A stretch of DNA of 64,000 nucleotides from Psychromonas algarum (GTDB lineage Bacteria > Pseudomonadota > Gammaproteobacteria > Enterobacterales > Psychromonadaceae), in assembly GCF_004376845.1 (NCBI RefSeq), contig NZ_SNUW01000004.1:124001-188000 (forward strand). Reading direction: 5' to 3'. A program made the position numbers and the translations under genes. Shown here in pieces: positions 1-64,000 of this stretch; within the stretch, counting starts at the first letter, position 1; every line of letters begins with the position of its first letter. Under the pieces are notes generated by a model. It was not told the DNA's origin. It was given only the letters and a program-made list of their open reading frames with translations, and ran no database searches.

Positions 1-408
1 AATACCTTGTGTGACTTCTATTTGGTGATTTAATTGCTCATTACGTACTAAATCAAATACGCTACCAGCAGCCCCCGTTTTATAATCCCCTGCCCCATAA
101 ACCAGACGTTTAATTCTCGCATGTACTAATGCACCAGCACACATTGGACAAGGTTCGAGTGTTACATATAGTGTGCAATCAATTAGACGATAGTTTTGTA
201 AGGCTTGCCCTGCCGCACTAATTGCCATTATTTCAGCATGGGCACAGGCATTATGCTCAACAATCGAAAGATTCCAGCCCTCACCCACAACTTTATTATC
301 TTTAACTAATACCGCTCCAACGGGTATTTCACCAAGTGTTTCTGCTTTATCTGCTAATGATAATGCATATAACATCCAATCTTGGTCAGTGTAACTTTCA
401 GTGTTCAA
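1..408 (-). CDS. tadA: tRNA-specific adenosine deaminase TadA, C-terminus cut by window edge
   Basis: Deaminates the wobble adenosine (A34) of tRNA-Arg(ACG) to inosine; its tRNA-Arg(ACG) substrate genes lie later in this window. The 136 visible residues carry the zinc deaminase signature HAE (about 57-59, with the proton-shuttling Glu) and PCPMC (86-90), preceded by EIPVGAVLV as in E. coli TadA. About 30 C-terminal residues are outside the window. The best start is a TTG at 406-408 with an AGAG-type ribosome site; the first in-frame ATG (373-375) would remove part of the first helix. It lies 31 bases downstream of pilD on the same strand. The assignment is firm; the TTG start is inferred. Confidence 0.93.
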   Translation of the reverse strand, partial: MNTESYTDQDWMLYALSLADKAETLGEIPVGAVLVKDNKVVGEGWNLSIVEHNACAHAEIMAISAAGQALQNYRLIDCTLYVTLEPCPMCAGALVHARIKRLVYGAGDYKTGAAGSVFDLVRNEQLNHQIEVTQGI

Positions 409-439
409 GTCGTATTCTCTTTAGGTTTACAATAAGAAA

Positions 440-1312
440 TTAAAGTACTAATGAATAATATAATGTTGTTAATTCCGTACCGTAAACTAAATATACCCAG
501 CCCGCGATAGCTAAATAAGGACCAAAGGGTAAAGGACGACTTTGTTTATCTTTTGATGTGGCAATCACAGCAACACCAATAATTGCACCTGCAAGTGAAG
601 ATAATAGAATAATCAATGGTAATGCCTGCCACCCAAACCATGCCCCTAATGCGGCTAATAATTTGAAATCACCGTATCCCATTCCCTCTTTACCCGTTAT
701 TAATTTAAAGCCCCAATAAATAGACCATAAACTCAAATAACCAAATACTGCCCCTAATACCGCATCTTGCAGTCCAATAAACACACCTGACATATTAACC
801 AATAAACCTAACCAAATGAGTGGCAAAGTCAGTTGGTCGGGGAGCAGCATGGTATCAAAATCAATGAAAGTTAAACTGATCAACACCCAAGTAAAAACAA
901 GTGCAAATAAAACAGGCCAACCAAACGGGATAACTAGCGCAACCGCCAAGGACATGAGTCCTGTAAGCATTTCAATACTTGGATAACGAGCAGGTATCTT
1001 ACAATCACAATGCTTACAACGACCTTTTTGTATTAACCAACTAACAAGCGGTATATTTTCAGTCGAGCCAATAAGATGATTACACTTAGGACAACGAGAG
1101 CGAGGTAACACTAAGTTAAAAGGAGTTTCATCAACTTTAATGTTGGCATCAGGAAATGATTCTGCACAATCAGCTTTCCAAGCACGCTCCATCATCACAG
1201 GTAAACGATAAATAACAACATTCAAAAATGAACCAACCAGTAACCCTAAGATTAAAATAGTACCAAAATAAAACGATGGTACTTGTTCCATCATCGTGAT
1301 CACGTCGTTCAT
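440..1312 (-). CDS. pilD: Type IV prepilin leader peptidase / N-methyltransferase (PilD, A24 family)
   Basis: Inner-membrane aspartic protease that cleaves prepilin leaders and methylates the new N-terminus, serving type IV pili and type II secretion. The 290-residue length is normal. N-terminal half: a cytoplasmic zinc-binding loop with paired CxxC motifs (Cys74/77 and Cys99/102), typical of bifunctional enzymes. The two catalytic aspartates sit in FIDFDTMLLPD (about 150-160) and GMGYGDFKL (about 210-218). Several hydrophobic segments span the remainder. A clear AAGGA precedes the ATG. No other pilus assembly genes are next to it here; a pilin-like substrate lies at about 34.1-34.7 kb. Confidence 0.97.
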   Translation of the reverse strand: MNDVITMMEQVPSFYFGTILILGLLVGSFLNVVIYRLPVMMERAWKADCAESFPDANIKVDETPFNLVLPRSRCPKCNHLIGSTENIPLVSWLIQKGRCKHCDCKIPARYPSIEMLTGLMSLAVALVIPFGWPVLFALVFTWVLISLTFIDFDTMLLPDQLTLPLIWLGLLVNMSGVFIGLQDAVLGAVFGYLSLWSIYWGFKLITGKEGMGYGDFKLLAALGAWFGWQALPLIILLSSLAGAIIGVAVIATSKDKQSRPLPFGPYLAIAGWVYLVYGTELTTLYYSLVL

Positions 1313-1362
1313 AATTGTCCTTAACAGTGTTTAAATAATTTATTTTACAGAAAGTAAAATGA

Positions 1363-1797
1363 CTAGCTAATGCTAGGGGGGCAGATCTCATTGTCTGCAA
1401 AAAAATAAGCAATTTCTTTTGAGGCTGAAACAGGACTATCTGATCCATGCACTGCGTTATAACGCGTTGATTCAGCAAAATCAGCACGAATAGTACCAGG
1501 TTCAGCTTGCGTGGGATCTGTTTTACCAATAAGTTCTCGATAAGCAGAAATAATATTTTCTCCTTGTAAAACCAATACCATGATCGGACCTGATGTCATG
1601 AACTCAACTAAAGGTAGATAAAATTCTTTACCTTCATGTTCTGCATAAAACCCTTCTGCTTGCTCTGATGTCATATGTAACATTTTTGCAGCAACAATCG
1701 TAAATTCGGCACGTTCAAAACGTTGTAAAATGGTGCCAATTAATTGTTTACCGACAGCATCTGGTTTAATTATTGAAAGTGTTCTTTCTAATGGCAT
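1363..1797 (-). CDS. ndk: Nucleoside diphosphate kinase
   Basis: Transfers the gamma phosphate of ATP to nucleoside diphosphates through a phosphohistidine, balancing NTP pools. At 144 residues it matches the family. The catalytic His117 is in NAVHGSDS, and the N-terminal KPDAV motif (11-15) contributes to the phosphate site. An AGAGG ribosome site precedes the ATG. It stands alone on the minus strand, 50 bases before pilD. The C-terminus is a few residues longer and more polar than in E. coli Ndk. Confidence 0.98.
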
Positions 1798-2031
1798 AAT
1801 AGCCTCTTAAATCAAGTTAATTGGATGCGCAATATAACCCGTATAGATAGCTATCATCAATAACAACGTCCCTATAGGGATCTCAACGTCACATTTCACT
1901 CAAGATTTCTTAAATGAGAATTTAAGAATATAATCTGATTCAAAACGAGATTTGCTCCAAATAAATTTTGAAATCATCTTATATTTCTATATTGTATATT
2001 TCATCGGACTCTTATTAATCGGAGACATCCC

Positions 2032-2916
2032 ATTAGCACTTATTTCTCTAAATCCTTTTTTAAAAAACAATCTATCGCACCAATATTGTCATTATTGATT
2101 TTCATCGCATGGATATTATTTCCAAATACGCCCAATAAATTAACAGTAATTGATCAGCAACAAATCTCTTATTTCTCGACCTGTCCTACATTAGTAAACA
2201 CTGAACAAAAACAATCAAGCAAAGCATTAAAGCCTACTTTTTCTCTATTAAATTGGAATATTTATAAACAGCAAAATGAACAATGGTCAGAGAAATTAAA
2301 TGAATGGGTAGGACAAGCAGATCTCATCACACTGCAAGAAGCAAAACATAGCCCCGCTTTAATTAATTTTAGTGAACAACAAAATTTATATTATTTTCAA
2401 AATGTTGCATTTATTCATCATGGTAATAACTATGGCGTAGATACTTTCAGTAGAACTCAAGCACAACAGGTTTGTGGCACTCGTTATTTAGAGCCTTGGA
2501 TCCTAATACCTAAAACAGGGCTAGCAAGCACTTATCAAATTCAAGATTCATCTCAAACATTATTATTAATTAATTTACACGGAGTTAATTTCACCTTTAC
2601 GGCAGAACCTTTAAAAGAACAAGTCACACCATATTTAGAGCTTATTAGACAACATAAAGGGCCAGTAATATTCACTGGGGACTTAAATACTTGGAGCGAT
2701 GCAAGAACATCTCAAATTAAAAATTTTTTAGCTTCGACAGGATTTGATGAGACAAAGTTTTCAGATGATAACCGTATTACGGCATTTGGACTTCCGTTGG
2801 ATCATGTTTTTTATCGGGGATTAAAAGTAATAAAAGCACAAAGCATTTCAACAATAGCTTCCGATCATAGTCCACAGTTGGTTACATTTAGTTTATTAGC
2901 GGAAAATAAAAATTGA
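2032..2916 (+). CDS. yafD: YafD-like endonuclease/exonuclease/phosphatase family protein
   Basis: Member of the metal-dependent endonuclease/exonuclease/phosphatase fold; the physiological substrate of YafD is not established. Family motifs are visible in order: WNIYKQQ, TLQEAK (metal-binding Glu), GPVIFTGDLNTWSD, the LDHVFYRGL segment and SDHSPQLV (catalytic Asp-His). A hydrophobic stretch of about 15 residues near the N-terminus suggests a membrane anchor. Start choice: the only conventional starts in frame are TTG codons such as 2086-2088, which lacks a ribosome site and falls inside the hydrophobic stretch. ATT at 2032-2034 has GGAGA six bases upstream and gives 294 residues with a positively charged stretch before the hydrophobic segment. 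The family call is firm; the ATT start is inferred. Confidence 0.85.
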   Translation: MSTYFSKSFFKKQSIAPILSLLIFIAWILFPNTPNKLTVIDQQQISYFSTCPTLVNTEQKQSSKALKPTFSLLNWNIYKQQNEQWSEKLNEWVGQADLITLQEAKHSPALINFSEQQNLYYFQNVAFIHHGNNYGVDTFSRTQAQQVCGTRYLEPWILIPKTGLASTYQIQDSSQTLLLINLHGVNFTFTAEPLKEQVTPYLELIRQHKGPVIFTGDLNTWSDARTSQIKNFLASTGFDETKFSDDNRITAFGLPLDHVFYRGLKVIKAQSISTIASDHSPQLVTFSLLAENKN

Positions 2917-3021
2917 AGGTCATGATTAATACCTAAAAATTTATGTTTCAAAATATAAATTATTGTGTGTAATAGGTAATTTAATTAGATCATTTAATAA
3001 TAGATAGGAAAGTGCAAAATT

Positions 3022-3097
3022 TGGAGCGGTACACGAGACTCGAACTCGTGACCCCAACCTTGGCAAGGTTGTGCTCTACCAACTGAGCTAGTACCGC
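3022..3097 (-). tRNA. tRNA-Gly (anticodon GCC), copy 3 of the transcript
   Basis: A 76-base cloverleaf on the minus strand with encoded 3' CCA. The anticodon stem CAACC/GGTTG encloses loop TTGCCAA, giving anticodon GCC (glycine, GGC/GGU). It is identical to the two copies to its right and is the last of the array. In E. coli a triple tRNA-Gly(GCC) cluster also lies beside orn, so the order is conserved. Confidence 0.97.
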
Positions 3098-3124
3098 TTC
3101 ATAATTTGATTTTAGATAGTAGTT

Positions 3125-3200
3125 TGGAGCGGTACACGAGACTCGAACTCGTGACCCCAACCTTGGCAAGGTTGTGCTCTACCAACTGAGCTAGTACCGC
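3125..3200 (-). tRNA. tRNA-Gly (anticodon GCC), copy 2
   Basis: A 76-base cloverleaf with anticodon GCC and encoded CCA, sequence-identical to its neighbours and separated from them by 27 and 49 bases. It is the middle member of a single minus-strand array. Confidence 0.97.
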
Positions 3201-3249
3201 TTTATCTAAAACTACTCGGAAAATAATTTATAAAAAGTATTATAAAATT

Positions 3250-3325
3250 TGGAGCGGTACACGAGACTCGAACTCGTGACCCCAACCTTGGCAAGGTTGT
3301 GCTCTACCAACTGAGCTAGTACCGC
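3250..3325 (-). tRNA. tRNA-Gly (anticodon GCC), copy 1
   Basis: A 76-base cloverleaf with anticodon GCC and encoded CCA. It is the promoter-proximal member of the three-gene array, about 70 bases downstream of the predicted transcription start. Confidence 0.97.
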
Positions 3326-3399
3326 ATCACATTTTCCTATAACTAACTTCTTATAAAGAAATAAGGTACTTGGTAATACCTGTTAGTTACGAGGTGCGA

Positions 3400-3427
3400 A
3401 TTATAGAGATGGCGTTAATGATTGCAA
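3400..3427 (-). promoter_or_regulatory. Sigma-70 promoter of the tRNA-Gly array
   Basis: On the minus strand TTGCAA (3422-3427) and a perfect TATAAT (3400-3405) are 16 bases apart. They are followed by the GC-rich stretch TCGCACC, the kind of discriminator found at stringently controlled stable-RNA promoters. The position fits transcription of all three tRNA-Gly genes. Inferred from sequence only. Confidence 0.75.
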
Positions 3428-3510
3428 GCTTTTTTTAGCTATTTTAGGCAGAACAAAGTTTGCATGTTGACTTTTTAAACAAAAACAAAAACACCTGCTC
3501 AAAAAGCGAC

Positions 3511-4050
3511 CTAAAAAGTGAAAAAATGTTTTTGGTAATGCTGTAATTCAGAAATAGATTCTTTAATATCCTGCAATGCTAAATGTGTACCTGTTTTTTT
3601 ATGCGCTTCAACCATTTCTGGTGCCCAACGACGGCCTAACTCTTTTACTGTACTCACATCAATATTACGATAATGAAAAAAAGCTTCTAAAGTTGGCATA
3701 TGTTTAACCATAAAACGACGATCTTGACCGATACTATTCCCACATAATGGGGCAACTCCAGCGGGAACCCATTGTTTCAAAAACTCTAATGTTGCTTGCT
3801 CTGCTTGTTCGCAACTAATTTTGCTCTCTTTCACTCTGGCCGTTAGTCCTGAGTTGCCATGATGCTCAGTACACCACTCATCCATCGCATCTAATGCAGC
3901 ATCGCTTTGGTGGATAACCAACTGTGGTCCTTCAGCTAATATATTCAAATCACTGTCTGTCACTATGGTTGCAATTTCAATAATTTTATCGCTATCAGGA
4001 TTTAAACCTGTCATTTCTAGATCAATCCATACCAGATTATTTTTGTTCAT
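3511..4050 (-). CDS. orn: Oligoribonuclease
   Basis: 3'-5' exoribonuclease (DEDDh family) that finishes RNA decay by degrading 2-5 base oligonucleotides, including pGpG from cyclic-di-GMP turnover. Motif I is WIDLEMTGL (Asp10, Glu12). [12 protein letters not shown] and [12 protein letters not shown] supply the remaining acidic ligands and the catalytic His. From ATG 4050 it has 179 residues, matching the family N-terminus; a GTG at 4062 would add four residues. Divergent from rsgA, as in many gammaproteobacteria. Confidence 0.97.
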
Positions 4051-4147
4051 TTTGATAACCACCCTTTTCTCTTGATGAATAGCTTAATTATGTGAAAAAT
4101 ATAGTATGATACGTCATTCAAATCACCAGTGGTAGCAAAGGAAGCCT

Positions 4148-5188
4148 GTGGCTAAGAAGAAAAAACTCAGTAAAAACCAAGTTCGTCGTGTTCAGAGCAA
4201 TCATAATAAACGCTTAACACCTAAAAACGATAAACAATGGGATGAATCTGAACTAGGTCCACAGCTAGAAGGCCTAGTAGTAAGCCGATTTGGACAACAT
4301 GCCGATATTGAAGACAATGACGGTAAAGTTGAACGTTGTACTCTACGTCGATCTATTCGTTCATTGGTCACAGGAGATCGCGTCGTATGGCGTGCAGGCA
4401 AAGAATCCCATCAAGGTATTAGCGGAGTGATTGAAGCAGTTCATCCTCGTAAAACAGTACTTACTCGTCCTGATTATTATGATGGCATTAAACCTATTGC
4501 CGCTAACATTGACCATATCATCATTGTTAGTTCAATTGCTCCTGAGTTTTCGCGTAATATTATTGATCGCTATTTAGTCGCTTGTGAAGACATTGGCATC
4601 ACTCCTATTATCGTATTAAATAAAATCGATTTACTTGATGAAGAGTCTGCCAAAATCATTGATGAAGAACTACAAAGCTATCGTGACATTGGTTATCAGG
4701 TACTTTACAGCTCTATGCACGGTGATGGTTTAGATAGTTTAAAATCGGTAATGAAAGACAAAATCAATATTTTTGTTGGCCAATCAGGTGTAGGTAAAAC
4801 ATCATTATTAAATATGTTATTACCAGAAGTTGAAGCCGTTACAGGTGAGATTTCTGAAGGTTCAGGACTTGGGAAACATACCACAACAACAGCGCGTTTA
4901 TATCACTTTAGCGATGGTGGAGACTTAATTGATAGCCCTGGGATCCGTGAATTTTCATTATGGCATTTAGAAGCTGAACGCATAGCAAGTGGATTTATAG
5001 AATTTAGAAATTACCTCGGTAGTTGTCGTTTTCGTGACTGTAAGCACCAAGCAGATCCCGGTTGTGCCCTTGTAGCAGCCGTTGAAGATGGGCACATTGA
5101 TAGTGCTCGTTTCAATAGTTTTTTACGTATTTTAGAAACAATGGATGATGCCAAAAATGCGCGCCATCGAGATCCTAATACTTATTAA
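4148..5188 (+). CDS. rsgA: Ribosome small-subunit-dependent GTPase RsgA
   Basis: Circularly permuted GTPase that checks late 30S maturation. Layout: basic N-terminal tail, OB-fold (about 40-110), then the permuted G domain with NKID (158-161) ahead of the P-loop GQSGVGKTS (211-219) and DSPG (262-265). A C-terminal zinc motif contains Cys293, Cys298, His300 and Cys306. 346 residues is normal. It starts at GTG 4148 with AAAGGAA upstream. First gene of a probable rsgA-psd-ilvA-channel run with gaps of 54, 49 and 9 bases; rsgA-psd linkage is widely conserved. Confidence 0.98.
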
Positions 5189-5242
5189 AAAAACTTATTT
5201 AAGTACACGTATTTATTAACATTTAAAAACAGAGAGTTTAAT

Positions 5243-6097
5243 ATGATCGACCAACTAAAAATTATTGGCCAATACATTTTACCTAAACACCTTGTGACAT
5301 TTATCGCAGGTAAATTAGCAAATGCAAAAATGGGCAAATTTACTACTTTTTTAATCACCCACTTTATTAAAAAATTCAAAATAGATATGAGCGAAGCAAA
5401 ACATTCAGATCCAGCTCATTTTGATACTTTCAATGATTTTTTTACTCGTGAATTAAAGCCAGGTTTACGCCCAATAGTAGAAGGTGAAAATAACTTAGCA
5501 ACACCAGTAGACGGCTGCGTTAGTCAACAAGGTGATATTAAACAAGGTCGAGTTTTTCAAGCTAAAGGACATGACTTTAGTTTACGTGAACTACTAGGTG
5601 GACGAGATGATGTCGCAGCACCTTTTGATGATGGCATATTTTCTACCATTTATCTTGCACCTAAAGATTACCATCGTATTCATATGCCAATGACAGGTAA
5701 ATTAGAGCAAATGATCTTCATACCAGGCGATCTATTTTCAGTTAACCCACTAACCGCACAAAATGTTCCTAACTTATTTGCTCGCAATGAACGCGCTGTT
5801 GCTATTTTTTCAACAGCCGTTGGTCCAATGGCAATGGTCTTAGTTGGGGCTACGATTGTAGGTAGTATTGAAACAGTTTGGGAAGGCACATTAAAGGCAC
5901 AAAAAAATAAAGAGCTGCAATATTGGGATTATAAAGATCAAGAGATCATATTAGAAAAAGGTGCTGAATTAGGACGCTTCAAATTAGGTAGTACGATTGT
6001 TGCGCTATTCCCTAAAAATAGTATCGAATTTAATGAAAATTTAGCGCCTTCAAGCGTAACTCGTTTAGGTGAATTGTTTGCAACAATTAACTCTTAA
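5243..6097 (+). CDS. psd: Phosphatidylserine decarboxylase proenzyme
   Basis: Makes phosphatidylethanolamine by decarboxylating phosphatidylserine at the inner membrane. The proenzyme cuts itself in the LGST motif (248-251), leaving a pyruvoyl group on the small C-terminal chain. Other family landmarks are TPVDG with Asp90 and the YHRIHMP segment with His147. 284 residues is typical. It follows rsgA by 54 bases, the conserved gammaproteobacterial order, but the mechanosensitive channel gene often found after psd is replaced here by ilvA. Confidence 0.98.
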   Translation: MIDQLKIIGQYILPKHLVTFIAGKLANAKMGKFTTFLITHFIKKFKIDMSEAKHSDPAHFDTFNDFFTRELKPGLRPIVEGENNLATPVDGCVSQQGDIKQGRVFQAKGHDFSLRELLGGRDDVAAPFDDGIFSTIYLAPKDYHRIHMPMTGKLEQMIFIPGDLFSVNPLTAQNVPNLFARNERAVAIFSTAVGPMAMVLVGATIVGSIETVWEGTLKAQKNKELQYWDYKDQEIILEKGAELGRFKLGSTIVALFPKNSIEFNENLAPSSVTRLGELFATINS

Positions 6098-6146
6098 CTA
6101 AAACTGTTAATTTATAGATTTATATTAAATAAGAAAAAGGGTTGTA

Positions 6147-7685
6147 ATGTCAGTAATTTCTAGTGAGCAGTATTTAAAAAAAATTCTATTAGCGCCTATT
6201 TATGAAGCCGCAATTGAGACTAAACTACAGCCTTTAAATAAATTATCAAATCGCTTAGGAAACCGTGTACTCCTAAAACGAGAAGACTTACAACCCGTTC
6301 ATTCTTTTAAACTAAGAGGTGCATATAACAAACTTGCGAATCTTAGTGAACAACAAAAACATAATGGTGTTATTGCTGCATCAGCAGGAAACCATGCTCA
6401 GGGTTTAGCCTTATCAGCTCAGAGAATGGGATTAAAAGCGACCATTGTCATGCCTAAAACAACACCAGACATTAAAGTAAACTCAGTTCGATCATTTGGT
6501 GCGACAGTAGTTTTACATGGTGAAAGCTTTGATGCAGCTAATGAGCATTCAATCGCTTTAGCGCAACAGCATGGTTATACAATTATTCATCCTTTTGATG
6601 ATCCAGATGTGATCGCTGGACAAGGTACTGTTGGCAAAGAATTAATACAGCAAGATGCACATTTAAACGCTATTTTTGTACCTGTTGGAGGTGGCGGATT
6701 AGCTGCGGGGATTGCTGTTTACATCAAACAACTTTTACCACATATTAAAATTATTGCGGTTGAGCCTGAAGATGCCGCTTGTTTACAAGCCGCATTAGTA
6801 GAAGGGAAACCAACCACATTAGCAAAAGTTGGACTATTTGCAGATGGCGTAGCAGTAAAAACCATTGGCAAAGAAACGTTCCGATTATGTCAGCAATACA
6901 TTGATGAAGTAATTACCGTCAGTAGTGATGAAATTTGTGCGGCTGTAAAAGATATTTTTGATGATACAAGAGCAATTGCAGAACCTGCTGGCGCCCTCTC
7001 ACTTGCAGGATTAAAAAAGTATAGCCAACTACATCAATTACAAGATCAACGTCTTGCAGCTATTTTAAGTGGCGCTAATGTAAACTTTCATAGCCTAAGA
7101 TATGTATCAGAGAGATGTGAGTTAGGCGAACAAAATGAAAGTATTCTTGCCGTGACTATTCCTGAAGAGCAAGGTGCATTTTTAGCGTTCTGTAATGAAC
7201 TAGATGGCAGAGCCATTACTGAGTTTAATTATCGTTACAGTGACAATAAAGAAGCGAATATTTTTGTCGGCGTAAGAACCCCACAAGGATTTGATGAGTT
7301 ATCAACATTAACCGAAAACCTAACACTTGCAGGTTATTCTGTCGCAGATTTAAGTCATAATGAAACTGCTAAATTACACGTACGTTATATGGTTGGAGGT
7401 GTGCCTTCCCATCAATTAACAGAGCGTTTATATAGTTTTGAATTTCCAGAGCATCCCAATGCACTAATAAAATTTTTAAATCTATTAGGCATACATGCCA
7501 ATATTACGTTATTTCATTACCGCAATCACGGAGCTGCTTACGCTCAAGTATTAGCTGGTTTTGAAATAAATGAAGCGCAAGTCGATGAATTTAGCCAACA
7601 CTTAAATGCATTAGGTTATAGCTATAAAGATGAGACTTTTAATCAGGCTTATCGTTTCTTTTTATCTCATGCGAATAATTGTTAA
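6147..7685 (+). CDS. ilvA: Threonine dehydratase, biosynthetic (IlvA)
   Basis: PLP enzyme converting threonine to 2-oxobutanoate, the first step of isoleucine synthesis. The PLP lysine is Lys55 in SFKLRGAYNK; the glycine-rich phosphate loop VGGGGLAAG lies near 190. The C-terminal part (about 330-512) holds two ACT-like regulatory domains, as in the long biosynthetic enzyme that isoleucine inhibits, not the short catabolic TdcB. At 512 residues it matches E. coli IlvA. Its position downstream of psd, away from other ilv genes, is unusual for Enterobacteria. Confidence 0.96.
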   Translation: MSVISSEQYLKKILLAPIYEAAIETKLQPLNKLSNRLGNRVLLKREDLQPVHSFKLRGAYNKLANLSEQQKHNGVIAASAGNHAQGLALSAQRMGLKATIVMPKTTPDIKVNSVRSFGATVVLHGESFDAANEHSIALAQQHGYTIIHPFDDPDVIAGQGTVGKELIQQDAHLNAIFVPVGGGGLAAGIAVYIKQLLPHIKIIAVEPEDAACLQAALVEGKPTTLAKVGLFADGVAVKTIGKETFRLCQQYIDEVITVSSDEICAAVKDIFDDTRAIAEPAGALSLAGLKKYSQLHQLQDQRLAAILSGANVNFHSLRYVSERCELGEQNESILAVTIPEEQGAFLAFCNELDGRAITEFNYRYSDNKEANIFVGVRTPQGFDELSTLTENLTLAGYSVADLSHNETAKLHVRYMVGGVPSHQLTERLYSFEFPEHPNALIKFLNLLGIHANITLFHYRNHGAAYAQVLAGFEINEAQVDEFSQHLNALGYSYKDETFNQAYRFFLSHANNC

Positions 7686-7694
7686 GAATATTCT

Positions 7695-8768
7695 ATGTTA
7701 CTAACTTCAAAGCAATTTCAAAAAATAGTACAAAAATTAAGTCGCCGCTTAACTTGGCCTATTATGTTTATGCTGATGTTATTACAGGCGTTAGTGACAT
7801 ACATATTGTTAGCAATGGCAGGAGAAATACAGTTAACACACGATCCTATTGAGTTCTTTTATTACAATATGGTTGTTGTCTCAACGGTGGGGTTTGGAGA
7901 TTTAAGCCCAGTTACACATATCGGAAAAGGCATTGTCGCTTTTTGGCAGATCCCATCGGGTTTAATCGTGTTTGCTTCATTTATTGGTAAATCCACCCAA
8001 TTATTTATTGATATAGCGAGAAAAAATATGAACGGTAGTAATGACTTCTCACACTTAAATGATCACATTCTTTTATTATGCTGGGATAAATATTCTACTG
8101 AGCAAGTAGTACAGTTAATTTTGGGTGACAAAAAACGTAAAAAAAGACGTATTTTATTATGTGTAACTGATGAAATGAAAAACCCTTTTCCAGATAATGA
8201 TGAAGTTTCATTTGCAAAATTACGCACTTTTTCAGATACAGAAGAGTTAGATAGAATTGCATTACAAAAAGCAAGACGAATAATTATCGATGGAAAATCT
8301 GATGATGAAACACTTTCGATCGCACTTAGTATTGCAACCTTTGCCGATAAAAGTGCCAACATTACAGCACATTTTTTTGATGAGACTAAAGCTAACCTCT
8401 TAAAAATGCACTGCCCTCATATCGAATGTAGTATTGATAATAGTGCACAGATGATGGTGCGCAGTATGCAAGATCCCGGTTCAAGTAAAGTAACAGAACA
8501 ATTACTTTCAACATTGAATGGAGCAACTTTATATAGTTTTTTAGTACCAGAATTAGAACAAGAAATTGCTTTTGGAGAGTTGTTTGATACCTTAAAACAA
8601 CGTTACGACATGATTTTATTAGGCTTTAGCAAAAGTAAAAATGGTGATGATATACGCCTGAATCCTGCAAGTGATGTGAATATACAAAGCCATTATTATT
8701 TACACTATATCGCTAATGAGCGTATGGATGTCACTGATATTGATTGGAAAAATATTAAACAAGCGTAA
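7695..8768 (+). CDS. Potassium channel family protein with degenerate RCK-like domain
   Basis: Two membrane segments (about 22-42 and 82-105) flank a pore helix and the selectivity filter TVGFGD (64-69), as in two-TM K+ channels. The roughly 240-residue cytoplasmic part begins DHILLLCWDKYSTEQVV, where a classical RCK/TrkA-N domain would show a Gly-x-Gly-x-x-Gly nucleotide loop; that loop is absent, so the nucleotide site is probably lost or altered. A second RCK-like half seems present near 210-357. It starts nine bases after ilvA, so co-transcription is likely. Ion selectivity for K+ is inferred from the filter only. Confidence 0.85.
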   Translation: MLLTSKQFQKIVQKLSRRLTWPIMFMLMLLQALVTYILLAMAGEIQLTHDPIEFFYYNMVVVSTVGFGDLSPVTHIGKGIVAFWQIPSGLIVFASFIGKSTQLFIDIARKNMNGSNDFSHLNDHILLLCWDKYSTEQVVQLILGDKKRKKRRILLCVTDEMKNPFPDNDEVSFAKLRTFSDTEELDRIALQKARRIIIDGKSDDETLSIALSIATFADKSANITAHFFDETKANLLKMHCPHIECSIDNSAQMMVRSMQDPGSSKVTEQLLSTLNGATLYSFLVPELEQEIAFGELFDTLKQRYDMILLGFSKSKNGDDIRLNPASDVNIQSHYYLHYIANERMDVTDIDWKNIKQA

Positions 8769-8773
8769 AAATT

Positions 8774-8813
8774 AAAGAGCCTTTACCTGAAATAACCTCA
8801 TAGGCTCTTTATT
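8774..8813. terminator. Bidirectional intrinsic terminator
   Basis: AAAGAGCCT (8774-8782) pairs with AGGCTCTTT (8802-8810) across a 19-base loop, with A and T runs inside the stem ends. It lies between the convergent ends of the channel gene and the next minus-strand gene. Confidence 0.8.
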
Positions 8814-8835
8814 CAATTTAAATGCTATCAATAAT

Positions 8836-9420
8836 TTAACTTAAATCTGGCACGGGAATAGGCGTAAACACATAATAAATATAGATACACCACACCATTG
8901 CTCCAATAGCTAACCAAATATAATTAGCCACCGTATAATTTGCATTACTCGCTCCATTGATATCATCACAAGCATAATTCACAAACCACTGAGCTTGATA
9001 ACAAAGCCAACAAAATAAAGGAATAGTGGCAATACTCAGTAATGAGATATAAGGTCTTAATTCAGCTGAGACAGGCACATTATCACAAAGAAAACTGATC
9101 ACAGTTACTATGATAAATAGCAGAGTTGATTTCTTTAATACATCACTTTTATTACCGCTTTTACGTTCATATATATCTGTTAATTTTTTGAATAATGATG
9201 GGACAAAGAACACTGGAAAAGTCGCTCGAATAACAGGCCATTCATCCCCTTTATGCGCCTGTTTATAAAACACCCATTGTTGATAAAACCAATAAGTCAT
9301 ATATAACCCAGCAGTCCCTAAAAACAAGATTAAGAACTTATTTAAAGAAACCACATAAAATTCAGGTGCTGTGGCACTTTTTAATGAGTTATCAGGTGAG
9401 CTGTTCATATTATCTTGCAT
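8836..9420 (-). CDS. Uncharacterised four-helix inner-membrane protein
   Basis: I do not recognise a named family. The 194 residues begin with about 25 polar residues and are followed by hydrophobic segments near 28-47, about 70, 100-115, 123-140 and 165-188. Between the first two is a soluble loop rich in Trp, Tyr and Lys (YQQWVFYKQAHKGDEWPVIR), a composition seen in small DUF4234-like membrane proteins, which I offer only as a resemblance. It is monocistronic and convergent with the channel gene. No signal peptide cleavage site is evident. Confidence 0.6.
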   Translation of the reverse strand: MQDNMNSSPDNSLKSATAPEFYVVSLNKFLILFLGTAGLYMTYWFYQQWVFYKQAHKGDEWPVIRATFPVFFVPSLFKKLTDIYERKSGNKSDVLKKSTLLFIIVTVISFLCDNVPVSAELRPYISLLSIATIPLFCWLCYQAQWFVNYACDDINGASNANYTVANYIWLAIGAMVWCIYIYYVFTPIPVPDLS

Positions 9421-9803
9421 GTTACTTCCTTTGATTCTTTTATTTTATATTTCATACTGAGGTGAATCATTACTGACCAATCATTGCTTATGCCCATTAT
9501 CCTCACGACATAGCAACAAAGACTAACAAAGTGAGACATATAATGCCACAAAGCAGACTAAATGATATTGTTTAGCACATTAAAAAACCACCGAGCCTGT
9601 TACATGGGTGGTTTTCATTTTGAGTAAAAAATTCAACTAATTATACCGATTAGGTTAAACATGTTATCTAAATTTTACGCTGGAAAAACAATTCAGTTCA
9701 AGGCATAAACTGACGTAAACGGTGATCCCCTTTAGCAAATTCACAACAAAGAAATGGGCTGTTTTAGTCAGTAAAATAGAGAAACTATTTGTTGTAATTG
9801 GAA
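9421..9803. other. Gene-free stretch: operon terminator plus dispersed repeat
   Basis: No coding sequence. The stretch contains the presumed promoter of the membrane protein to the left, a terminator hairpin (9584-9615) and most of repeat copy A (9639-9807). Both are listed separately. Confidence 0.7.
9578..9615 (-). terminator. Intrinsic terminator of the MscS/ATPase unit
   Basis: AAAACCACC (9584-9592) and GGTGGTTTT (9607-9615) form the stem. Read on the minus strand the hairpin runs into T6, so it ends the operon that comes from 13056 and 10715. It is about 190 bases past the MscS stop codon because repeat copy A lies in between. Confidence 0.78.
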
Positions 9804-9807
9804 TTAA
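9639..9807. repeat. Dispersed MITE-like repeat, copy A
   Basis: Aligns along nearly its whole length with copies B (about 37.54 kb) and C (about 54.85 kb). Shared blocks include TTATCTAAATTTT.CGC near the left end, TTCAAGGC.TAAA, CTTTAGCAAATT and a TTTTA..CAGTAAAAT core. The left end reads TTATACCGATTA and the complement of the right end TTAATTCCAATTA, imperfect inverted ends. TCAACT occurs directly on both sides (9633-9638 and 9808-9813), which could be a target duplication. No protein is encoded. Confidence 0.75.
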
Positions 9808-10715
9808 TCAACTTCTCGCACATTCCGTAAAGAAGCGCTTTGTACCGCAATAGCAGGCGGTAGAATATTGTTATTTCTAAATTCTTGCATTACTCGCAAT
9901 GTAATATCTGTTTCAAATAATTTTTCAAATTTAGTATCAACCACATAAGCTTTACAGGTTAATTTGATTGCTAAATAATTATCAGTAATAGTTTGCTGAA
10001 CAATCACAACAACAGGTTTAGGTAAATGTACATAACGACTTGATGATGCACACTCTTGGATAAGTTCACGAGCTAATGTAATGTCTTGATCTAACCCCAC
10101 ATGAAAGGGAATATTAACCTGCATATCTAATGCACCATAGTTACCGCTACTCACAGCTTCATTTAAAAATTTATTATTAGGGATAGTAATAACATCATCA
10201 TTCAAAGTATTCATACGAACAGAGCGTAAACCTATGGCAATAATATCACCATAATGCCCTTCAAAAGTAACACGGTCACCAACTTGGAATGGTCTATCAA
10301 TCATAATGGTTAAACCAGCAACAAAGGATGCCGTTAAGTCTTTTAAAGCAAAACCAACCGATACAGCAATAGTACCGCCAATTAACGCTAAAACCCTATC
10401 ATCTACACGAAAGCTAAGCATAAAGACGGTCAATGCAGCAGACATATAAACAAAGAACTGAAAGAAGGACTGTAATTTTTGTAACAACATTCGTCGTTGT
10501 ACAAATTGCCCACTAATCGTCGTTACAACTGAATCAACAAATCGTAATAATAACCATGCGCCTGCAATCAGTACCAACGAAGCAATAACACCACTCCATC
10601 GAATTAAACCTGCAAAGTTTTGTATTCCATCTAATGAAGCAGTAGGAACCGCATCAGCTGCAGATACGAATGGGGTAAGGCATAAAAATAAAAGACCAAT
10701 TAAAATACGAATCAT
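9804..10715 (-). CDS. MscS-family mechanosensitive channel
   Basis: Small-conductance mechanosensitive channel family. A signal peptide-like segment (1-20, ending VSAADA) is followed by transmembrane segments near 40-58 and 84-103 and the pore helix at about 108-137 (LIGGTIAVSVGFALKDLTAS). The cytoplasmic beta domain has RPFQVGD (141-147) and IPNN (178-181). 303 residues is close to E. coli MscS. The gene starts one base after the stop of the large membrane ATPase-like gene, so translation is probably coupled and a functional link likely. Its TAA stop lies inside repeat copy A. Confidence 0.93.
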   Translation of the reverse strand: MIRILIGLLFLCLTPFVSAADAVPTASLDGIQNFAGLIRWSGVIASLVLIAGAWLLLRFVDSVVTTISGQFVQRRMLLQKLQSFFQFFVYMSAALTVFMLSFRVDDRVLALIGGTIAVSVGFALKDLTASFVAGLTIMIDRPFQVGDRVTFEGHYGDIIAIGLRSVRMNTLNDDVITIPNNKFLNEAVSSGNYGALDMQVNIPFHVGLDQDITLARELIQECASSSRYVHLPKPVVVIVQQTITDNYLAIKLTCKAYVVDTKFEKLFETDITLRVMQEFRNNNILPPAIAVQSASLRNVREVD

Positions 10716-10716
10716 A

Positions 10717-13056
10717 CTATTTCACCAATAAATGTTGACGATGCAAAATGTCAGTAATATTTCTAAACCAAAGATCTGAAATACGTGTTTGCCCTTCAGC
10801 CCACTCGATATAACCTCGACTTTGAAAATAACGTAATGTGCTGATCACCTCAACAATACTTAATTGCGTGCAATCTCTTAATTCTTCTGGTGATGCAGTT
10901 TCAAGTTGTACAATAGAACGTAATATAGCTAACATCGGTTTTGGCATTTTTTCTAAACCATCGGAAGAAGGGATCACAAATAAACGTACTTTGACAATCC
11001 CCTCTTTATCTTCAAATAAAGAACGTCTAAAAAAGCTTAACGAAACCGTTGGGTTTCCGTCTGAGTAGTCCCATAAAATACGATAAAATCCATTTCGAGC
11101 ATGTTCTTCTTCACTTAAATCATCTTTATCCCATTGTCTTGGTAAAGCTAATCCTTCAAATGATATAGAAAATTCACCTTGTTCTGATACACGAGACTGT
11201 AGTAGTTGATTAACTTCTTTTTCTTTCCAGCGAGGCATGAAAGTGACTAAATCAAATAATAAACGTTCTCCACGAGCCCTATCAACAAACCGCCAACTCG
11301 ATTTTTCAATCGCTAATATAATGCGATGGCTCTTGCGTGTTAATCGCATTAAATTAGTTAAACGCATTAACGAAGCTAAACCACCCACTTGTGGTTTCAC
11401 TAAACGTTGTACATTATCAATGGCCATAAGATAACATTCATCGCTCTCTTGCAGAAAACTCAAGATAGTTTGCTCATCTGCATTATCTAAACCTAATTGG
11501 GTTGCAATGCCTTCTAATAATGATTCATACCCTTCACTTGGACAATCAACAAAAATAGGAGTCGCATTTTTAACGTCATGCAAAAGACGCCTCAACATGG
11601 TTGTTGTGCCAATACCACGTTCTCCTGATAAAACACACATAGCAGGTTTATCACTATGCACAAAATGAGCTAACTCCCCCATTTCCTGCGCGGCATATTC
11701 TGGAATCAAAATACTATTTTCACTACCCGGCTGGACATAGTTAAAAGTGCGCTCACCGCAGACTTGTTTTAAATTGGATTTTTGATCATTGATATCAGTT
11801 TGTTTTGCAACTTCAATACGAAATAGATAAGCGAGCATATGACTAACAATTTGATATTGAGATAACACCATAAGAATAGAGTGTTGGATAGTATGAAATA
11901 ATAACCAAGCACCAGTAATAGCTGTGCAAATAGTACTTAATAATAATCTATCTTTATTATGAATGGCCCAACGAACAGTCAAAGGTAATACCATGCTGTC
12001 TTTTAACATACTAAAAATAAAATTTTTCCATTTATGTAAACTATAAATAGTTAATAAAACATAAAATAGGAAAAGTAAGCTAGCAATCCATTCGTAGATA
12101 GTTCCTTTACCTAAAGTCATTGCCGATATTTGTGAAATTAATCCGGTAGTAATAAACCCCCAAACATAAAAACGGATGGTACTTAATCGTAACGTCACTA
12201 ATTCAGGTGATAGTTTTCTACTATGGCGATAAGTAAATTCCACAATAAAACTTACAGCGATAGCACCACCTAATATCCACCAAGTAAAGATCTCTAAGAA
12301 AATAAGATGTTGCAAACTTGGTAATGTGGCCAAAATACGTAAAGATAAAGTGATTGCTATTAAGCAAGCAATTGCACGCTGAGCACGACTTACATACCAA
12401 AAAAAATGTGCTGTCATGCTTCTTCGTTTTGCACCAGAGTTTATTTGCTCACGTAATTTATCTATTAATCTTTTACTGTTACTAAGCCACCATTTTAATA
12501 CTAATAAAACCAAGAGTATTTTAAATAAAACGCTAAAAACAGGGATAGGGGAAATAAAGAAGTCTGATATAAAAAGTTTAAAAGCACGTACTTGATGATA
12601 AATGAAATATTGGATGTTTAAACGCGTTAAAGCTAACTCAGATTTAAATTGTAATACCCCTTCTGGACCAAACCCTACAACTAAGTCACGTACATTACGG
12701 CTGCTCAATTCCAATAATTTTTCTTTATTTTTACTAAGGCTTACTGCTGATTCATAAAATAAATCAACCTCTTCCCAGTTTTTATCACTGTATTTATTCT
12801 TATGGTATTTAGCTAGAGCTGCAGAAAAATCTGCTATGTGAGTCGCTTGAGCATCTAATGTTTCTGATAATAATAAATCAATATGGTGCTGTTCACTCTT
12901 ATTCAAAAAATGCACATCAGGTAACTCATTGACTTCTTGATTTAGTGTTGCAGCTTCAGTGGTAACAGAAGAAGAAGCAGGATCAGCAATATCAAGCGAT
13001 GCATTAGCGCCAAATGAAATACAATAAACAATCAGTAATACAAAAACATTTTTCAT
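10717..13056 (-). CDS. Large polytopic membrane protein with degenerate P-loop ATPase domain and winged helix
   Basis: 779 residues in a layout I do not know as a named family. A signal peptide (1-19) leads to a periplasmic helical region to about 155; about six hydrophobic segments follow (roughly 165-190, 222-245, 251-274, 295-315, 320-340, 371-400). A cytoplasmic NTPase region of AAA/STAND type (about 440-640) comes next, and a winged-helix-like end (about 690-779). The P-loop reads GERGIGTTT (478-486), with Thr where the Walker A lysine should be; the Walker B-like strand is LMAIDN (543-548). Transcribed directly ahead of the MscS gene with a one-base gap. I infer a regulator or partner of that channel; nothing in the sequence proves it. 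Confidence 0.8.
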   Translation of the reverse strand: MKNVFVLLIVYCISFGANASLDIADPASSSVTTEAATLNQEVNELPDVHFLNKSEQHHIDLLLSETLDAQATHIADFSAALAKYHKNKYSDKNWEEVDLFYESAVSLSKNKEKLLELSSRNVRDLVVGFGPEGVLQFKSELALTRLNIQYFIYHQVRAFKLFISDFFISPIPVFSVLFKILLVLLVLKWWLSNSKRLIDKLREQINSGAKRRSMTAHFFWYVSRAQRAIACLIAITLSLRILATLPSLQHLIFLEIFTWWILGGAIAVSFIVEFTYRHSRKLSPELVTLRLSTIRFYVWGFITTGLISQISAMTLGKGTIYEWIASLLFLFYVLLTIYSLHKWKNFIFSMLKDSMVLPLTVRWAIHNKDRLLLSTICTAITGAWLLFHTIQHSILMVLSQYQIVSHMLAYLFRIEVAKQTDINDQKSNLKQVCGERTFNYVQPGSENSILIPEYAAQEMGELAHFVHSDKPAMCVLSGERGIGTTTMLRRLLHDVKNATPIFVDCPSEGYESLLEGIATQLGLDNADEQTILSFLQESDECYLMAIDNVQRLVKPQVGGLASLMRLTNLMRLTRKSHRIILAIEKSSWRFVDRARGERLLFDLVTFMPRWKEKEVNQLLQSRVSEQGEFSISFEGLALPRQWDKDDLSEEEHARNGFYRILWDYSDGNPTVSLSFFRRSLFEDKEGIVKVRLFVIPSSDGLEKMPKPMLAILRSIVQLETASPEELRDCTQLSIVEVISTLRYFQSRGYIEWAEGQTRISDLWFRNITDILHRQHLLVK

Positions 13057-13237
13057 TTACAAACTCGTATTTAAATTATGCAATAGGTGCTCACTTTAAC
13101 TTAAAATAATAAAAAGAAAAGCATACAAAGCTTGATTTAGATTAGGCGAGCAGTGATTTCAAAGCATATTCATGAAACTTTTTTAAATACTTATAAGTAT
13201 TTAAAAAAGTTACCCTGACAACACCTATTTACCTCAT

Positions 13238-13265
13238 TTGGCAGAGCCTATTTTTTACCTATAAT
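13238..13265 (+). promoter_or_regulatory. Sigma-70 promoter ahead of the cobalamin riboswitch
   Basis: TTGGCA (13238-13243) and a perfect TATAAT (13260-13265) are separated by 16 bases. Transcription would start near 13272, just before the riboswitch aptamer. The promoter looks intact although the first gene behind it is ruined. Confidence 0.72.
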
Positions 13266-13279
13266 TGCGCCTCATTATT

Positions 13280-13430
13280 ATGTATTTATTTATCGAATAA
13301 ACTTAAATGGGAAGCATGTTCAACTCTGATACTAGTTGAATGATTCATGCGCAGCCCCGCAACAGTGAAGTTCTTATTATATTCAATAAGAACCAGCCAG
13401 ATACCAGCATAATAACGTCACTGTTCATAT
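13280..13430 (+). promoter_or_regulatory. Cobalamin (B12) riboswitch
   Basis: The B12 element core is recognisable: ATGGGAAGC, then GCATG pairing with CATGC, then the B12-box-like GCAGCCCCGCAACAGTGA (13351-13368), a hairpin GTTCTTATT/AATAAGAAC (13370-13393), and AGCCAGATACCAGC (13395-13408), the counterpart of the usual GCCAGGAGACC block. AACAGTGA (13361-13368) is also perfectly complementary to TCACTGTT (13418-13425). These elements repress B12 uptake or synthesis genes when adenosylcobalamin binds. It sits before a decayed outer-membrane gene and the exbB-tonB pair. Exact limits are approximate. Confidence 0.8.
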
Positions 13431-13609
13431 CGCGGGTCGGCTATGATGAAACGAAAAACTCACCTATAGAAATAGATAAACGTAATGATGACGAGCTTAA
13501 GATAGCTTTTATGGCTCAATGATGATTACGTGTGGATTTATTCTAACTCCCCCTTATTTGAATCGTTTAGCCTGCTTTCTCCATTACAGTTAATATACAA
13601 GGAAAGTTC

Positions 13610-14077
13610 ATGCTTACATTTCGTCATACTCCTACAACGATTGCCCTGCTTAGTTTATGCAACTCGCCATCATTTGCTAATGGCCCCAAGATTAGCAAAT
13701 AAAAAATATCTTAATTACCAAAGGTTACAGCGCACCTAATGCAACCACACAAACTTATAGTGGTAATGTAAATAAATCATTAGAGCAATTAATTGCAGAA
13801 AACTAGCCAGGTTTTGTCCGTACCAACTCAGGTAGCGCGAAGCATAGAAAATTTAAAGGATTGTTTTAATATTGAAGCAGATATCATTCCACTGAATGGC
13901 CAAGTTCAAGTGGTAAATATCAAACTATTAAAAAGAAAGTAATAGGCCTCACTTTAAGCACTTATTATTTGAACCTAAGAAATAATAAATTTAGAACTCC
14001 CCCACCAATTACAAACTTATATTTACCACTTTTATGGTAAAGCGCACGCAATTACTGCAACAGCTTTGCTGCAATGA
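13610..14077 (+). pseudogene. Decayed outer-membrane receptor-like gene under the B12 riboswitch
   Basis: ATG 13610 has an ideal AAGGAA ribosome site and encodes a convincing signal peptide ending SPSFANG, but meets TAA after 30 codons (13700-13702). In another frame the sequence continues with ITKGYSAPNATTQT and SLEQLIAEN, a stop, then PGFVRTNSGS, which resembles the plug start of TonB-dependent receptors. A last open piece ends QTYIYHFYGKAHA...LLQ with TGA at 14075-14077. At under 500 bases against a normal 1.8 kb it is a multiply broken and internally deleted remnant. A btuB-like B12 receptor is the best guess given the riboswitch and the exbB-tonB genes downstream; homology is not proven. 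Confidence 0.6.
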
Positions 14078-14139
14078 ATATTAATCGTTAACATAGCAAA
14101 TTTTTATTTTGAGTTACCCCCGCTAGGACGCAATTAAAC

Positions 14140-15078
14140 ATGAGTATTGAAAACGTAATCACTCAACCATCAATATTGGATACGATAACGCATAGTATGC
14201 CGCTTTGGTTTCAGCAAGGTGGTTTAATAATGTGGTTATTATTGGCAGCTTCTTTTCTTGCAACCATTGTGACCATGGAGCGTTTATCTGTTTGGATTAT
14301 TTATTCTTTGCAAAAAGAACATTTTGCATTGCAAGAATGTTTTGCCGCTTTAAACAAACAAGAAAAAACAGAGGCTTTATTAGCCTGTAAAAAAGTCGAA
14401 ACCCCCGCTTTAAATATGCTTGAGCATGGTATTAAAGCCCTGCCTTTCTCAGTAAAAGAGAAAATGCAATCTTATGCAGAAACACAAATAAGTTTACTCT
14501 CTCGAGGGCAATCGTTATTAGAAATCATTATAAAAACGGCACCAATATTAGGTATTTTAGGAACAATATTAGGTCTTATTAATTCATTTAACCTACTCAG
14601 TTCACAAGGTATTGAAGGATCAACTGCTGAAGCCGTCATCGGGGCGATATCACAATCTTTAATTCCTATTGCAACCGGACTTAGCATAGGATTAATGGCG
14701 TTATTACCTTATAAGGTATTTGCCGCTTTAATTCAAAAATTACGATTACACTTAGAAAATATTGCAAATGAATTTCATCATATCTGCCAACAAAAAAACT
14801 TGATCATGATACAAATAAATACCGAAGAAAAAATACAGAAGCACGCACAAAGGCTTTCAATATCAGAGCAACAAATGCCATATCATTATGAATTTTCAGA
14901 AGAAACTGGAGAAATAAATGTTAATCTTCATACGCATAGTGAAGACATTAAACGCACAACATCAGCATCAATAGCTCAGATGTATAATGAAAAATCACCT
15001 CATCATATTCAAACAGGATCTGATGCGACTAATATCGTTACCAAAACAACTGAAAAAAACACACAGAGTACACAATAA
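14140..15078 (+). CDS. exbB: ExbB/TolQ/MotA-family proton channel protein with long polar tail
   Basis: Inner-membrane stator that feeds proton-motive force to TonB. Three membrane segments are visible: about 28-50, about 130-150 with the family motif TAPILGILGTILGL, and about 165-195 with ISQSLIPIATGLSIGL. The first about 220 residues match ExbB, but a hydrophilic tail of about 90 residues rich in Thr, His, Glu and Gln follows, which ExbB normally lacks. It sits behind the B12 riboswitch and the receptor remnant, and four bases before the TonB-like gene. No exbD lies in between or nearby. Confidence 0.85.
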   Translation: MSIENVITQPSILDTITHSMPLWFQQGGLIMWLLLAASFLATIVTMERLSVWIIYSLQKEHFALQECFAALNKQEKTEALLACKKVETPALNMLEHGIKALPFSVKEKMQSYAETQISLLSRGQSLLEIIIKTAPILGILGTILGLINSFNLLSSQGIEGSTAEAVIGAISQSLIPIATGLSIGLMALLPYKVFAALIQKLRLHLENIANEFHHICQQKNLIMIQINTEEKIQKHAQRLSISEQQMPYHYEFSEETGEINVNLHTHSEDIKRTTSASIAQMYNEKSPHHIQTGSDATNIVTKTTEKNTQSTQ

Positions 15079-15082
15079 CCCT

Positions 15083-16285
15083 ATGAAATATTCAGGTAAT
15101 TACTTCCCATTTGTCATTCTTAGTTTACTGCTATACGGCTTGTTTTTTTACTTTAATAAAAATACGAGCAGTGAAAAGAACATGCCTTTAAATAGTATTC
15201 AGCAAACAACTAAAACATCAGTAAACGTCATAGAAGATGCTGATTTAATCAGCTCGGAATCAAGTGCAGCTATCACCTTGTCAAAAGAAGAATCTGAAGA
15301 AGCATTAGTTAATAAAGCAGTTTCACTAGAAAAAAGTAAACTTGAAATTCAACGAGAAGAGCAAATTAAAATTGCAAAACAGAAGCACCTAGAAAGCATT
15401 AAAAATAATAAGGCAACTAACGATGCTTTATTAAAAGGCCAAGTTTTTAATGATGAATTAGAAGCAATTAAGCAAGCACAGGCGACTGCTAGAATAGAAA
15501 GAGAAAAATTCCTAAAAACACAACAAAAGCTAGCACAAGCTAAAAAAGCAGAACAAAATGACTCTATTGCATCTATTTTACCAATCTCTGCACCTGTACC
15601 AGAAACAAATAAATCATCAGCAAGGATCACGATTAAAAAAGTAGTTGCCAAAGAAGAGCCTCAAGCGATTAAACCTAGAATAACAATAAAACCTAAATTA
15701 TTGCCTAAAGAATCATCGCAACCTGAAACTAAAAAACTAAATGCTAATCACGTAAATATTCAATCAACAGCAGCAGTGAGTACTGTATCTACACCTATCA
15801 CAGCTACGTCAGCGAATATAAATACAACAAGTAAAACAGAACAAAAGACTATTCCAGAAACAACAGCTAAAGTGAGACAAGCACAATCAAAGGCCATAGC
15901 AACAAAAGCAGTAGAAACAAATTCAACACCTAAAGAAAAAGCAAAGCGTACCTTTAAACCCCAGGCGGTTGCAGTAAATAATATTCCTAATACAGAAGGC
16001 AATTTACAAAGTGCCGTTGCAGTCTCTGGTAATAAACCCGATTACCCTCAAATGGCACAACAAAACAAGCTAGAAGGTAAGGTCATCGCAAAAATGATAG
16101 TAATGGTAGATGGAAAAACACAAGGCGCTGAAATAATACAATCAAGTGGTCATGCTGTATTAGATAATGAAGTTTTAGAATTTATAAATAGAGAATTATT
16201 CATGCCTTCTTTAGAGGGTGAAGAAAAAGTAACAAGTGAACAATTATTTTCTTATCAATTTAAATCAGGATCTAAATCCGAATAA
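15083..16285 (+). CDS. tonB: TonB-like energy transducer
   Basis: 400 residues from the ATG at 15083, four bases after exbB. One N-terminal membrane anchor (about 8-24) is followed by a long periplasmic linker rich in Lys, Ala, Thr and Glu with weak coiled-coil character (about 70-150), not the proline-rich linker of E. coli TonB. The C-terminal TonB domain (about 310-395) has DYPQMAQQNKLEGKV, IQSSGHAVLDNEVLEF and FMPSL. A longer open frame starting at 14987 would overlap the exbB end by 92 bases and place extra residues before the anchor, so I prefer 15083. Probably served B12 uptake before the receptor decayed. Confidence 0.85.
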   Translation: MKYSGNYFPFVILSLLLYGLFFYFNKNTSSEKNMPLNSIQQTTKTSVNVIEDADLISSESSAAITLSKEESEEALVNKAVSLEKSKLEIQREEQIKIAKQKHLESIKNNKATNDALLKGQVFNDELEAIKQAQATARIEREKFLKTQQKLAQAKKAEQNDSIASILPISAPVPETNKSSARITIKKVVAKEEPQAIKPRITIKPKLLPKESSQPETKKLNANHVNIQSTAAVSTVSTPITATSANINTTSKTEQKTIPETTAKVRQAQSKAIATKAVETNSTPKEKAKRTFKPQAVAVNNIPNTEGNLQSAVAVSGNKPDYPQMAQQNKLEGKVIAKMIVMVDGKTQGAEIIQSSGHAVLDNEVLEFINRELFMPSLEGEEKVTSEQLFSYQFKSGSKSE

Positions 16286-16337
16286 TTTCAATCCCACAGT
16301 TTTTATTACAGGCTTTGAATTGATGCTTAAATAAGAA

Positions 16338-16374
16338 AAACCAGTTATTAGATATACTAATAACTGGTTTTCTT
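16338..16374 (+). terminator. Intrinsic terminator after tonB
   Basis: A perfect 14-base stem, AAACCAGTTATTAG (16338-16351) with CTAATAACTGGTTT (16357-16370), and a 5-base loop, then TTCTT. Placed 52 bases past tonB; it can also act on the minus strand, where the other arm ends in a T run. Confidence 0.8.
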
Positions 16375-16439
16375 GAAGCAATATTTGAAATAATAACAGG
16401 TGTATTTTGTGATCGTTAATGTTCAAATAAACTTAGTTG

Positions 16440-16470
16440 TTGTTTAAAGCAACTTATGCTTTAAACAACA
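16440..16470 (-). terminator. Stem-loop directly after parE
   Basis: GTTGTTTAAAGC (16440-16451) pairs perfectly with GCTTTAAACAAC (16459-16470) and abuts the parE stop codon. There is no strong T run behind it on the minus strand, so it may be an RNA-stabilising 3' hairpin instead of a classical terminator. Confidence 0.5.
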
Positions 16471-18360
16471 TTAGTCTATTGCCGCCATATCCCCGCTAGC
16501 TTCTAACCAAACTTTACGATCTCCGGCGCGTTTTTTAGCAAGCAACATATCCATCATTTCAATCATTTTATCTGCATCATCAATCGTCAATTGCACTAAA
16601 CGACGCGTATTAGGATCCATGGTAGTTTCACGTAGTTGTAATGGGTTCATTTCGCCTAGTCCTTTGAATCGCTGTACATTTACTTTACCACGTTTTTTTT
16701 CTGCTTGAATGCGGTCAAGAATACCGTCTTTTTCAGACTCATCTAAAGCATAATAAACATCTTTCCCAATATCGATACGATACAAAGGAGGCATAGCAAC
16801 ATAAAAGTTACCTGCATCAACAACCGCTCTAAAATGACGTACAAACAACGCACAAATTAATGTCGCGATATGTAACCCATCTGAATCCGCATCCGCTAAA
16901 ATACAAATTTTACCATAGCGTAAACCAGATAAATCAGTGGAGCCTGGGTCAATACCAATTGCTATTGATATATTATGAATTTCTTCAGAGCTTAAAATTA
17001 TGTCTGACTCATCTTCCCAGGTATTTTTAATTTTTCCGCGTAGTGGCATGATCGCTTGAAATTCACGGTCTCGAGCTTGTTTCGCACTCCCACCAGCAGA
17101 GTCTCCCTCTACTAAGAACAATTCTCCACGTTCAGGATCTTGTGTTGAACAGTCTGTTAATTTACCAGGTAATGCAGGACCTTGTGTAATTTTTTTGCGT
17201 GCAACTTTTTTGCTTTTACGAGTTCTGGTTTGCGCATTATTAATACAAAATTCAGCCAATGCTTCCGCTTCATTCACATTTGCATTTAACCATAAGCTAA
17301 ATGCATCTTTTACAACGCCTGAGACAAATACGGCACATTGACGAGAAGATAAACGTTCTTTTGTTTGTCCTGCAAATTGAGGCTCTTTAATTTTAACAGA
17401 TAGAACATAACTACATTTATCCCAAATATCTTCAGGACTTAATTTCAAACCTCGAGGCAGAATATTACGAATATCACAAAATTCACGCATTGCATCTAAT
17501 AGTCCCTGACGGAAGCCATTAACATGTGTACCACCTTGCGCGGTTGGTATTAAATTAACGTAACTCTCGGTAATAGTGTCACCACCTTCAGGTAACCAAA
17601 CAACAGCCCAATCTGCCATTTCTCTATTAGCAGAAAACTGCCCTACAAAAGGAACTGATGGTAATAATTCATTTTCTGAAACTGTTTCTAATAAATAATC
17701 ATTTAGGCCATCTTGATAACACCATTCATAATTATTTTTATTTACTTTATCTTTAAATTTAATGCTCAAGCCAGGGCATAAAACGGCTTTAGCTTTCAGT
17801 AGGTGTAATAAGCGAGATACTGAAAATTTATAACTATCAAAATATTTAGGATCAGGCCTAAAATGGACACTTGTACCTGTGTTGCGTTTACCACAAGCAC
17901 CTACCTCACTTAATTCTTCAACTTTATTCCCATTTTCAAAGGCAATATGAAATATTTTGGCATCACGTCGAATTTGTACATCAATACGAGTTGAAAGAGC
18001 ATTTACAACAGAAATACCAACACCATGTAAACCACCTGATATTTCATAGTTTTTGCCTGAGAATTTACCACCAGCATGTAACTTACAAAAAATCAGTTCA
18101 ACCCCTGATATTTTTTCTTCTGGATGCATATCAATTGGCATACCACGCCCATCATCAATGACTTCTAAAGATTGGTCTTCATGCAAAATAACTTGAATTG
18201 AACTCGCATGTCCTGCTAAAGCTTCATCAACAGAGTTATCAATAACTTCTTGCGCTAAATGATTAGGACGATTGGTTTCAGTATACATACCCGGTCGATG
18301 GCGAACGGGATCGAGTCCGTTTAATACTTCAATGGAATCTGAATTATATTGTTCACTCAT
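16471..18360 (-). CDS. parE: DNA topoisomerase IV subunit B
   Basis: ATPase subunit of topoisomerase IV, which unlinks daughter chromosomes. The GHKL ATPase region has EVIDNSVDEALAG (38-50) and GGLHGVG (109-115); the QTK loop is at 332-334; the TOPRIM motif EGDSAGG is at 418-424. At 629 residues it lacks the insertion that makes GyrB about 800 long, and the nudF-cpdA-yqiA-parE order is that of E. coli parE, so ParE rather than GyrB. A distance of 91 bases separates it from yqiA upstream. Confidence 0.97.
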   Translation of the reverse strand: MSEQYNSDSIEVLNGLDPVRHRPGMYTETNRPNHLAQEVIDNSVDEALAGHASSIQVILHEDQSLEVIDDGRGMPIDMHPEEKISGVELIFCKLHAGGKFSGKNYEISGGLHGVGISVVNALSTRIDVQIRRDAKIFHIAFENGNKVEELSEVGACGKRNTGTSVHFRPDPKYFDSYKFSVSRLLHLLKAKAVLCPGLSIKFKDKVNKNNYEWCYQDGLNDYLLETVSENELLPSVPFVGQFSANREMADWAVVWLPEGGDTITESYVNLIPTAQGGTHVNGFRQGLLDAMREFCDIRNILPRGLKLSPEDIWDKCSYVLSVKIKEPQFAGQTKERLSSRQCAVFVSGVVKDAFSLWLNANVNEAEALAEFCINNAQTRTRKSKKVARKKITQGPALPGKLTDCSTQDPERGELFLVEGDSAGGSAKQARDREFQAIMPLRGKIKNTWEDESDIILSSEEIHNISIAIGIDPGSTDLSGLRYGKICILADADSDGLHIATLICALFVRHFRAVVDAGNFYVAMPPLYRIDIGKDVYYALDESEKDGILDRIQAEKKRGKVNVQRFKGLGEMNPLQLRETTMDPNTRRLVQLTIDDADKMIEMMDMLLAKKRAGDRKVWLEASGDMAAID

Positions 18361-18451
18361 GTATGTACCTATTTATTACTTATTACGCGATTAAAGGGGG
18401 AGTTGATTCTGCAAGTAAGTTAACACAGAACAATTCAGTTGATTATATCAA

Positions 18452-19039
18452 TTAATAAAGAAACTGAATTATTTTTGAAAGATATCGTTCAAAACCAATA
18501 AAACTATGATCCCCCCCCTCTTCGCAGGTTATTTTACAAGCTTGATATTTTTTTAATGCATCACGATAGTCTAAGACTTCGTCTTGCTTTTGTAATAACA
18601 CCCATAAATTATCAATGTTATTAATGCTCTCTACATTTAACGCGATTAACTGGCGCAGATATTCTTGGTCAATATTATATTGTTGTTGTAAATAAGGATG
18701 TGTTTGCATACCTTGATAATCAGTCAATAAAACATAGGGAGTAACAGCTGGGTTAATTAATACCGCTTTTACGGCATATTGCTGCGCAACATTGGTTGCC
18801 AAAAAACCACCTAATGAGCTTCCTATAACTGCAATTTCAGACTCTTTATATTGTTCAAATATAGATACAATCAGTGACCACATATCAGCAGGCATAACAG
18901 GTAATTGAGGACAAATAAAATGTATTTCAGGATGTTTTGACAACAAATAATCACGCATTTGCTGTGCTTTTAACGATGCAGGGGAGCTATGAAAACCATG
19001 TAATGAAAGTAATACTTTAGTTGGTTTTACTTCAGTCAT
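18452..19039 (-). CDS. yqiA: YqiA-type serine esterase
   Basis: Small alpha/beta hydrolase acting on short acyl and palmitoyl-CoA esters in E. coli. LSLHGFHSSP (11-20) marks the oxyanion region, GSSLGG (73-78) carries the nucleophile Ser75, and GGDHSF near the C-terminus holds the catalytic His. 195 residues is normal. It follows cpdA by 11 bases. The codons before GDHS form an uninterrupted run of eight G on the coding strand (18511-18518), striking in such AT-rich DNA; slippage there would remove the catalytic His. Confidence 0.93.
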   Translation of the reverse strand: MTEVKPTKVLLSLHGFHSSPASLKAQQMRDYLLSKHPEIHFICPQLPVMPADMWSLIVSIFEQYKESEIAVIGSSLGGFLATNVAQQYAVKAVLINPAVTPYVLLTDYQGMQTHPYLQQQYNIDQEYLRQLIALNVESINNIDNLWVLLQKQDEVLDYRDALKKYQACKITCEEGGDHSFIGFERYLSKIIQFLY

Positions 19040-19050
19040 ATTATCTCTTT

Positions 19051-19887
19051 TTAATATCCAGTTGCATTCTCATCAGTAGTAAATTCATTCGCATTAATAC
19101 GTTCAACCTGAGTGATAATATCGCCTTCTTTAGTTAATACTAAATAGCGATAGCCAGGGGCTTGAGTGTCTACAGCAAAATCATAGCTTTTAGGTTTAAA
19201 TTGCACGCACGTAGATGGGCTTGTTAAATAACGCACCCCTTCTTTTGTCATATCAAACGCTTGGTGAACATGCCCTGATAATACTGCTTTCACATTTGTA
19301 AAAGGTTTTATCAAAGCTCTTAGCTGCTTATTATTTTTAAGAATATGCTGATCTAACCATGCGGCCCCAACAGGCAAAACATGATGGTGTACTGATATTA
19401 ACGCATGTTTATTAGGATACTCTTGTAACTTCTCAGTCAAAAAAATTAATTGAGATTCACTTAATAAACCATGTGGTACGCCTTCTACCTGCGAATCTAA
19501 CAAAATAATTTGCCAATGTTCACTCACAATTTGCTTGCTCTGAGCTAACCCTTCTTGTAATAAAGAAGGTAACATTACTGATTGCATATCATGGTTACCT
19601 GGTAACCAATAACAAGGCATTTTGAGGCTTTTAATACGCTCACTAAAGTAGGTATAAGATTGAATAGAGTGATCTTGAGATAAATCGCCAGTGCATAAAA
19701 CAGCTTCGCAACGTCCTGCATATTGATGAGCATGCTTTACTACAGCGTCATAACTTTTAACTGTTTTAATGCCTAATAAATCTTTTTCAGGATCGGCAAA
19801 AAGATGCGTATCAGTAATTTGTAATAGTTTAATATCACCATTGAGATCAGCAGTTATTGTTGTACTTGTCTGACTTACACCATTCAT
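19051..19887 (-). CDS. cpdA: 3',5'-cyclic AMP phosphodiesterase CpdA
   Basis: Class III phosphodiesterase that hydrolyses cAMP and so tunes CRP control. The metallophosphoesterase motifs appear in order: TDTHLF near residue 26, GDLSQDHS, LPGNHD, SVHHH and GHVHQ, which together bind the two metal ions. 278 residues is normal. Lies between nudF and yqiA, but E. coli's yqiB, usually just before cpdA, is absent; 172 non-coding bases separate cpdA from nudF. Confidence 0.95.
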   Translation of the reverse strand: MNGVSQTSTTITADLNGDIKLLQITDTHLFADPEKDLLGIKTVKSYDAVVKHAHQYAGRCEAVLCTGDLSQDHSIQSYTYFSERIKSLKMPCYWLPGNHDMQSVMLPSLLQEGLAQSKQIVSEHWQIILLDSQVEGVPHGLLSESQLIFLTEKLQEYPNKHALISVHHHVLPVGAAWLDQHILKNNKQLRALIKPFTNVKAVLSGHVHQAFDMTKEGVRYLTSPSTCVQFKPKSYDFAVDTQAPGYRYLVLTKEGDIITQVERINANEFTTDENATGY

Positions 19888-20059
19888 CGACTATTTATAT
19901 CTCTTGTTCTAGACCAAAATACCTATTATAAGAGGCATTTTTTATTTAAATATTAGTAATTCGATTTTATCATTCTCAAAATAATGAAAATGAATTAATG
20001 ATTAAAAATGTCGGCAGTGCCTCATTTCTATTGGGGAAATGCCTAATTCATCAACAAAT

Positions 20060-20656
20060 TTATATCCTTAAACCTTGTTCACGGTTTAACTCTAACCATT
20101 GTAAGCCTATGATTGTCGCTGCATTATTAATTTTTCCAGTTTTCACCCATTGATAAGCTTGCTCCCGAGAAATAACATGCGCCCGAATATCCTCCCCTTC
20201 TTCAGCTAACCCAAAAATCCCCTCTGCATTACGGCTATCTACATTGGCAATAAATAAATCAATGGTTTCAGTTGTTCCACCAGGACTCACTAAATAACTT
20301 AACATAAACTGACATTGTCCTATGACGAGCCCTGCTTCTTCAAAAGCTTCTCGTTTTACAACATCTTGAGCATCTTCACCTTCTTCAATCATTCCAGCGA
20401 TAAGCTCTAACAACCAAGGAGATTGTTCCCCAGCCATTGCACCAAACCTAAACTGTTCAACTAACACAACTTTATCTAAGGTTTTATCGTAAGCTAATAA
20501 TGCAGCAGCCTTACCTCTTTCAAAAAATTCACGTTGAATGGGCACACTCCATTCACCTGAAAACAACCTATGCTTTAAGGTATACTTATTACATTTAAAA
20601 AAACCTTTATAGAGAGGCTCGCAAGCTAATACTTCAACATCATTTTTGTCATACAT
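20060..20656 (-). CDS. nudF: ADP-ribose pyrophosphatase NudF
   Basis: Nudix hydrolase splitting ADP-ribose to AMP and ribose 5-phosphate. The full Nudix box runs from Gly88 to about residue 110: GMIEEGEDAQDVVKREAFEE then AG, with the catalytic REXXEE pattern. 198 residues is close to E. coli NudF (209). Divergent from tolC with 158 bases between starts, as in E. coli. Confidence 0.95.
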   Translation of the reverse strand: MYDKNDVEVLACEPLYKGFFKCNKYTLKHRLFSGEWSVPIQREFFERGKAAALLAYDKTLDKVVLVEQFRFGAMAGEQSPWLLELIAGMIEEGEDAQDVVKREAFEEAGLVIGQCQFMLSYLVSPGGTTETIDLFIANVDSRNAEGIFGLAEEGEDIRAHVISREQAYQWVKTGKINNAATIIGLQWLELNREQGLRI

Positions 20657-20814
20657 CGTATTTTCCCTAACTTATAATTGAATTTATTTATTTTTATTGT
20701 ACTTTACATACCAAACAAGAATGAATATTCATTATTTTTATAATACTATGATATTAATCTGTGTTAGCCTCACTATATATAAGTAAAAACACTCTTTAAT
20801 AGGATCTCTTTATC

Positions 20815-22185
20815 ATGACTTTAAAACGCCTTTACATTGTTACTTTTTTAGGGCTTTCAAGTATTAGCGTTAATGCTGATACGCTGCAGCAAGTTTATGA
20901 AACTGCTAAGTACAAAGATCCAGTCATCTTAAAAAGTAAAGCGCAATACAACGTATTTGCTGAAAAAATCAGTGAATCAAGAGCAGCTCTATTACCTCAA
21001 ATTGGTTTTGATTTAGACGCCAACAGAGTCGACTCAAGTCGAGCTCCTGCAGATAATACCAATTACGGTGCGAGTCTTGGTTTAACACAATCTATTTATA
21101 ATGGTTCGTACTGGCAGCAAGCAGATATCTCCGAGAAACAAGCAACTGAATATGCCGCTATTTATGGTTATGCAGCACAAGATTTATTAGTACGAGTTGC
21201 CACTGCTTATTTTGATATTTTACGTGCAAACGAAGAAGTTAAATCAATTGAAGCAAATAAGCGCGCAGTAGAACGTCAATTAGAACAAACTAAACAACGT
21301 TTTGATGTAGGTTTAATTGCCATCACTGATGTACATGAAGCACAAGCAGCATACGATAGAAGTGTTGCAGATTTAATTGTGGCAAAAAACACATTAGCAA
21401 ATAACTATTACTCACTGAGAGAGCTAACAGGGGAAGACGTAAAAGAAGTATCTTACTTAGATACAGAAACATTTGCGCCACAACCACTTGAAGGCGATAT
21501 AACTTATTGGCGTAATAAAGCTTTAGAGCATAACTTAAGCTTACATAGTAAACGTATTGCTAAAGAACTTGCACAAATGAATATCGAACTTGCAAAAACA
21601 GGTCATGGTCCAACTATCGATTTTACTGCTGGTCTAGGTTACCGTAATTACGACTATGATATTGCACCAAACTCTAATCAAGGTGATGCAACATCGGCAA
21701 CGTTTGGTGTTAACTTGCATGTTCCGATATATTCAGGTGGCTCTATTACCTCTCGTGTAAAACAAGCACAATACAGTTACATCATGGCAAGTGAAGATTT
21801 AGTACAGGACTTCCGTACAACTGAAGCACAAGTTAATAGTGGTTATAATAACGTACAGGCTTCTTTAAGCTCAATTAAAGCTTATGAACAAACAGTAGTT
21901 TCATCGCAAAGTGCATTAGATGCGGCTGAAGCAAGTTTTGAAGTTGGTACTCGTACTATTGTTGATGTATTAGATGCAACACGTAGTTTATATGCATCTC
22001 AAAATCAGTTAGCTAATGCTCGCTATGATTACATTATGAATATGATCCAATTAAAATTCTCTGCAGGTACATTAACTGAGCAAGATATCTTTGATATATC
22101 AGCAAGTTTAACTGAAGTATCAGATGCTTCTGCTGATAAAGAAATTGAAGATGCGAAGAAGAAAGTTAATGATGAACAATCTTAA
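20815..22185 (+). CDS. tolC: Outer-membrane efflux/secretion channel TolC
   Basis: Outer-membrane exit duct shared by tripartite efflux pumps and type I secretion. A signal peptide of 21 residues ends SVNA before DTLQQVYETAKYKDP, the standard TolC opening. Two OEP repeats follow, each with periplasmic alpha-helical hairpins (for example RFDVGLIAITDVHEAQAAYD and its second-repeat echo FEVGTRTIVDVLDATRSLY). 456 residues is in range. The acidic and lysine-rich last 30 residues are expected to be disordered. Ribosome site AGGATCT precedes the ATG. Confidence 0.96.
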   Translation: MTLKRLYIVTFLGLSSISVNADTLQQVYETAKYKDPVILKSKAQYNVFAEKISESRAALLPQIGFDLDANRVDSSRAPADNTNYGASLGLTQSIYNGSYWQQADISEKQATEYAAIYGYAAQDLLVRVATAYFDILRANEEVKSIEANKRAVERQLEQTKQRFDVGLIAITDVHEAQAAYDRSVADLIVAKNTLANNYYSLRELTGEDVKEVSYLDTETFAPQPLEGDITYWRNKALEHNLSLHSKRIAKELAQMNIELAKTGHGPTIDFTAGLGYRNYDYDIAPNSNQGDATSATFGVNLHVPIYSGGSITSRVKQAQYSYIMASEDLVQDFRTTEAQVNSGYNNVQASLSSIKAYEQTVVSSQSALDAAEASFEVGTRTIVDVLDATRSLYASQNQLANARYDYIMNMIQLKFSAGTLTEQDIFDISASLTEVSDASADKEIEDAKKKVNDEQS

Positions 22186-22223
22186 TTAATTTGCATTAAT
22201 AATATTTAAATGCAAAACATCAG

Positions 22224-22251
22224 AAAGGGAAGCTAATGCTTCCCTTTTTTA
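22224..22251 (+). terminator. Intrinsic terminator of tolC
   Basis: AAAGGGAAGC (22224-22233) pairs with GCTTCCCTTT (22238-22247) around loop TAAT, followed by a T run. Located 38 bases past the tolC stop. Confidence 0.9.
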
Positions 22252-22296
22252 TAACGGTTAAATTAAATATGTTTAGTTAAGTTTTTTGCTAAAAGA

Positions 22297-23727
22297 TTAC
22301 TTTTCATTACGAATGGTTTTAATTATTTCAGATGTAGAGCAGCCATCCTTAAATTGCAACACTCGAACTTCACCACCATTAGCAATCACTTCTTTACCAC
22401 CGGCTATCTGCTCAGGTTTATAATCTCCACCTTTCACTAATAAATCAGGCAGAATTTCTGAAATTAAACGTTGTGGAGTATCTTCACTAAACTCAATAAC
22501 CCAATCTACAGCACCAAGAGCTGCTAATACCGCCATTCTGCGATCAACTGGATTAACAGGACGACCTTCTCCCTTTAATCCTCTTACAGATTGATCGCTG
22601 TTAACTGCAACAATCAAACGATCGCCTTGCTCTCTTGCTGTATTAAGATAAGAAACATGTCCTGCATGTAGAATATCAAAGCAACCATTGGTCATTACCA
22701 CTTTCTCACCACGATGTTGTGCTAATTTAACAGCCAGTTGTAACTGTGCTTCAGTTAGTACACCAAAACCAATTTCTTGCTGACTATAGACTGCATTTGC
22801 TAACTCAATGGTATTCACAGTAGAAGTACCTATTTTACCAACAACCACTCCAGCACCAGCATTAGCTAAAGCACATGCATCTTCAAAACTGCTACCTGCA
22901 GCTATAGAAGCAGCTAAGACAGCAATAACCGTATCTCCCGCACCCGTTACATCAAACACTTCTTGTGCTTGTGTAGGTAAATGGAATGGTTCAGCATGCT
23001 CACGGATCAAGGTCATACCATGCTCACTTCGAGTTACTAATAATGCTTCTAAATGTAGGTCTTTGACAAGTTGTGTAGCACGTTCAAATAACTCTTTATC
23101 ATTTTTACAATGACCAACAACACCTTCAAATTCAGATAAATTAGGTGTTAACAGTGTTGCTCCTCGATATTTTTCAAAATCAGATCCTTTAGGATCTACT
23201 AAAACTTTTGCACCATGCTGTTTAGCAAGTTGGATCATTTTTTGTACATCTGCCAACGAGCCTTTATTGTAATCAGATAACACCACCACATTAGCAGAAT
23301 GATTCAATGCTTTATCCATATTCTGCATCATTGCACTACTATCGACTTCAAAAAATGATTCTTCAAAATCAAGACGGATCAATTGTTGATGACGACTTAG
23401 TACACGTAATTTAGTAATCGTTGGCGCACCAGGCACAGTCACAAAGTCAGTATCAATGCGCACTGAATGTAAACTATCACTAATAGCTTGTGCAGCTTCA
23501 TCATCTCCAACCAATCCTACAATGGTAGATTTTGCGCCTAAAGCTGCAATATTTAATGCTACATTAGCTGCGCCACCAGGGCGTTCTTCAACTTGTTTAA
23601 CATTAACAACGGGAACCGGAGCTTCAGGAGAGATACGTGCAGCCGGTCCATGCCAATATCTATCTAACATGACATCACCTACAACTAACACATTTGCTTG
23701 TTCATATTCAGGTAAGGTTATTTTCAT
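22297..23727 (-). CDS. hldE: Bifunctional heptose 7-phosphate kinase / heptose 1-phosphate adenylyltransferase HldE
   Basis: Supplies ADP-heptose for the lipopolysaccharide inner core. The N-terminal PfkB-type sugar kinase (to about 318) shows [11 protein letters not shown] and the catalytic [10 protein letters not shown]. The C-terminal cytidylyltransferase-type domain carries [16 protein letters not shown] with the HxGH nucleotide site. 476 residues matches the fused enzyme of E. coli. It is convergent with tolC and divergent from the kinase gene to the right. Confidence 0.97.
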
Positions 23728-23910
23728 TTTATATCTCTCTAGACAGTTGATGATCTAAGGTTATCACAGACGTCGCAAAATCACATTTTCAATAGCTATT
23801 CTTTTATCCGTTTGATAAAGATCATAAGCCTAAATAACAGGGGTTTACGTAACTGATTTATTATATATATGATGCATAACGAGTACAGTACTCACTATAG
23901 GAGAAAGTAA

Positions 23911-25821
23911 ATGTTAGCCATGTTATGTGTTGATAGCGATACTGATCAGCTTGATAAATTAACCCAAGATTTAGCTGAATTAAATCATCGTATTACTATT
24001 CTGCAAGCAACATCGCAACAACAAGCACTTGCCCTATTAGCAAATACAAGTAATGAAATAGCGATTATTATTTCAGCACAAATATTAAATGACGGAAATG
24101 CCAGTACATTATTTTCTCATTCAGATCCCGATTTAATACGCAAAATAATTTACGGGAAAATACCTAATGTAGAACAACTAATTACCTGTATTAATCAAGG
24201 TGATATTGATTATGTACTCACTTCTCCTTATGAAAAATCACAACTCATTAGCACGATTAAACAACAAATCCATGAATATATAACGCAGGCTCGATTACAA
24301 CAAAAATTACAAGCTTCGATACCAGACAACAAAGTAACTCAATCACCTAATTCACCTGTAACCTCCCAAGATACTCTATTAGATTTTTCACTTTATTCAG
24401 ATCAAAAATTATCGCAACTTGTCATTAATTCACTTAATAAAATACTCGAAGAAAAACACTTACTCGGAGTAAAATTACACTATAGTGCTGATCATGTATT
24501 GACTCGTGAAGGAGAACGAAATTATTTTTTATGGTTTATTACCAAAGGCAAAGTTTTATTAAAAAAACGTAATGCACATGGAATAACACAAAGCATGACC
24601 ACTATGGAAGCTGGCTCTATCGTAGGTGGAATGTCATTTTTAACAACAGAAACCGCATTCAGTACTGCAATCACATTAACAAATACCGAAGTGATTAAAG
24701 TAGATAATCATTTATTCTCTAAAATTCTACAATCGAATTCTGATTTGCTCTCTCCTTTTACCAATTTATTGCTTCGTAACTTTAATCGTCGACTACAACA
24801 CAGCATTTCAACCGAATTAGCTCTACAAGAATCTTTAAAGTCTCTGGATATCGCCTATCAGCAATTACTTGATAGCGAAAAAATGGTGGTCTTGGGTGAA
24901 TTAGTCTCAGGTGTCGCACATGAATTAAATAATCCTGTAGCAGCTATTTTAAGAGGCTCAGAAACATTAATTTCACTAATGCCTCACCTATTTTCAGATA
25001 ATTTACAATCAGATAATAAAAGCAGCCCATTTTTAGACCTTGCTCAAGATACACTACACAACGGTCTTTCAATTAGTGCATTATCAACAGCAGAAGTGAG
25101 AAAGCGTACACGTGCAATACAAGATCAAGTCAACGATAAAAATTTAGCAAAGAAATTAGTCAATATGCAATTAGATCAACAACAAATACCTTTAGAAAAT
25201 GGTCGTGATTTAAATGAAAGTATTCAACTATTAGACAAATTCCATCAGGCAGGCACAATCTTACGCAATAGCAATGCTTGTGCAAACCGCATAGCTAGCT
25301 TGGTCAAAAGCTTAAAGCATTATGCAGGGCACGATAGTAAAGAAGTCTCAATGATTGATGTACACGAAGGCTTAGAAGAAACACTCGTTATTTTTGAAAG
25401 CCGCTTAAAAAATTACAATATAGTTAAAAACTACCAAGAGCTTCCTCATATTGAGTGTCATCCTATTGCACTAGAGCAGGTATGGACAAATATTATTGCT
25501 AACGCAATTGATGCGATGGGAGAATTCGGGGCATTAACTTTATCTACCACCCACTTTACTGAACAAGACTTTCCATACATAGAAATTTCTATTGAAGATA
25601 ATGGTCCAGGGATCCCAGACAGCATTAAAGCAAAAGTATTTGAGTTGAATTATACCACCAAGCGAGAAGGCAACTTTGGCTTAGGCATAGGTTTAAATAT
25701 TAGCTCGCAAATTATTAAACGTCATAGAGGTAACATAACAATTAAAGATGGTAGCCAAGGTGGTGCTAAATTTATCATTACTTTGCCAATTAAGAATTCT
25801 GTTACTGAACGTAAACTTTAA
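23911..25821 (+). CDS. Cytoplasmic sensor kinase: degenerate receiver, cyclic-nucleotide-type domain, histidine kinase
   Basis: 636 residues without membrane segments, in three parts. Residues 1-125 look like a response-regulator receiver (start MLCVDSD), but where the phosphoacceptor Asp should be the strand reads AIIISAQ (Ser55), and the conserved Lys near 104 is Ser in LTSPYE, so it is probably unphosphorylated. Residues about 185-275 resemble a CRP-type cNMP fold (REGERNYFLWFITKGKV). The kinase has the H-box GELVSGVAHELNNP with His337, the N-box IIANAIDAM, EDNGPGIP and GLGIGLNIS. An extra helical stretch of about 100 residues interrupts the usual dimerisation region. No cognate regulator gene is adjacent. 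A GGAG site precedes the ATG. Confidence 0.88.
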   Translation: MLAMLCVDSDTDQLDKLTQDLAELNHRITILQATSQQQALALLANTSNEIAIIISAQILNDGNASTLFSHSDPDLIRKIIYGKIPNVEQLITCINQGDIDYVLTSPYEKSQLISTIKQQIHEYITQARLQQKLQASIPDNKVTQSPNSPVTSQDTLLDFSLYSDQKLSQLVINSLNKILEEKHLLGVKLHYSADHVLTREGERNYFLWFITKGKVLLKKRNAHGITQSMTTMEAGSIVGGMSFLTTETAFSTAITLTNTEVIKVDNHLFSKILQSNSDLLSPFTNLLLRNFNRRLQHSISTELALQESLKSLDIAYQQLLDSEKMVVLGELVSGVAHELNNPVAAILRGSETLISLMPHLFSDNLQSDNKSSPFLDLAQDTLHNGLSISALSTAEVRKRTRAIQDQVNDKNLAKKLVNMQLDQQQIPLENGRDLNESIQLLDKFHQAGTILRNSNACANRIASLVKSLKHYAGHDSKEVSMIDVHEGLEETLVIFESRLKNYNIVKNYQELPHIECHPIALEQVWTNIIANAIDAMGEFGALTLSTTHFTEQDFPYIEISIEDNGPGIPDSIKAKVFELNYTTKREGNFGLGIGLNISSQIIKRHRGNITIKDGSQGGAKFIITLPIKNSVTERKL

Positions 25822-25866
25822 TAAAATAGTAACAAAGAAATAAAAATGCTTGGTTATAGACTGTAT

Positions 25867-26238
25867 TTATTTTTCATCAATTCTATAGATGAAAAATAAT
25901 AAAATAGCTAACAAAGCAAGTAACATTAACTGCAGTATTAACTGTCCATATAACAGTAAAATAGAGATGGAAAAAGTGGCAATAATAATTAAATAAATCT
26001 GCTTCTTTTTCTTCTTATCAATTTTTTTCTCTTTTTCCCAGTCCTGTAAAACATCTCCAACATAAGGTGCTTGAAGTAACCATTGATGAAATTTTGGTGA
26101 GCTACGAGAAAAACAAGCCAATGCTAAAATCAAAAAAGGCGTGGTTGGCATAATAGGTAAAATAAGACCCACAATCCCTAATACAACTAAAATACATCCC
26201 ATAAAGATAAGTAGGTATCTATAAAAAAAATTACGCAT
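25867..26238 (-). CDS. ybaN: YbaN/DUF454-family inner-membrane protein
   Basis: 123 residues with the family signature: an N-terminal helix with GCILVVLGIVGLILP, then MPTTPFLILALACFSRSSPK, a soluble loop with HQWLLQAPYVGDVLQDWE, and two helices near the C-terminus. The loop after the aspartate-tryptophan is unusually lysine-rich. The function of this family is not well established. Convergent with the kinase gene, 45 bases apart. Confidence 0.88.
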   Translation of the reverse strand: MRNFFYRYLLIFMGCILVVLGIVGLILPIMPTTPFLILALACFSRSSPKFHQWLLQAPYVGDVLQDWEKEKKIDKKKKKQIYLIIIATFSISILLLYGQLILQLMLLALLAILLFFIYRIDEK

Positions 26239-26416
26239 GTGATCCCTAATATATCGTCTAAGATTAATTCACTAAGCTTGCTATTTTAGCAAACTTTATA
26301 GAGTAGGCTTTAATATCTTCACTCACAAACTGTTAAATAAAAAACAAATAAAGAAATTTATAGTTAATTTATCAGGTCTTTTAGATATGAGGATTAACCA
26401 CAATTAGGAGATACAC

Positions 26417-27118
26417 ATGAAAGGATTTAAACGTTATACCCTACCCACTTTATTAAGCTTTATGTTGATAGGCTGTGGAAGTGATTCATCATCATTCGTT
26501 CCAGGAGCTGAATCAGTCACTTATCGCCTCACATTCTCAACTGACTGGGATGCAACTAATTTCCCTACCAACTTCCCAAATAATAGACATTTTTCTCGTT
26601 TAATTGGTGTTAATCATAACGATAAAGATAAATTATTTAGAGTAGGAGAAGCTGCATCTAGCGGTATTGTTTCGATGGCAGAAACTGGCTCAACCAGCAG
26701 ATTAGCAGCAGACATAAACTTAATGCAAAATGTTGGATATGCTGAAGTTTTAATTAACGGGCCTGAATTAAATGAGAGTGTTGACAGCGTTGAAGCTACG
26801 TTATACGTCTCACCTGAATTTCCTCTCGTCACTTTAGTCACTATGGTAGCACCTAGCCCAGATTGGTTTGTTGGAGTTGATAGCCAATCATTACAAGACA
26901 GTAATGGAGCATGGGTTGATAAATTAGTTGTTGAATTAAAGGTTTATGATGCAGGTAGTGATAGCGGCAAAACATTCACTGCAGGAAATTCCAGTACAAC
27001 ACCTGTAGAGAAAGTAAGCTTATTATCAAGTGCGCGAACAGATACAGACTTTCAAGATGGCGTACATTATTCAACAGCAAAAACCATCGGAACTTTCACT
27101 TTTAGCAAAGTCGAATAG
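26417..27118 (+). CDS. Spondin-domain lipoprotein
   Basis: Begins with a lipoprotein signal peptide and lipobox MLIGC (Cys20), then a serine-rich linker. From about residue 33 the protein matches the spondin N domain of eukaryotic F-spondins: YRLTFSTDWDATNFP, NRHFSRLIGVNH, the ASSGIVSMAETGS stretch and the hallmark APSPDWFVGVDS. Several marine bacteria carry such proteins; a role in adhesion or matrix is only an inference. Single gene between the YbaN gene and a bidirectional terminator; AGGAGA upstream of the ATG. Confidence 0.87.
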   Translation: MKGFKRYTLPTLLSFMLIGCGSDSSSFVPGAESVTYRLTFSTDWDATNFPTNFPNNRHFSRLIGVNHNDKDKLFRVGEAASSGIVSMAETGSTSRLAADINLMQNVGYAEVLINGPELNESVDSVEATLYVSPEFPLVTLVTMVAPSPDWFVGVDSQSLQDSNGAWVDKLVVELKVYDAGSDSGKTFTAGNSSTTPVEKVSLLSSARTDTDFQDGVHYSTAKTIGTFTFSKVE

Positions 27119-27155
27119 ATAAAATTTGGATTAAAATGAAAAACGAATACAAACA

Positions 27156-27186
27156 AAAAAGGCTCACCTAGGTGAGCCTTTTTATT
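27156..27186. terminator. Bidirectional intrinsic terminator
   Basis: AAAAAGGCTCACC and GGTGAGCCTTTTT meet across a two-base loop (TA); A and T runs on both sides let it work for the spondin gene (plus) and the L19 operon (minus). Confidence 0.9.
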
Positions 27187-27210
27187 AGCAGCTATTAGCT
27201 ACTTAGCAAT

Positions 27211-27240
27211 TTTTGTTATCCAAGTGAATGGATAACAAAA
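27211..27240 (-). terminator. Second hairpin directly after rplS
   Basis: A perfect 12-base stem, TTTTGTTATCCA (27211-27222) with TGGATAACAAAA (27229-27240), three bases past the rplS stop. With the terminator 25 bases further on it forms a tandem 3' end for the ribosomal protein operon. Confidence 0.7.
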
Positions 27241-27243
27241 CAA

Positions 27244-27594
27244 TTACTTACCTAGCTTCTCTTTAATACGAGCAGCTTTACCAGTAAGTTCACGTAAGTA
27301 GTAAAGTTTAGCTTGGCGAACCAGACCGCGACGTTTAACTTCAACGCTTCCTACAAGTGGGCTGTGAGTTTGGAATACACGCTCAACACCTTCACCGCTC
27401 GAGATTTTACGAACTGTGAATGCTGAATGTAAACCACGGTTACGCTTAGCAATAACAACACCTTCAAATGCTTGAAGACGCTCTTTTTCACCTTCTTTTA
27501 CGCGAACACGTACAACAACTGTATCACCTTGAGAGAACTCAGGGATATCTGTACGAAGTTGTTCGTTTTCAATTGCTTCTATAATCTTGCTCAT
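27244..27594 (-). CDS. rplS: 50S ribosomal protein L19
   Basis: Located at the 30S-50S interface of the ribosome. Family motifs include [31 protein letters not shown] and the ending KAARIKEKL. 116 residues matches E. coli L19 (115). Last gene of rpsP-rimM-trmD-rplS. Confidence 0.98.
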
Positions 27595-27636
27595 TTTAAT
27601 ACCTTATTATGCCTAGTTAACTAATAACATCGCTGT

Positions 27637-28383
27637 CTAGTCGGAGCTACTTTCCAGAGCAGCAAGCAATTTTGCTTGCTCGTCAGTCAGAGCTAGGTTT
27701 TGTAATAAATCGGGTCTTCTTTGTTTCGTGCGCAGTAATGATTGAGTTAATCGCCATTGACGAATTTTCTCATGATCACCACTTAATAAAACACTCGGCA
27801 CTTGCTTTCCATCTAACACCTCAGGTCTTGTATAGTGAGGGCAATCAAGCAAACCATCCGCAAAGGAATCTTGCTCTGCTGACTGACTATGACCTAGTAC
27901 ACCCGGTACAAAACGTACCACAGCATCCATTAAAATCATTGCCGGCAACTCACCACCACTTAACACATAATCACCAACAGACCATTCTTCGTCTATTAAG
28001 CTTTCGATTATGCGTTCGTCTATTCCTTCATAACGTCCAGCAACTAATATCAAAGCTTTAGAGCTTGATAAAGACTGTGCGCCTTGATGGTCTAAACGTC
28101 GACCTTGAGGAGAAAGGTAAATCACCTTTGCCTCATGCCCTGCTTCTCGCGCGGTCTGTTTAGCTGCATTGATAGCATCCCGTAAAGGTTGCACCATCAT
28201 CAGCATCCCAGGCCCACCACCATAAGGACGATCATCGACCGTTCTATGCTTATCTAAAGTAAAATCACGAGGATTCCAACATTCGATAGAGAGCAAGTTA
28301 TTTTTAATCGCTCGACCTGTTACCCCATTCTCGCTAATGGCCCGAAACATGTCCGGGAAGAGGCTAATAACCCCTAACCACAT
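27637..28383 (-). CDS. trmD: tRNA (guanine37-N1)-methyltransferase TrmD
   Basis: Methylates G37 next to the anticodon, preventing frameshifts. The SPOUT trefoil-knot motifs are present: [32 protein letters not shown] and [12 protein letters not shown], which bind S-adenosylmethionine. 248 residues is normal. Forty-two bases separate it from rplS and 19 from rimM. Confidence 0.98.
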
Positions 28384-28402
28384 AACTTTTCTCCTAGGGT
28401 AA

Positions 28403-28930
28403 TTAGAAATCAGGTTCCCAATTAACTGTAATTATTTGGCCCGCAGTATCAACATTCAACACTACCTGCTCTTCGATGAACGGAATTAATCGTTCTTTTT
28501 GACCGAAAGCATCATTCGAGTTGGCTTTTACAACAAGCACATCTTTTGAGCCTGTTTCCATCAAATCAGTGACAACACCAAGATGATAACCTTTGTCAGT
28601 ATTAACCTGACACCCGACTAAATCTCGCCAGTAGTAGTCTGCTTCCAATTCAGGAAGAGTAGAAGGATCAACAAGAAGCTCAATGCCTACTAAGGCTTGT
28701 ACTTCTTCGCGAACATCATAACCAGCTACTTTTGCAACAAAACCTTTATTGTGACGTTTCCATTCAGTGATATTCACTTCAAGAAGAGCCCCATTAGATT
28801 TCATTAACAATGGCTTATATTTAAAAATACTTTCTGGATCATCGGTGTAGGAGTGGACTTTTAACCAGCCTTTGATGCCATATACTGCACCAAATTTGCC
28901 TATCTCTATTGGTTGTGCTTTATCGCTCAC
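28403..28930 (-). CDS. rimM: Ribosome maturation factor RimM
   Basis: Assists 30S head assembly by binding S19. The N-terminal beta barrel shows [19 protein letters not shown]; the PRC-barrel half has [10 protein letters not shown] place the start at GTG 28930, eight bases after AAGGGG, giving [14 protein letters not shown] as in Vibrio and 175 residues. An upstream TTG at 28957, touching the rpsP stop, would add nine residues without a ribosome site. Confidence 0.96.
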
Positions 28931-28957
28931 CGAGTTATCCCCTTCACCTAACTGCAA

Positions 28958-29206
28958 TTAAGCAGCTACAGCGTTGTCTTTTACTAATTTAGCTACACGA
29001 TCACTTAGCTGTGCGCCAAGACCAACCCAATGGTTGATGCGATCTGTATCTAAACGTAATTTTTCTGATTGACCTTGTGCAGTTGGGTTAAAGAAACCAA
29101 CTTTTTCAAGGAAACGACCGTCACGTGGGCTACGGCTATCAGTTACTACCACTTGGTAGAATGGGCGTTTTTTAGCGCCACCACGAGCTAAACGAATAGT
29201 TACCAT
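28958..29206 (-). CDS. rpsP: 30S ribosomal protein S16
   Basis: 82 residues opening [18 protein letters not shown], the S16 signature, then [20 protein letters not shown]. First gene of the rpsP-rimM-trmD-rplS operon. A GAGGA ribosome site lies six bases upstream of the ATG. Confidence 0.98.
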
Positions 29207-29279
29207 ATCGTCCTCTATATATTATTAAACGTCGAAAGTCAGTGAATTCTGACCACCTGCTTCTGTAGAAAGCCGCAAA

Positions 29280-29307
29280 ATTATACTCTTATTTGGGAAA
29301 AGAACAA
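29280..29307 (-). promoter_or_regulatory. Promoter of the rpsP operon
   Basis: On the minus strand TTGTTC (29302-29307) is 16 bases ahead of a perfect TATAAT (29280-29285), about 75 bases upstream of the rpsP start. The short GCGGC tract just past the -10 is consistent with growth-rate control. Inferred. Confidence 0.65.
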
Positions 29308-29344
29308 TCAAAATCACAGTTTGACCACGATTGAAATCCATAAA

Positions 29345-29384
29345 AAAACAAAAAACCCCGTAAGATATAATCTCACAGGGCTTT
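29345..29384 (-). terminator. Intrinsic terminator of ffh
   Basis: On the minus strand a 13-pair stem with some G-T pairs (AGCCCTGTGAGAT with ATCTTACGGGGTT) leads into TTTTTGTTTTTTT. It lies about 35 bases past the ffh stop. Confidence 0.82.
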
Positions 29385-29416
29385 AATGTTATTTCATAAT
29401 ACGAATTAACTGAGTT

Positions 29417-30835
29417 TTATTTTTTACGGAAACCGCCCAAACCAGGAGGTAATCCGGCACCGCCAGCACCAGGCATTCCACCGCCCATGCCGCCCATCAT
29501 ACCTTGCATTCCACCCATCATTTTACGCATGCCGCCTTTACCAGACATTTTTTTCATCATTTTTTGCATTTGCGTAAATTGCTTAAGCAGTCTATTTACA
29601 TCTTGAATTTGAGTACCAGAGCCCGCTGCAATACGACGTTTACGTCCACCTTTGATGATTTCAGGTTTTGCACGCTCTTTTTTATTCATCGAATTGATAA
29701 TAGCTTCCATTTGGTTGGTTGCTTTATCATTAACTTGATTTTTCATTGCATCAGGTACATTCGTCATGCCAGGTAATTTATCCATCATGCCCATCATGCC
29801 GCCCATGCTTTTCATTTGCACTAACTGCTCACGAAAATCTTCTAAATCAAACCCTTTACCTTTCTGTACTTTTTTCGCTAACTTTTCAGCTTTCTTTTTA
29901 TCAACTTTATTTTCAAGTTCTTCAATTAATGAAAGAACATCACCCATACCTAAAATACGAGAAGCGATACGATCTGGGTAGAAAGGTTCTAATGCATCAA
30001 TCTTTTCCCCCATACCGATAAATTTAATTGGTTTACCAGTAATGTGACGAATTGAAAGTGCAGCACCACCACGCGCATCACCATCCGCTTTTGTTAAAAT
30101 AACACCCGTTAAAGGTAAAGCTTCATTAAATGCTTGTGCTGTATTCGCCGCATCTTGACCAGTCATTGCATCAACAACAAATAATGTCTCAACGGGGTTA
30201 ATTGCTTGATGAAGATCTTTGATTTCATCCATCATTTCGCCGTCTACATGTAAACGACCAGCTGTATCGACAATGACAACATCAATAAATTTCTTTTTCG
30301 CATGTGCAATAGCGGCATTTGCAATATCAATTGGATTTTGTGAAATATCACTTGGGAAAAACTCAACATCAACCTCAGCAGCTAATGTTTCCAATTGTTT
30401 GATCGCAGCAGGACGATAAATATCGGCACTCACTACAAGCACTGATTTCTTTTCTTTGTTTTTTAATAATAATGATAATTTAGCAACGGAAGTGGTTTTA
30501 CCCGCACCTTGCAAACCTGCCATTAATAATACAGCCGGCGGTTGAGTTGCTAAGTTTAAATTTTCATTAACTTCACCCATTGCCAATTCAAGTTCATTTT
30601 GTACAACTTTAATGAACGCTTGACCTGGATTTAAGCTTTTAGCAACTTCTTGGCCAATTGAACGTTTTTTGATCGCTTTAATAAAATCACGAACAACAGG
30701 TAATGCTACATCGGCTTCTAGTAGCGCCATACGCACTTCGCGTAATGTACCTTTAATGTTGTCTTCTGTTATTCGGCCTTTACCACTGATATTTTTCAGG
30801 GATTTCGACAATCTGTCCGTTAAATTCTCAAACAT
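29417..30835 (-). CDS. ffh: Signal recognition particle protein Ffh
   Basis: GTPase that with 4.5S RNA delivers membrane proteins to the translocon. N domain (1-90), G domain with P-loop GLQGAGKTT (107-115), VDTAGR and TKADGD; a methionine-rich M domain from about 325 with GSGTQIQDVNRLLKQF for RNA binding. The tail after 435 is a Gly/Met stretch. 472 residues is normal. Divergent from ypjD, as in E. coli. Confidence 0.98.
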   Translation of the reverse strand: MFENLTDRLSKSLKNISGKGRITEDNIKGTLREVRMALLEADVALPVVRDFIKAIKKRSIGQEVAKSLNPGQAFIKVVQNELELAMGEVNENLNLATQPPAVLLMAGLQGAGKTTSVAKLSLLLKNKEKKSVLVVSADIYRPAAIKQLETLAAEVDVEFFPSDISQNPIDIANAAIAHAKKKFIDVVIVDTAGRLHVDGEMMDEIKDLHQAINPVETLFVVDAMTGQDAANTAQAFNEALPLTGVILTKADGDARGGAALSIRHITGKPIKFIGMGEKIDALEPFYPDRIASRILGMGDVLSLIEELENKVDKKKAEKLAKKVQKGKGFDLEDFREQLVQMKSMGGMMGMMDKLPGMTNVPDAMKNQVNDKATNQMEAIINSMNKKERAKPEIIKGGRKRRIAAGSGTQIQDVNRLLKQFTQMQKMMKKMSGKGGMRKMMGGMQGMMGGMGGGMPGAGGAGLPPGLGGFRKK

Positions 30836-30982
30836 GCTTAAGTCTCATCGCGTTAATTAATTAGGATTTTGTGCATTATACGCATTTATGCTTTTTCAAA
30901 ATAGTATTAACTTCTCATCCATCCAATAAAGCTGATAATATGGGGGATAAAGAGCCTTTCTCAATTATAGGTATTAAGTTTT

Positions 30983-31774
30983 ATGGATTATTTAGCATTT
31001 ATTAGTAGTGTGTTTTATTTATTAAGCGGTTTACTGGCGAGCCGACTATTATTTTCACCTAATGCAAAGTCAGATTACCCGATTATTGCTTTAGCAAGTG
31101 TTGCATTATTGACGCATGCAATCTGGTTATATCAAAATATTATTTTAATCAGTGGCCAAAACTTACCCATTTTAAACGTACTTTCTTTGGTCAGCTTTTT
31201 AATTGCAGCATTATCGTTAGCAATCAGCAAAAACATCAATACAGGTGTATTATTGCCGATAGTCTTTGGCTTTAACATAATTAACTTTATTGCCGTTGTT
31301 TATTTGCCAAGCCATTACGTCACACATTTAGAACATAATCCAGGAATAGGCTCACATATTCTATTTGCTTTATTAGCTTATGCAGTCATGGTGATTGCAA
31401 GCTTGTTTGCATTACAACTTGCTTATGTAGATCACCGATTAAAAAATCACAAATCCCCTATTACAACACTAAAGCTGCCTCCATTAATGACTTTAGAAAA
31501 AACATTATTCCAGTTTATTTTGGTTGGATTTGCATTATTAAGTTGTACTTTATTAACAGGATTTATTTTTTTAGAGGATATGTTTGCTCAAGGTTCTGCA
31601 CATAAAACAGTGCTATCTATTATTGCTTGGATTATCTATGCAGTCTTATTATGGGGGCGCTACAAAAAAGGATGGCGTGGCCGTTTAGTTATTTATATTA
31701 CTATTTTCGGCGCATCCTTCTTAACTTTAGCCTATTTTGGTAGCCGCTTTGTACGAGAAATTATTCTATATTAA
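30983..31774 (+). CDS. ypjD: YpjD/CcsA-like inner-membrane protein
   Basis: Polytopic membrane protein of the cytochrome c assembly (CcsA/CcmC-like) superfamily; about eight hydrophobic segments. The family's His residues appear at HAIWLYQN, HILFALLAYA and the late GWRGR segment. Next to ffh in most gammaproteobacteria. In E. coli it has been linked to magnesium and cobalt tolerance with CorB-like partners, and a CorB-type gene lies one kilobase downstream here. 263 residues is normal. Confidence 0.92.
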   Translation: MDYLAFISSVFYLLSGLLASRLLFSPNAKSDYPIIALASVALLTHAIWLYQNIILISGQNLPILNVLSLVSFLIAALSLAISKNINTGVLLPIVFGFNIINFIAVVYLPSHYVTHLEHNPGIGSHILFALLAYAVMVIASLFALQLAYVDHRLKNHKSPITTLKLPPLMTLEKTLFQFILVGFALLSCTLLTGFIFLEDMFAQGSAHKTVLSIIAWIIYAVLLWGRYKKGWRGRLVIYITIFGASFLTLAYFGSRFVREIILY

Positions 31775-31788
31775 AAATATACCTGTTA

Positions 31789-31818
31789 TTAAAAGCCTGC
31801 TATTTGGCAAGCTTTTTG
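31789..31818 (+). terminator. Possible terminator of ypjD inside the endA 3' end
   Basis: AAAAGC-TGC and GCA-GCTTTTT form a stem with one unpaired base on each arm, followed by T5, 16 bases past ypjD. It lies within the last codons of the convergent endA gene, so any conservation could also be due to coding. Confidence 0.45.
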
Positions 31819-32526
31819 TACTACTTCATTAACGTTTCCTTGAACTTTTTGGATCCGCTTTGCTCGCTCACATTCCCATTGAGTAATAGGATAACTATTG
31901 TTCCACGCATTCATTAATTGACGCTGTTGACTACTCATTTTATAACTTGAATATGTACTATCCATATAAAGATAAGAACGAGCAATCATTCCTCGGCTAG
32001 CAGCAGGCGGCTCTACTTTATGATTTTCTATTTTCATCGGGCAACTACCAAAATCACTTTTAATATTACCTAACATAGTAAAATTATAGTTACTACGGCT
32101 TGCATTCACTGAACCTATTGAAGGATATAGGTTATACATATCAGCTTGCATATAACGATAATCTTCACTTGCTTTATTAGCACAGCGGCGACCTTTGTAA
32201 TGCTTGCCTTTACTATTAACACAAGACTTTGCACCATTTCGCCACTCTTTAAAATTACGCCCAAAGTTTTCTGCTGGAACAACGTGTTCCCATTCAACGC
32301 GTTTAGCCCTTTTTGCAAATTTTTTACTTTCAAAACCTGGTTCTGGAATAATATTTTTTTTAGCATCAAAATGGGCTTGGCAATAGATTGTTAAGCGCTC
32401 TTTTTGATCTGCATAAACTTGTTTCTCAAGTTTATGCTTTGAACTAGAAAATGATTGTATCTGTGTATTTTTCGCATAACAGAATAATGGTAAGCACAAT
32501 AACAGTAGAGATAGGAAAGATTTAAT
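31789..32526 (-). CDS. endA: Periplasmic endonuclease I
   Basis: Non-specific DNase of the periplasm with a beta-beta-alpha-metal site: VEWEHVVPAENFG carries the catalytic His, and QADMYNLYPSIGSVNASRSN the metal-binding Asn. The end matches E. coli EndA (WECERAKRIQKVQGN). Conventional starts give only MCLPLFCYA, half a signal peptide; reading upstream adds IKSFLSLLLL, so the full signal peptide would begin at ATT 32524-32526, which has TTAGG about nine bases before it. From there the protein has 245 residues. Family certain, start inferred. Confidence 0.92.
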   Translation of the reverse strand: MKSFLSLLLLCLPLFCYAKNTQIQSFSSSKHKLEKQVYADQKERLTIYCQAHFDAKKNIIPEPGFESKKFAKRAKRVEWEHVVPAENFGRNFKEWRNGAKSCVNSKGKHYKGRRCANKASEDYRYMQADMYNLYPSIGSVNASRSNYNFTMLGNIKSDFGSCPMKIENHKVEPPAASRGMIARSYLYMDSTYSSYKMSSQQRQLMNAWNNSYPITQWECERAKRIQKVQGNVNEVVQKACQIAGF

Positions 32527-32774
32527 AGTGATTAGCCTAATATAAAAAAGAAATATTATCCTTTATTCATAAAGCAACTAACAAGTAATTTTAATATAAT
32601 AAAAGTGTCATGATTTATATCTTGTTTTATATTTGGGTGAAATAAGATCCTATATTCCTTTCAAAAAAAATATTTATAATAATTTTTAACGGATCTACTT
32701 TGTTAAATTGGTTTTTCTTCGTTAGTATCGACTTATTAATATTTAATTTTTTAACATAACAATCGAGAGAACTT

Positions 32775-34049
32775 TTGAGCGACATACCCACTAGTGCATT
32801 ATTTATTACTTTAGTCATTTTGATTTTTATCTCTGCTTATTTTTCAAGCTCAGAAACTAGCATGATGACATTGAACCGCTATCGTTTACGACACCTAGCG
32901 ACAGATAAAAATAAGGCAGCCATCCGCGTTGAAAAATTATTAAATAAACCAGATAAATTAATTGGTTTAATTCTGATTGGTAATAATCTGGTTAATATTA
33001 TTGCCTCAGCGATTGCAACTATTATTGGGCAACGTTTATTTGGAGATGCAGGGATAGCTATTGCAACGGGTGCGCTTACACTGGTTATTTTAATTTTTGC
33101 AGAAGTAACACCTAAAACATTAGCCGTTTTATACCCAGAAAAAATTGCTTTCCCAAGCTCTATATTACTCACTCCTTTGCAAAAAATACTCAGCCCACTC
33201 GTTTGGTGTATTAATGGTATTTCTAATACACTTTTAAAAATATTTGGTATCAATGTTAATGAACAGAGTGATGATGCATTATCAAGTGATGAATTACGCT
33301 CTGTTGTAAATGAAGCAGGCTCGATGATCCCTGAACACCATCAACAAATGTTATTAAGTATCTTAGAGTTAGAGAAAGTAACAGTAGATGAAATCATGGT
33401 GCCACGAAATGAAATAGCGGCGATCGACATCAATCAAGATTGGGATACTATTTTAAAACAATTAAAACACCGTACGCATACTATGACACTTTTATATCGA
33501 GATACGATTGATGATGCGATTGGTTTTTTACATGCCCGTGATGCGTTATTAAGTTTATTAAAAGAAGACTTTAGCAAAACAACGTTATTACGCAGTGTAC
33601 GTGAGCTGTATTTTATTCCTGAAGGTACTCCACTTAATACACAACTTATTAAATTCCAACAAAACAAACAACGTATGGGGTTGGTTGTTGATGAATACGG
33701 AGATATTCAGGGGTTAGTGACGTTAGCAGATATATTAGAAGAGATCGTCGGCGACTTTACAACATCTCATGAACCACACAGCTCAGAGGAGATACACAAA
33801 CAACATGACGACAGCTATATCATCGAAGGTAGCTTAGGGATCAGAGACCTAAACAAAGAAATGGGATGGAATTTACCAACCGATGGTCCTCGAACCTTAA
33901 ATGGCTTGATTCTAGAGCATTTAGAAACAATTCCAACTTCTATGGTAAGCACACGTATTTGTGGTTATCCAATGGAGATATTAGAAGTAGAAAATAATAT
34001 GGTTAAGTTAGTTAAGATTATTCCTCAGTTATATACAGAGGAAGATTAA
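32775..34049 (+). CDS. CorB/HlyC-CorC-type membrane protein with CBS domains
   Basis: 424 residues: a DUF21/CNNM membrane domain (to about 185) with the motif SSSETSMMTLNRYRLRHL and AEVTPKTLAVLYPEKIA, a tandem CBS pair (about 205-330) and the CorC_HlyC domain at the end. The family mediates magnesium or cobalt export and tolerance; E. coli YfjD/CorB is the close relative and lies beside ypjD-ffh there too. TTG start at 32775 with GAGAGAA upstream. Confidence 0.9.
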   Translation: MSDIPTSALFITLVILIFISAYFSSSETSMMTLNRYRLRHLATDKNKAAIRVEKLLNKPDKLIGLILIGNNLVNIIASAIATIIGQRLFGDAGIAIATGALTLVILIFAEVTPKTLAVLYPEKIAFPSSILLTPLQKILSPLVWCINGISNTLLKIFGINVNEQSDDALSSDELRSVVNEAGSMIPEHHQQMLLSILELEKVTVDEIMVPRNEIAAIDINQDWDTILKQLKHRTHTMTLLYRDTIDDAIGFLHARDALLSLLKEDFSKTTLLRSVRELYFIPEGTPLNTQLIKFQQNKQRMGLVVDEYGDIQGLVTLADILEEIVGDFTTSHEPHSSEEIHKQHDDSYIIEGSLGIRDLNKEMGWNLPTDGPRTLNGLILEHLETIPTSMVSTRICGYPMEILEVENNMVKLVKIIPQLYTEED

Positions 34050-34071
34050 TCTTATATTCTGAAAAAGGGTT

Positions 34072-34116
34072 ATCAATTAAGCGCCTTCAATGAATTAGGA
34101 GCTTAATTGATCTTTA
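34072..34116 (+). terminator. Probable terminator after the CorB-type gene
   Basis: ATCAATTAAGC (34072-34082) pairs with GCTTAATTGAT (34101-34111) over an 18-base loop and is followed by CTTTAAAT. The T run is weak. Confidence 0.5.
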
Positions 34117-34140
34117 AATATAGCTTGTATGATTAGAAAC

Positions 34141-34668
34141 CTACGATCCAATATGTGGAATATCATTAATATGAAGACCACCACAAGACTCACCCATTAA
34201 ATAACTTTTAGCAGGCAAATCTTCTGTAGCACTAAAGTATCCAACGAAACACGAAGCAAGAAAACCATCCTCAGATGAAATATCTTCTCCAGGATATCCA
34301 ATAACTACACAGTCTGGATTAGTACATTGAGGAGATTCTAAATAAACTTCCCACGTACCATCTGCAACGGCACTTTCTACCCCATCTACAAATAGATATA
34401 AATTAGCAGAGCTTGCATTTGGGTAGCCATAAGTCACAGCAATGTTCTCGACAGAACCACTTACCGCTTTCTCGACACCTTGAATTGCAGATTTAGCATA
34501 AACAATATTAGAGGCGGAATTAATCGCACCACTCAACCCTTTTAATGACGCTGATTTTGCATCACTTTGTAAGCTAACAAACTTAGGTAGAGCAACTGCA
34601 GCAAGAACCCCCAATATAATAATAACAATGACCAATTCAATTAATGTAAAACCCTTATGTTTATGCAT
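34141..34668 (-). CDS. Type IV pilin-like protein
   Basis: Prepilin with a five-residue leader MHKHKG and the cleavage site before FTLIELVIVIIILGVLAAVA, including the conserved Glu5. The globular part has cysteine pairs (CTNPDC and later CFVG/SCGG) that may close a C-terminal disulphide loop. It most resembles MSHA-type pilins, but no other pilus gene is adjacent, so it stands alone. Presumably matured by the PilD encoded at the left of the window (inference). Confidence 0.88.
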   Translation of the reverse strand: MHKHKGFTLIELVIVIIILGVLAAVALPKFVSLQSDAKSASLKGLSGAINSASNIVYAKSAIQGVEKAVSGSVENIAVTYGYPNASSANLYLFVDGVESAVADGTWEVYLESPQCTNPDCVVIGYPGEDISSEDGFLASCFVGYFSATEDLPAKSYLMGESCGGLHINDIPHIGS

Positions 34669-35052
34669 ATCACTCCTTTAATAACTTTATTTCAATAAGT
34701 ACCCCATCTGGGTATTCGGTTAAGAAGATGTATTAATTGCAAAAATATAACAATTTTAAATTACATACTTAAAGTTAATTAAAAGGCAGCAGTAAGCACT
34801 TGAAAAGAAAAAGATTAAACACTAAATTTGTGTTGTACATTCGATTATTTCAAATAATTTTCTTTTAAATATCCTTCCTTTTTCTCTATCAAAAAAATCA
34901 GTATCAGCTTTATTGATATGTACTATAAAAACTATCAAATATTATTTTGCTTAGAATCATCGTACTATTTTCATAACGCATAATATCAAGTCATTATTAA
35001 ACATAGTGATGAGATACCTTACTTCACTCAATTTAGAGGCTAGTGACTTAAT
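34669..35052. other. Gene-free stretch between pilin and focA
   Basis: 384 AT-rich bases holding the divergent promoters of the pilin and focA genes. I see no reading frame, hairpin or repeat of note. A half FNR-like TTGAT near 34.91 kb lacks a properly spaced partner. Confidence 0.6.
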
Positions 35053-36552
35053 ATGAATAATGTCATTAACAATATTAAAAAGAATACAAGCAAACCCGCA
35101 GATACTTTAGAACCAATCGTTGTGGTTAGCGAATACGGTCTTAAAAAAGCAACAAAAAGTGTATTACAGTCTTTCGGTTCAGCTATTTTTGCCGGTATCT
35201 TCATATCAATTGCTTTTGTTTTTTATATCACAGTAACAACTGGTGCTGATGACGTCGCTTGGGGATTTTCAAAATTAGTTGGTGGTACAGTCTTCAGCCT
35301 TGGTCTTATCTTAGTAGTAATATGTGGCGCAGAGTTATTTACAAGTACAGTGTTAACAAGTGTTGCTTGGGCACAAAAAAGAATTAGCACAAAGCAATTA
35401 CTTAGTTGCTGGGGACGTGTTTATGTCGGTAACTTTGTTGGTGCGATGATAATGGTATTGCTTATTTATGGCGCAAAAATGTACCTATTAGATGGCGGAA
35501 GTTGGGGCATCAATGTACTAAAAGTGGCACAACATAAATTACACCACACTTGGATACAAGCTTTTACATTAGGTGTGTTATGTAACTTATTAGTATGTTT
35601 AGGTGTTTGGATGACATTCACAACAAAAGACGTATTAACAAAAGCAATCTTACTGATACTACCTGTTTCAATGTTTGTAAGTAATGGTTTTGAGCATAGT
35701 ATTGCAAACTTATTCATGGTGCCTTTAGGTATTCTTACACAAAATACAATCTCACCAGAGACTCTTGCTTCATTTGGTTATAACGCAAATACTTTTGCAG
35801 ACTTAACAATTCATAATTTTATTTTCCATAATCTTATCCCAGTAACATTAGGTAACATTGTTGGTGGTGGTGTGATTGTAGGTTTAGGATATTGGTTTAT
35901 TTACCGTGAAGGTCCAAAACCAACAGTTAAACAACCTGTTAAAAATGAAACAGTAGAAACAGCTGCTGTCAGTAATACACAAGTAGAAGCGGCAACTTTA
36001 GGTCAAAGAATTGATTCAATCATGAATGATTCATCTTTAACTGGATTAACTGCAGCACAATTGATGGACACAAAGGCTATCACCCTAACTGCGCAGCAAA
36101 GTGCAACATCAGCATTCTTAAAATTATCATCACAAAAAGTAGCTGGTGCAGTGGTTATTGATGAACAACATAAAATGGTTGGTTTCATTTCAGAGCAAGA
36201 TCTACTACGTGCATGGTGGTCAAATAGCTTTGAATTAGATAACGAATTAACTGTTAATGATGTTATGCAAACAGAAGTATTAAGCGTGACTCCAACTCAA
36301 AACATTGCTGAATTAATTGAGTTTATGAGTGTTGATAAAAGTGTTTTATTCCCTGTAAGTGACTCAGGTGTTCTTTTATCAAATCAACATTTAAGTTATA
36401 ACCAACGCCTTAAAAAAGCAGCGGCAAAACACCCATCAATTTACCCTGTAGTAGATAAAGGTATTGTAGTCGGTACTATCACTCGTCAACATATTACAGA
36501 ACGTTTGTTATTACAGTTAACCTCTCAAGAAGATCAAGATAGCGCAGCTTAA
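35053..36552 (+). CDS. focA: Formate channel FocA fused to a CBS-domain pair
   Basis: Residues about 20-290 are a full formate-nitrite transporter: FISIAFVFYITVTTGADD, GLILVVICGAELFTS, the HKLHHT and FEHSIANLF segments and HNFIFHNLIPVTLGNIVGGG match E. coli FocA closely. A linker rich in Val, Glu and Thr (about 292-320) leads to two CBS domains (about 327-380 and 388-490; for example VIDEQHKMVGFISEQDLLRA). E. coli FocA ends at 285, so the C-terminal 200 residues are an added module that may sense adenine nucleotides or another ligand. Convergent with a LysR gene. Confidence 0.92.
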   Translation: MNNVINNIKKNTSKPADTLEPIVVVSEYGLKKATKSVLQSFGSAIFAGIFISIAFVFYITVTTGADDVAWGFSKLVGGTVFSLGLILVVICGAELFTSTVLTSVAWAQKRISTKQLLSCWGRVYVGNFVGAMIMVLLIYGAKMYLLDGGSWGINVLKVAQHKLHHTWIQAFTLGVLCNLLVCLGVWMTFTTKDVLTKAILLILPVSMFVSNGFEHSIANLFMVPLGILTQNTISPETLASFGYNANTFADLTIHNFIFHNLIPVTLGNIVGGGVIVGLGYWFIYREGPKPTVKQPVKNETVETAAVSNTQVEAATLGQRIDSIMNDSSLTGLTAAQLMDTKAITLTAQQSATSAFLKLSSQKVAGAVVIDEQHKMVGFISEQDLLRAWWSNSFELDNELTVNDVMQTEVLSVTPTQNIAELIEFMSVDKSVLFPVSDSGVLLSNQHLSYNQRLKKAAAKHPSIYPVVDKGIVVGTITRQHITERLLLQLTSQEDQDSAA

Positions 36553-36576
36553 TGAAACGTTAAAAGACTAAAACTA

Positions 36577-36617
36577 AATAAACCTACTCATAAAAGTGAT
36601 TAGGTTTATTTTTTTTC
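36577..36617 (+). terminator. Intrinsic terminator of focA
   Basis: AATAAACCTA (36577-36586) pairs with TAGGTTTATT (36601-36610), followed by T6. It overlaps the last codons of the convergent LysR gene. Confidence 0.8.
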
Positions 36618-37507
36618 ATTTTATCCACTAAACGCTTAGTTTCAGCCATCACACAATCTTTTAACGGATTAAGACCTTGTCCATTTAACCAGACAAAAGA
36701 CAAACTACGATCCATATTTAGTTCAGGTGTATTTAATAAAACCAATTCACCACGCTCCATCTCTTGCTTTATATCTAACAAAGGTAAACAGCCTAAATAG
36801 TTTCCATTTTTAACTAACTCTTTAATCACCGCCACGCTTTCATATTCTTTCCAGACATCTAGATCTTTTATTAGCCCCTTAACTGCCGTTTCAAATATAC
36901 GTCTAGTTCCTGCACCATGTTCACGCAAGATCCATTTAGCTTTCTCTAACTGTATTAAGTTAACGTTTTCTTCATTGGCATAAAGATGCTGAGTATTAGT
37001 AAAGATAACTAAGCGATCATCAACAATATCTTCTTGTACGATACGGCTATCATCGATACGACCTTCAATAATGCCCAATTCAAACTCATGGTTTAATAAA
37101 CCTCGAATAACTTCATCACTATTTCTGATACTAAGATCAATACGTAATTCAGGGTAATCACTATCAATATGACTGATTAATTTTGGGATAAGATGCTCTG
37201 CAGCGGTTTGACTCGCACAAACCGATAGTGAGCCACTTATCAAATTTTGATCCTTAAATCCTTGATCTATCAATTCTGCACTTTTAATTAATTTGCGAGC
37301 CTGTGGTTTTAACCAACGTCCCCAATAACTTAGTGTTAGACGATTACCGTGGCGGATAAACAAAGGTCTATCAAGTAAATTTTCTAATTGTGCTAACGAC
37401 ATACTCACAGCAGATTGAGTCATACATAACTCAGCAGCCGCACGGCTAACACTTTCATGGCTAGCAATAGCATTAAAGACAAGTAGTTGTTTAAGTGTGT
37501 ACTTCAT
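36584..37507 (-). CDS. LysR-family transcriptional regulator
   Basis: 307 residues. An N-terminal winged helix (KQLLVFNAIASHESVSRAAA, then MTQSAVSMSLAQLE) precedes the two-lobed effector domain from about residue 90. The sequence is reminiscent of the YeiE/CysB-like branch, but the effector cannot be read. It is convergent with focA, so a link to formate metabolism is not implied by promoter sharing. Confidence 0.9.
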   Translation of the reverse strand: MKYTLKQLLVFNAIASHESVSRAAAELCMTQSAVSMSLAQLENLLDRPLFIRHGNRLTLSYWGRWLKPQARKLIKSAELIDQGFKDQNLISGSLSVCASQTAAEHLIPKLISHIDSDYPELRIDLSIRNSDEVIRGLLNHEFELGIIEGRIDDSRIVQEDIVDDRLVIFTNTQHLYANEENVNLIQLEKAKWILREHGAGTRRIFETAVKGLIKDLDVWKEYESVAVIKELVKNGNYLGCLPLLDIKQEMERGELVLLNTPELNMDRSLSFVWLNGQGLNPLKDCVMAETKRLVDKMKKNKPNHFYE

Positions 37508-37536
37508 AGTTTTCCATTGATCCCTTTTATAAAATT

Positions 37537-37692
37537 TTATACTGATCGCATTAAATATATTATCTAAATTTTGCGCTTAAAAAACAGTTTAATTCAAGGC
37601 GTAAATGGCAGTTACCTTTAGCAAATTAACCACCAGACAGTGAGCTGTTTTAACAGTAAAATTGATAAGCTATTTATTGTGATTGATATTAC
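37537..37692. repeat. Dispersed MITE-like repeat, copy B
   Basis: Shares with copy A the left end TTATACTGAT, the block TTATCTAAATTTTGCGC, TTCAAGGCGTAAA, CTTTAGCAAATTAAC, and the GCTGTTTTAACAGTAAAAT core. It lacks about 11 bases present in A. The complement of its right end, TAATATCAATCA, mirrors the left end imperfectly. Lies upstream of the LysR gene and downstream of the luxS terminator. Confidence 0.72.
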
Positions 37693-37716
37693 ATAAGAGA
37701 GTATTTATTTAAGCTT

Positions 37717-37742
37717 ATAAAAAAGGCTGCAAAGGCAGCCTT
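37717..37742 (-). terminator. Intrinsic terminator of luxS
   Basis: AAGGCTGC (37723-37730) and GCAGCCTT (37735-37742) form the stem; on the minus strand it runs into T6, 42 bases past luxS. Confidence 0.88.
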
Positions 37743-37783
37743 AATGTTCATTCAATAATAGTTTAAACCACAAACAATAATTT

Positions 37784-38293
37784 TTATAACTGTTGTAATT
37801 GTGTTTCTGATAATGAAATATCATCATTTTTATTAACACCGATACCAGCATCAATAATAGCTTGTGCAATTTGTTTTGCTTCGCCTAACGAATGCATTTC
37901 ATAAGTACCACATTGGTATTCATTTAATTCAGGGATCTGATTTTGATTTTCAACGTTTAATACATCTTGCATTGAAGCTAACCAAGCTTGACCTACTTCT
38001 TGTTCTGTAGGTGCGCCAATCAAACTCATATAAAAACCTGTACGGCACCCCATTGGTGAAATATCAATAATTTCTACATTCTCACCATTTAAATGATCAC
38101 GCATAAAACCTGCATATAAATGCTCTAATGTATGAATACCTTTCTCAGATAAGATGTCTTTATTAGGCGCAGTAAAACGTAAATCAAATACTGTGATCGT
38201 ATCTTTACTTGGCGTTTGCATCGTTTTAGCAATACGTACTGCAGGAGCTTTCATAATTGTATGATCAACCGTAAAACTATCTAATAATGGCAT
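37784..38293 (-). CDS. luxS: S-ribosylhomocysteine lyase LuxS (AI-2 synthase)
   Basis: Cleaves S-ribosylhomocysteine to homocysteine and the AI-2 precursor DPD. The metal ligands are His54 and His58 in [10 protein letters not shown] and Cys128 in QCGTYEM; the catalytic Cys83 lies in MGCRTGFY. 169 residues matches Vibrio. Beside gshA and a lipoprotein gene; Vibrio and Enterobacteria also keep gshA-luxS together. Confidence 0.97.
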
Positions 38294-38368
38294 TTTTATT
38301 CCTTTTAACTAAATGGGTGACATGTACTAACAAGTCATTATTTTTAATAAGATATCAGTAACAAATTA

Positions 38369-38983
38369 TTATGTAAAAAATAGACGCCATAACCAGCTTG
38401 AATCTAGGTTTTCTTGGCAGCCTTTTAATTGTTGCGCATATTGTTTCGCACGCTTATCTACACGATGAGAAACTTTTATTAACCACGGTTTTTTATTATA
38501 ACTTTTCTTCCTAAACCCACCCCATCCTTCGTGGTAGTTAAGGTATTGGCTATAAGCATCCCATTTAGAAACACCGTTTATTTTATGTGTTTTACTAGTA
38601 AACCACCCCATAAAATCAACCGCATCGGCAAAATCATCACGAGAAGACCAAGTATTGCCGGTTTCGCGTTGATAATCACTCCAAGTCATCGTTTTTGCTT
38701 GTGCATACCCATAAGCATCACTTGCTCGACCAATAGGAATAAACCAAAAGTATTGCATTGGTGGCGCAGCATCATGTTTAAAACTACTTTCTTGATACAT
38801 CATTGCAAGCGGAACATGAATAGGTGTTCCCCAGCGCTCATTCATTTCTTTAGAGGCTGTATACCAATCTCTATTTTCAAAAAATATTTCACAAATATTA
38901 TCTGGATTTTTAGGTGGTGGCGTTGCACAACCAATTAAAATCAGAGGAAGTAGTAAAAAAATTACTTTTTTAAATACATTCAT
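38369..38983 (-). CDS. Lipoprotein with lysozyme/transglycosylase-like fold
   Basis: Signal peptide with lipobox LILIGC, start at ATG 38983 (an upstream in-frame start would overlap gshA). The mature part contains HVPLAMMYQESSFKHDA, in which the glutamate after YQ matches the catalytic Glu of goose-type lysozyme and SLT folds, then DAYGYAQAK and NYHEGWGGF. About 200 residues. It follows gshA by four bases. Peptidoglycan cleavage is inferred from the Glu motif. Confidence 0.75.
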   Translation of the reverse strand: MNVFKKVIFLLLPLILIGCATPPPKNPDNICEIFFENRDWYTASKEMNERWGTPIHVPLAMMYQESSFKHDAAPPMQYFWFIPIGRASDAYGYAQAKTMTWSDYQRETGNTWSSRDDFADAVDFMGWFTSKTHKINGVSKWDAYSQYLNYHEGWGGFRKKSYNKKPWLIKVSHRVDKRAKQYAQQLKGCQENLDSSWLWRLFFT

Positions 38984-38987
38984 CAGC

Positions 38988-40568
38988 TTATTCTTTTTTT
39001 GCATTATTAAAGTAATCATCTAAAAAATCAGGAAAAGATAATGTATCTGCAGCTTCAATTTGCTTTTGCTTATCAATAGATTGTTGTTTTTGTAGTGCAA
39101 AATCATTATCTGACCAAAGGTAATAGGGTTGCTCTTGTAACTGCATTTTATATTGCTTTGCTAAGTCTAAAGCTAATGAACCATTATCACCTTGCGAATC
39201 TTTAATGCGTTTTAAAATACGAGCTGAGCTAGTCTGCTCAGGAAACTCAAATCGAGGGCTAATATGCAACATCGCATTTTGGTAACGATTATCTACCCTG
39301 TCTTTATCTAATAAGATAGCCATGTCAGAAAGTTGTTCATTTAACCATTTTCCCCAACCTGCTACATTTAGCGTCTGTTCAGCAATAGTCAGCATTAATT
39401 TAGGATCTCGCCCACGAGTCACAACCTCAGAAAAATTATCAGAACATGCTTGATACTCTGACTTTGATAAGGATGGAGACTCTACACTTGCACACCAAGT
39501 TAAAAATAAATCTAAAAAGTTAACCTGTTCTTCTGTAATACCTAATTTACAAAATGGATTAACATCAAGAGAGCGAATTTCAATATATTCAATGCCACGA
39601 GCTTTTAAAGCTTGAGAAGGTGTTTCATTGCTTTTTTGAACACGTTTAGCCCTAATTGATGCGTACAATTCATTTTCTATCTGTAAAACATTATCATTTA
39701 GTTGAACATATTGTCCGTCTTTAACAACGCCCATTTCAGTGAATTCAGGTACTTTTTTATATAAAGCTTTGCGTACACTACCAAGATACGAATCTAAACT
39801 GTTATAACAAATATTCAAATCAGATTGAGAGCTATTGGTATAACCTAAATCACTCAAACGTAATGAGGTAGCATAAGGTAGATAGATAGTCCCTTTACCA
39901 GTTGATTCAAAAGGAAGATCTGTTTCTTTACCTTGTAAAAATGACTTACAAATAGCAGGTGAAGCACCAAATAGATAAGGGATAACCCAACCATAACGTA
40001 AGTAATTTCTAACTAATCCCATATAACCGGCAGACTGAGCATCTTGTCCAGTTAATGGTGAATTATGTAATTCCCCCCAATGATCCCAAAAAGCCGCCGG
40101 TAAAGAAAAGTTATAATGCACACCTGAAATAATTTGCATCATGCTGCCATAACGGTTTTTTAAACCTTGGCGATAAGTTGTTTTCATGGTGCCAATATTG
40201 GAAGTTCCAAACTGAGCTAATTGAACATTATCTTCGCTTTTCACATAACACGGCATACTCATAGGCCATAGATATTGATCACTAGGTAAATTTAAAACAA
40301 CATGATGATGGATATCATTAAGGTAATGGAATAGTTCATCAACATTAGTTGCAACAGGAGTAATAAATTCCAGTAAACTTTCAGCAAAGTCAGTCGTAAT
40401 CGAACTATGCGTCAGAGCACAGCCATAAGCACTAGGGTGGGCAGACTGTGATAATTGCCCATCTCCGTGGACACGTAACGTTTCACGCTCGATACCTCGG
40501 CCAAATGCAATAAAACACTGTGGGTGTTCGCTAAGGAAATGAATACGCTGTTGAAAGTTTTTAGCCAA
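38988..40568 (-). CDS. gshA: Glutamate-cysteine ligase GshA
   Basis: Joins glutamate and cysteine, the first step of glutathione synthesis. Motifs: FGRGIERETLRV near the N-terminus (ATP/metal site), HSSITTDFAESLLEFITP, GVHYNFSLP, and YIEIRSLDVNPF. From TTG 40568, which has AAGGG eight bases upstream, it is 526 residues, near E. coli's 518. A GTG at 40613 would add 15 residues. The lipoprotein gene follows directly and may be co-transcribed. Confidence 0.96.
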   Translation of the reverse strand: MAKNFQQRIHFLSEHPQCFIAFGRGIERETLRVHGDGQLSQSAHPSAYGCALTHSSITTDFAESLLEFITPVATNVDELFHYLNDIHHHVVLNLPSDQYLWPMSMPCYVKSEDNVQLAQFGTSNIGTMKTTYRQGLKNRYGSMMQIISGVHYNFSLPAAFWDHWGELHNSPLTGQDAQSAGYMGLVRNYLRYGWVIPYLFGASPAICKSFLQGKETDLPFESTGKGTIYLPYATSLRLSDLGYTNSSQSDLNICYNSLDSYLGSVRKALYKKVPEFTEMGVVKDGQYVQLNDNVLQIENELYASIRAKRVQKSNETPSQALKARGIEYIEIRSLDVNPFCKLGITEEQVNFLDLFLTWCASVESPSLSKSEYQACSDNFSEVVTRGRDPKLMLTIAEQTLNVAGWGKWLNEQLSDMAILLDKDRVDNRYQNAMLHISPRFEFPEQTSSARILKRIKDSQGDNGSLALDLAKQYKMQLQEQPYYLWSDNDFALQKQQSIDKQKQIEAADTLSFPDFLDDYFNNAKKE

Positions 40569-40701
40569 AAGTAAGCCCTTAAGGATGATTTTTGAGTGCG
40601 CTAACTTTACCACCTTAATTCATCGAACTAAATAAGCATTTGGTAGAAAGAAGCCAGTGAAAGCAGTAATTAGATACAAGTAATGAATTTATGCTTATAA
40701 A

Positions 40702-41109
40702 CTATAGAAAAAAGATCAACATTAACAATAAATAACGCAGACCTTTTCCGATTACAATATTAATAAAAGCAGTATATTTAGGTAATTTAAGCCAGCCTGC
40801 AAATAAACAAATAACATCTCCAATAATGGGCAACCAGCTTAACAACAATGCAGTATTTCCCCACTTCTTACAAAATATAAGTGTTTTAGGATATTTTTCA
40901 GCAGCCTTTTGTTGCCCAAACTGAATATAATAACCCATTAAATAAGTCACAATCGCCCCTAAACTATTCCCAAGAGTTACCGCTAAGAAGAATCCCCATT
41001 TTAATGTTGGTTCTTGCGCTAAATAATAAACAAACAATACCTCAGATCCACCTGGAAACAAGGTCGAAGAGATAAAACCACTAGTAAACAATAGCCAATA
41101 ATCATTCAT
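40702..41109 (-). CDS. yqaA: YqaA-family (SNARE-associated, DedA-like) membrane protein
   Basis: 135 residues with about four hydrophobic segments. FISSTLFPGGSEVLFVYYLA, TLGNSLGAIVTYLMGYY and SWLPIIGDVICLFAGWLKLP match E. coli YqaA and the DedA superfamily signature. DedA relatives flip lipids or couple to proton gradients; for YqaA itself this is not shown. Start taken at ATG 41109, aligned with E. coli; a GTG at 41118 is possible. Confidence 0.88.
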   Translation of the reverse strand: MNDYWLLFTSGFISSTLFPGGSEVLFVYYLAQEPTLKWGFFLAVTLGNSLGAIVTYLMGYYIQFGQQKAAEKYPKTLIFCKKWGNTALLLSWLPIIGDVICLFAGWLKLPKYTAFINIVIGKGLRYLLLMLIFFL

Positions 41110-41130
41110 TGATTTCACGCTTTACATAAA

Positions 41131-41160
41131 ATAAAAAAAGACCACAAAAGTGGTCTTTTT
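41131..41160 (-). terminator. Intrinsic terminator of oadGAB
   Basis: AAAAAGACCAC (41135-41145) and GTGGTCTTTTT (41150-41160) form the stem; on the minus strand it is followed by T7. About 30 bases past oadB. Confidence 0.9.
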
Positions 41161-41190
41161 GATAATCAGAATATGATTAATTTAAATACA

Positions 41191-42321
41191 TTACCCGACT
41201 AATGCTAATAGCACACCAGCAGCAACTGCACTTCCTAATACACCCGCAACATTAGGGCCCATTGCATGCATTAATAAGAAGTTATGTGGATTCGCTTCTA
41301 ATCCAACTTTGTTGGCCACTCGAGCAGCCATCGGTACAGCCGATACCCCTGCCGCACCAATTAATGGATTAATAGGTGTTTTAGAGAATTTACCCATTGC
41401 TTTAGCCATTAGTACACCTGAAGCCGTACCAATAGAAAAGGCAATTGCACCTAACCCTAAAATACCTAATGTTTCTAAGTTTAGGAACTTGTCTGCTGAT
41501 AATTTAGAACCAACACCTAAGCCTAAGAAAATAGTAACAATATTAATTAATTCATTTTGAGCCGTTGAACTTAAACGATCAACAACCCCAGACTCTCGCA
41601 TTAAATTACCTAAACAAAACATACCAACTAATGGCGTTGCGGCAGGTAAAAATAAGATTGTCATAAATAAAACAGCTAGCGGAAAGATAATCTTTTCTTT
41701 TTTGCTTACTGGACGCAATTGCTCCATTTTAATCTCACGCTCAGCTTGCGTTGTTAACGCTCGCATAATTGGCGGTTGAATAATAGGAACTAATGCCATG
41801 TAAGAATAAGCAGCAACTGCGATAGCTCCTAAAAGATCAGGTGCTAACTTTGAAGCTAAGAAAATAGCCGTAGGACCATCAGCTCCACCAATAATCGCAA
41901 TGGCAGAAGCATCCGCCAAACTAAAATCAAAACCTGGCACTAGATTTAATAAGATTGCACCAAATAATGTAGCAAAAATACCAAATTGAGCAGCAGCACC
42001 TAAAAATAAGGTTTTAGGATTAGCAATTAAAGCCCCAAAGTCAGTTAATGCCCCCACTCCCATAAAGATGATCAAAGGGAAAATGCCCGTTTCGATACCA
42101 ATATGGTAGATATAATAAAGCATGCCTCCTTCATCATTAAAACCAGCATTAGGAATATTAGCCAAAATAGCACCAAAGCCAATGGGTAATAATAATAAAG
42201 GCTCAAATTTACGTACAATTGCTAGATATAATAAAAGAGCGCCAACCGCCATCATCACTAATTCAGACCACTGAAAATTTGCAATTCCGGTATCAGCCCA
42301 GAGTGTAATTAATCCATCCAC
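41191..42321 (-). CDS. oadB: Oxaloacetate decarboxylase beta subunit (sodium pump)
   Basis: Integral membrane subunit that couples decarboxylation of carboxybiotin to export of Na+. About nine hydrophobic segments. The family's charged motif [19 protein letters not shown] contains the aspartate of the sodium path; [18 protein letters not shown] is the other conserved block. 376 residues is the shorter marine type. The gene is ten bases after oadA. Sodium specificity follows from the family. Confidence 0.97.
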
Positions 42322-42331
42322 GTTATCTTCC

Positions 42332-44119
42332 TTAACCTATTACAAATAGAGATTCAGCAACGGCAACAGCATCACCTTCTTTAATATTAATGGCTTGTAC
42401 TGTACCCGATTTAGGAGCACGAATTTCAGTCTCCATTTTCATCGCTTCCATGATAACTAACACATCGCCTTCATCTACATGGTCATTAACGTTAACTAAT
42501 ATTTTAAAAATATTACCCGCTAAAGGAGCTGGAACATCTTCCCCTTCACTTGTTGCTGCAGCTGCTTTATTAGCTGTAACAGTAGCTTCAACTTGTTCTC
42601 CACTGGTTTTAACAGGTGTAATACCATCAATGCTACCTTCAGGTCCTACTTGAACATGGAATAACTGTCCATCAACAGAAACAGAGTAAGCTTCAGGATC
42701 TTGATTTGCAGCAGTAACAACCAAATCATCGGCACTTGGTACTGGTTCAAAAGCAGCAGGATTATTGCGATTTTCTAAAAATTTAAGGCCAATTTCAGGG
42801 AATAATGCATAAATTAATGCATCATCGATTTCATTTTCAGCAACTTTAATGCCTTTTTCTGACGCTAATTTTTTAAATTCAGCTTCAATTGAAGCCATTT
42901 CAGGTGCAATATTATCTGCAGGGCGACAAGTAATCGCTTCAGCACCATCTAGCACTTTAGCTTGTAACTCAGCATTTACAGGAGCAGGGGCAGAACCATA
43001 CTCACCTTTTAAGACACCAGCAGTTTCTTTAGTGATATTTTTGTAACGTTCGCCCATTAATACATTGATGACGGCTTGCGTACCAACAATTTGCGAAGTA
43101 GGCGTAACTAAAGGAATAAAACCAAGATCTTCGCGAACACGAGGGATCTCTTTTAATACTTCATCCATCTTATCTGCAGCACCTTGCTGTTTAAGTTGGC
43201 TTTCCATATTCGTTAACATGCCACCAGGTACTTGTGCTAACAAGATACGCGGATCAACACCTTTTAATTCACCTTCAAATTTTACATATTTTTTGCGAAC
43301 TTCTCTGAAGTAAGAAGAGATCTCTTCTAATTTATGTAGATCTAAACCAGTGTCACGTGGTGTTCCTTCAACAATCGACACTAAAGTTTCTGTTGGTGAA
43401 TGACCGTAAGTCATACTCATTGAAGAAATAGCAGTATCGATAATATCAACACCTGCATCAATGGCTTTTTGCTGTGTTGCAACGCTTAGTCCTGTTGTCG
43501 CATGGCAGTGCAATGCTAATGGAATATTAGTGCAGGCTTTAATTTTAGTAACTAATTCTTCAGCCACATAGGGTTTTAATAGGCCGGCCATATCTTTGAT
43601 ACAAATAGAATGTGAGCCCATGTCTTCCATACGCTTAGCCATATCAACCCAACCATCGATGGTATGCACAGGGCTAGTTGTATAAGAAATTGTACCTTGC
43701 GCATGCGCACCTACATCAACAGCGGCTTTAATAGCGGTTTCAAAGTTACGAACATCATTCATTGCGTCAAAAATACGGAACACATCAACACCGTTAGTAT
43801 GAGCTCGTTCAATAAATTTTTGTACAACATCGTCAGCATAATGACGGTAACCTAATAAATTTTGTGCTCGTAATAGCATTTGTTGCGGGGTATTAGGCAT
43901 TGCAGCTTTTAAAGCTCGAATGCGATCCCAAGGATCTTCCCCCAAATAACGAATACATGAGTCAAAAGTAGCACCACCCCAAGTCTCTAAAGACCAGTAC
44001 CCTACTTTATCTAGTTTCTCTGCGATAGGCAGCATATCGTCAAGACGCATGCGCGTTGCAAATAATGATTGGTGTGCATCACGTAAAACAACTTCTGTGA
44101 TTGCTAGAGGCTTAGACAT
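42332..44119 (-). CDS. oadA: Oxaloacetate decarboxylase alpha subunit (biotin-dependent)
   Basis: Carboxyltransferase that moves CO2 from oxaloacetate to biotin. The TIM-barrel domain opens [18 protein letters not shown], with [17 protein letters not shown] and CHATTGLS. The PYC_OADA domain follows and a biotinyl domain ends the protein with the target lysine in MEAMKME. I start at ATG 44119, which has AAGGAG nine bases upstream; the ATG at 44152 that overlaps the oadG end has no such site. 595 residues. Ala/Thr/Val-rich linker before the biotinyl domain. Confidence 0.97.
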
Positions 44120-44151
44120 ATTCACTGGCTCCTTGATTAATTCTTTATCCA

Positions 44152-44406
44152 TTATGCTACTGGTTGTTTACGGTATTGTTTCACTGCACTAGTAATTGCA
44201 GCAATAACTTGAGGACTCATTTGTGCTTGAGGCTCTGATTTAGGTGTTACAGATTTTTTTTGTTTAGGTGTGCTTGGTTGGTCAGCTGGTACATATTTTG
44301 CCATTAGGCTAATAAAAACAAATAATAAGCCTAAAAATACGTAAACAAATGCCATCCCTAAACCAAGTAATGTTAATGCGGTAACTAATGACTCAGTAAT
44401 ATCCAT
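44152..44406 (-). CDS. oadG: Oxaloacetate decarboxylase gamma subunit
   Basis: 84 residues: one N-terminal membrane helix (about 14-36, [20 protein letters not shown]) and a Lys/Pro/Ser-rich cytoplasmic tail, the standard architecture of the assembly-promoting gamma subunit. First in the oadG-oadA-oadB operon. Confidence 0.93.
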
Positions 44407-44906
44407 AAAATCCTATCCTTTTTCCCTAAATATACCCGTTGATAATGTTTTCACATGATCAAAAGTGAATATTTATTCAAATAAACTTATTTTTAATATG
44501 TTGTAAACAATGACGATTAAATACGTGTCACTACTAGAAACCATATTAATAATAAATATTAATCAGCAAGTTATTTCACTTAATACCTATTTAAATCATA
44601 GAATTATTTAAAAAGGCCATTCTCGAGAGTTAAGATTGTACTGTTTTGCCCCTTGAAATGAAAGCAAGGAAGTTGATTCTATCGACGAGTATCATATTTC
44701 AACTTATATTTTTTCGGCATAAGTTAAAAAGATAATTAAATTAATCATGAAAATATCCAAAACAAATGATTAATTATGCATAATGGAGTAATTAAAAAAT
44801 TAAAAAGTGGAAAAAATGAATTATTAATCATTTAAATTGATTAAACATGCAAATAACTTAAAAAAATAATGAGAAGTTAATTTTATTGAGATAAGAAATA
44901 TAGAAA
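44407..44906. other. Gene-free stretch between oadG and the tRNA array
   Basis: About 500 very AT-rich bases that must hold the oad promoter (minus strand) and the 3' end of the tRNA transcript. I see no reading frame, stable hairpin or repeat worth naming. Confidence 0.55.
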
Positions 44907-44983
44907 TGGTGCGGGTGAAGGGATTCGAACCCCTGACCGCCTGGTTCGTAGCCAGGTACTCTATCCAGCTGAGCTACACCCGC
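44907..44983 (-). tRNA. tRNA-Arg (anticodon ACG), copy 3
   Basis: 77-base cloverleaf with CCA; the anticodon stem CCTGG/CCAGG encloses CTACGAA, anticodon ACG. This tRNA needs TadA (encoded at the left edge) to make inosine at position 34. Last of three identical copies. Confidence 0.97.
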
Positions 44984-45060
44984 ATGGTGTTTAATATTAT
45001 TGGGAATAATATTAATAAGCTCTAAAAACAAAAAAACTTACTTGCGTAAGTTCTAAAGAA

Positions 45061-45137
45061 TGGTGCGGGTGAAGGGATTCGAACCCCTGACCGCCTGGTT
45101 CGTAGCCAGGTACTCTATCCAGCTGAGCTACACCCGC
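45061..45137 (-). tRNA. tRNA-Arg (anticodon ACG), copy 2
   Basis: 77-base cloverleaf identical to its neighbours, CCA encoded, 63 to 77 bases from them. Confidence 0.97.
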
Positions 45138-45200
45138 CGCGATATTCTTTTGTTTTTATTCAATTCTTAAGCTCACCATCTTTTCGTGCAAATAGAAAGA

Positions 45201-45277
45201 TGGTGCGGGTGAAGGGATTCGAACCCCTGACCGCCTGGTTCGTAGCCAGGTACTCTATCCAGCTGAGCTACACCCGC
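45201..45277 (-). tRNA. tRNA-Arg (anticodon ACG), copy 1
   Basis: 77-base cloverleaf with anticodon ACG and encoded CCA, 18 bases downstream of tRNA-Ser on the same strand. Confidence 0.97.
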
Positions 45278-45295
45278 TTTAAGAATCTACAAGAA

Positions 45296-45388
45296 TGGCG
45301 GTGGAGGAGGGATTCGAACCCTCGAACAGGCTATAAACCCGTTACTCCCTTAGCAGGGGAGCGCCTTCGGCCACTCGGCCACCCCACC
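45296..45388 (-). tRNA. tRNA-Ser (anticodon GCT)
   Basis: A 93-base class II tRNA with a long variable arm. The anticodon stem CTCCC/GGGAG encloses CTGCTAA, anticodon GCT (AGC/AGU serine codons). CCA is encoded. First gene of the Ser-Arg-Arg-Arg array, which lies beside csrA as in Vibrio and E. coli. Confidence 0.97.
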
Positions 45389-45405
45389 GTCGTCTTGTGG
45401 CGCAC

Positions 45406-45433
45406 ATATTACTGTCTTATGAAAACAAGTCAA
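45406..45433 (-). promoter_or_regulatory. Promoter of the tRNA-Ser/Arg array
   Basis: On the minus strand TTGACT (45428-45433) and TAATAT (45406-45411) are 16 bases apart, followed by the GC-rich GTGCGCC discriminator just before tRNA-Ser. Confidence 0.72.
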
Positions 45434-45521
45434 ACACTTTTTAATAGAAAACTTTCTGCATGCTTACTAATCGAACAACCTGATTACTTTTCATCTAATT
45501 TGAATGAATTTCAGACATAAA

Positions 45522-45543
45522 AAAAGAGCAATTAAGCTCTTCT
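45522..45543 (-). terminator. Intrinsic terminator of csrA
   Basis: AAGAGC and GCTCTT form a short stem around TTAAT-type loop bases; the minus strand continues with T7. Located 18 bases past csrA. Confidence 0.75.
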
Positions 45544-45560
45544 TTTTATTACAACTAAAA

Positions 45561-45740
45561 TTAGCTAGTTGCGTTTTTTTCAGCTTGGATACGCATGTAG
45601 ATCTCTTCGCGATGTACAGACACATCTTTTGGAGCATTTACGCCTACACGTACTTGATTACCCTTTACACCTAGAACAGTAACAGTGACGTTGTCACCAA
45701 TCATTAAAGTTTCGCCAACACGACGAGTTAAAATTAGCAT
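45561..45740 (-). CDS. csrA: Carbon storage regulator CsrA
   Basis: Small RNA-binding dimer that blocks or stabilises mRNAs at GGA motifs. Translation gives 59 residues beginning [16 protein letters not shown] and with [17 protein letters not shown], essentially the E. coli sequence, including Arg44 of VHRE. Ribosome site AGGAGC upstream of the ATG. Lies downstream of alaS-lysC, the conserved order. Confidence 0.98.
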
Positions 45741-45833
45741 TTTATGCTCCTAAATTATTTTATTTTTATTCACTTCAGTATGACTTAATGCACAATAAAT
45801 TCATCACTTATTTATAGTGCTATATCACAAATT

Positions 45834-47066
45834 TTATTTTTCTTGTGTAGGTTCAGACTCTAAATCAAATGCTTTGTGTAAAGCGCGTACAGCTAGCTCT
45901 AAATACTTGCTATCAACTAACACAGAAATTTTAATTTCAGAGGTTGCGATCTGATGGATATTAATCCCTTCTTCACCTAACGTTTCAAACATTTTTTGTG
46001 CAACACCAGGGTGGTTCCACATCCCTACACCTACGATTGAAACTTTAGCAATTTCATTGTTACCTTGAACTGAGTCTGCTTTTAATTTAGTACAAACAGT
46101 ATTTAGTAATTTACTCGCTTCTTCGTAATCATCACGATGTACAGTAAATGTAAAATCAGTTTTACCATCACCTAATGTATTTTGTACGATCATATCAACA
46201 TCGATATTTGCCGCACCAATAGGAGAAAGAATTTGTGCTGCAACTGTTGGTTGGTCAGGCACACCTGATAAAGTTAAACGACCTTCGTCACGATTAAACG
46301 CGATACCAGAGATGACAGGAGATTCCATTTTGTTTTCCTCATAACTAATTAACGTACCACCACCATCTTTAAAGCTTGAAAGTACACGTAGTGGCACATT
46401 GTATTTCCCTGCAAATTCTACAGAACGAATTTGTAATACTTTTGCACCTAAACTCGCCATTTCTAACATCTCTTCAAAGGTGATGCTATCAAGGCGACGA
46501 GCATTAGGCTCAACACGAGGATCTGTAGTGTAAACACCATCCACATCCGTGTAGATTTGACATTCATCGGCTTTCAACGCTGCAGCAATAGCAACGGCTG
46601 AAGTATCACTTCCTCCACGACCTAACGTGGTAATATTGTTATTTTCACAGCGGCCTTGAAAACCAGCAACAACAACAACACGTCCAGCTTTTAAATGCTT
46701 CTTAAGATTATCTGTCTCTACATCTAAAATACGTGCTTTAGAGTGACTACCATCTGTTTTAAGCTGGATTTGGTCACCCGTCATTGAAACAGCATCAACA
46801 TCCAAGTGATGTAATGCCATAGATAATAATGCAATTGTTGTTTGTTCGCCTGTTGTTAACAAAACATCCATTTCACGCGCACTTGGAGTACTATTAAACT
46901 CCTTTGCTAATGCGATTAATCGATTTGTTTCGCCAGACATTGCTGACAAAACGACAACAACATCATTACCAGCTTCTTTAGTTGCTTTAACTTTGTCAGC
47001 AACCGCTTTAATACGTTCAACATTGCCTACTGAAGTGCCGCCGTATTTTTGAACTATTAGTGCCAT
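45834..47066 (-). CDS. lysC: Aspartate kinase, single-function with ACT domains
   Basis: Phosphorylates aspartate at the head of the Lys/Thr/Met pathway. N-terminal kinase: VQKYGGTSVG, GFQGRCENNNITTLGRGGSD (substrate and nucleotide loop). From about 265 two ACT domains bind the feedback amino acid. ATG 47066 is preferred because GAGGA sits six bases before it; the ATG two codons upstream abuts that site. 410 residues is the alaS-linked aspartokinase of Vibrio and Pseudomonas, unlike E. coli's three larger enzymes. Confidence 0.95.
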   Translation of the reverse strand: MALIVQKYGGTSVGNVERIKAVADKVKATKEAGNDVVVVLSAMSGETNRLIALAKEFNSTPSAREMDVLLTTGEQTTIALLSMALHHLDVDAVSMTGDQIQLKTDGSHSKARILDVETDNLKKHLKAGRVVVVAGFQGRCENNNITTLGRGGSDTSAVAIAAALKADECQIYTDVDGVYTTDPRVEPNARRLDSITFEEMLEMASLGAKVLQIRSVEFAGKYNVPLRVLSSFKDGGGTLISYEENKMESPVISGIAFNRDEGRLTLSGVPDQPTVAAQILSPIGAANIDVDMIVQNTLGDGKTDFTFTVHRDDYEEASKLLNTVCTKLKADSVQGNNEIAKVSIVGVGMWNHPGVAQKMFETLGEEGINIHQIATSEIKISVLVDSKYLELAVRALHKAFDLESEPTQEK

Positions 47067-47108
47067 TTTCATTCCTCTCTATACAGATTCTGTATAGACC
47101 CTTAAATC

Positions 47109-49736
47109 TTACAAACGTTCCGCTAACCAAGGTTCTACCAATGCTAATGCATCTTTTAATGCAGCAGGGTTATTACCTCCAGCCATCGCCATATCAGGAC
47201 GACCGCCACCTTTACCACCAACAGGGATTGCTACTAAATTAACAAGTTCGCCTGCTTTTACTTTTTTTGTTAAATCTTTAGTGACGCCAGCAATTAAACT
47301 TACTTTATCATCGCCAACCGTAGTTGCTAATACAACGATACCTGTTTGTAGCTTATTTTTCATTTCATCAACACTATCACGCAGTGTTTTAGGATCGATC
47401 CCTTCAATGTAAGCAACAACAACTTTGACACCATTAATATCAACAGCTTGACCGGTAAGGTTTGAACCCGCTTCACTTGCGATTTTAGCTTTAAGCTGTG
47501 CTAATTCTTTTTCTAATGCCTTGTTACGATCTAATGTTTGCAATACTTTTTCACCTAATGTGAAAGTATCACCTTTAACTAAATCACATGCTTTCATGAA
47601 TTGTTCACGTAAACTTTGTAATGCACGTCCAGCCGCTTCGCCTACTGACGCTTCGATACGACGCACACCTGCTGCGATCCCTGATTCTGATGTAATGAGA
47701 AATAATCCCATATCACCAGTACGTTGAGTATGTGTACCACCACATAATTCAACAGAAAAGTCGCCCATTTGTACAACACGCACCATTTCGTCGTATTTTT
47801 CACCAAATAAAGCCATCGCACCGTTTGCTTTAGCTTCTTCGATATCCATCAACTTAGTCACAACTTCAAAGTTATTACGAATAGCTTGGTTTACTAAATA
47901 AGTAACTTGATTCAGTGCACCGGCAGATAACGCTTCAAAATGAGAGAAATCAAAACGTAATTTTTCAGCATCACATAATGAACCTTTCTGGGTAACATGC
48001 TCACCTAAAGTCTGACGTAGTGCCGCATGCAACAAATGAGTCGCTGAATGGTGCAGAGCAATTGATTTACGCTGATCAACTTCTACTTCTGCATCAACAA
48101 GATCATTTAATGCAAGTGAGCCTGAACTAACATAACCAATGTGTAAAAAAGCATTACCTGCTTTTTTAGTATCCGTTACAACAAAGATACCTTGGTTAAA
48201 TTTAAGAATACCGGTATCGCCGACTTGGCCACCTGATTCTGCATAAAACGGGGTTTTATCTAAAATAACCTGTGCATTATCACCTTCAACTAACGTATCA
48301 ACAAAGTTACCTTCTTTAATCAAGTTAGTAACATTTGCACTACCGGTTAACGTTTCATAACCAATAAACTCAGTTGTACCTTCAATTTTTAATACGTCGT
48401 TATAATCTCGACCAAAGTTGTTCGCTTGCTGTGCACGAGCACGTTGCTCTGCCATCGCACTATCAAAACCATCTTGGTCAATAGTAAGTTCACGTTCACG
48501 AGCAACATCAGCAGTTAAATCCGCAGGGAAACCATAAGTATCGTAAAGCTTAAATACCACATCACCAGGAAGGATATTGCCTTCTAAAACTTCTAACTCG
48601 TTATCAAGGATCTGTAAACCACGTTCAAGTGTTTTACCAAATTGCTCTTCTTCTAAACGTAATATTTTTTCAACAAATGAACGTTGCTGAATAAGTTCAG
48701 GGTAAGCTTCACCCATCTGTTTAACCAACTCGTCATAGATACGATAAAAGAAAACATCTTTAGCACCTAATTTATGCCCATGACGAACAGCACGACGGAT
48801 AATACGACGTAAAACATAACCACGGCCTTCATTTGAAGGCATTACACCATCACAAATTAAGAAACCACATGAGCGAATATGATCCGCGACTACGCGTAAT
48901 GATTTATCTTCTAAGTCTTTCGCACCAGTAACGTCAGCTACTTTTTTGATTAGTGCTTGAAATAAATCAATGTCGTAGTTGGAATGACCATTTTGAATAA
49001 TGGCAGAAATACGCTCTAGCCCCATACCGGTATCGATAGATGGGTTTGGCAAGTTTTCCATTGTGCCATCAGCACTACGATTAAACTGCATGAAAACGAT
49101 GTTCCAGATTTCAATAAAACGATCACCGTCTTCTTCTGGCGTTCCTGGAGGACCACCCCAAATGTGTTCACCATGATCATAAAATATTTCAGAACATGGA
49201 CCACAAGGGCCAGTATCACCCATTGACCAGAAATTATCTGACTCATATTTTTTGTCAGGTGATTTATCACCAATACGAATAATTTTGTCTTTTGGCACAC
49301 CGATTTTATCGGCCCATAATGAAAATGCTTCATCATCACTTTCATATACTGTAACAAGTAATTTTTCTTTTGGGATTTTCAGAACATCAGTTAAATATTC
49401 CCATGCGAATGCAATAGCATCCTCTTTAAAGTAATCACCAAAACTGAAGTTACCTAACATTTCAAAGAATGTATGGTGACGAGCGGTATAACCAACGTTA
49501 TCTAAATCATTGTGTTTACCACCAGCACGTACACAACGTTGACTTGATGTTGCACGTGTATAAGCTCTTTTTTCGCTACCTAAAAAAGTATCTTTAAACT
49601 GATTCATACCCGCATTGGTAAATAATAAAGTGGGATCATTATCTGGTACAAGTGAGCTACTACTTACTGTCTGGTGCCCTTTCTTACCAAAGAAATCCAT
49701 AAATCCTTGGCGAATATCGGCGGTCGATTTAGTCAT
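47109..49736 (-). CDS. alaS: Alanyl-tRNA synthetase
   Basis: Charges tRNA-Ala. N-terminal class II catalytic core with [13 protein letters not shown] and [15 protein letters not shown]; the editing domain zinc motif [12 protein letters not shown] with the later [14 protein letters not shown]-Ala domain ends the protein with [15 protein letters not shown]. 875 residues is normal. Followed by lysC and csrA. recA/recX, often just upstream, are not here. Confidence 0.98.
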
Positions 49737-50005
49737 GACTTATTCCATGTAAAAGTGTCAATTTAGACTCTCTTTAAATATAAATATTTAAGGGCTAAAT
49801 AGATGAAAAACAAATGAAGGCTAATATATCATGCTGTAGGATGTGGTGAAAGTAACTATATATAGGCATTTAATATAATTTATTATTTTGAATAGTTTTC
49901 AAGAGAAAATATTAAAAATAAGGCAAATGAAGCAGAACAAGTAATTGAGATTGTACTTGTAAAAAGACTATCTCAATCACCTAAGTATGAACTGTTAGTT
50001 AAGTA

Positions 50006-50848
50006 TTATTCAGAAACTAAAGTTTCAATGCGGTAAAAACCTTCACCATTAATACCTAACGTTTCAGCCAAGAATGGTAAACTATGCTGCATCTCTTTTT
50101 GTAATGTCCAAGGTGGATTAATCACTATCATGCCACTAGATGTCATGCCTCGTTCTTCTTTATCTGCCTCAATCGCTAATTCAAATAATTGAATGTTTTT
50201 AATACCGGAAGCTTTTAAAGATCTTTCCATTTTGTTGATCAGCGTACGCTTCACAACCGGATACCATAATGCATAGGTACCCGTTGCGAAACGACGATGC
50301 GCTGCAATTAAGGTATCAACCACTTCATCATATTCTGTTTTTATTTCGTATGATGGATCAATTAAGACTAAACCACGACGCTCTTTTGGAGGCATATTCG
50401 CGATCAATCCCTGTAAACCATCAGTATTTGACATTTTAATACTGCGGTCGCCAGAGAAATTACCACGCATATTCGTAAATTCATTTGGGTGTAGTTCAAA
50501 TAAAAACATTCGATCATCATCACGGCGCATTTGATTACAAATCATCGGTGAACCAGGGTATGAGCGTAAAGCTCCTTTTCCATTAAAGGCTCTCACTTGT
50601 TCTAAATAACGATCAATAGGCACAGGTAATTTTTTATGTTCCCATAAAGCACCAATACCATTATTAAATTCACCGGTTTTTAATGATTGCTCAGAATTAA
50701 GTTGATAAGCCCCACAACCAGAATGAGTGTCTAAATAACAAAAAGCTTTATCTTTTTGTAATAAATAATCAAGAATAGACGCTAATACAGTGTGTTTTAA
50801 AACATCTGCAAAATTCCCAGCATGATATGAATGGCGATAACTCAGCAC
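50006..50848 (-). CDS. rlmJ: 23S rRNA (adenine2030-N6)-methyltransferase RlmJ
   Basis: Methylates A2030 of 23S rRNA. MLSYRHSYHAGNFADVLKH is the family opening; the SAM site is YLDTHSGCGAY and the catalytic motif IV is LIDPSYE. 280 residues matches E. coli. Single gene, divergent from the MFS gene to its right. Confidence 0.96.
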   Translation of the reverse strand: MLSYRHSYHAGNFADVLKHTVLASILDYLLQKDKAFCYLDTHSGCGAYQLNSEQSLKTGEFNNGIGALWEHKKLPVPIDRYLEQVRAFNGKGALRSYPGSPMICNQMRRDDDRMFLFELHPNEFTNMRGNFSGDRSIKMSNTDGLQGLIANMPPKERRGLVLIDPSYEIKTEYDEVVDTLIAAHRRFATGTYALWYPVVKRTLINKMERSLKASGIKNIQLFELAIEADKEERGMTSSGMIVINPPWTLQKEMQHSLPFLAETLGINGEGFYRIETLVSE

Positions 50849-50984
50849 AAAAACTCCAAAAAATTAAAAAAATGACAGCATCAGTATAAAGAAGTTAACG
50901 ATTTATTGCGCTAAAAAAGATAACCTGAAATAATTATTAGCATGTTATTATCCGCGCTCATTCTATCGTTAACATGGAATATCA

Positions 50985-52352
50985 ATGTCTTCAGATGCCT
51001 TAAGCCCTTTTGAAAAACGAACTGCCATCTCATTATCATTAGTCTTTGCACTGCGTATGCTTGGCCTATTTATGATCATGCCCGTGTTTGCAATATATGG
51101 GCAGCACTTAATTGGTTACTCTCCATTGTGGGTTGGATTTGCAATCGGAGCTTATGGATTAACACAAGCCTTATTACAAATCCCAGCAGGAATGCTTTCG
51201 GATAAATTTGGACGCAAACCTATTATCTATGGCGGTTTAATACTCTTTGCTATCGGTAGTTTAGTGGCGGCATTTTCAGAATCTGTTTATGGCGTCACTT
51301 TTGGGCGAGCATTACAAGGTACAGGGGCCATTGCGAGTGCAATTTTAGCACTTGCAGCAGACGTGACTCGTGAACAACAACGTCCTAAAGCAATGGGAAT
51401 GATCGGTGTCAGTATTGGTCTTGCTTTTGCTGTGGCAATGGTAGCGGGCCCTGTTTTAGCACCTTTTATAGGGCTACATGGATTATTTTTAATTACAGCG
51501 GCGGGAGCGATTTTGGGTATCGCAATAGTGCACTATTTAGTCCCTAATGTTGTTAACAAAGCACCGCGTGGTGAAACTATCCCAGTTCCTTCTTTAATTG
51601 CTAGTCTAGCTAAACAACCTCAGCTATTACGCCTTAATTTAGGGATATTTATATTACATCTTTCATTAACGGCTATTTTTGTTACTTTACCCTTACTATT
51701 ACAGCACATGCATCTTGCCGCTAATGAACACTGGAAAATTTACTTACCTGCTTTATTACTATCATTTTTGTTAATTGTTCCGATGTTAATTATTTCTTCT
51801 AAAAAACAAAAAAATAAACATTTTTATCTATTTTCTATTCTTTTAATGGCACTCAGTTTAATCGTGATGTCGGTCACTAAAGAATCTATTATTTTAATGT
51901 TTGTTGTTATGCTGTTATTTTTTACCGCTTTTAATTTTTTAGAAGCTTCATTACCAGCTTTTATCTCAATGCTTGCTCCTGCTGGAACAAAAGGAACAGC
52001 AATGGGGATCTACAGTACTCATCAATTTTTAGGTGCATTTTTCGGTGGCATTGTAGGTGGTTTATCCTATAAACTGATAGGAAGTAGCGGCTTGTTTTTA
52101 TGCTTAGCAGGATTAATGATAATATGGTTTTTATTATCACTGGGTTTACAAAACCCAAGTAAAATTCGCACTTTTACGTTTACAACCGATATAAAAGATA
52201 AACACAAAACAGAGAATGTAATAAGCCAATTAGTTGCGTTACAGGGCGCGCTAGAAGTAGTGATTATTGCTGAAGAACAAACAGTTTATATCAAAGCAAA
52301 TACACAGACTTTTCAGCAACAAGAAGCACAACACATTTTAAGTGATAGTTAA
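50985..52352 (+). CDS. YajR-type MFS transporter
   Basis: 455 residues: twelve membrane segments (first about 15-37), motif A GMLSDKFGRKPI between the second and third, and a C-terminal cytoplasmic domain after about 395 with a ferredoxin-like (YAM) repeat pattern, LVALQGALEVVIIAE. E. coli YajR has this same extension. Substrate is unknown. Lies 53 bases upstream of ssb. Confidence 0.9.
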   Translation: MSSDALSPFEKRTAISLSLVFALRMLGLFMIMPVFAIYGQHLIGYSPLWVGFAIGAYGLTQALLQIPAGMLSDKFGRKPIIYGGLILFAIGSLVAAFSESVYGVTFGRALQGTGAIASAILALAADVTREQQRPKAMGMIGVSIGLAFAVAMVAGPVLAPFIGLHGLFLITAAGAILGIAIVHYLVPNVVNKAPRGETIPVPSLIASLAKQPQLLRLNLGIFILHLSLTAIFVTLPLLLQHMHLAANEHWKIYLPALLLSFLLIVPMLIISSKKQKNKHFYLFSILLMALSLIVMSVTKESIILMFVVMLLFFTAFNFLEASLPAFISMLAPAGTKGTAMGIYSTHQFLGAFFGGIVGGLSYKLIGSSGLFLCLAGLMIIWFLLSLGLQNPSKIRTFTFTTDIKDKHKTENVISQLVALQGALEVVIIAEEQTVYIKANTQTFQQQEAQHILSDS

Positions 52353-52405
52353 TTTGCTATCATTGATTAATATTTTAAGCCATAAACAGATAGCGGAGCA
52401 AAAAC

Positions 52406-53029
52406 ATGTTTAACCGTAGTGTAAACAAAGTAGTCCTAGTAGGTAACTTAGGGAAAGATCCAGAAATGCGTTACACCCAGAATGGTGGAGCAGTTGCTAA
52501 CTTTTCAATCGCAACAACAGAAAGCTGGAAAAACAAACAAACTGGCGAATACGAAAATAAATCTGAATGGCATAACATTGTTGTATTCGGTAAGTTTGGT
52601 GAAATGGTTGGACAGTACCTTAAAAAAGGTGCAAAAGTTTACGTTGAAGGAAAGTTACAAACCAATAAATGGCAAGGCCAAGACGGTCAAGATCGTTATA
52701 AAACTGAAATTATTGCCAATGATATTCAAATGTTAGATGCGCGTAATGCTCCACAAGGTCAACAAGGTGGTGGTTATCAAAACGCGGCGCCACAACCAAC
52801 TGCAGCACCTCAACAATCATGGGGTAATGCACCTCAAGCTCCTGCACAACAAGCAGCTCCTCAAATGGCGCCAGCTTACCAACCTTCACAGGCGCCTCAA
52901 CAAAGACCTGCTGCTCAACCGCAACCGACACAGCAACGTCCAGTATCTCCGGCACCTGCTCCACAAGCTAAACCAGCAACACAGTTCAATGAACCATCAA
53001 TGGATTTTGATGATGATATTCCGTTCTGA
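52406..53029 (+). CDS. ssb: Single-stranded DNA-binding protein
   Basis: OB-fold (about 1-110): [20 protein letters not shown], then [16 protein letters not shown] Gln/Ala/Pro-rich linker of about 80 residues, longer than E. coli's, leads to the conserved acidic tip MDFDDDIPF that recruits repair and replication proteins. Ribosome site GCGGAGC upstream. 207 residues. Confidence 0.97.
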
Positions 53030-53068
53030 GAACGACCTTAGCTTATTGTGTCAATTTTAAAATATTCT

Positions 53069-53095
53069 AAAACCTAGCTTGGCTAGGTTTTTTTA
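53069..53095 (+). terminator. Intrinsic terminator of ssb
   Basis: AAAACCTAGC (53069-53078) pairs with GCTAGGTTTT (53082-53091), then T4. Forty bases past ssb. Confidence 0.9.
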
Positions 53096-53170
53096 TAACT
53101 AAAAATAAAAATGATTAACAAAAGTACTTATCCATAGCTAAAAAGCAATGTGCTCTAAGTAAGAATAAAT

Positions 53171-54143
53171 ATGATAAAGAAATTAAAAAAAAGAATGGTT
53201 TTTAGTTGCGATGGTGTTGGCAATCGCACTCGCAATAGTCACTGCTGATATTGGAAAAACAAACGGCTTCTTGTATCTTGATAAACTCACAGGGGTTAGT
53301 GTTGCTCTTGTCTTTTTTCTACATGGTTTAGGTTTATCTCCTTCTGCTATCAAAGCAGGCATTAGTAATTGGCGCCGACATACATATATCCAAGCCGCTA
53401 CCTTTATTGCATATCCAATACTTTGGCTTATTTTTGGCGATCTATTACTTGCTTATATGCCTGCCGCATTAGTCTTTGGTTTCTGCTATATATTTGTTTT
53501 GCCAAGTACCATTTCTTCTTCAGTTGCGATGACAAGTGTTGGTAAAGGAAATGTTCCAGGAGCAATATTTAACACTTCATTATCAAGTATTTTGGGAATA
53601 TTTATTACTCCCTTTTTAATTCACCTTTTTATGGGTTTTAAAGGTGTTGAACTTGATCTTATGGCATCAATTATTTCAATTGCAAAACTATTATTTGTTC
53701 CATTAATAATAGGGCAACTAGCAAGGCCACTTTTATACACTTTTGCACAGAAGCATAAAACGATTGTTAATAAGATTGATAAATACGTTATTTTATTAAT
53801 CGTTTACAACGCTTTTTGTAATTCTATCGCAGATGGCATTTGGACTTCATTCTCTATACAAATGTTAGTCACTTCAATTGTGCTCTGTTTTATCACTCTG
53901 TTATTGATGGTACATCTTATTCAATGGGGAGCGCGTCGCTGTCGATTTGAGTTAGCCGATGAAGTAACAAGCGTTTTTTGTGGAAGTAAAAAAACACTTG
54001 CAGCAGGTATTCCAATGGCAACAGCCATTTTTGACGGAAATACTGATTTAGGCATGATTCTATTACCAATCATGCTCTATCATCCAATCCAAATATTTTA
54101 CTGCGCCATATTAGCTAATCGCTATGCCACGCAAAAAGGCTAA
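53171..54143 (+). CDS. Bile acid:sodium symporter family protein (YfeH-like), start shifted by an A8 tract
   Basis: Ten hydrophobic segments; the hallmark VFCGSKKTLAAGIPMATAIF and PIMLYHPIQIF match E. coli YfeH and the SLC10A7 branch. The uninterrupted frame begins at ATG 53211 without a ribosome site and misses part of the first helix. The natural N-terminus MIKKLKK starts at ATG 53171 and would continue EWFLVAMVLAIALA if the run of eight A (53185-53192) had seven. So it is a frameshift in the genome or assembly, or a site of slippage. The rest of the gene is intact. Transported substrate unknown. Confidence 0.85.
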
Positions 54144-54172
54144 GTTAGCTCTCTATTAAATAAGAGGGTAAT

Positions 54173-54796
54173 TTAAACATTATATCGGTCATTACGATGG
54201 TTTAATGCAATGATAAGATTAAGCACAATGCCACAACCAATTGATAAGACTAACTGGTAATAAGAAACAACAGATAAAGAAATTAACATAATAGTGAGAT
54301 CTGCCGCCATCAATAACCACCCTGCTTTTATTGCAAACCTATCTTGTAAATACAAGGCTAGAATATTGAAACCACCTAAACTCGCTTTATGACGAAATAA
54401 GATAATAAACCCAACTCCAAAAAGAAAACCACCAAAAATAGCGGCATAAATAGGGTTAAGAGAGTGAATATCAATAAATTGTTCATGTAAGGACGAAAAT
54501 GAGGAAACAAGGAAAACTGCAACAAATGTTTTTACAGTAAAAACCCAGCCCATTCTGCTTAACGCAAAATAATAAAAGGGTAAGTTAATAAGAAAAAATA
54601 CAATCCCAAACTCAATATCAAATTTATAATTAATCAATAACGATAAACCAGCAGTTCCACCGGTCAATAATCCTGCATGCTTTAAAAACAATACACCAAA
54701 TGAAACTAAACTAGTCCCTATTAATATGGCCATTGCATCTTCAAACCAACGATGACTGGTCAGTACATTTATTTTTGTTAACGCTTTATCCGACAA
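54173..54796 (-). CDS. YitT-family membrane protein
   Basis: 207 residues, with about six membrane segments. Typical signs of the family: FEDAMAILIGTSLVSFGVLFLKHAGLLTGGTAGLSLL, given here in parts, and the later FRHKASLGGFNILALYL. The C-terminal regulatory domain found in longer YitT proteins is absent. Function not established. Convergent with the symporter gene by 29 bases. Confidence 0.82.
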   Translation of the reverse strand: MSDKALTKINVLTSHRWFEDAMAILIGTSLVSFGVLFLKHAGLLTGGTAGLSLLINYKFDIEFGIVFFLINLPFYYFALSRMGWVFTVKTFVAVFLVSSFSSLHEQFIDIHSLNPIYAAIFGGFLFGVGFIILFRHKASLGGFNILALYLQDRFAIKAGWLLMAADLTIMLISLSVVSYYQLVLSIGCGIVLNLIIALNHRNDRYNV

Positions 54797-54844
54797 AACT
54801 TATCCTTATGTTTTAATTGTTAATGACCGGTTTATAATTTTTAT

Positions 54845-55066
54845 TTATACCGATTACAGTCATCATGACGGATCTTGCGATATTCGCGAATCAAATTTTT
54901 ATTAATAAAAATTACATAAGTATGTGATCTAAATTTTGTGCAAAAAAACAATTCAAGTCGAAACATAAATGGAGATAAATGCTTGCTGCATTGACGAAAT
55001 TTATAACAAAAAAGTGAGTTATTTTAACCAGTAAAATAGATCTGCTGTTTACTATGATTGCTATAA
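54845..55066. repeat. Dispersed MITE-like repeat, copy C
   Basis: The longest and most diverged copy, about 222 bases. It keeps the left end TTATACCGATTA, the blocks GATCTAAATTTTG.GC and TTTTAACCAGTAAAATAGAT, and the right end whose complement is TTATAGCAATCAT. An extra palindromic part (CTTGCGATATTCGCGA) and about 45 more bases at left distinguish it. ATAATTTTT occurs on both sides but the AT content makes this weak evidence for a target duplication. Confidence 0.68.
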
Positions 55067-55103
55067 TTTTTTTTAAATAAGTGTCCACTAAAACTAATCT
55101 ATA

Positions 55104-55142
55104 AAAAAACCTCAACAGTCACTTCAGAGACGGTTGAGGTTT
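55104..55142 (-). terminator. Intrinsic terminator of yqhD
   Basis: AAACCTCAAC (55107-55116) pairs with GTTGAGGTTT (55133-55142); the minus strand continues with T4 after the stem (T7 in all). About 38 bases past yqhD. Confidence 0.88.
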
Positions 55143-55179
55143 ATTAGGTTATTAATTAAATGAATAAATATTTACACGG

Positions 55180-56334
55180 TTAAGCAACGGCATCTTCTAA
55201 TATTGCACGAGAAACATCTAATGTAATCGCCTTAGATTCACCTAACGCAACCATGCCATGTTTTTCCAATTGTTTAATAATGACATCAATTGCTTCAGCT
55301 TTAGTGCCTTTATGTTCCATCTCAGTTAATTGAGTGCTAACACCTAAGCTTTTATAAAATGCTTCCATTGCATCAATTGTTTGATCAACTAAATTTTCAT
55401 TATCAGTAAAACCAAATACATTAATACCCATTTGCTTAATTTTCTGTTGTTTATTAACAGACTGATTACGTAACAATGAAGGCTGAACAATTGCTAAAGA
55501 TCGGGCATGGTCAACATGATATAAAGCAGTTAATTCATGTCCAATCATATGCGTAGCCCAATCATGCGCAGCACCAGCACCAATTAAACCATTCAATGCT
55601 TGGTTAGCTGTCCACATTAAATTCGCACGCCATTGGTCATTATCATGATTTTCATAGTCACGGCCTAATGTAAGTAGGTTTTTAAGCAATGTTTCAGCAT
55701 AACCGTCTTGCACCATATTACCAGCAGCTGTAGTAAGGTATTGCTCACAAACATGCACCCACGCATCAACCAAACCATTAATTAATTGACGCTCAGGTAA
55801 TGTTTTCATTACATCAGGATCCATTACCGCAAACTTAGGTTGGACTAACGGATTTAAGAAAGAAAGTTTATCTCTTGTCGATGCTTTAGTGATCACGGCA
55901 CCTGAATTAGATTCAGATCCTGTCGCAGGTAATGTTAAAATAGCACCAATTGGAAGCGCTTTATCAACAGCATGTTTTCCAACTAAAATATCCCATCCAT
56001 CACCATCATAGCAAGCAGCCGCTGCAATATATTTTGCACCGTCAATAACAGACCCACCACCTACAGCAATAATAAATTCAATACTTTCAGCTTTACACAC
56101 AGCAACGGCTTTATCCAAATGTTCTGCCGTTGGGTTAGGTTCAACACCACTAAATTCAATCCATTGATGCCCACTTAATGCATCACTTACCTGTTGATAA
56201 ACACCATTTTTTTTAATTGACCCACCACCGTACATCACTAGTACTTTTTGATCTTGTGGGATAAGTTCTTTGATACTTGATATTTGGCCTTGGCCGAATT
56301 GAATCTTCGTTGGATTAACGTAACTGAAGTTCAT
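55180..56334 (-). CDS. yqhD: Iron-containing alcohol dehydrogenase, YqhD type
   Basis: NADP-dependent reduction of short aldehydes to alcohols is the role of E. coli YqhD. The N-terminal Rossmann part has GGGSIKKNG and AVGGGSVIDGAKYIAA. Metal ligands are Asp and His in NGLVDAWVHVCEQYL, then His in AHDWATHMIGHEL and YHVDHARSLAIV. 384 residues matches YqhD (387). Monocistronic; start preceded by AAGGAG. Confidence 0.94.
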   Translation of the reverse strand: MNFSYVNPTKIQFGQGQISSIKELIPQDQKVLVMYGGGSIKKNGVYQQVSDALSGHQWIEFSGVEPNPTAEHLDKAVAVCKAESIEFIIAVGGGSVIDGAKYIAAAACYDGDGWDILVGKHAVDKALPIGAILTLPATGSESNSGAVITKASTRDKLSFLNPLVQPKFAVMDPDVMKTLPERQLINGLVDAWVHVCEQYLTTAAGNMVQDGYAETLLKNLLTLGRDYENHDNDQWRANLMWTANQALNGLIGAGAAHDWATHMIGHELTALYHVDHARSLAIVQPSLLRNQSVNKQQKIKQMGINVFGFTDNENLVDQTIDAMEAFYKSLGVSTQLTEMEHKGTKAEAIDVIIKQLEKHGMVALGESKAITLDVSRAILEDAVA

Positions 56335-56832
56335 GAATACTCCTTAAAAAAACGATTAATAAACATTAATACGTATGGGATGTAGCAACGGTTCAATATT
56401 ACTTTTAATTCTACTTTTATAATATTAAAAATTAACTACCTTTCTCAAAGACAAACAATGTACTTAATAGTTCATCTCGTTGATAAAAAATATTTACACC
56501 ACCATAGTGAAGGTAAACAAATAGATTAACAGACAGTTTGCTCAGAAGTAATTCAGATGCTTTTGATGGGGCACTTAAGAATTACCGAATGAATAACAAT
56601 AGCATGTCTTTCTAATGAATAAGATAAGATTACAAAAAATAATGAGAAACTGTTTATATTTCATTATGTTGATATATATTTGCCTTTGAATTTCCAATAA
56701 GTAATAATTATTTTCAAAATAGTCTATGAGTTAGATCCCTAATTAGTTCTGTATTAATAGACTTACCTCATCTCAATAGATAATCTAATTTTATCCATTG
56801 TTTTGCTCTTACCTCTTTTTCAATAACCAAGG
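56335..56832. other. Gene-free stretch between yqhD and the binding-protein gene
   Basis: About 500 AT-rich bases serving as divergent promoter region. No reading frame, strong hairpin or repeat was found by eye. Confidence 0.55.
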
Positions 56833-56838
56833 ATGTTT

Positions 56839-57654
56839 ATGAAACCAATCTCAGCAATATTTAAAACGTTAATGGTCGCCCTTTTGGCTGTGACCACTCT
56901 TAGCTTACCGGCTTACGCTAAAGATAAAGATAAAGCATTAACCATCAAAAAAGATAAATTGATTGTAGGTATGACAGGCGAACAACCTCCATTCAATTTT
57001 GTTAGTACTGAGAATATGATCATTGGTTATGATGTGGCATTAGCGTCATATTTAGCAGATGAAATGAAACTTGAGTTAGTCATAGAAGTTATGCCTTTTT
57101 CTGAGCTACTCCCTGCATTAGATAAAGGTAAAGTTGATATCGTCATGTCAAACATGGCAGTGACAAAAGATCGTCAAAAGCAGGTTCTCTTTTCAGCTTC
57201 TTATGCATTAGCTGCAAAATCGATTTTAACAACCAAAAAAAATATTACGCGTATTTATCAAACAACAGGTTTTAATCATGAAAATGTAAAGTTAGTTGCT
57301 CTTGCAGGCTCAACTAGTGCAGAGTTAACAAAAGATCGTTTAGCAGAAGCAAAGCTATCTACTGTTGAACATTATGAAGATGGTGTACTTGCAGTACTAT
57401 CTGGAAAAGCTGATGCAATGGTGGCTGATTTAGCGGTATGTGAGTTACTGGTTCATAAAGATACAACACATGATCTAACATTATTAAGACGCCCTATCGG
57501 CACTGAAAAAATTGCAGTGGCGCTTGCTAAAGATAACGACGCATTACAAAAAGAGATTAACTTACATTTAATCACTTTTTCAGATGAAGGTGGCTTAGAA
57601 GCATTACATCAAAAATGGTTTAATGAAGGTAGTTGGTTATCATTAGTACCATAG
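56839..57654 (+). CDS. Periplasmic amino-acid-binding protein (family 3)
   Basis: Signal peptide of about 27 residues ending LPAYA, then the type 2 periplasmic binding fold: KLIVGMTGEQPPFNF, GYDVALASYLA, DIVMSNMAVTKDRQ. The C-terminal ends QKWFNEGSWLSL. ATG 56839 has AAGGA five bases upstream; the ATG at 56833 is too close. No permease or ATPase gene is adjacent, so it may be an orphan binding protein or a sensor partner. Substrate probably an amino acid (family). Confidence 0.9.
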   Translation: MKPISAIFKTLMVALLAVTTLSLPAYAKDKDKALTIKKDKLIVGMTGEQPPFNFVSTENMIIGYDVALASYLADEMKLELVIEVMPFSELLPALDKGKVDIVMSNMAVTKDRQKQVLFSASYALAAKSILTTKKNITRIYQTTGFNHENVKLVALAGSTSAELTKDRLAEAKLSTVEHYEDGVLAVLSGKADAMVADLAVCELLVHKDTTHDLTLLRRPIGTEKIAVALAKDNDALQKEINLHLITFSDEGGLEALHQKWFNEGSWLSLVP

Positions 57655-57678
57655 TTTTAGTTTAAAAAAGCAAATAAA

Positions 57679-57714
57679 AAAACGCCTGCTATTTTCATAT
57701 AACAGGCGTTTTTT
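57679..57714. terminator. Bidirectional intrinsic terminator
   Basis: AACGCCTG (57681-57688) pairs with CAGGCGTT (57703-57710), flanked by A and T runs. Sits between the convergent ends of the binding-protein gene and ansA. Confidence 0.9.
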
Positions 57715-57741
57715 ATGAGAAAAATAAAAACTTACAAATAA

Positions 57742-58755
57742 TTAAGCGCTTAATTCCCCTCGTAAATCTGTTGTTAATAATTCTTTTACCACTTTATATG
57801 ATAAATCTTGGCTAAGTAGATAATACAATTTTGCAATAACTGATTCAGTTGTCATATCTAATCCACTGATCACACCAGCCTCACTCAAAGCATGTCCCGT
57901 TGCATAACCTTCCATATTTACACTTCCTTTTAAACATTGGCTGCAATTAACAATTAAAATGCCACGCTCACTTGCTTCTTTTAAGGTGTTTAATAGTTGA
58001 GGGTCTTGTTGTGCATTACCTACACCATAAGTAAGTAACACTAAAGCCTGCAACGGACTCTTTAATAAATTATCTAATACTTGCCAATCAAGACCAGGAA
58101 AAAGGTGCAATATAGCAATTGACTGTTGCTCTATCTGACCAATCGTTAAACGGGTATTAACTGATTTTTGTTTTTTCCCTGCCACGTTTTTAATTTCAAT
58201 ACCGGCTTCTAATAAAACAGGATAATTAGGAGAAACAAAGGCACTAAAACCATCAGCATGCTGCTTAGTTGTGCGGTTACCTCTGAATAATTGATTATGA
58301 AAAAAGATACAAACTTCATTAATCGGATGATGAGCGGCTAAATATAATGAGTTTAATAAATTAGCGCGCGCATCTGAACGTAACTGTGACAGAGGGATCT
58401 GTGAACCTGTAATGATCACAGGCTTACTTAAACTTTCAAAAATGAATGATAGGGCCGATGCCGTATAAGACATAGTATCAGTACCATGTAAGATGATGAA
58501 ACCATCAAAATCATGGTATCTATGCTGTATATCTTTTGCTAATAATTGCCATATTTTAGGTGATATATCAGCTGAATCAATTAACGGTTCATATTCATGA
58601 ATTTCAAATTCAGGCATATCATCATGATAGAATTCAGGCATATTACTGATTGTTTCAGATAAATAACCTGCCACAGGTACAAAACCATTTTTTGACGGTT
58701 TCATCCCAATAGTGCCACCAGTATAAGCAATATATAGTCGTTTCTTTTCTGCCAT
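57742..58755 (-). CDS. ansA: Cytoplasmic L-asparaginase I
   Basis: Hydrolyses asparagine to aspartate. No signal peptide, so the cytoplasmic type I. The two threonine motifs are IAYTGGTIGMK near the N-terminus and ILHGTDTMSYTASAL near 90, with the Lys of SQIPLSQLRSDARAN later. 337 residues matches E. coli AnsA (338). Followed upstream by a small DUF1971 gene 20 bases away on the same strand. Confidence 0.95.
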   Translation of the reverse strand: MAEKKRLYIAYTGGTIGMKPSKNGFVPVAGYLSETISNMPEFYHDDMPEFEIHEYEPLIDSADISPKIWQLLAKDIQHRYHDFDGFIILHGTDTMSYTASALSFIFESLSKPVIITGSQIPLSQLRSDARANLLNSLYLAAHHPINEVCIFFHNQLFRGNRTTKQHADGFSAFVSPNYPVLLEAGIEIKNVAGKKQKSVNTRLTIGQIEQQSIAILHLFPGLDWQVLDNLLKSPLQALVLLTYGVGNAQQDPQLLNTLKEASERGILIVNCSQCLKGSVNMEGYATGHALSEAGVISGLDMTTESVIAKLYYLLSQDLSYKVVKELLTTDLRGELSA

Positions 58756-58775
58756 TACATTCTCATTAAATAAAT

Positions 58776-59111
58776 TTATTCATTTCTTTCTGACAAATTT
58801 TGCTTAACAATCTCAGAATCTTTTTGTGCATAAAATTGCACTTTAAACTCTGTATCATCAGTTAAAAATTCAACTTTATGCCAATATTCAGGAGGTGATA
58901 TTCCTGTTTCACCAGCATTAATAATAACTTCTTTTTCTATCTCACCACGCCGCTCACGAAAGCCAAAGAACTTTAATGAACCCGATGTAACACAGATCTT
59001 ACCAAATACACCTGCTTTGGTATTGTGTTCAAACAAGAATAACTTAGGAATATTAGTTTTAGTAAAAAGAGGAGTCGTTTTGTAATTAACAAAGTCTTCT
59101 GGAATGTTCAT
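58776..59111 (-). CDS. YeaR/DUF1971-family small protein
   Basis: 111 residues from ATG 59111, with AAGGTG six bases ahead; GTG 59120 is a weaker alternative. The cupin-like domain shows TTPLFTKTNIPKLFLFEH, GVFGKICVTSGSLKFFGF, then GETGISPPEYWHKVEFLTDD, matching E. coli YeaR and the N-terminal domain of some TehB proteins. YeaR is nitrate/nitric oxide induced in E. coli; no such control can be seen here. May be co-transcribed with ansA. Confidence 0.85.
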   Translation of the reverse strand: MNIPEDFVNYKTTPLFTKTNIPKLFLFEHNTKAGVFGKICVTSGSLKFFGFRERRGEIEKEVIINAGETGISPPEYWHKVEFLTDDTEFKVQFYAQKDSEIVKQNLSERNE

Positions 59112-59259
59112 TATTAACACCTTTTAAAAATAAAAGAAAATAACGCATCGGAATTACACTATTGAGCATGCCACGGAACACTATTAAATACTATGGAGAT
59201 CAAACACAACAATATATTAATTAACGTATAATCATTGATTCAATAATAAAGAGTCCATT

Positions 59260-59994
59260 ATGCGAATTCATGCTGTTCACAAATTATATGATCATCGACT
59301 GAGCCAAAGTACACGTCCATTTTTAGCTCGAGGCGGCAGCATTACTCGTTGTAAGCATTGCATGCTACTACCCTATTTATGTATCTGCTCTATTAAAAAA
59401 ACAGTGCTCAGCAAGAGTGCTTTTTTACTATTAATGTATGACGATGAAATATTAAAACCTAGTAATACAGGTCGTCTAATTGCCGATCTCATTCCTGATA
59501 CCTATGCCTATATTTGGTCTCGTACAGAACCAAACTCAGAGATGTTAGCTTTATTAGCACAATCACAATGGCAACCTATCGTTATATTTCCTGCAGAATA
59601 CGCAGAACCACAAAGAGTCATAAACAACTATTCGACAATTATTAAAGATAATATAAATAAGCGACCACTGTTTATTTTATTAGATGGAACTTGGGCCCAA
59701 GCTAAAAAAATGTTTAGAAAAAGCCCTTACTTAGATAGTTTCCCCGTATTATCTTTTTCACCAGAGAAGCTATCACAATATTTAGTACGGAAAGCAAGTA
59801 AAGATAATCAACTAGCCACCGCTGAAGTGGCAAGCCTTGTATTAGACTCTATAAATGAGCCAGAAAATGCACGTCTTCTAGCATTACTATTTTCTACTTT
59901 TAAAGAAAATTATTTATTGGGAAAATCTCGGCAACAATTGCCAGATAATAGTAGCCAGCACGCATTATTATCTGCACTAAATAAACATCAATAA
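59260..59994 (+). CDS. tapT: tRNA-uridine aminocarboxypropyltransferase TapT (DTW domain)
   Basis: Adds the acp group to U47 of tRNAs, using S-adenosylmethionine. The DTW motif is DGTWAQAKKM (near 146-155); the cysteine group CKHCMLLPYLCIC near 32-44 is typical of the YfiP branch. 244 residues is normal. Eleven bases upstream of the next gene. Confidence 0.9.
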   Translation: MRIHAVHKLYDHRLSQSTRPFLARGGSITRCKHCMLLPYLCICSIKKTVLSKSAFLLLMYDDEILKPSNTGRLIADLIPDTYAYIWSRTEPNSEMLALLAQSQWQPIVIFPAEYAEPQRVINNYSTIIKDNINKRPLFILLDGTWAQAKKMFRKSPYLDSFPVLSFSPEKLSQYLVRKASKDNQLATAEVASLVLDSINEPENARLLALLFSTFKENYLLGKSRQQLPDNSSQHALLSALNKHQ

Positions 59995-60005
59995 CCGGGA
60001 ACTTT

Positions 60006-60521
60006 ATGTTTAAAAACACACTGCTCTTTATTACTTTACTAGTAATCAGTCACACAAGTTTTGCTGCCGTTTTACCCGCAGGGACTGAAATAAAAATTCG
60101 TATGCAAGAGCCTGTTAATAGTCAGTTACGCTCTGTTGGTTATTACTTTAAAGCACTGGTTGAAAATGCAGTAAATATTGATAACAAAGAAATTATAAAA
60201 CAAGGCGCAAAGGCTTCCGGAAAAGTCACCATGCTTAAAACAGCAAACAGAACAGAAGCGGCAGAAATAGAGTTAATGCTCACTAACTTAACGATTGATA
60301 ATCGCGCTATCTCAGTAAAAAGTTACCCTGTAGCAGGTCGAGGAGAACTTGTATATCGTACAAAAGTTGGTACACCTAACTTAGAAGATGAACCAATAAC
60401 AGCTTCCACTGGAGAACAAATTTCTAATACGATACCAGTCTTAACAAGAGGCAATTTTATTGAATTAACCACAGGCACGGTTGTTTATTTTATCTTAAAA
60501 GATGATGTTATTTATTATTAA
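60006..60521 (+). CDS. Uncharacterised secreted protein
   Basis: 171 residues with a signal peptide ending HTSFA, then a beta-rich domain: LPAGTEIKIRMQEPVNSQL, a KASGKVTML turn and the end TTGTVVYFIL. I do not recognise a named family; the general outline (a lower limit of solubility motif LPAGTEI... and GTVVYF) recalls outer-membrane or periplasmic beta-barrel accessory proteins such as TrbI-like domains, without proof. Its 3' end overlaps the convergent mobB end by 14 bases. Probably transcribed with tapT. Confidence 0.7.
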   Translation: MFKNTLLFITLLVISHTSFAAVLPAGTEIKIRMQEPVNSQLRSVGYYFKALVENAVNIDNKEIIKQGAKASGKVTMLKTANRTEAAEIELMLTNLTIDNRAISVKSYPVAGRGELVYRTKVGTPNLEDEPITASTGEQISNTIPVLTRGNFIELTTGTVVYFILKDDVIYY

Positions 60522-61038
60522 CAGCGTGTTGCACTATAAATTCAACCAATTCATCTAATGCTGAAAAGTTAAATAACGGTAAGTTGTTTGCCTCAAGTGT
60601 TTGATCACAAACCAGCGCAATTATATTCTCATCCGTTAGATGCAGAAAAGGCTTCTGTAAAATGTGTCGATGCAATTCAATTTTAGGAAAAGGCTGCTCC
60701 CGATACCCTTCAACTAAGACTAAATCCAATGAGCTTGTATTTAATAAGGACAACTGCTCAATTAACTGACTATCATGCGCCTGCTCATATTCATGAAAGC
60801 ATACCGAACGATGCGTTCCAGCTAATACTACTTGTGAAGCTCCTGCTTTACGTAAACGATAACTATCTTTACCCGGTTTATCCATTTCAATATCGTGATG
60901 GCTATGCTTAACTAACGCAATACGTAGCCCTTTATTAACTAGCATAGGGATAAGCTTTTCTAATAACGTTGTTTTACCCGTTCCACTAAATGCGGCAAAG
61001 CCTAATAACGGTACTGGAAATTGTGTAATAGAATTCAT
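60508..61038 (-). CDS. mobB: Molybdopterin-guanine dinucleotide biosynthesis adaptor MobB
   Basis: GTP-binding partner of MobA in Mo-cofactor maturation. P-loop AFSGTGKTTLLEKLI near 17-31, then VKHSHHDIEMDKPGKDSYR and LVLVEGYREQPFPKIELHR, the family signature. 176 residues matches MobB. mobA is not adjacent. Convergent with the secreted-protein gene. Confidence 0.93.
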   Translation of the reverse strand: MNSITQFPVPLLGFAAFSGTGKTTLLEKLIPMLVNKGLRIALVKHSHHDIEMDKPGKDSYRLRKAGASQVVLAGTHRSVCFHEYEQAHDSQLIEQLSLLNTSSLDLVLVEGYREQPFPKIELHRHILQKPFLHLTDENIIALVCDQTLEANNLPLFNFSALDELVEFIVQHAVNNK

Positions 61039-61114
61039 GATTTAACCTTATGAAATCACCTAAAGAACCGCTATCATAATCGATTCATTTTAATCTCTCT
61101 ACTTAGAGTCAATA

Positions 61115-61744
61115 ATGCCTTATATTCATGAATTTATAATGTTAACTGTGATCCACCTTCTTGCTGTAATGAGCCCAGGTCCAGATTTTGCAATTGTGTT
61201 AAGACAAAGTATCAGCTTTGGCCGTCGCACAGCTATTTTAACAAGTATCGGCATCGGCGCAGGGATCTCAGTACATGTTTTGTATACGTTATTAGGTATT
61301 GGTTTATTGATCTCTCAATCCGCTTATTTGATGATCACGGCTAAAATATTAGGTGCGGCTTATATCACTTACTTAGGCATTAATTTGTTACGTAGTAAAC
61401 CAGCGTTAGAAGAGCAGCCAGTCATTCAAGTCGATAGTAATAAAAAACATCAGAAAAAAGCTTTTATCGTAGGGTTTATGACAAACGTATTAAACCCAAA
61501 AGCAACACTCTTCTTTTTAGCCATCTTCACTACAGTTGTTAGTGCAAAGACACCTATTGCAGTGCAGTCTATTTATGGTTTATGGATAATTCTGACCACA
61601 ACTGCTTGGTTTTGCTTAGTTTCATTTTTATTTTCTCAGCAGTCTGTACGCCAGAAATTTGTAAGTCATGGACATTGGTTTGATCGTGCAATGGGCATTA
61701 TTTTATTATTATTTGCAGTTAAATTATTAGTTGAATTAATTTAA
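61115..61744 (+). CDS. LysE/RhtB-family amino-acid exporter
   Basis: 209 residues with about six membrane segments. Begins HEFIMLTVIHLLAVMSPGPDFAIVLRQS, given in parts, with the MSPGPD motif of RhtB proteins; a charged loop (KKHQKK) precedes GFMTNVLNPKATLFF, also typical. Substrate probably homoserine/threonine-like amino acids but unproven. Single gene. Confidence 0.9.
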   Translation: MPYIHEFIMLTVIHLLAVMSPGPDFAIVLRQSISFGRRTAILTSIGIGAGISVHVLYTLLGIGLLISQSAYLMITAKILGAAYITYLGINLLRSKPALEEQPVIQVDSNKKHQKKAFIVGFMTNVLNPKATLFFLAIFTTVVSAKTPIAVQSIYGLWIILTTTAWFCLVSFLFSQQSVRQKFVSHGHWFDRAMGIILLLFAVKLLVELI

Positions 61745-61779
61745 TCTTTTTTGTTAAAAAATAAACATGGATCATGTGT

Positions 61780-63102
61780 ATGAAATGTAAATTCATTCTC
61801 GCTTATTGTGCTGCTTTATCTTTTCCCACATTAGCTAGTGAATTCACAGTTGAAGACTTAAATAGATCGGAAGATAAACAAAATACTTGGGTGGTTTTAC
61901 CCTATGCATTTAGTACCGATAGTATGGGCTTAACTGCAGGAGCCGTTTTATTATTAGATGGTTTTATACAACCACAGATGACCATGGTTTTTACTGTATT
62001 TGCAGGCGAAGATCTCGATACTCAATATGGGCCGAATGACACACCAGATCAAGCAAGAGCCAAAGGAGGGATCTATTCCATCAGTGGTTATCGTCCATCC
62101 TTCTCCGATCGTTTATTTATAAGTTCATTAGGCTCTTATGCCTATTATCCTAATCAGCGTTTGTACCTTGATGGCAGTAATAGCTCAGAACAAAATCTCA
62201 GTACTACCGATCCCAATAATATATCACCACTACAAACACAAGGTTATAACAACTGGTTCAATGTTAATTTCAGTTATATTTTACCCTGGGGTGAAAGCAA
62301 ACATAATGTATTGCCAGATATTCAGCTGCGCCGAGGGCTGCCTGTTAATCGAGACCATGTAGGAGGAGGACAAGTATTCACTAGCGGACAAACCTTGCTT
62401 GGAACAGAGTTATTTTATACACGTTGGACAGCCGATCGCTTTACTGAAGCGCCATCTTTAAATACAAATGGTATTCGTCTTTTTCTAGAGCATGATAATA
62501 CTGACTACCCTAGCAACCCTTCTCGTGGTTATGCTTTTAAAGCAACTAGCTCTATCGACTTTGGGTTAGCCAATTCCACACAAAGTTGGAACTCATTAGA
62601 ATTTGATTATAAACATTACATCGAGTTACCAACATTGCCATGGATGCGTCAAAGTGTTCTTGCTTTTAATGCTTGGACTGCTTACTCACCTTCTTGGGAT
62701 AATAATAAAAAATTGAATCCGGGTGGTATATTACAAAAAAATCAAACACCTATGTGGGAAGGAGCACACTTAGGTGGCTGGAATCGAATGCGCGCTTACG
62801 ACAGTAACCGTTTTAATGATAAAGCTGCGGTATACGGCGCTGCTGAATATCGTTTTATTCCACAACTTAACCCAATGGCAGATCAAAAGTGGAACCCTTT
62901 TCCAATTGATTGGTTTCAACTGGTTTTATTTGCAGAAGTGGGTCGAGTCGCTGAACAATATAACACCGAGTTATTTAAAGACATGAAATATGATGTAGGC
63001 TTTAGTGTACGTGCTTTAGCGGCGAAAACCCCGGTTCGTTTTGATATGGCTTGGGGAGAAGAAGGTAGTTCAATGTGGGTAATGTTAAACCAACCATTTT
63101 AA
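61780..63102 (+). CDS. Omp85/BamA-family outer-membrane barrel protein
   Basis: About 440 residues. A signal peptide ends PTLAS; the rest is beta-rich and ends in Phe (MLNQPF), as outer-membrane proteins do. The C-terminal part resembles the bacterial surface antigen domain: DNTDYPSNPSRGYAFKATSS, then GGWNRMRAYDSNRF where Omp85 proteins have an RGY-type core, and FAEVGRVAEQY. No POTRA repeats are visible, so a compact barrel family. ATG 61780 has GGATC eight bases ahead. Function not known. Confidence 0.85.
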   Translation: MKCKFILAYCAALSFPTLASEFTVEDLNRSEDKQNTWVVLPYAFSTDSMGLTAGAVLLLDGFIQPQMTMVFTVFAGEDLDTQYGPNDTPDQARAKGGIYSISGYRPSFSDRLFISSLGSYAYYPNQRLYLDGSNSSEQNLSTTDPNNISPLQTQGYNNWFNVNFSYILPWGESKHNVLPDIQLRRGLPVNRDHVGGGQVFTSGQTLLGTELFYTRWTADRFTEAPSLNTNGIRLFLEHDNTDYPSNPSRGYAFKATSSIDFGLANSTQSWNSLEFDYKHYIELPTLPWMRQSVLAFNAWTAYSPSWDNNKKLNPGGILQKNQTPMWEGAHLGGWNRMRAYDSNRFNDKAAVYGAAEYRFIPQLNPMADQKWNPFPIDWFQLVLFAEVGRVAEQYNTELFKDMKYDVGFSVRALAAKTPVRFDMAWGEEGSSMWVMLNQPF

Positions 63103-63104
63103 AA

Positions 63105-63144
63105 AAGTAACCTAATACCGTTCACAATCGGTATTAGGTTACTT
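63105..63144. terminator. Bidirectional terminator with perfect 16-base stem
   Basis: AAGTAACCTAATACCG (63105-63120) pairs perfectly with CGGTATTAGGTTACTT (63129-63144) around the loop TTCACAAT. Serves the convergent barrel and oxidoreductase genes. Its inner sequence ATACCG resembles the ends of the dispersed repeat. Confidence 0.85.
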
Positions 63145-63187
63145 CCAGCATTAAAGATATATAACAAATTACTTTATATTCAGAAAC

Positions 63188-64000
63188 TTATGCGCCTGTA
63201 TAAGTCGGGTAATCAGTATAACCATGCTCATTACCACCAAATAATGTTGCACCATCAAGATCCGCAAGAGGTTGATTATTTTGTAATCTTGAAACTAAAT
63301 CAGGGTTACCAACAAAAGGACGACCAAAGGCAACTAAATCAGCAAACCCTTCACTTAAAATAGTCTCTGCACGCTCTAGTGTGTAACTACCAGCAACAAT
63401 AATAGTGTTAGTAAAAACTTTACGTAAATCAACACGGAAAGTTTCAGGGATCACAGGTGCGTCATCCCAATCAGCTTCAGATAAATGTAAGTAAGCAATA
63501 TCACGAGACTGTAGTTCTTTAGCTGCTTCAATAATTGTAGGAACAATATCAGGGCAATCCATATCTTTAAAAGTGATAAATGGTGCTAAGCGAACCCCCA
63601 CTTTATCTGCACCAATTTCTGCAATAACAGCATCAATAACTTGCATTAGAAAACGCAGACGGTTTTCACGAGAACCACCATATTGATCGCTACGTTTATT
63701 CGAGTTAGTACGTAAGAATTGATCAATTAAATAACCATTACCACCATGTATTTCAATGCCATCAAATCCAGCTTCAATTGAACATTTAGCTGCATGTGCA
63801 AAGTCTTTGATCACTCTATCAATATCATCTTGGTTCATTTCACGAGGTTGAATACAATCAACCATTTTTCCATTGCCTTCTTCATCTGAAAGCCAAATTT
63901 GTGTTTCTACTGGCGCTAATGGAGAAGGTGCAATTGGTAACTCACCTTTTTGAAAGACAGGGTGTGAAACTCGACCTACATGCCAGATTTGGCAGAACAT
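63188..64000 (-). CDS. nemA: Old Yellow Enzyme (NemA-like), N-terminus cut by window edge
   Basis: FMN-dependent reductase of electrophilic alkenes and nitro compounds; NemA of E. coli reduces N-ethylmaleimide. The 270 visible residues start mid-protein at FCQIWHVGRVSHP (His in the FMN site), continue with FDGIEIHGGNGYLIDQFLR and GSYT...FGRPFVGNPDL, which bind FMN phosphate. About 95 N-terminal residues lie beyond the window. No regulator is visible. Confidence 0.93.
   Translation of the reverse strand: MFCQIWHVGRVSHPVFQKGELPIAPSPLAPVETQIWLSDEEGNGKMVDCIQPREMNQDDIDRVIKDFAHAAKCSIEAGFDGIEIHGGNGYLIDQFLRTNSNKRSDQYGGSRENRLRFLMQVIDAVIAEIGADKVGVRLAPFITFKDMDCPDIVPTIIEAAKELQSRDIAYLHLSEADWDDAPVIPETFRVDLRKVFTNTIIVAGSYTLERAETILSEGFADLVAFGRPFVGNPDLVSRLQNNQPLADLDGATLFGGNEHGYTDYPTYTGA

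Follow-up and report, generated by a model that had tools for sequence, protein, structure and literature searches.

MscS is the textbook mechanosensitive channel, opened by membrane tension alone. In the larger channels MscK and MscM, an MscS pore is combined with extensive periplasmic and membrane regions. A different kind of membrane partner is found in secretion, where ExeA-type AAA_22 membrane ATPases serve secretins as assembly, localisation or anchoring factors. A review of 2014 raises the question of why Vibrio alginolyticus has insufficient protection from its MscS channels, having no MscL, and what the role of these channels is (PMC4005912). The locus described here, located in the window (the whole stretch of 64,000 nucleotides of Psychromonas algarum DNA that was analysed), places an MscS-family gene (P2) directly behind the gene of a large, P-loop-containing membrane protein (P1). 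No description of such a pair was found among the matches listed in a search of titles and abstract openings of the open-licence literature.

Organization of the locus and its two products

Both genes lie on the minus strand, with P1 upstream and a gap of one base between the two open reading frames (Table 1), so that the positions agree with the initial annotation of a 779-residue membrane protein followed after one base by an MscS channel. The start given there for the feature, position 9639, lies approximately 165 bases beyond the MscS stop codon. The hairpin past P2 was not listed by the terminator scan, which covers loops of 3-8 only.

Table 1. Features of the P1-P2 locus in the window
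Feature	Position	Strand	Evidence
P1, upstream gene of the pair, 779 aa, membrane protein whose P-loop domain is AAA_22/STAND-like	10717..13056	-	ORF, ATG start, AAA_22 above cut-off
P2, MscS-family mechanosensitive channel, 303 aa, second gene of the pair	9804..10715	-	ORF, Pfam
P1 residues 1-20, signal-peptide-like N-terminus	12997..13056	-	hydropathy
P1 residues ~21-166, N-terminal part, presumably periplasmic	12559..12996	-	hydropathy, conservation
P1 residues ~168-413, membrane domain, 5-7 hydrophobic segments	11818..12555	-	hydropathy
P1 Walker A GERGIGTTT, residues 478-486, Thr484 at the Lys position	11599..11625	-	ORF, alignment
P1 Walker B LMAIDN, residues 543-548, Asp retained, Asn at the catalytic Glu position	11413..11430	-	alignment
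P1 GNP motif, residues 667-669	11050..11058	-	invariant in 69/69 rows
P1 residues 709-752, winged-helix-like C-terminal stretch	10801..10932	-	sub-threshold matches only
Terminator-like hairpin and T-run past P2	9583..9616	-	by eye and folding

P2 matches the Pfam models MS_channel_2nd (67.6 bits, cut-off 20.2) and MS_channel_3rd (25.3 bits, cut-off 21), and its hydropathy profile shows three membrane segments (42-60, 84-102 and 108-126) after a signal-peptide-like start, with the beta-domain beginning at 126. Its best NCBIfam model by E-value is MscK, far under the cut-off (55.2 versus 991 bits). The five other MscS matches of the same genome score at most about 53 bits on the P2 profile, against about 551 for P2 itself, and P1 is present there in a single copy. 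For MscL, this genome yields a single match, which is below threshold (21.1 bits against a cut-off of 27.4) and contains an in-frame stop.

AAA_22 is the sole Pfam model above its cut-off in the window P1 (residues 471-583, 38.2 bits, cut-off 27); it is likewise above cut-off in the relatives L090, L122 and L124 and below it in L113, L123 and L130. Because the nSTAND3/5/6, NACHT and NB-ARC models remain below their cut-offs wherever bits are shown, the STAND-like label of the initial annotation is weak, even if the GNP motif is, as we take it, reminiscent of the STAND/NB-ARC GxP motif. The hydropathy profile bears out the signal peptide, in that a signal-peptide-like hydrophobic stretch opens the protein, and the proposed count of about six membrane segments was fair, since beyond that stretch five segments pass the threshold in the window protein and seven do so in one Vibrio relative. 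A cytosolic P-loop domain requires an odd number of segments, whereas the hydropathy count is compatible with either side of the membrane. As for the proposed winged-helix end, the matches (HTH_34 in the window P1, MarR_2 and wHTH-PRTase in relatives, and AspA in the PDB) coincide at one place but are all weak and sub-threshold. An MscK-like origin of the N-terminal and membrane parts was considered and dropped, none being seen among the listed Pfam and PDB profile matches. The Pfam matches listed include no MscK/MscM-type N-terminal domain, the PDB matches contain no MscK/MscM chain, and no peptidoglycan-binding domain was found in the window P1 (Pfam, E up to 1) or among the matches listed for relatives; one Pfam profile search of the relatives behind these negatives, and behind that for STAND models, comprises the best 25 of 31 families.

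Pairing and distribution of the two genes

P1 homologues regularly precede MscS genes, being adjacent to them in every lineage examined, which is what the initial annotation had predicted for a real pairing. The first genome scan found an MscS gene downstream of P1 in 49 of 49 named relatives, and the same holds for 18 of 18 far relatives (identity, where determined, 18-26%), which belong to other Gammaproteobacteria or to Caulobacter and Novosphingobium plasmids, namely 12/12 loci of family f2, 3/3 of family f10, and 3/3 for Caulobacter and two Novosphingobium plasmids. Across the collected loci, 124 of 126 P1 ORFs (duplicates included; 92 of 94 distinct sequences) are followed on the same strand by MscS, with a largest gap of 90 bases, and the two that are not (L047, L048) each encode only the N-terminal half of a split P1, with an MscS gene following the second half. 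Neither homologues mostly apart from MscS genes nor a lysine in all close relatives, the outcomes named at the outset as refuting, were seen.

The two proteins also co-occur. The P1 and P2 clusters are both represented in 67 of 67 compared loci, and the next largest neighbour cluster, ABC ATPases as judged by eye, in 38 of 67; no third gene is fixed across the lineages of these 67 loci. The P2 subfamily occurs in 3 of 24 genomes of the window's own genus, the same three that carry P1, in 35 of 394 genomes of the order, all within the 36 with P1 or a remnant, and in 66 of 118 genomes of the Vibrio genus, all within the 67 with P1 or a remnant. Among 369 genomes of the class, full-length P1 was found in the window's own genome only, alongside four weak hits to the P-loop, and the pair is present in 12 of 246 genomes of f2 and 3 of 114 of f10; the Alphaproteobacteria were sampled through plasmids and within 190 genomes of the phylum only. 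The patchy distribution in the genus, the class, f2 and f10 indicates that the pair is dispensable. In one genome (G624) the pair occurs twice, complete in both cases, and in another (G671) an intact P2 stands next to a P1 remnant of 58 residues, which may mean either that P2 is functional alone or that the locus is decaying. Four Vibrio-genus genomes, with listed contamination of 4 to 7%, have a split P1, and one of them (G1056) a split P2 too. No P1-P2 fusion was seen among the loci examined.

In a tree of 23 of the 69 paired MscS proteins and 13 unpaired rows (11 genes, two entered twice as overlapping pieces), the paired proteins cluster together (support 94, not starred), and an unpaired second MscS of L122 adjoins this group on a very long branch. 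The paired MscS genes make up a subfamily of their own. Neighbouring genes are often lost or relocated jointly irrespective of function, which counts against an argument from pairing. The genetic partnership of P1 and P2 is shown by the pairing and the co-occurrence, and the retention of both genes together across distant bacteria suggests a two-part channel.

Some neighbours recur locally. A cluster of 629-646-aa proteins is represented in 13 of the 67 loci; it is found in Vibrio loci, and two f2 loci (L091, L092) likewise have it close to the pair. In Psychromonas, the pair has a potassium-channel gene in its vicinity (7695-8768 in the window; also L007 and L097), and in two f10 loci (L130, L133) such a gene overlaps the MscS gene; the Psychromonas and f10 potassium channels are similar only around the pore, and we treat this as a lead.

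The P-loop site of P1

The Walker A motif was verified with Thr484 (codon ACA) in place of the lysine, and the Walker B strand does end in Asp-Asn, as first read. Thr484 is not due to local mutation or to an error of assembly, since 49 of 49 relatives from the genome scan have no lysine there. Among 88 distinct full-length P1 sequences (ORFs below 700 aa, such as L043, L047 and L048, left out), the lysine is present in 18, all far relatives, and absent in 70, where the position reads T, A, S, V or L. In the 69-row tree, from which rows at least 93% identical to a retained row had been removed, the rows without lysine form one side of a single branch with support 100; the tree carries a long-branch warning among the far relatives and its named outgroup is not one side of a branch, but the split by lysine is independent of the branching order of the far relatives. 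The 70 sequences without lysine form one clade, for which a single loss is the best reading, the direction of change being what we infer. The description of the P-loop as broken thus holds for the window protein and its close relatives, but the lysine in 18 far relatives makes this the derived state of one clade.

The remainder of the site is retained in part. Thr485 is present in 51 of 51 rows without lysine, with Thr or Ser in the 18 remaining rows, and the Walker B Asp547 is invariant (69/69), whereas the position of the Walker B Glu is Asn in 63 rows, Asp in 3, Leu in 3 and Glu in none of 69. Of the features of a catalytic P-loop NTPase, the Walker A Ser/Thr and the Walker B Asp are present, and the Walker A Lys (in the window protein) and the Walker B Glu are absent. 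Within the clade without lysine, the C-terminal part (0.86) and the P-loop (0.78) are best conserved, followed by the membrane part (0.71) and the linker (0.65), and the N-terminal part is least conserved (0.57). Compensation for the lysine by charges fixed only in this clade (R571, H577, K585, R589, R593, R595 and others) was considered and rejected, because the clade is less diverse than the lysine-bearing set and conservation confined to it would be expected in any case; the divergent L093, also without the Walker A lysine, carries Gln in place of K585.

Proposed function and comparison with known systems

The initial interpretation of an MscS channel with a membrane partner is supported, with gating or regulation of the channel by P1 being our inference. 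In our preferred reading, to which we give an even chance, the two genes encode a two-protein channel unit in which P2 would be the MscS pore and P1 its dedicated regulatory partner, a STAND-like switch that, in the clade without lysine, would work without hydrolysis. The N-terminal periplasmic part and membrane domain of P1 would sit with the channel in a physical complex, and its cytosolic P-loop and winged-helix module would sense a cytosolic state, a nucleotide or another anionic ligand, that sets how easily the P2 pore opens. The ancestor presumably had a P-loop with lysine and usual NTP binding, probably with poor hydrolysis, because the Walker B Glu occurs in no sampled lineage. The lysine would then have been lost once in the Vibrio/Psychromonas/Shewanella clade, leaving a conserved pseudo-NTPase module that may bind ligand or serve as a scaffold without hydrolysis. 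In a bolder and rather doubtful extension, the unit may be a ligand-gated mechanosensitive channel, resembling an inflammasome on a pore, with a ring of STAND-like P1 in register with the MscS heptamer. The state of the P-loop module would lock or unlock the pore, so that tension opens P2 only when the cytosolic signal permits, and the Vibrio-type clade, having given up NTP hydrolysis, would be a pure ligand sensor.

Other functions are conceivable but unlikely. P1 could be an assembly, localisation or envelope-anchoring factor that acts outside gating, as its best Pfam match, AAA_22, and an N-terminal domain ahead of the membrane part would suit; however, its listed matches include no peptidoglycan-binding domain, and such motors normally require ATP hydrolysis, which fits poorly with a clade lacking the Walker A lysine. 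Quite unlikely is that P1 and P2 act separately under the same condition, such as osmotic down-shift, and share only an operon. The evidence for a complex is genetic rather than physical and G671 keeps P2 beside a P1 remnant, but gene order and tight spacing are retained at about 20% identity in two classes while most other neighbours change, and the P2 subfamily was not found without P1 or a remnant. The weak winged-helix matches at residues 709-752 and at the equivalent place in relatives could point to a membrane-bound transcription regulator of mscS or other osmotic genes, which we regard as improbable: every match is sub-threshold, a winged helix ending a P-loop domain is a normal part of STAND proteins, and there is no reason for such a regulator to accompany a single MscS subfamily in two classes. 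Least of all do we favour a STAND-type defence unit in which P1 would detect infection and halt the cell by opening the channel, since the STAND-like layout beside a pore-forming protein, the patchy distribution and the plasmid carriage are outweighed by the lack of any PADLOC match for P1 or P2 (0 families, E up to 1), the strongly conserved retention in 66 of 118 Vibrio-genus genomes, and Vibrio-locus neighbours that, judged by eye from their sequences, are unlike defence genes.

If the two-protein channel unit is real, a dedicated, co-inherited membrane partner with a nucleotide fold would mean that some bacteria place tension sensing under cytosolic control. The lysine is missing from every member of a clade in which the site is otherwise retained, a natural experiment in the conversion of a P-loop protein to a useful pseudo-enzyme. 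The pair may also offer a lead on the question about the MscS channels of V. alginolyticus raised in the 2014 review (PMC4005912).

Compared with E. coli MscS and the MscS superfamily (PF00924/PF21082), P2 likewise shows three membrane segments and above-cut-off matches to the channel domains, but belongs to a subfamily accompanied by P1. The window P1 shares an AAA_22 domain above cut-off with the AAA_22 proteins, which we take to include ExeA and TniB, and differs from these in its end domain and in having neither a peptidoglycan-binding domain nor a transposition context. With MscK and MscM, the pair has in common an MscS pore and a large periplasmic and membrane part; these are one polypeptide in MscK and MscM, whereas here the counterpart of the large part is encoded by its own gene and carries a P-loop domain. 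STAND NTPases (NB-ARC, NACHT, nSTAND) may resemble P1 in the P-loop domain, the GNP motif and the putative winged-helix end, but their models score under their cut-offs on P1 where bits are given, one clade of P1 has no Walker A lysine, and P1 crosses the membrane several times and is linked to a channel. Finally, one study reports that the cytosolic protein FtsZ binds E. coli MscS (PMC4440785); FtsZ is a general cell-division protein, whereas P1 would be a dedicated, gene-paired membrane subunit.

Organization of the gene pair

In the Psychromonas algarum window, P1, a large membrane protein with a P-loop, and P2, its paired MscS-family channel, are encoded on the same strand. The ORF coordinates place a single base between the two genes, as the initial annotation had stated, and the Walker A (GERGIGTTT) and Walker B (LMAIDN, ending in Asp-Asn) motifs described there were likewise read in P1. 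The P1 sequence begins with a signal-peptide-like start and a presumably periplasmic stretch, contains five to seven hydrophobic segments by hydropathy, on which its membrane topology is based, and carries a P-loop domain (AAA_22 match in a profile search, scoring 38.2 bits where the cut-off is 27) and a weak winged-helix match at its C-terminal end. A hairpin and T-run, identified by eye and by folding but absent from the terminator scan list, lie 3' of P2 and close the unit.

Features of the window around the P1-P2 pair
Feature	Coordinates	Strand	Description
P1	10717-13056	minus	779-aa ORF
P2	9804-10715	minus	303-aa ORF, MscS-family channel by domain profile match
Potassium-channel gene	7695-8768	plus	Ion_trans_2 match; one gene away from the pair
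Two genes	14140-16285	plus	ExbB/TolQ-like and TonB-like by eye

The genome harbors six MscS-domain genes but only one P1. The only MscL match in the assembly falls below threshold and is interrupted by an in-frame stop; the genome may lack MscL.

Conservation of the P1-MscS pairing

A genome scan, which reaches close relatives only, yielded 49 P1 relatives (46 from Vibrio, two from Shewanella, and one from Psychromonas marina), and in all 49 a same-strand MscS gene lies downstream, usually after one base; at one of these loci (L048), both genes are broken. Wider searches were therefore made, recovering three far relatives in the gammaproteobacterial family f2, beyond the close kinds, from 394 genomes of the order, 12 in f2 from 246 genomes of that family, three of another kind in family f10 from 190 genomes of the phylum plus 114 of f10, and three on plasmids (one of Caulobacter sp. 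NIBR2454 and two of Novosphingobium) among 72,556 plasmid records. The plasmid annotations name P1 an "ATP-binding protein" or "AAA family ATPase" and P2 a "mechanosensitive ion channel" protein. All 18 far relatives (12 f2, 3 f10, and 3 plasmid) are followed by an MscS gene. Over the loci extracted for comparison, which cover part of the 118-genome Vibrio-genus survey, 124 of 126 P1 ORFs, duplicates included (92 of 94 distinct sequences), have a downstream same-strand MscS gene, at most 90 bases away, and the two exceptions are first halves of split genes. P1 homologues are thus not found mostly apart from MscS genes, and the gene pairing put forward in the initial annotation is real.

Neighbors other than P1 and P2 vary between lineages. 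The potassium-channel gene directly adjoins the pair in two other Psychromonas loci, L007 and L097. In f10 loci L130 and L133, the MscS gene is overlapped by a gene for another kind of K+ channel, which bears an RCK domain. In L134 (6965-7909), a GGDEF (diguanylate cyclase) gene takes this place and overlaps the paired MscS, a possible hint at second-messenger control. Caulobacter plasmid pNIBR24541 (L122, 8531-9469) carries a second, unlike MscS gene downstream of the pair. A cluster of 629-646-aa proteins is represented close to P1 and P2 at 13 of 67 loci, from Vibrio (including L008) and two far f2 loci (L091 and L092).

Probable loss of the Walker A lysine

Thr484 of the window P1 reflects neither local mutation nor misassembly, as the canonical lysine is missing in all 49 close relatives (Thr 41, Ser 3, Ala 3, and Val 2). 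Lysine is present in 18 of 88 distinct full-length P1 sequences (12 f2, 3 f10, and 3 Alphaproteobacteria), and in the remaining 70 the position holds Thr (47), Ala (14), Ser (6), Val (2), or Leu (1). In a 69-row P1 tree built without this column, a branch supported at 100 separates all Lys-less rows from the rest, and one change suffices. Although the tree alone cannot separate gain from loss, loss is the sensible reading, because lysine occurs in three separate far lineages and is the usual state in P-loop proteins at large. P1 of Shewanella strains L030 and L053 clusters with a subset of Vibrio sequences, possibly through transfer; the P1 of L093, seemingly from the same family, has diverged strongly.

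Within the Lys-less clade (Vibrio, Psychromonas, and Shewanella types), five different residues occupy the lysine position. The Thr that follows it is fixed (51/51), and conservation along P1 is highest in the P-loop and C-terminal parts. The Walker B Asp and a GNP motif are fixed over both groups (69/69 each). The Walker B Glu is absent from all 69 rows (Asn 63, Asp 3, and Leu 3), suggesting that even Lys-bearing P1 may be poor hydrolases. Mutation of the Walker A lysine drastically lowers the activity of P-loop NTPases (PMC9599529). We conclude that P1 of the Lys-less clade is a functional pseudo-NTPase rather than a decayed enzyme.

Joint inheritance and proposed role

P1 and P2 genes come and go together. 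Of 24 genomes of the window's own genus, three carry P1, and these are also the three with the P2 subfamily (E up to 1e-30). Across the order, P1 or a remnant was found in 36 of 394 genomes and P2 in 35, every one among those 36 (E up to 1e-60); the remaining genome, G532, retains remnants of both. In Vibrio's genus, P1 occurs in 67 of 118 genomes (62 in one piece, four split, and the G532 remnant) and P2 in 66, all within the 67 (E up to 1e-20), with P2 split too in G1056. Genome G624 contains two complete copies of the pair (L094 and L095). Genome G671 keeps P2 intact with P1 reduced to a 58-residue remnant, which speaks against a strict need of P2 for P1. In a tree that includes 13 unpaired rows representing 11 genes, paired MscS genes from the two classes group together (support 94, not starred).

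Outside the order, sampling was thin and comprised plasmids, 190 genomes of the phylum, and 369 of the class, the last with a narrower profile. Scoring was limited to the top first-look candidates per genome: two in the P1 searches of the class (369) and order (394), four in f2 (246) and the phylum (190), eight in Vibrio's genus (118) and f10 (114), and, for P2, six in the order (394) and 20 in Vibrio's genus (118). A second copy with a weaker score, or a P2 lacking its partner, could thus have escaped, a risk that is smallest in the own-genus and Vibrio-genus P2 searches.

P1 keeps strictly to one MscS subfamily, in a fixed gene order, and the two genes are lost and duplicated jointly. Such traces are expected of a two-protein machine, although neighbors also disappear jointly for unrelated reasons; on the best reading, P1 is probably a dedicated regulatory subunit of the P2 channel. 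Its P-loop module would serve as a cytosolic sensor, with a presumed ligand and a putative P1-P2 complex. P1 could alternatively be an assembly factor for the channel or a membrane-bound transcription regulator, or the two may merely share an operon. A defence unit is the weakest alternative; neither P1 nor P2 has a PADLOC match.

No description of an MscS-P-loop pair was found in the top-ranked part of the literature results. In MscK and MscM, large additional parts belong to the channel polypeptide itself, whereas P1, the probable regulatory subunit, is a separate protein with no such domain among its listed matches. FtsZ has been reported to bind E. coli MscS (PMC4440785), yet it is no dedicated partner. 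A review (PMC4005912) asks why Vibrio alginolyticus MscS channels protect insufficiently; the P1-P2 pair, if present in this species, would offer a testable reason.
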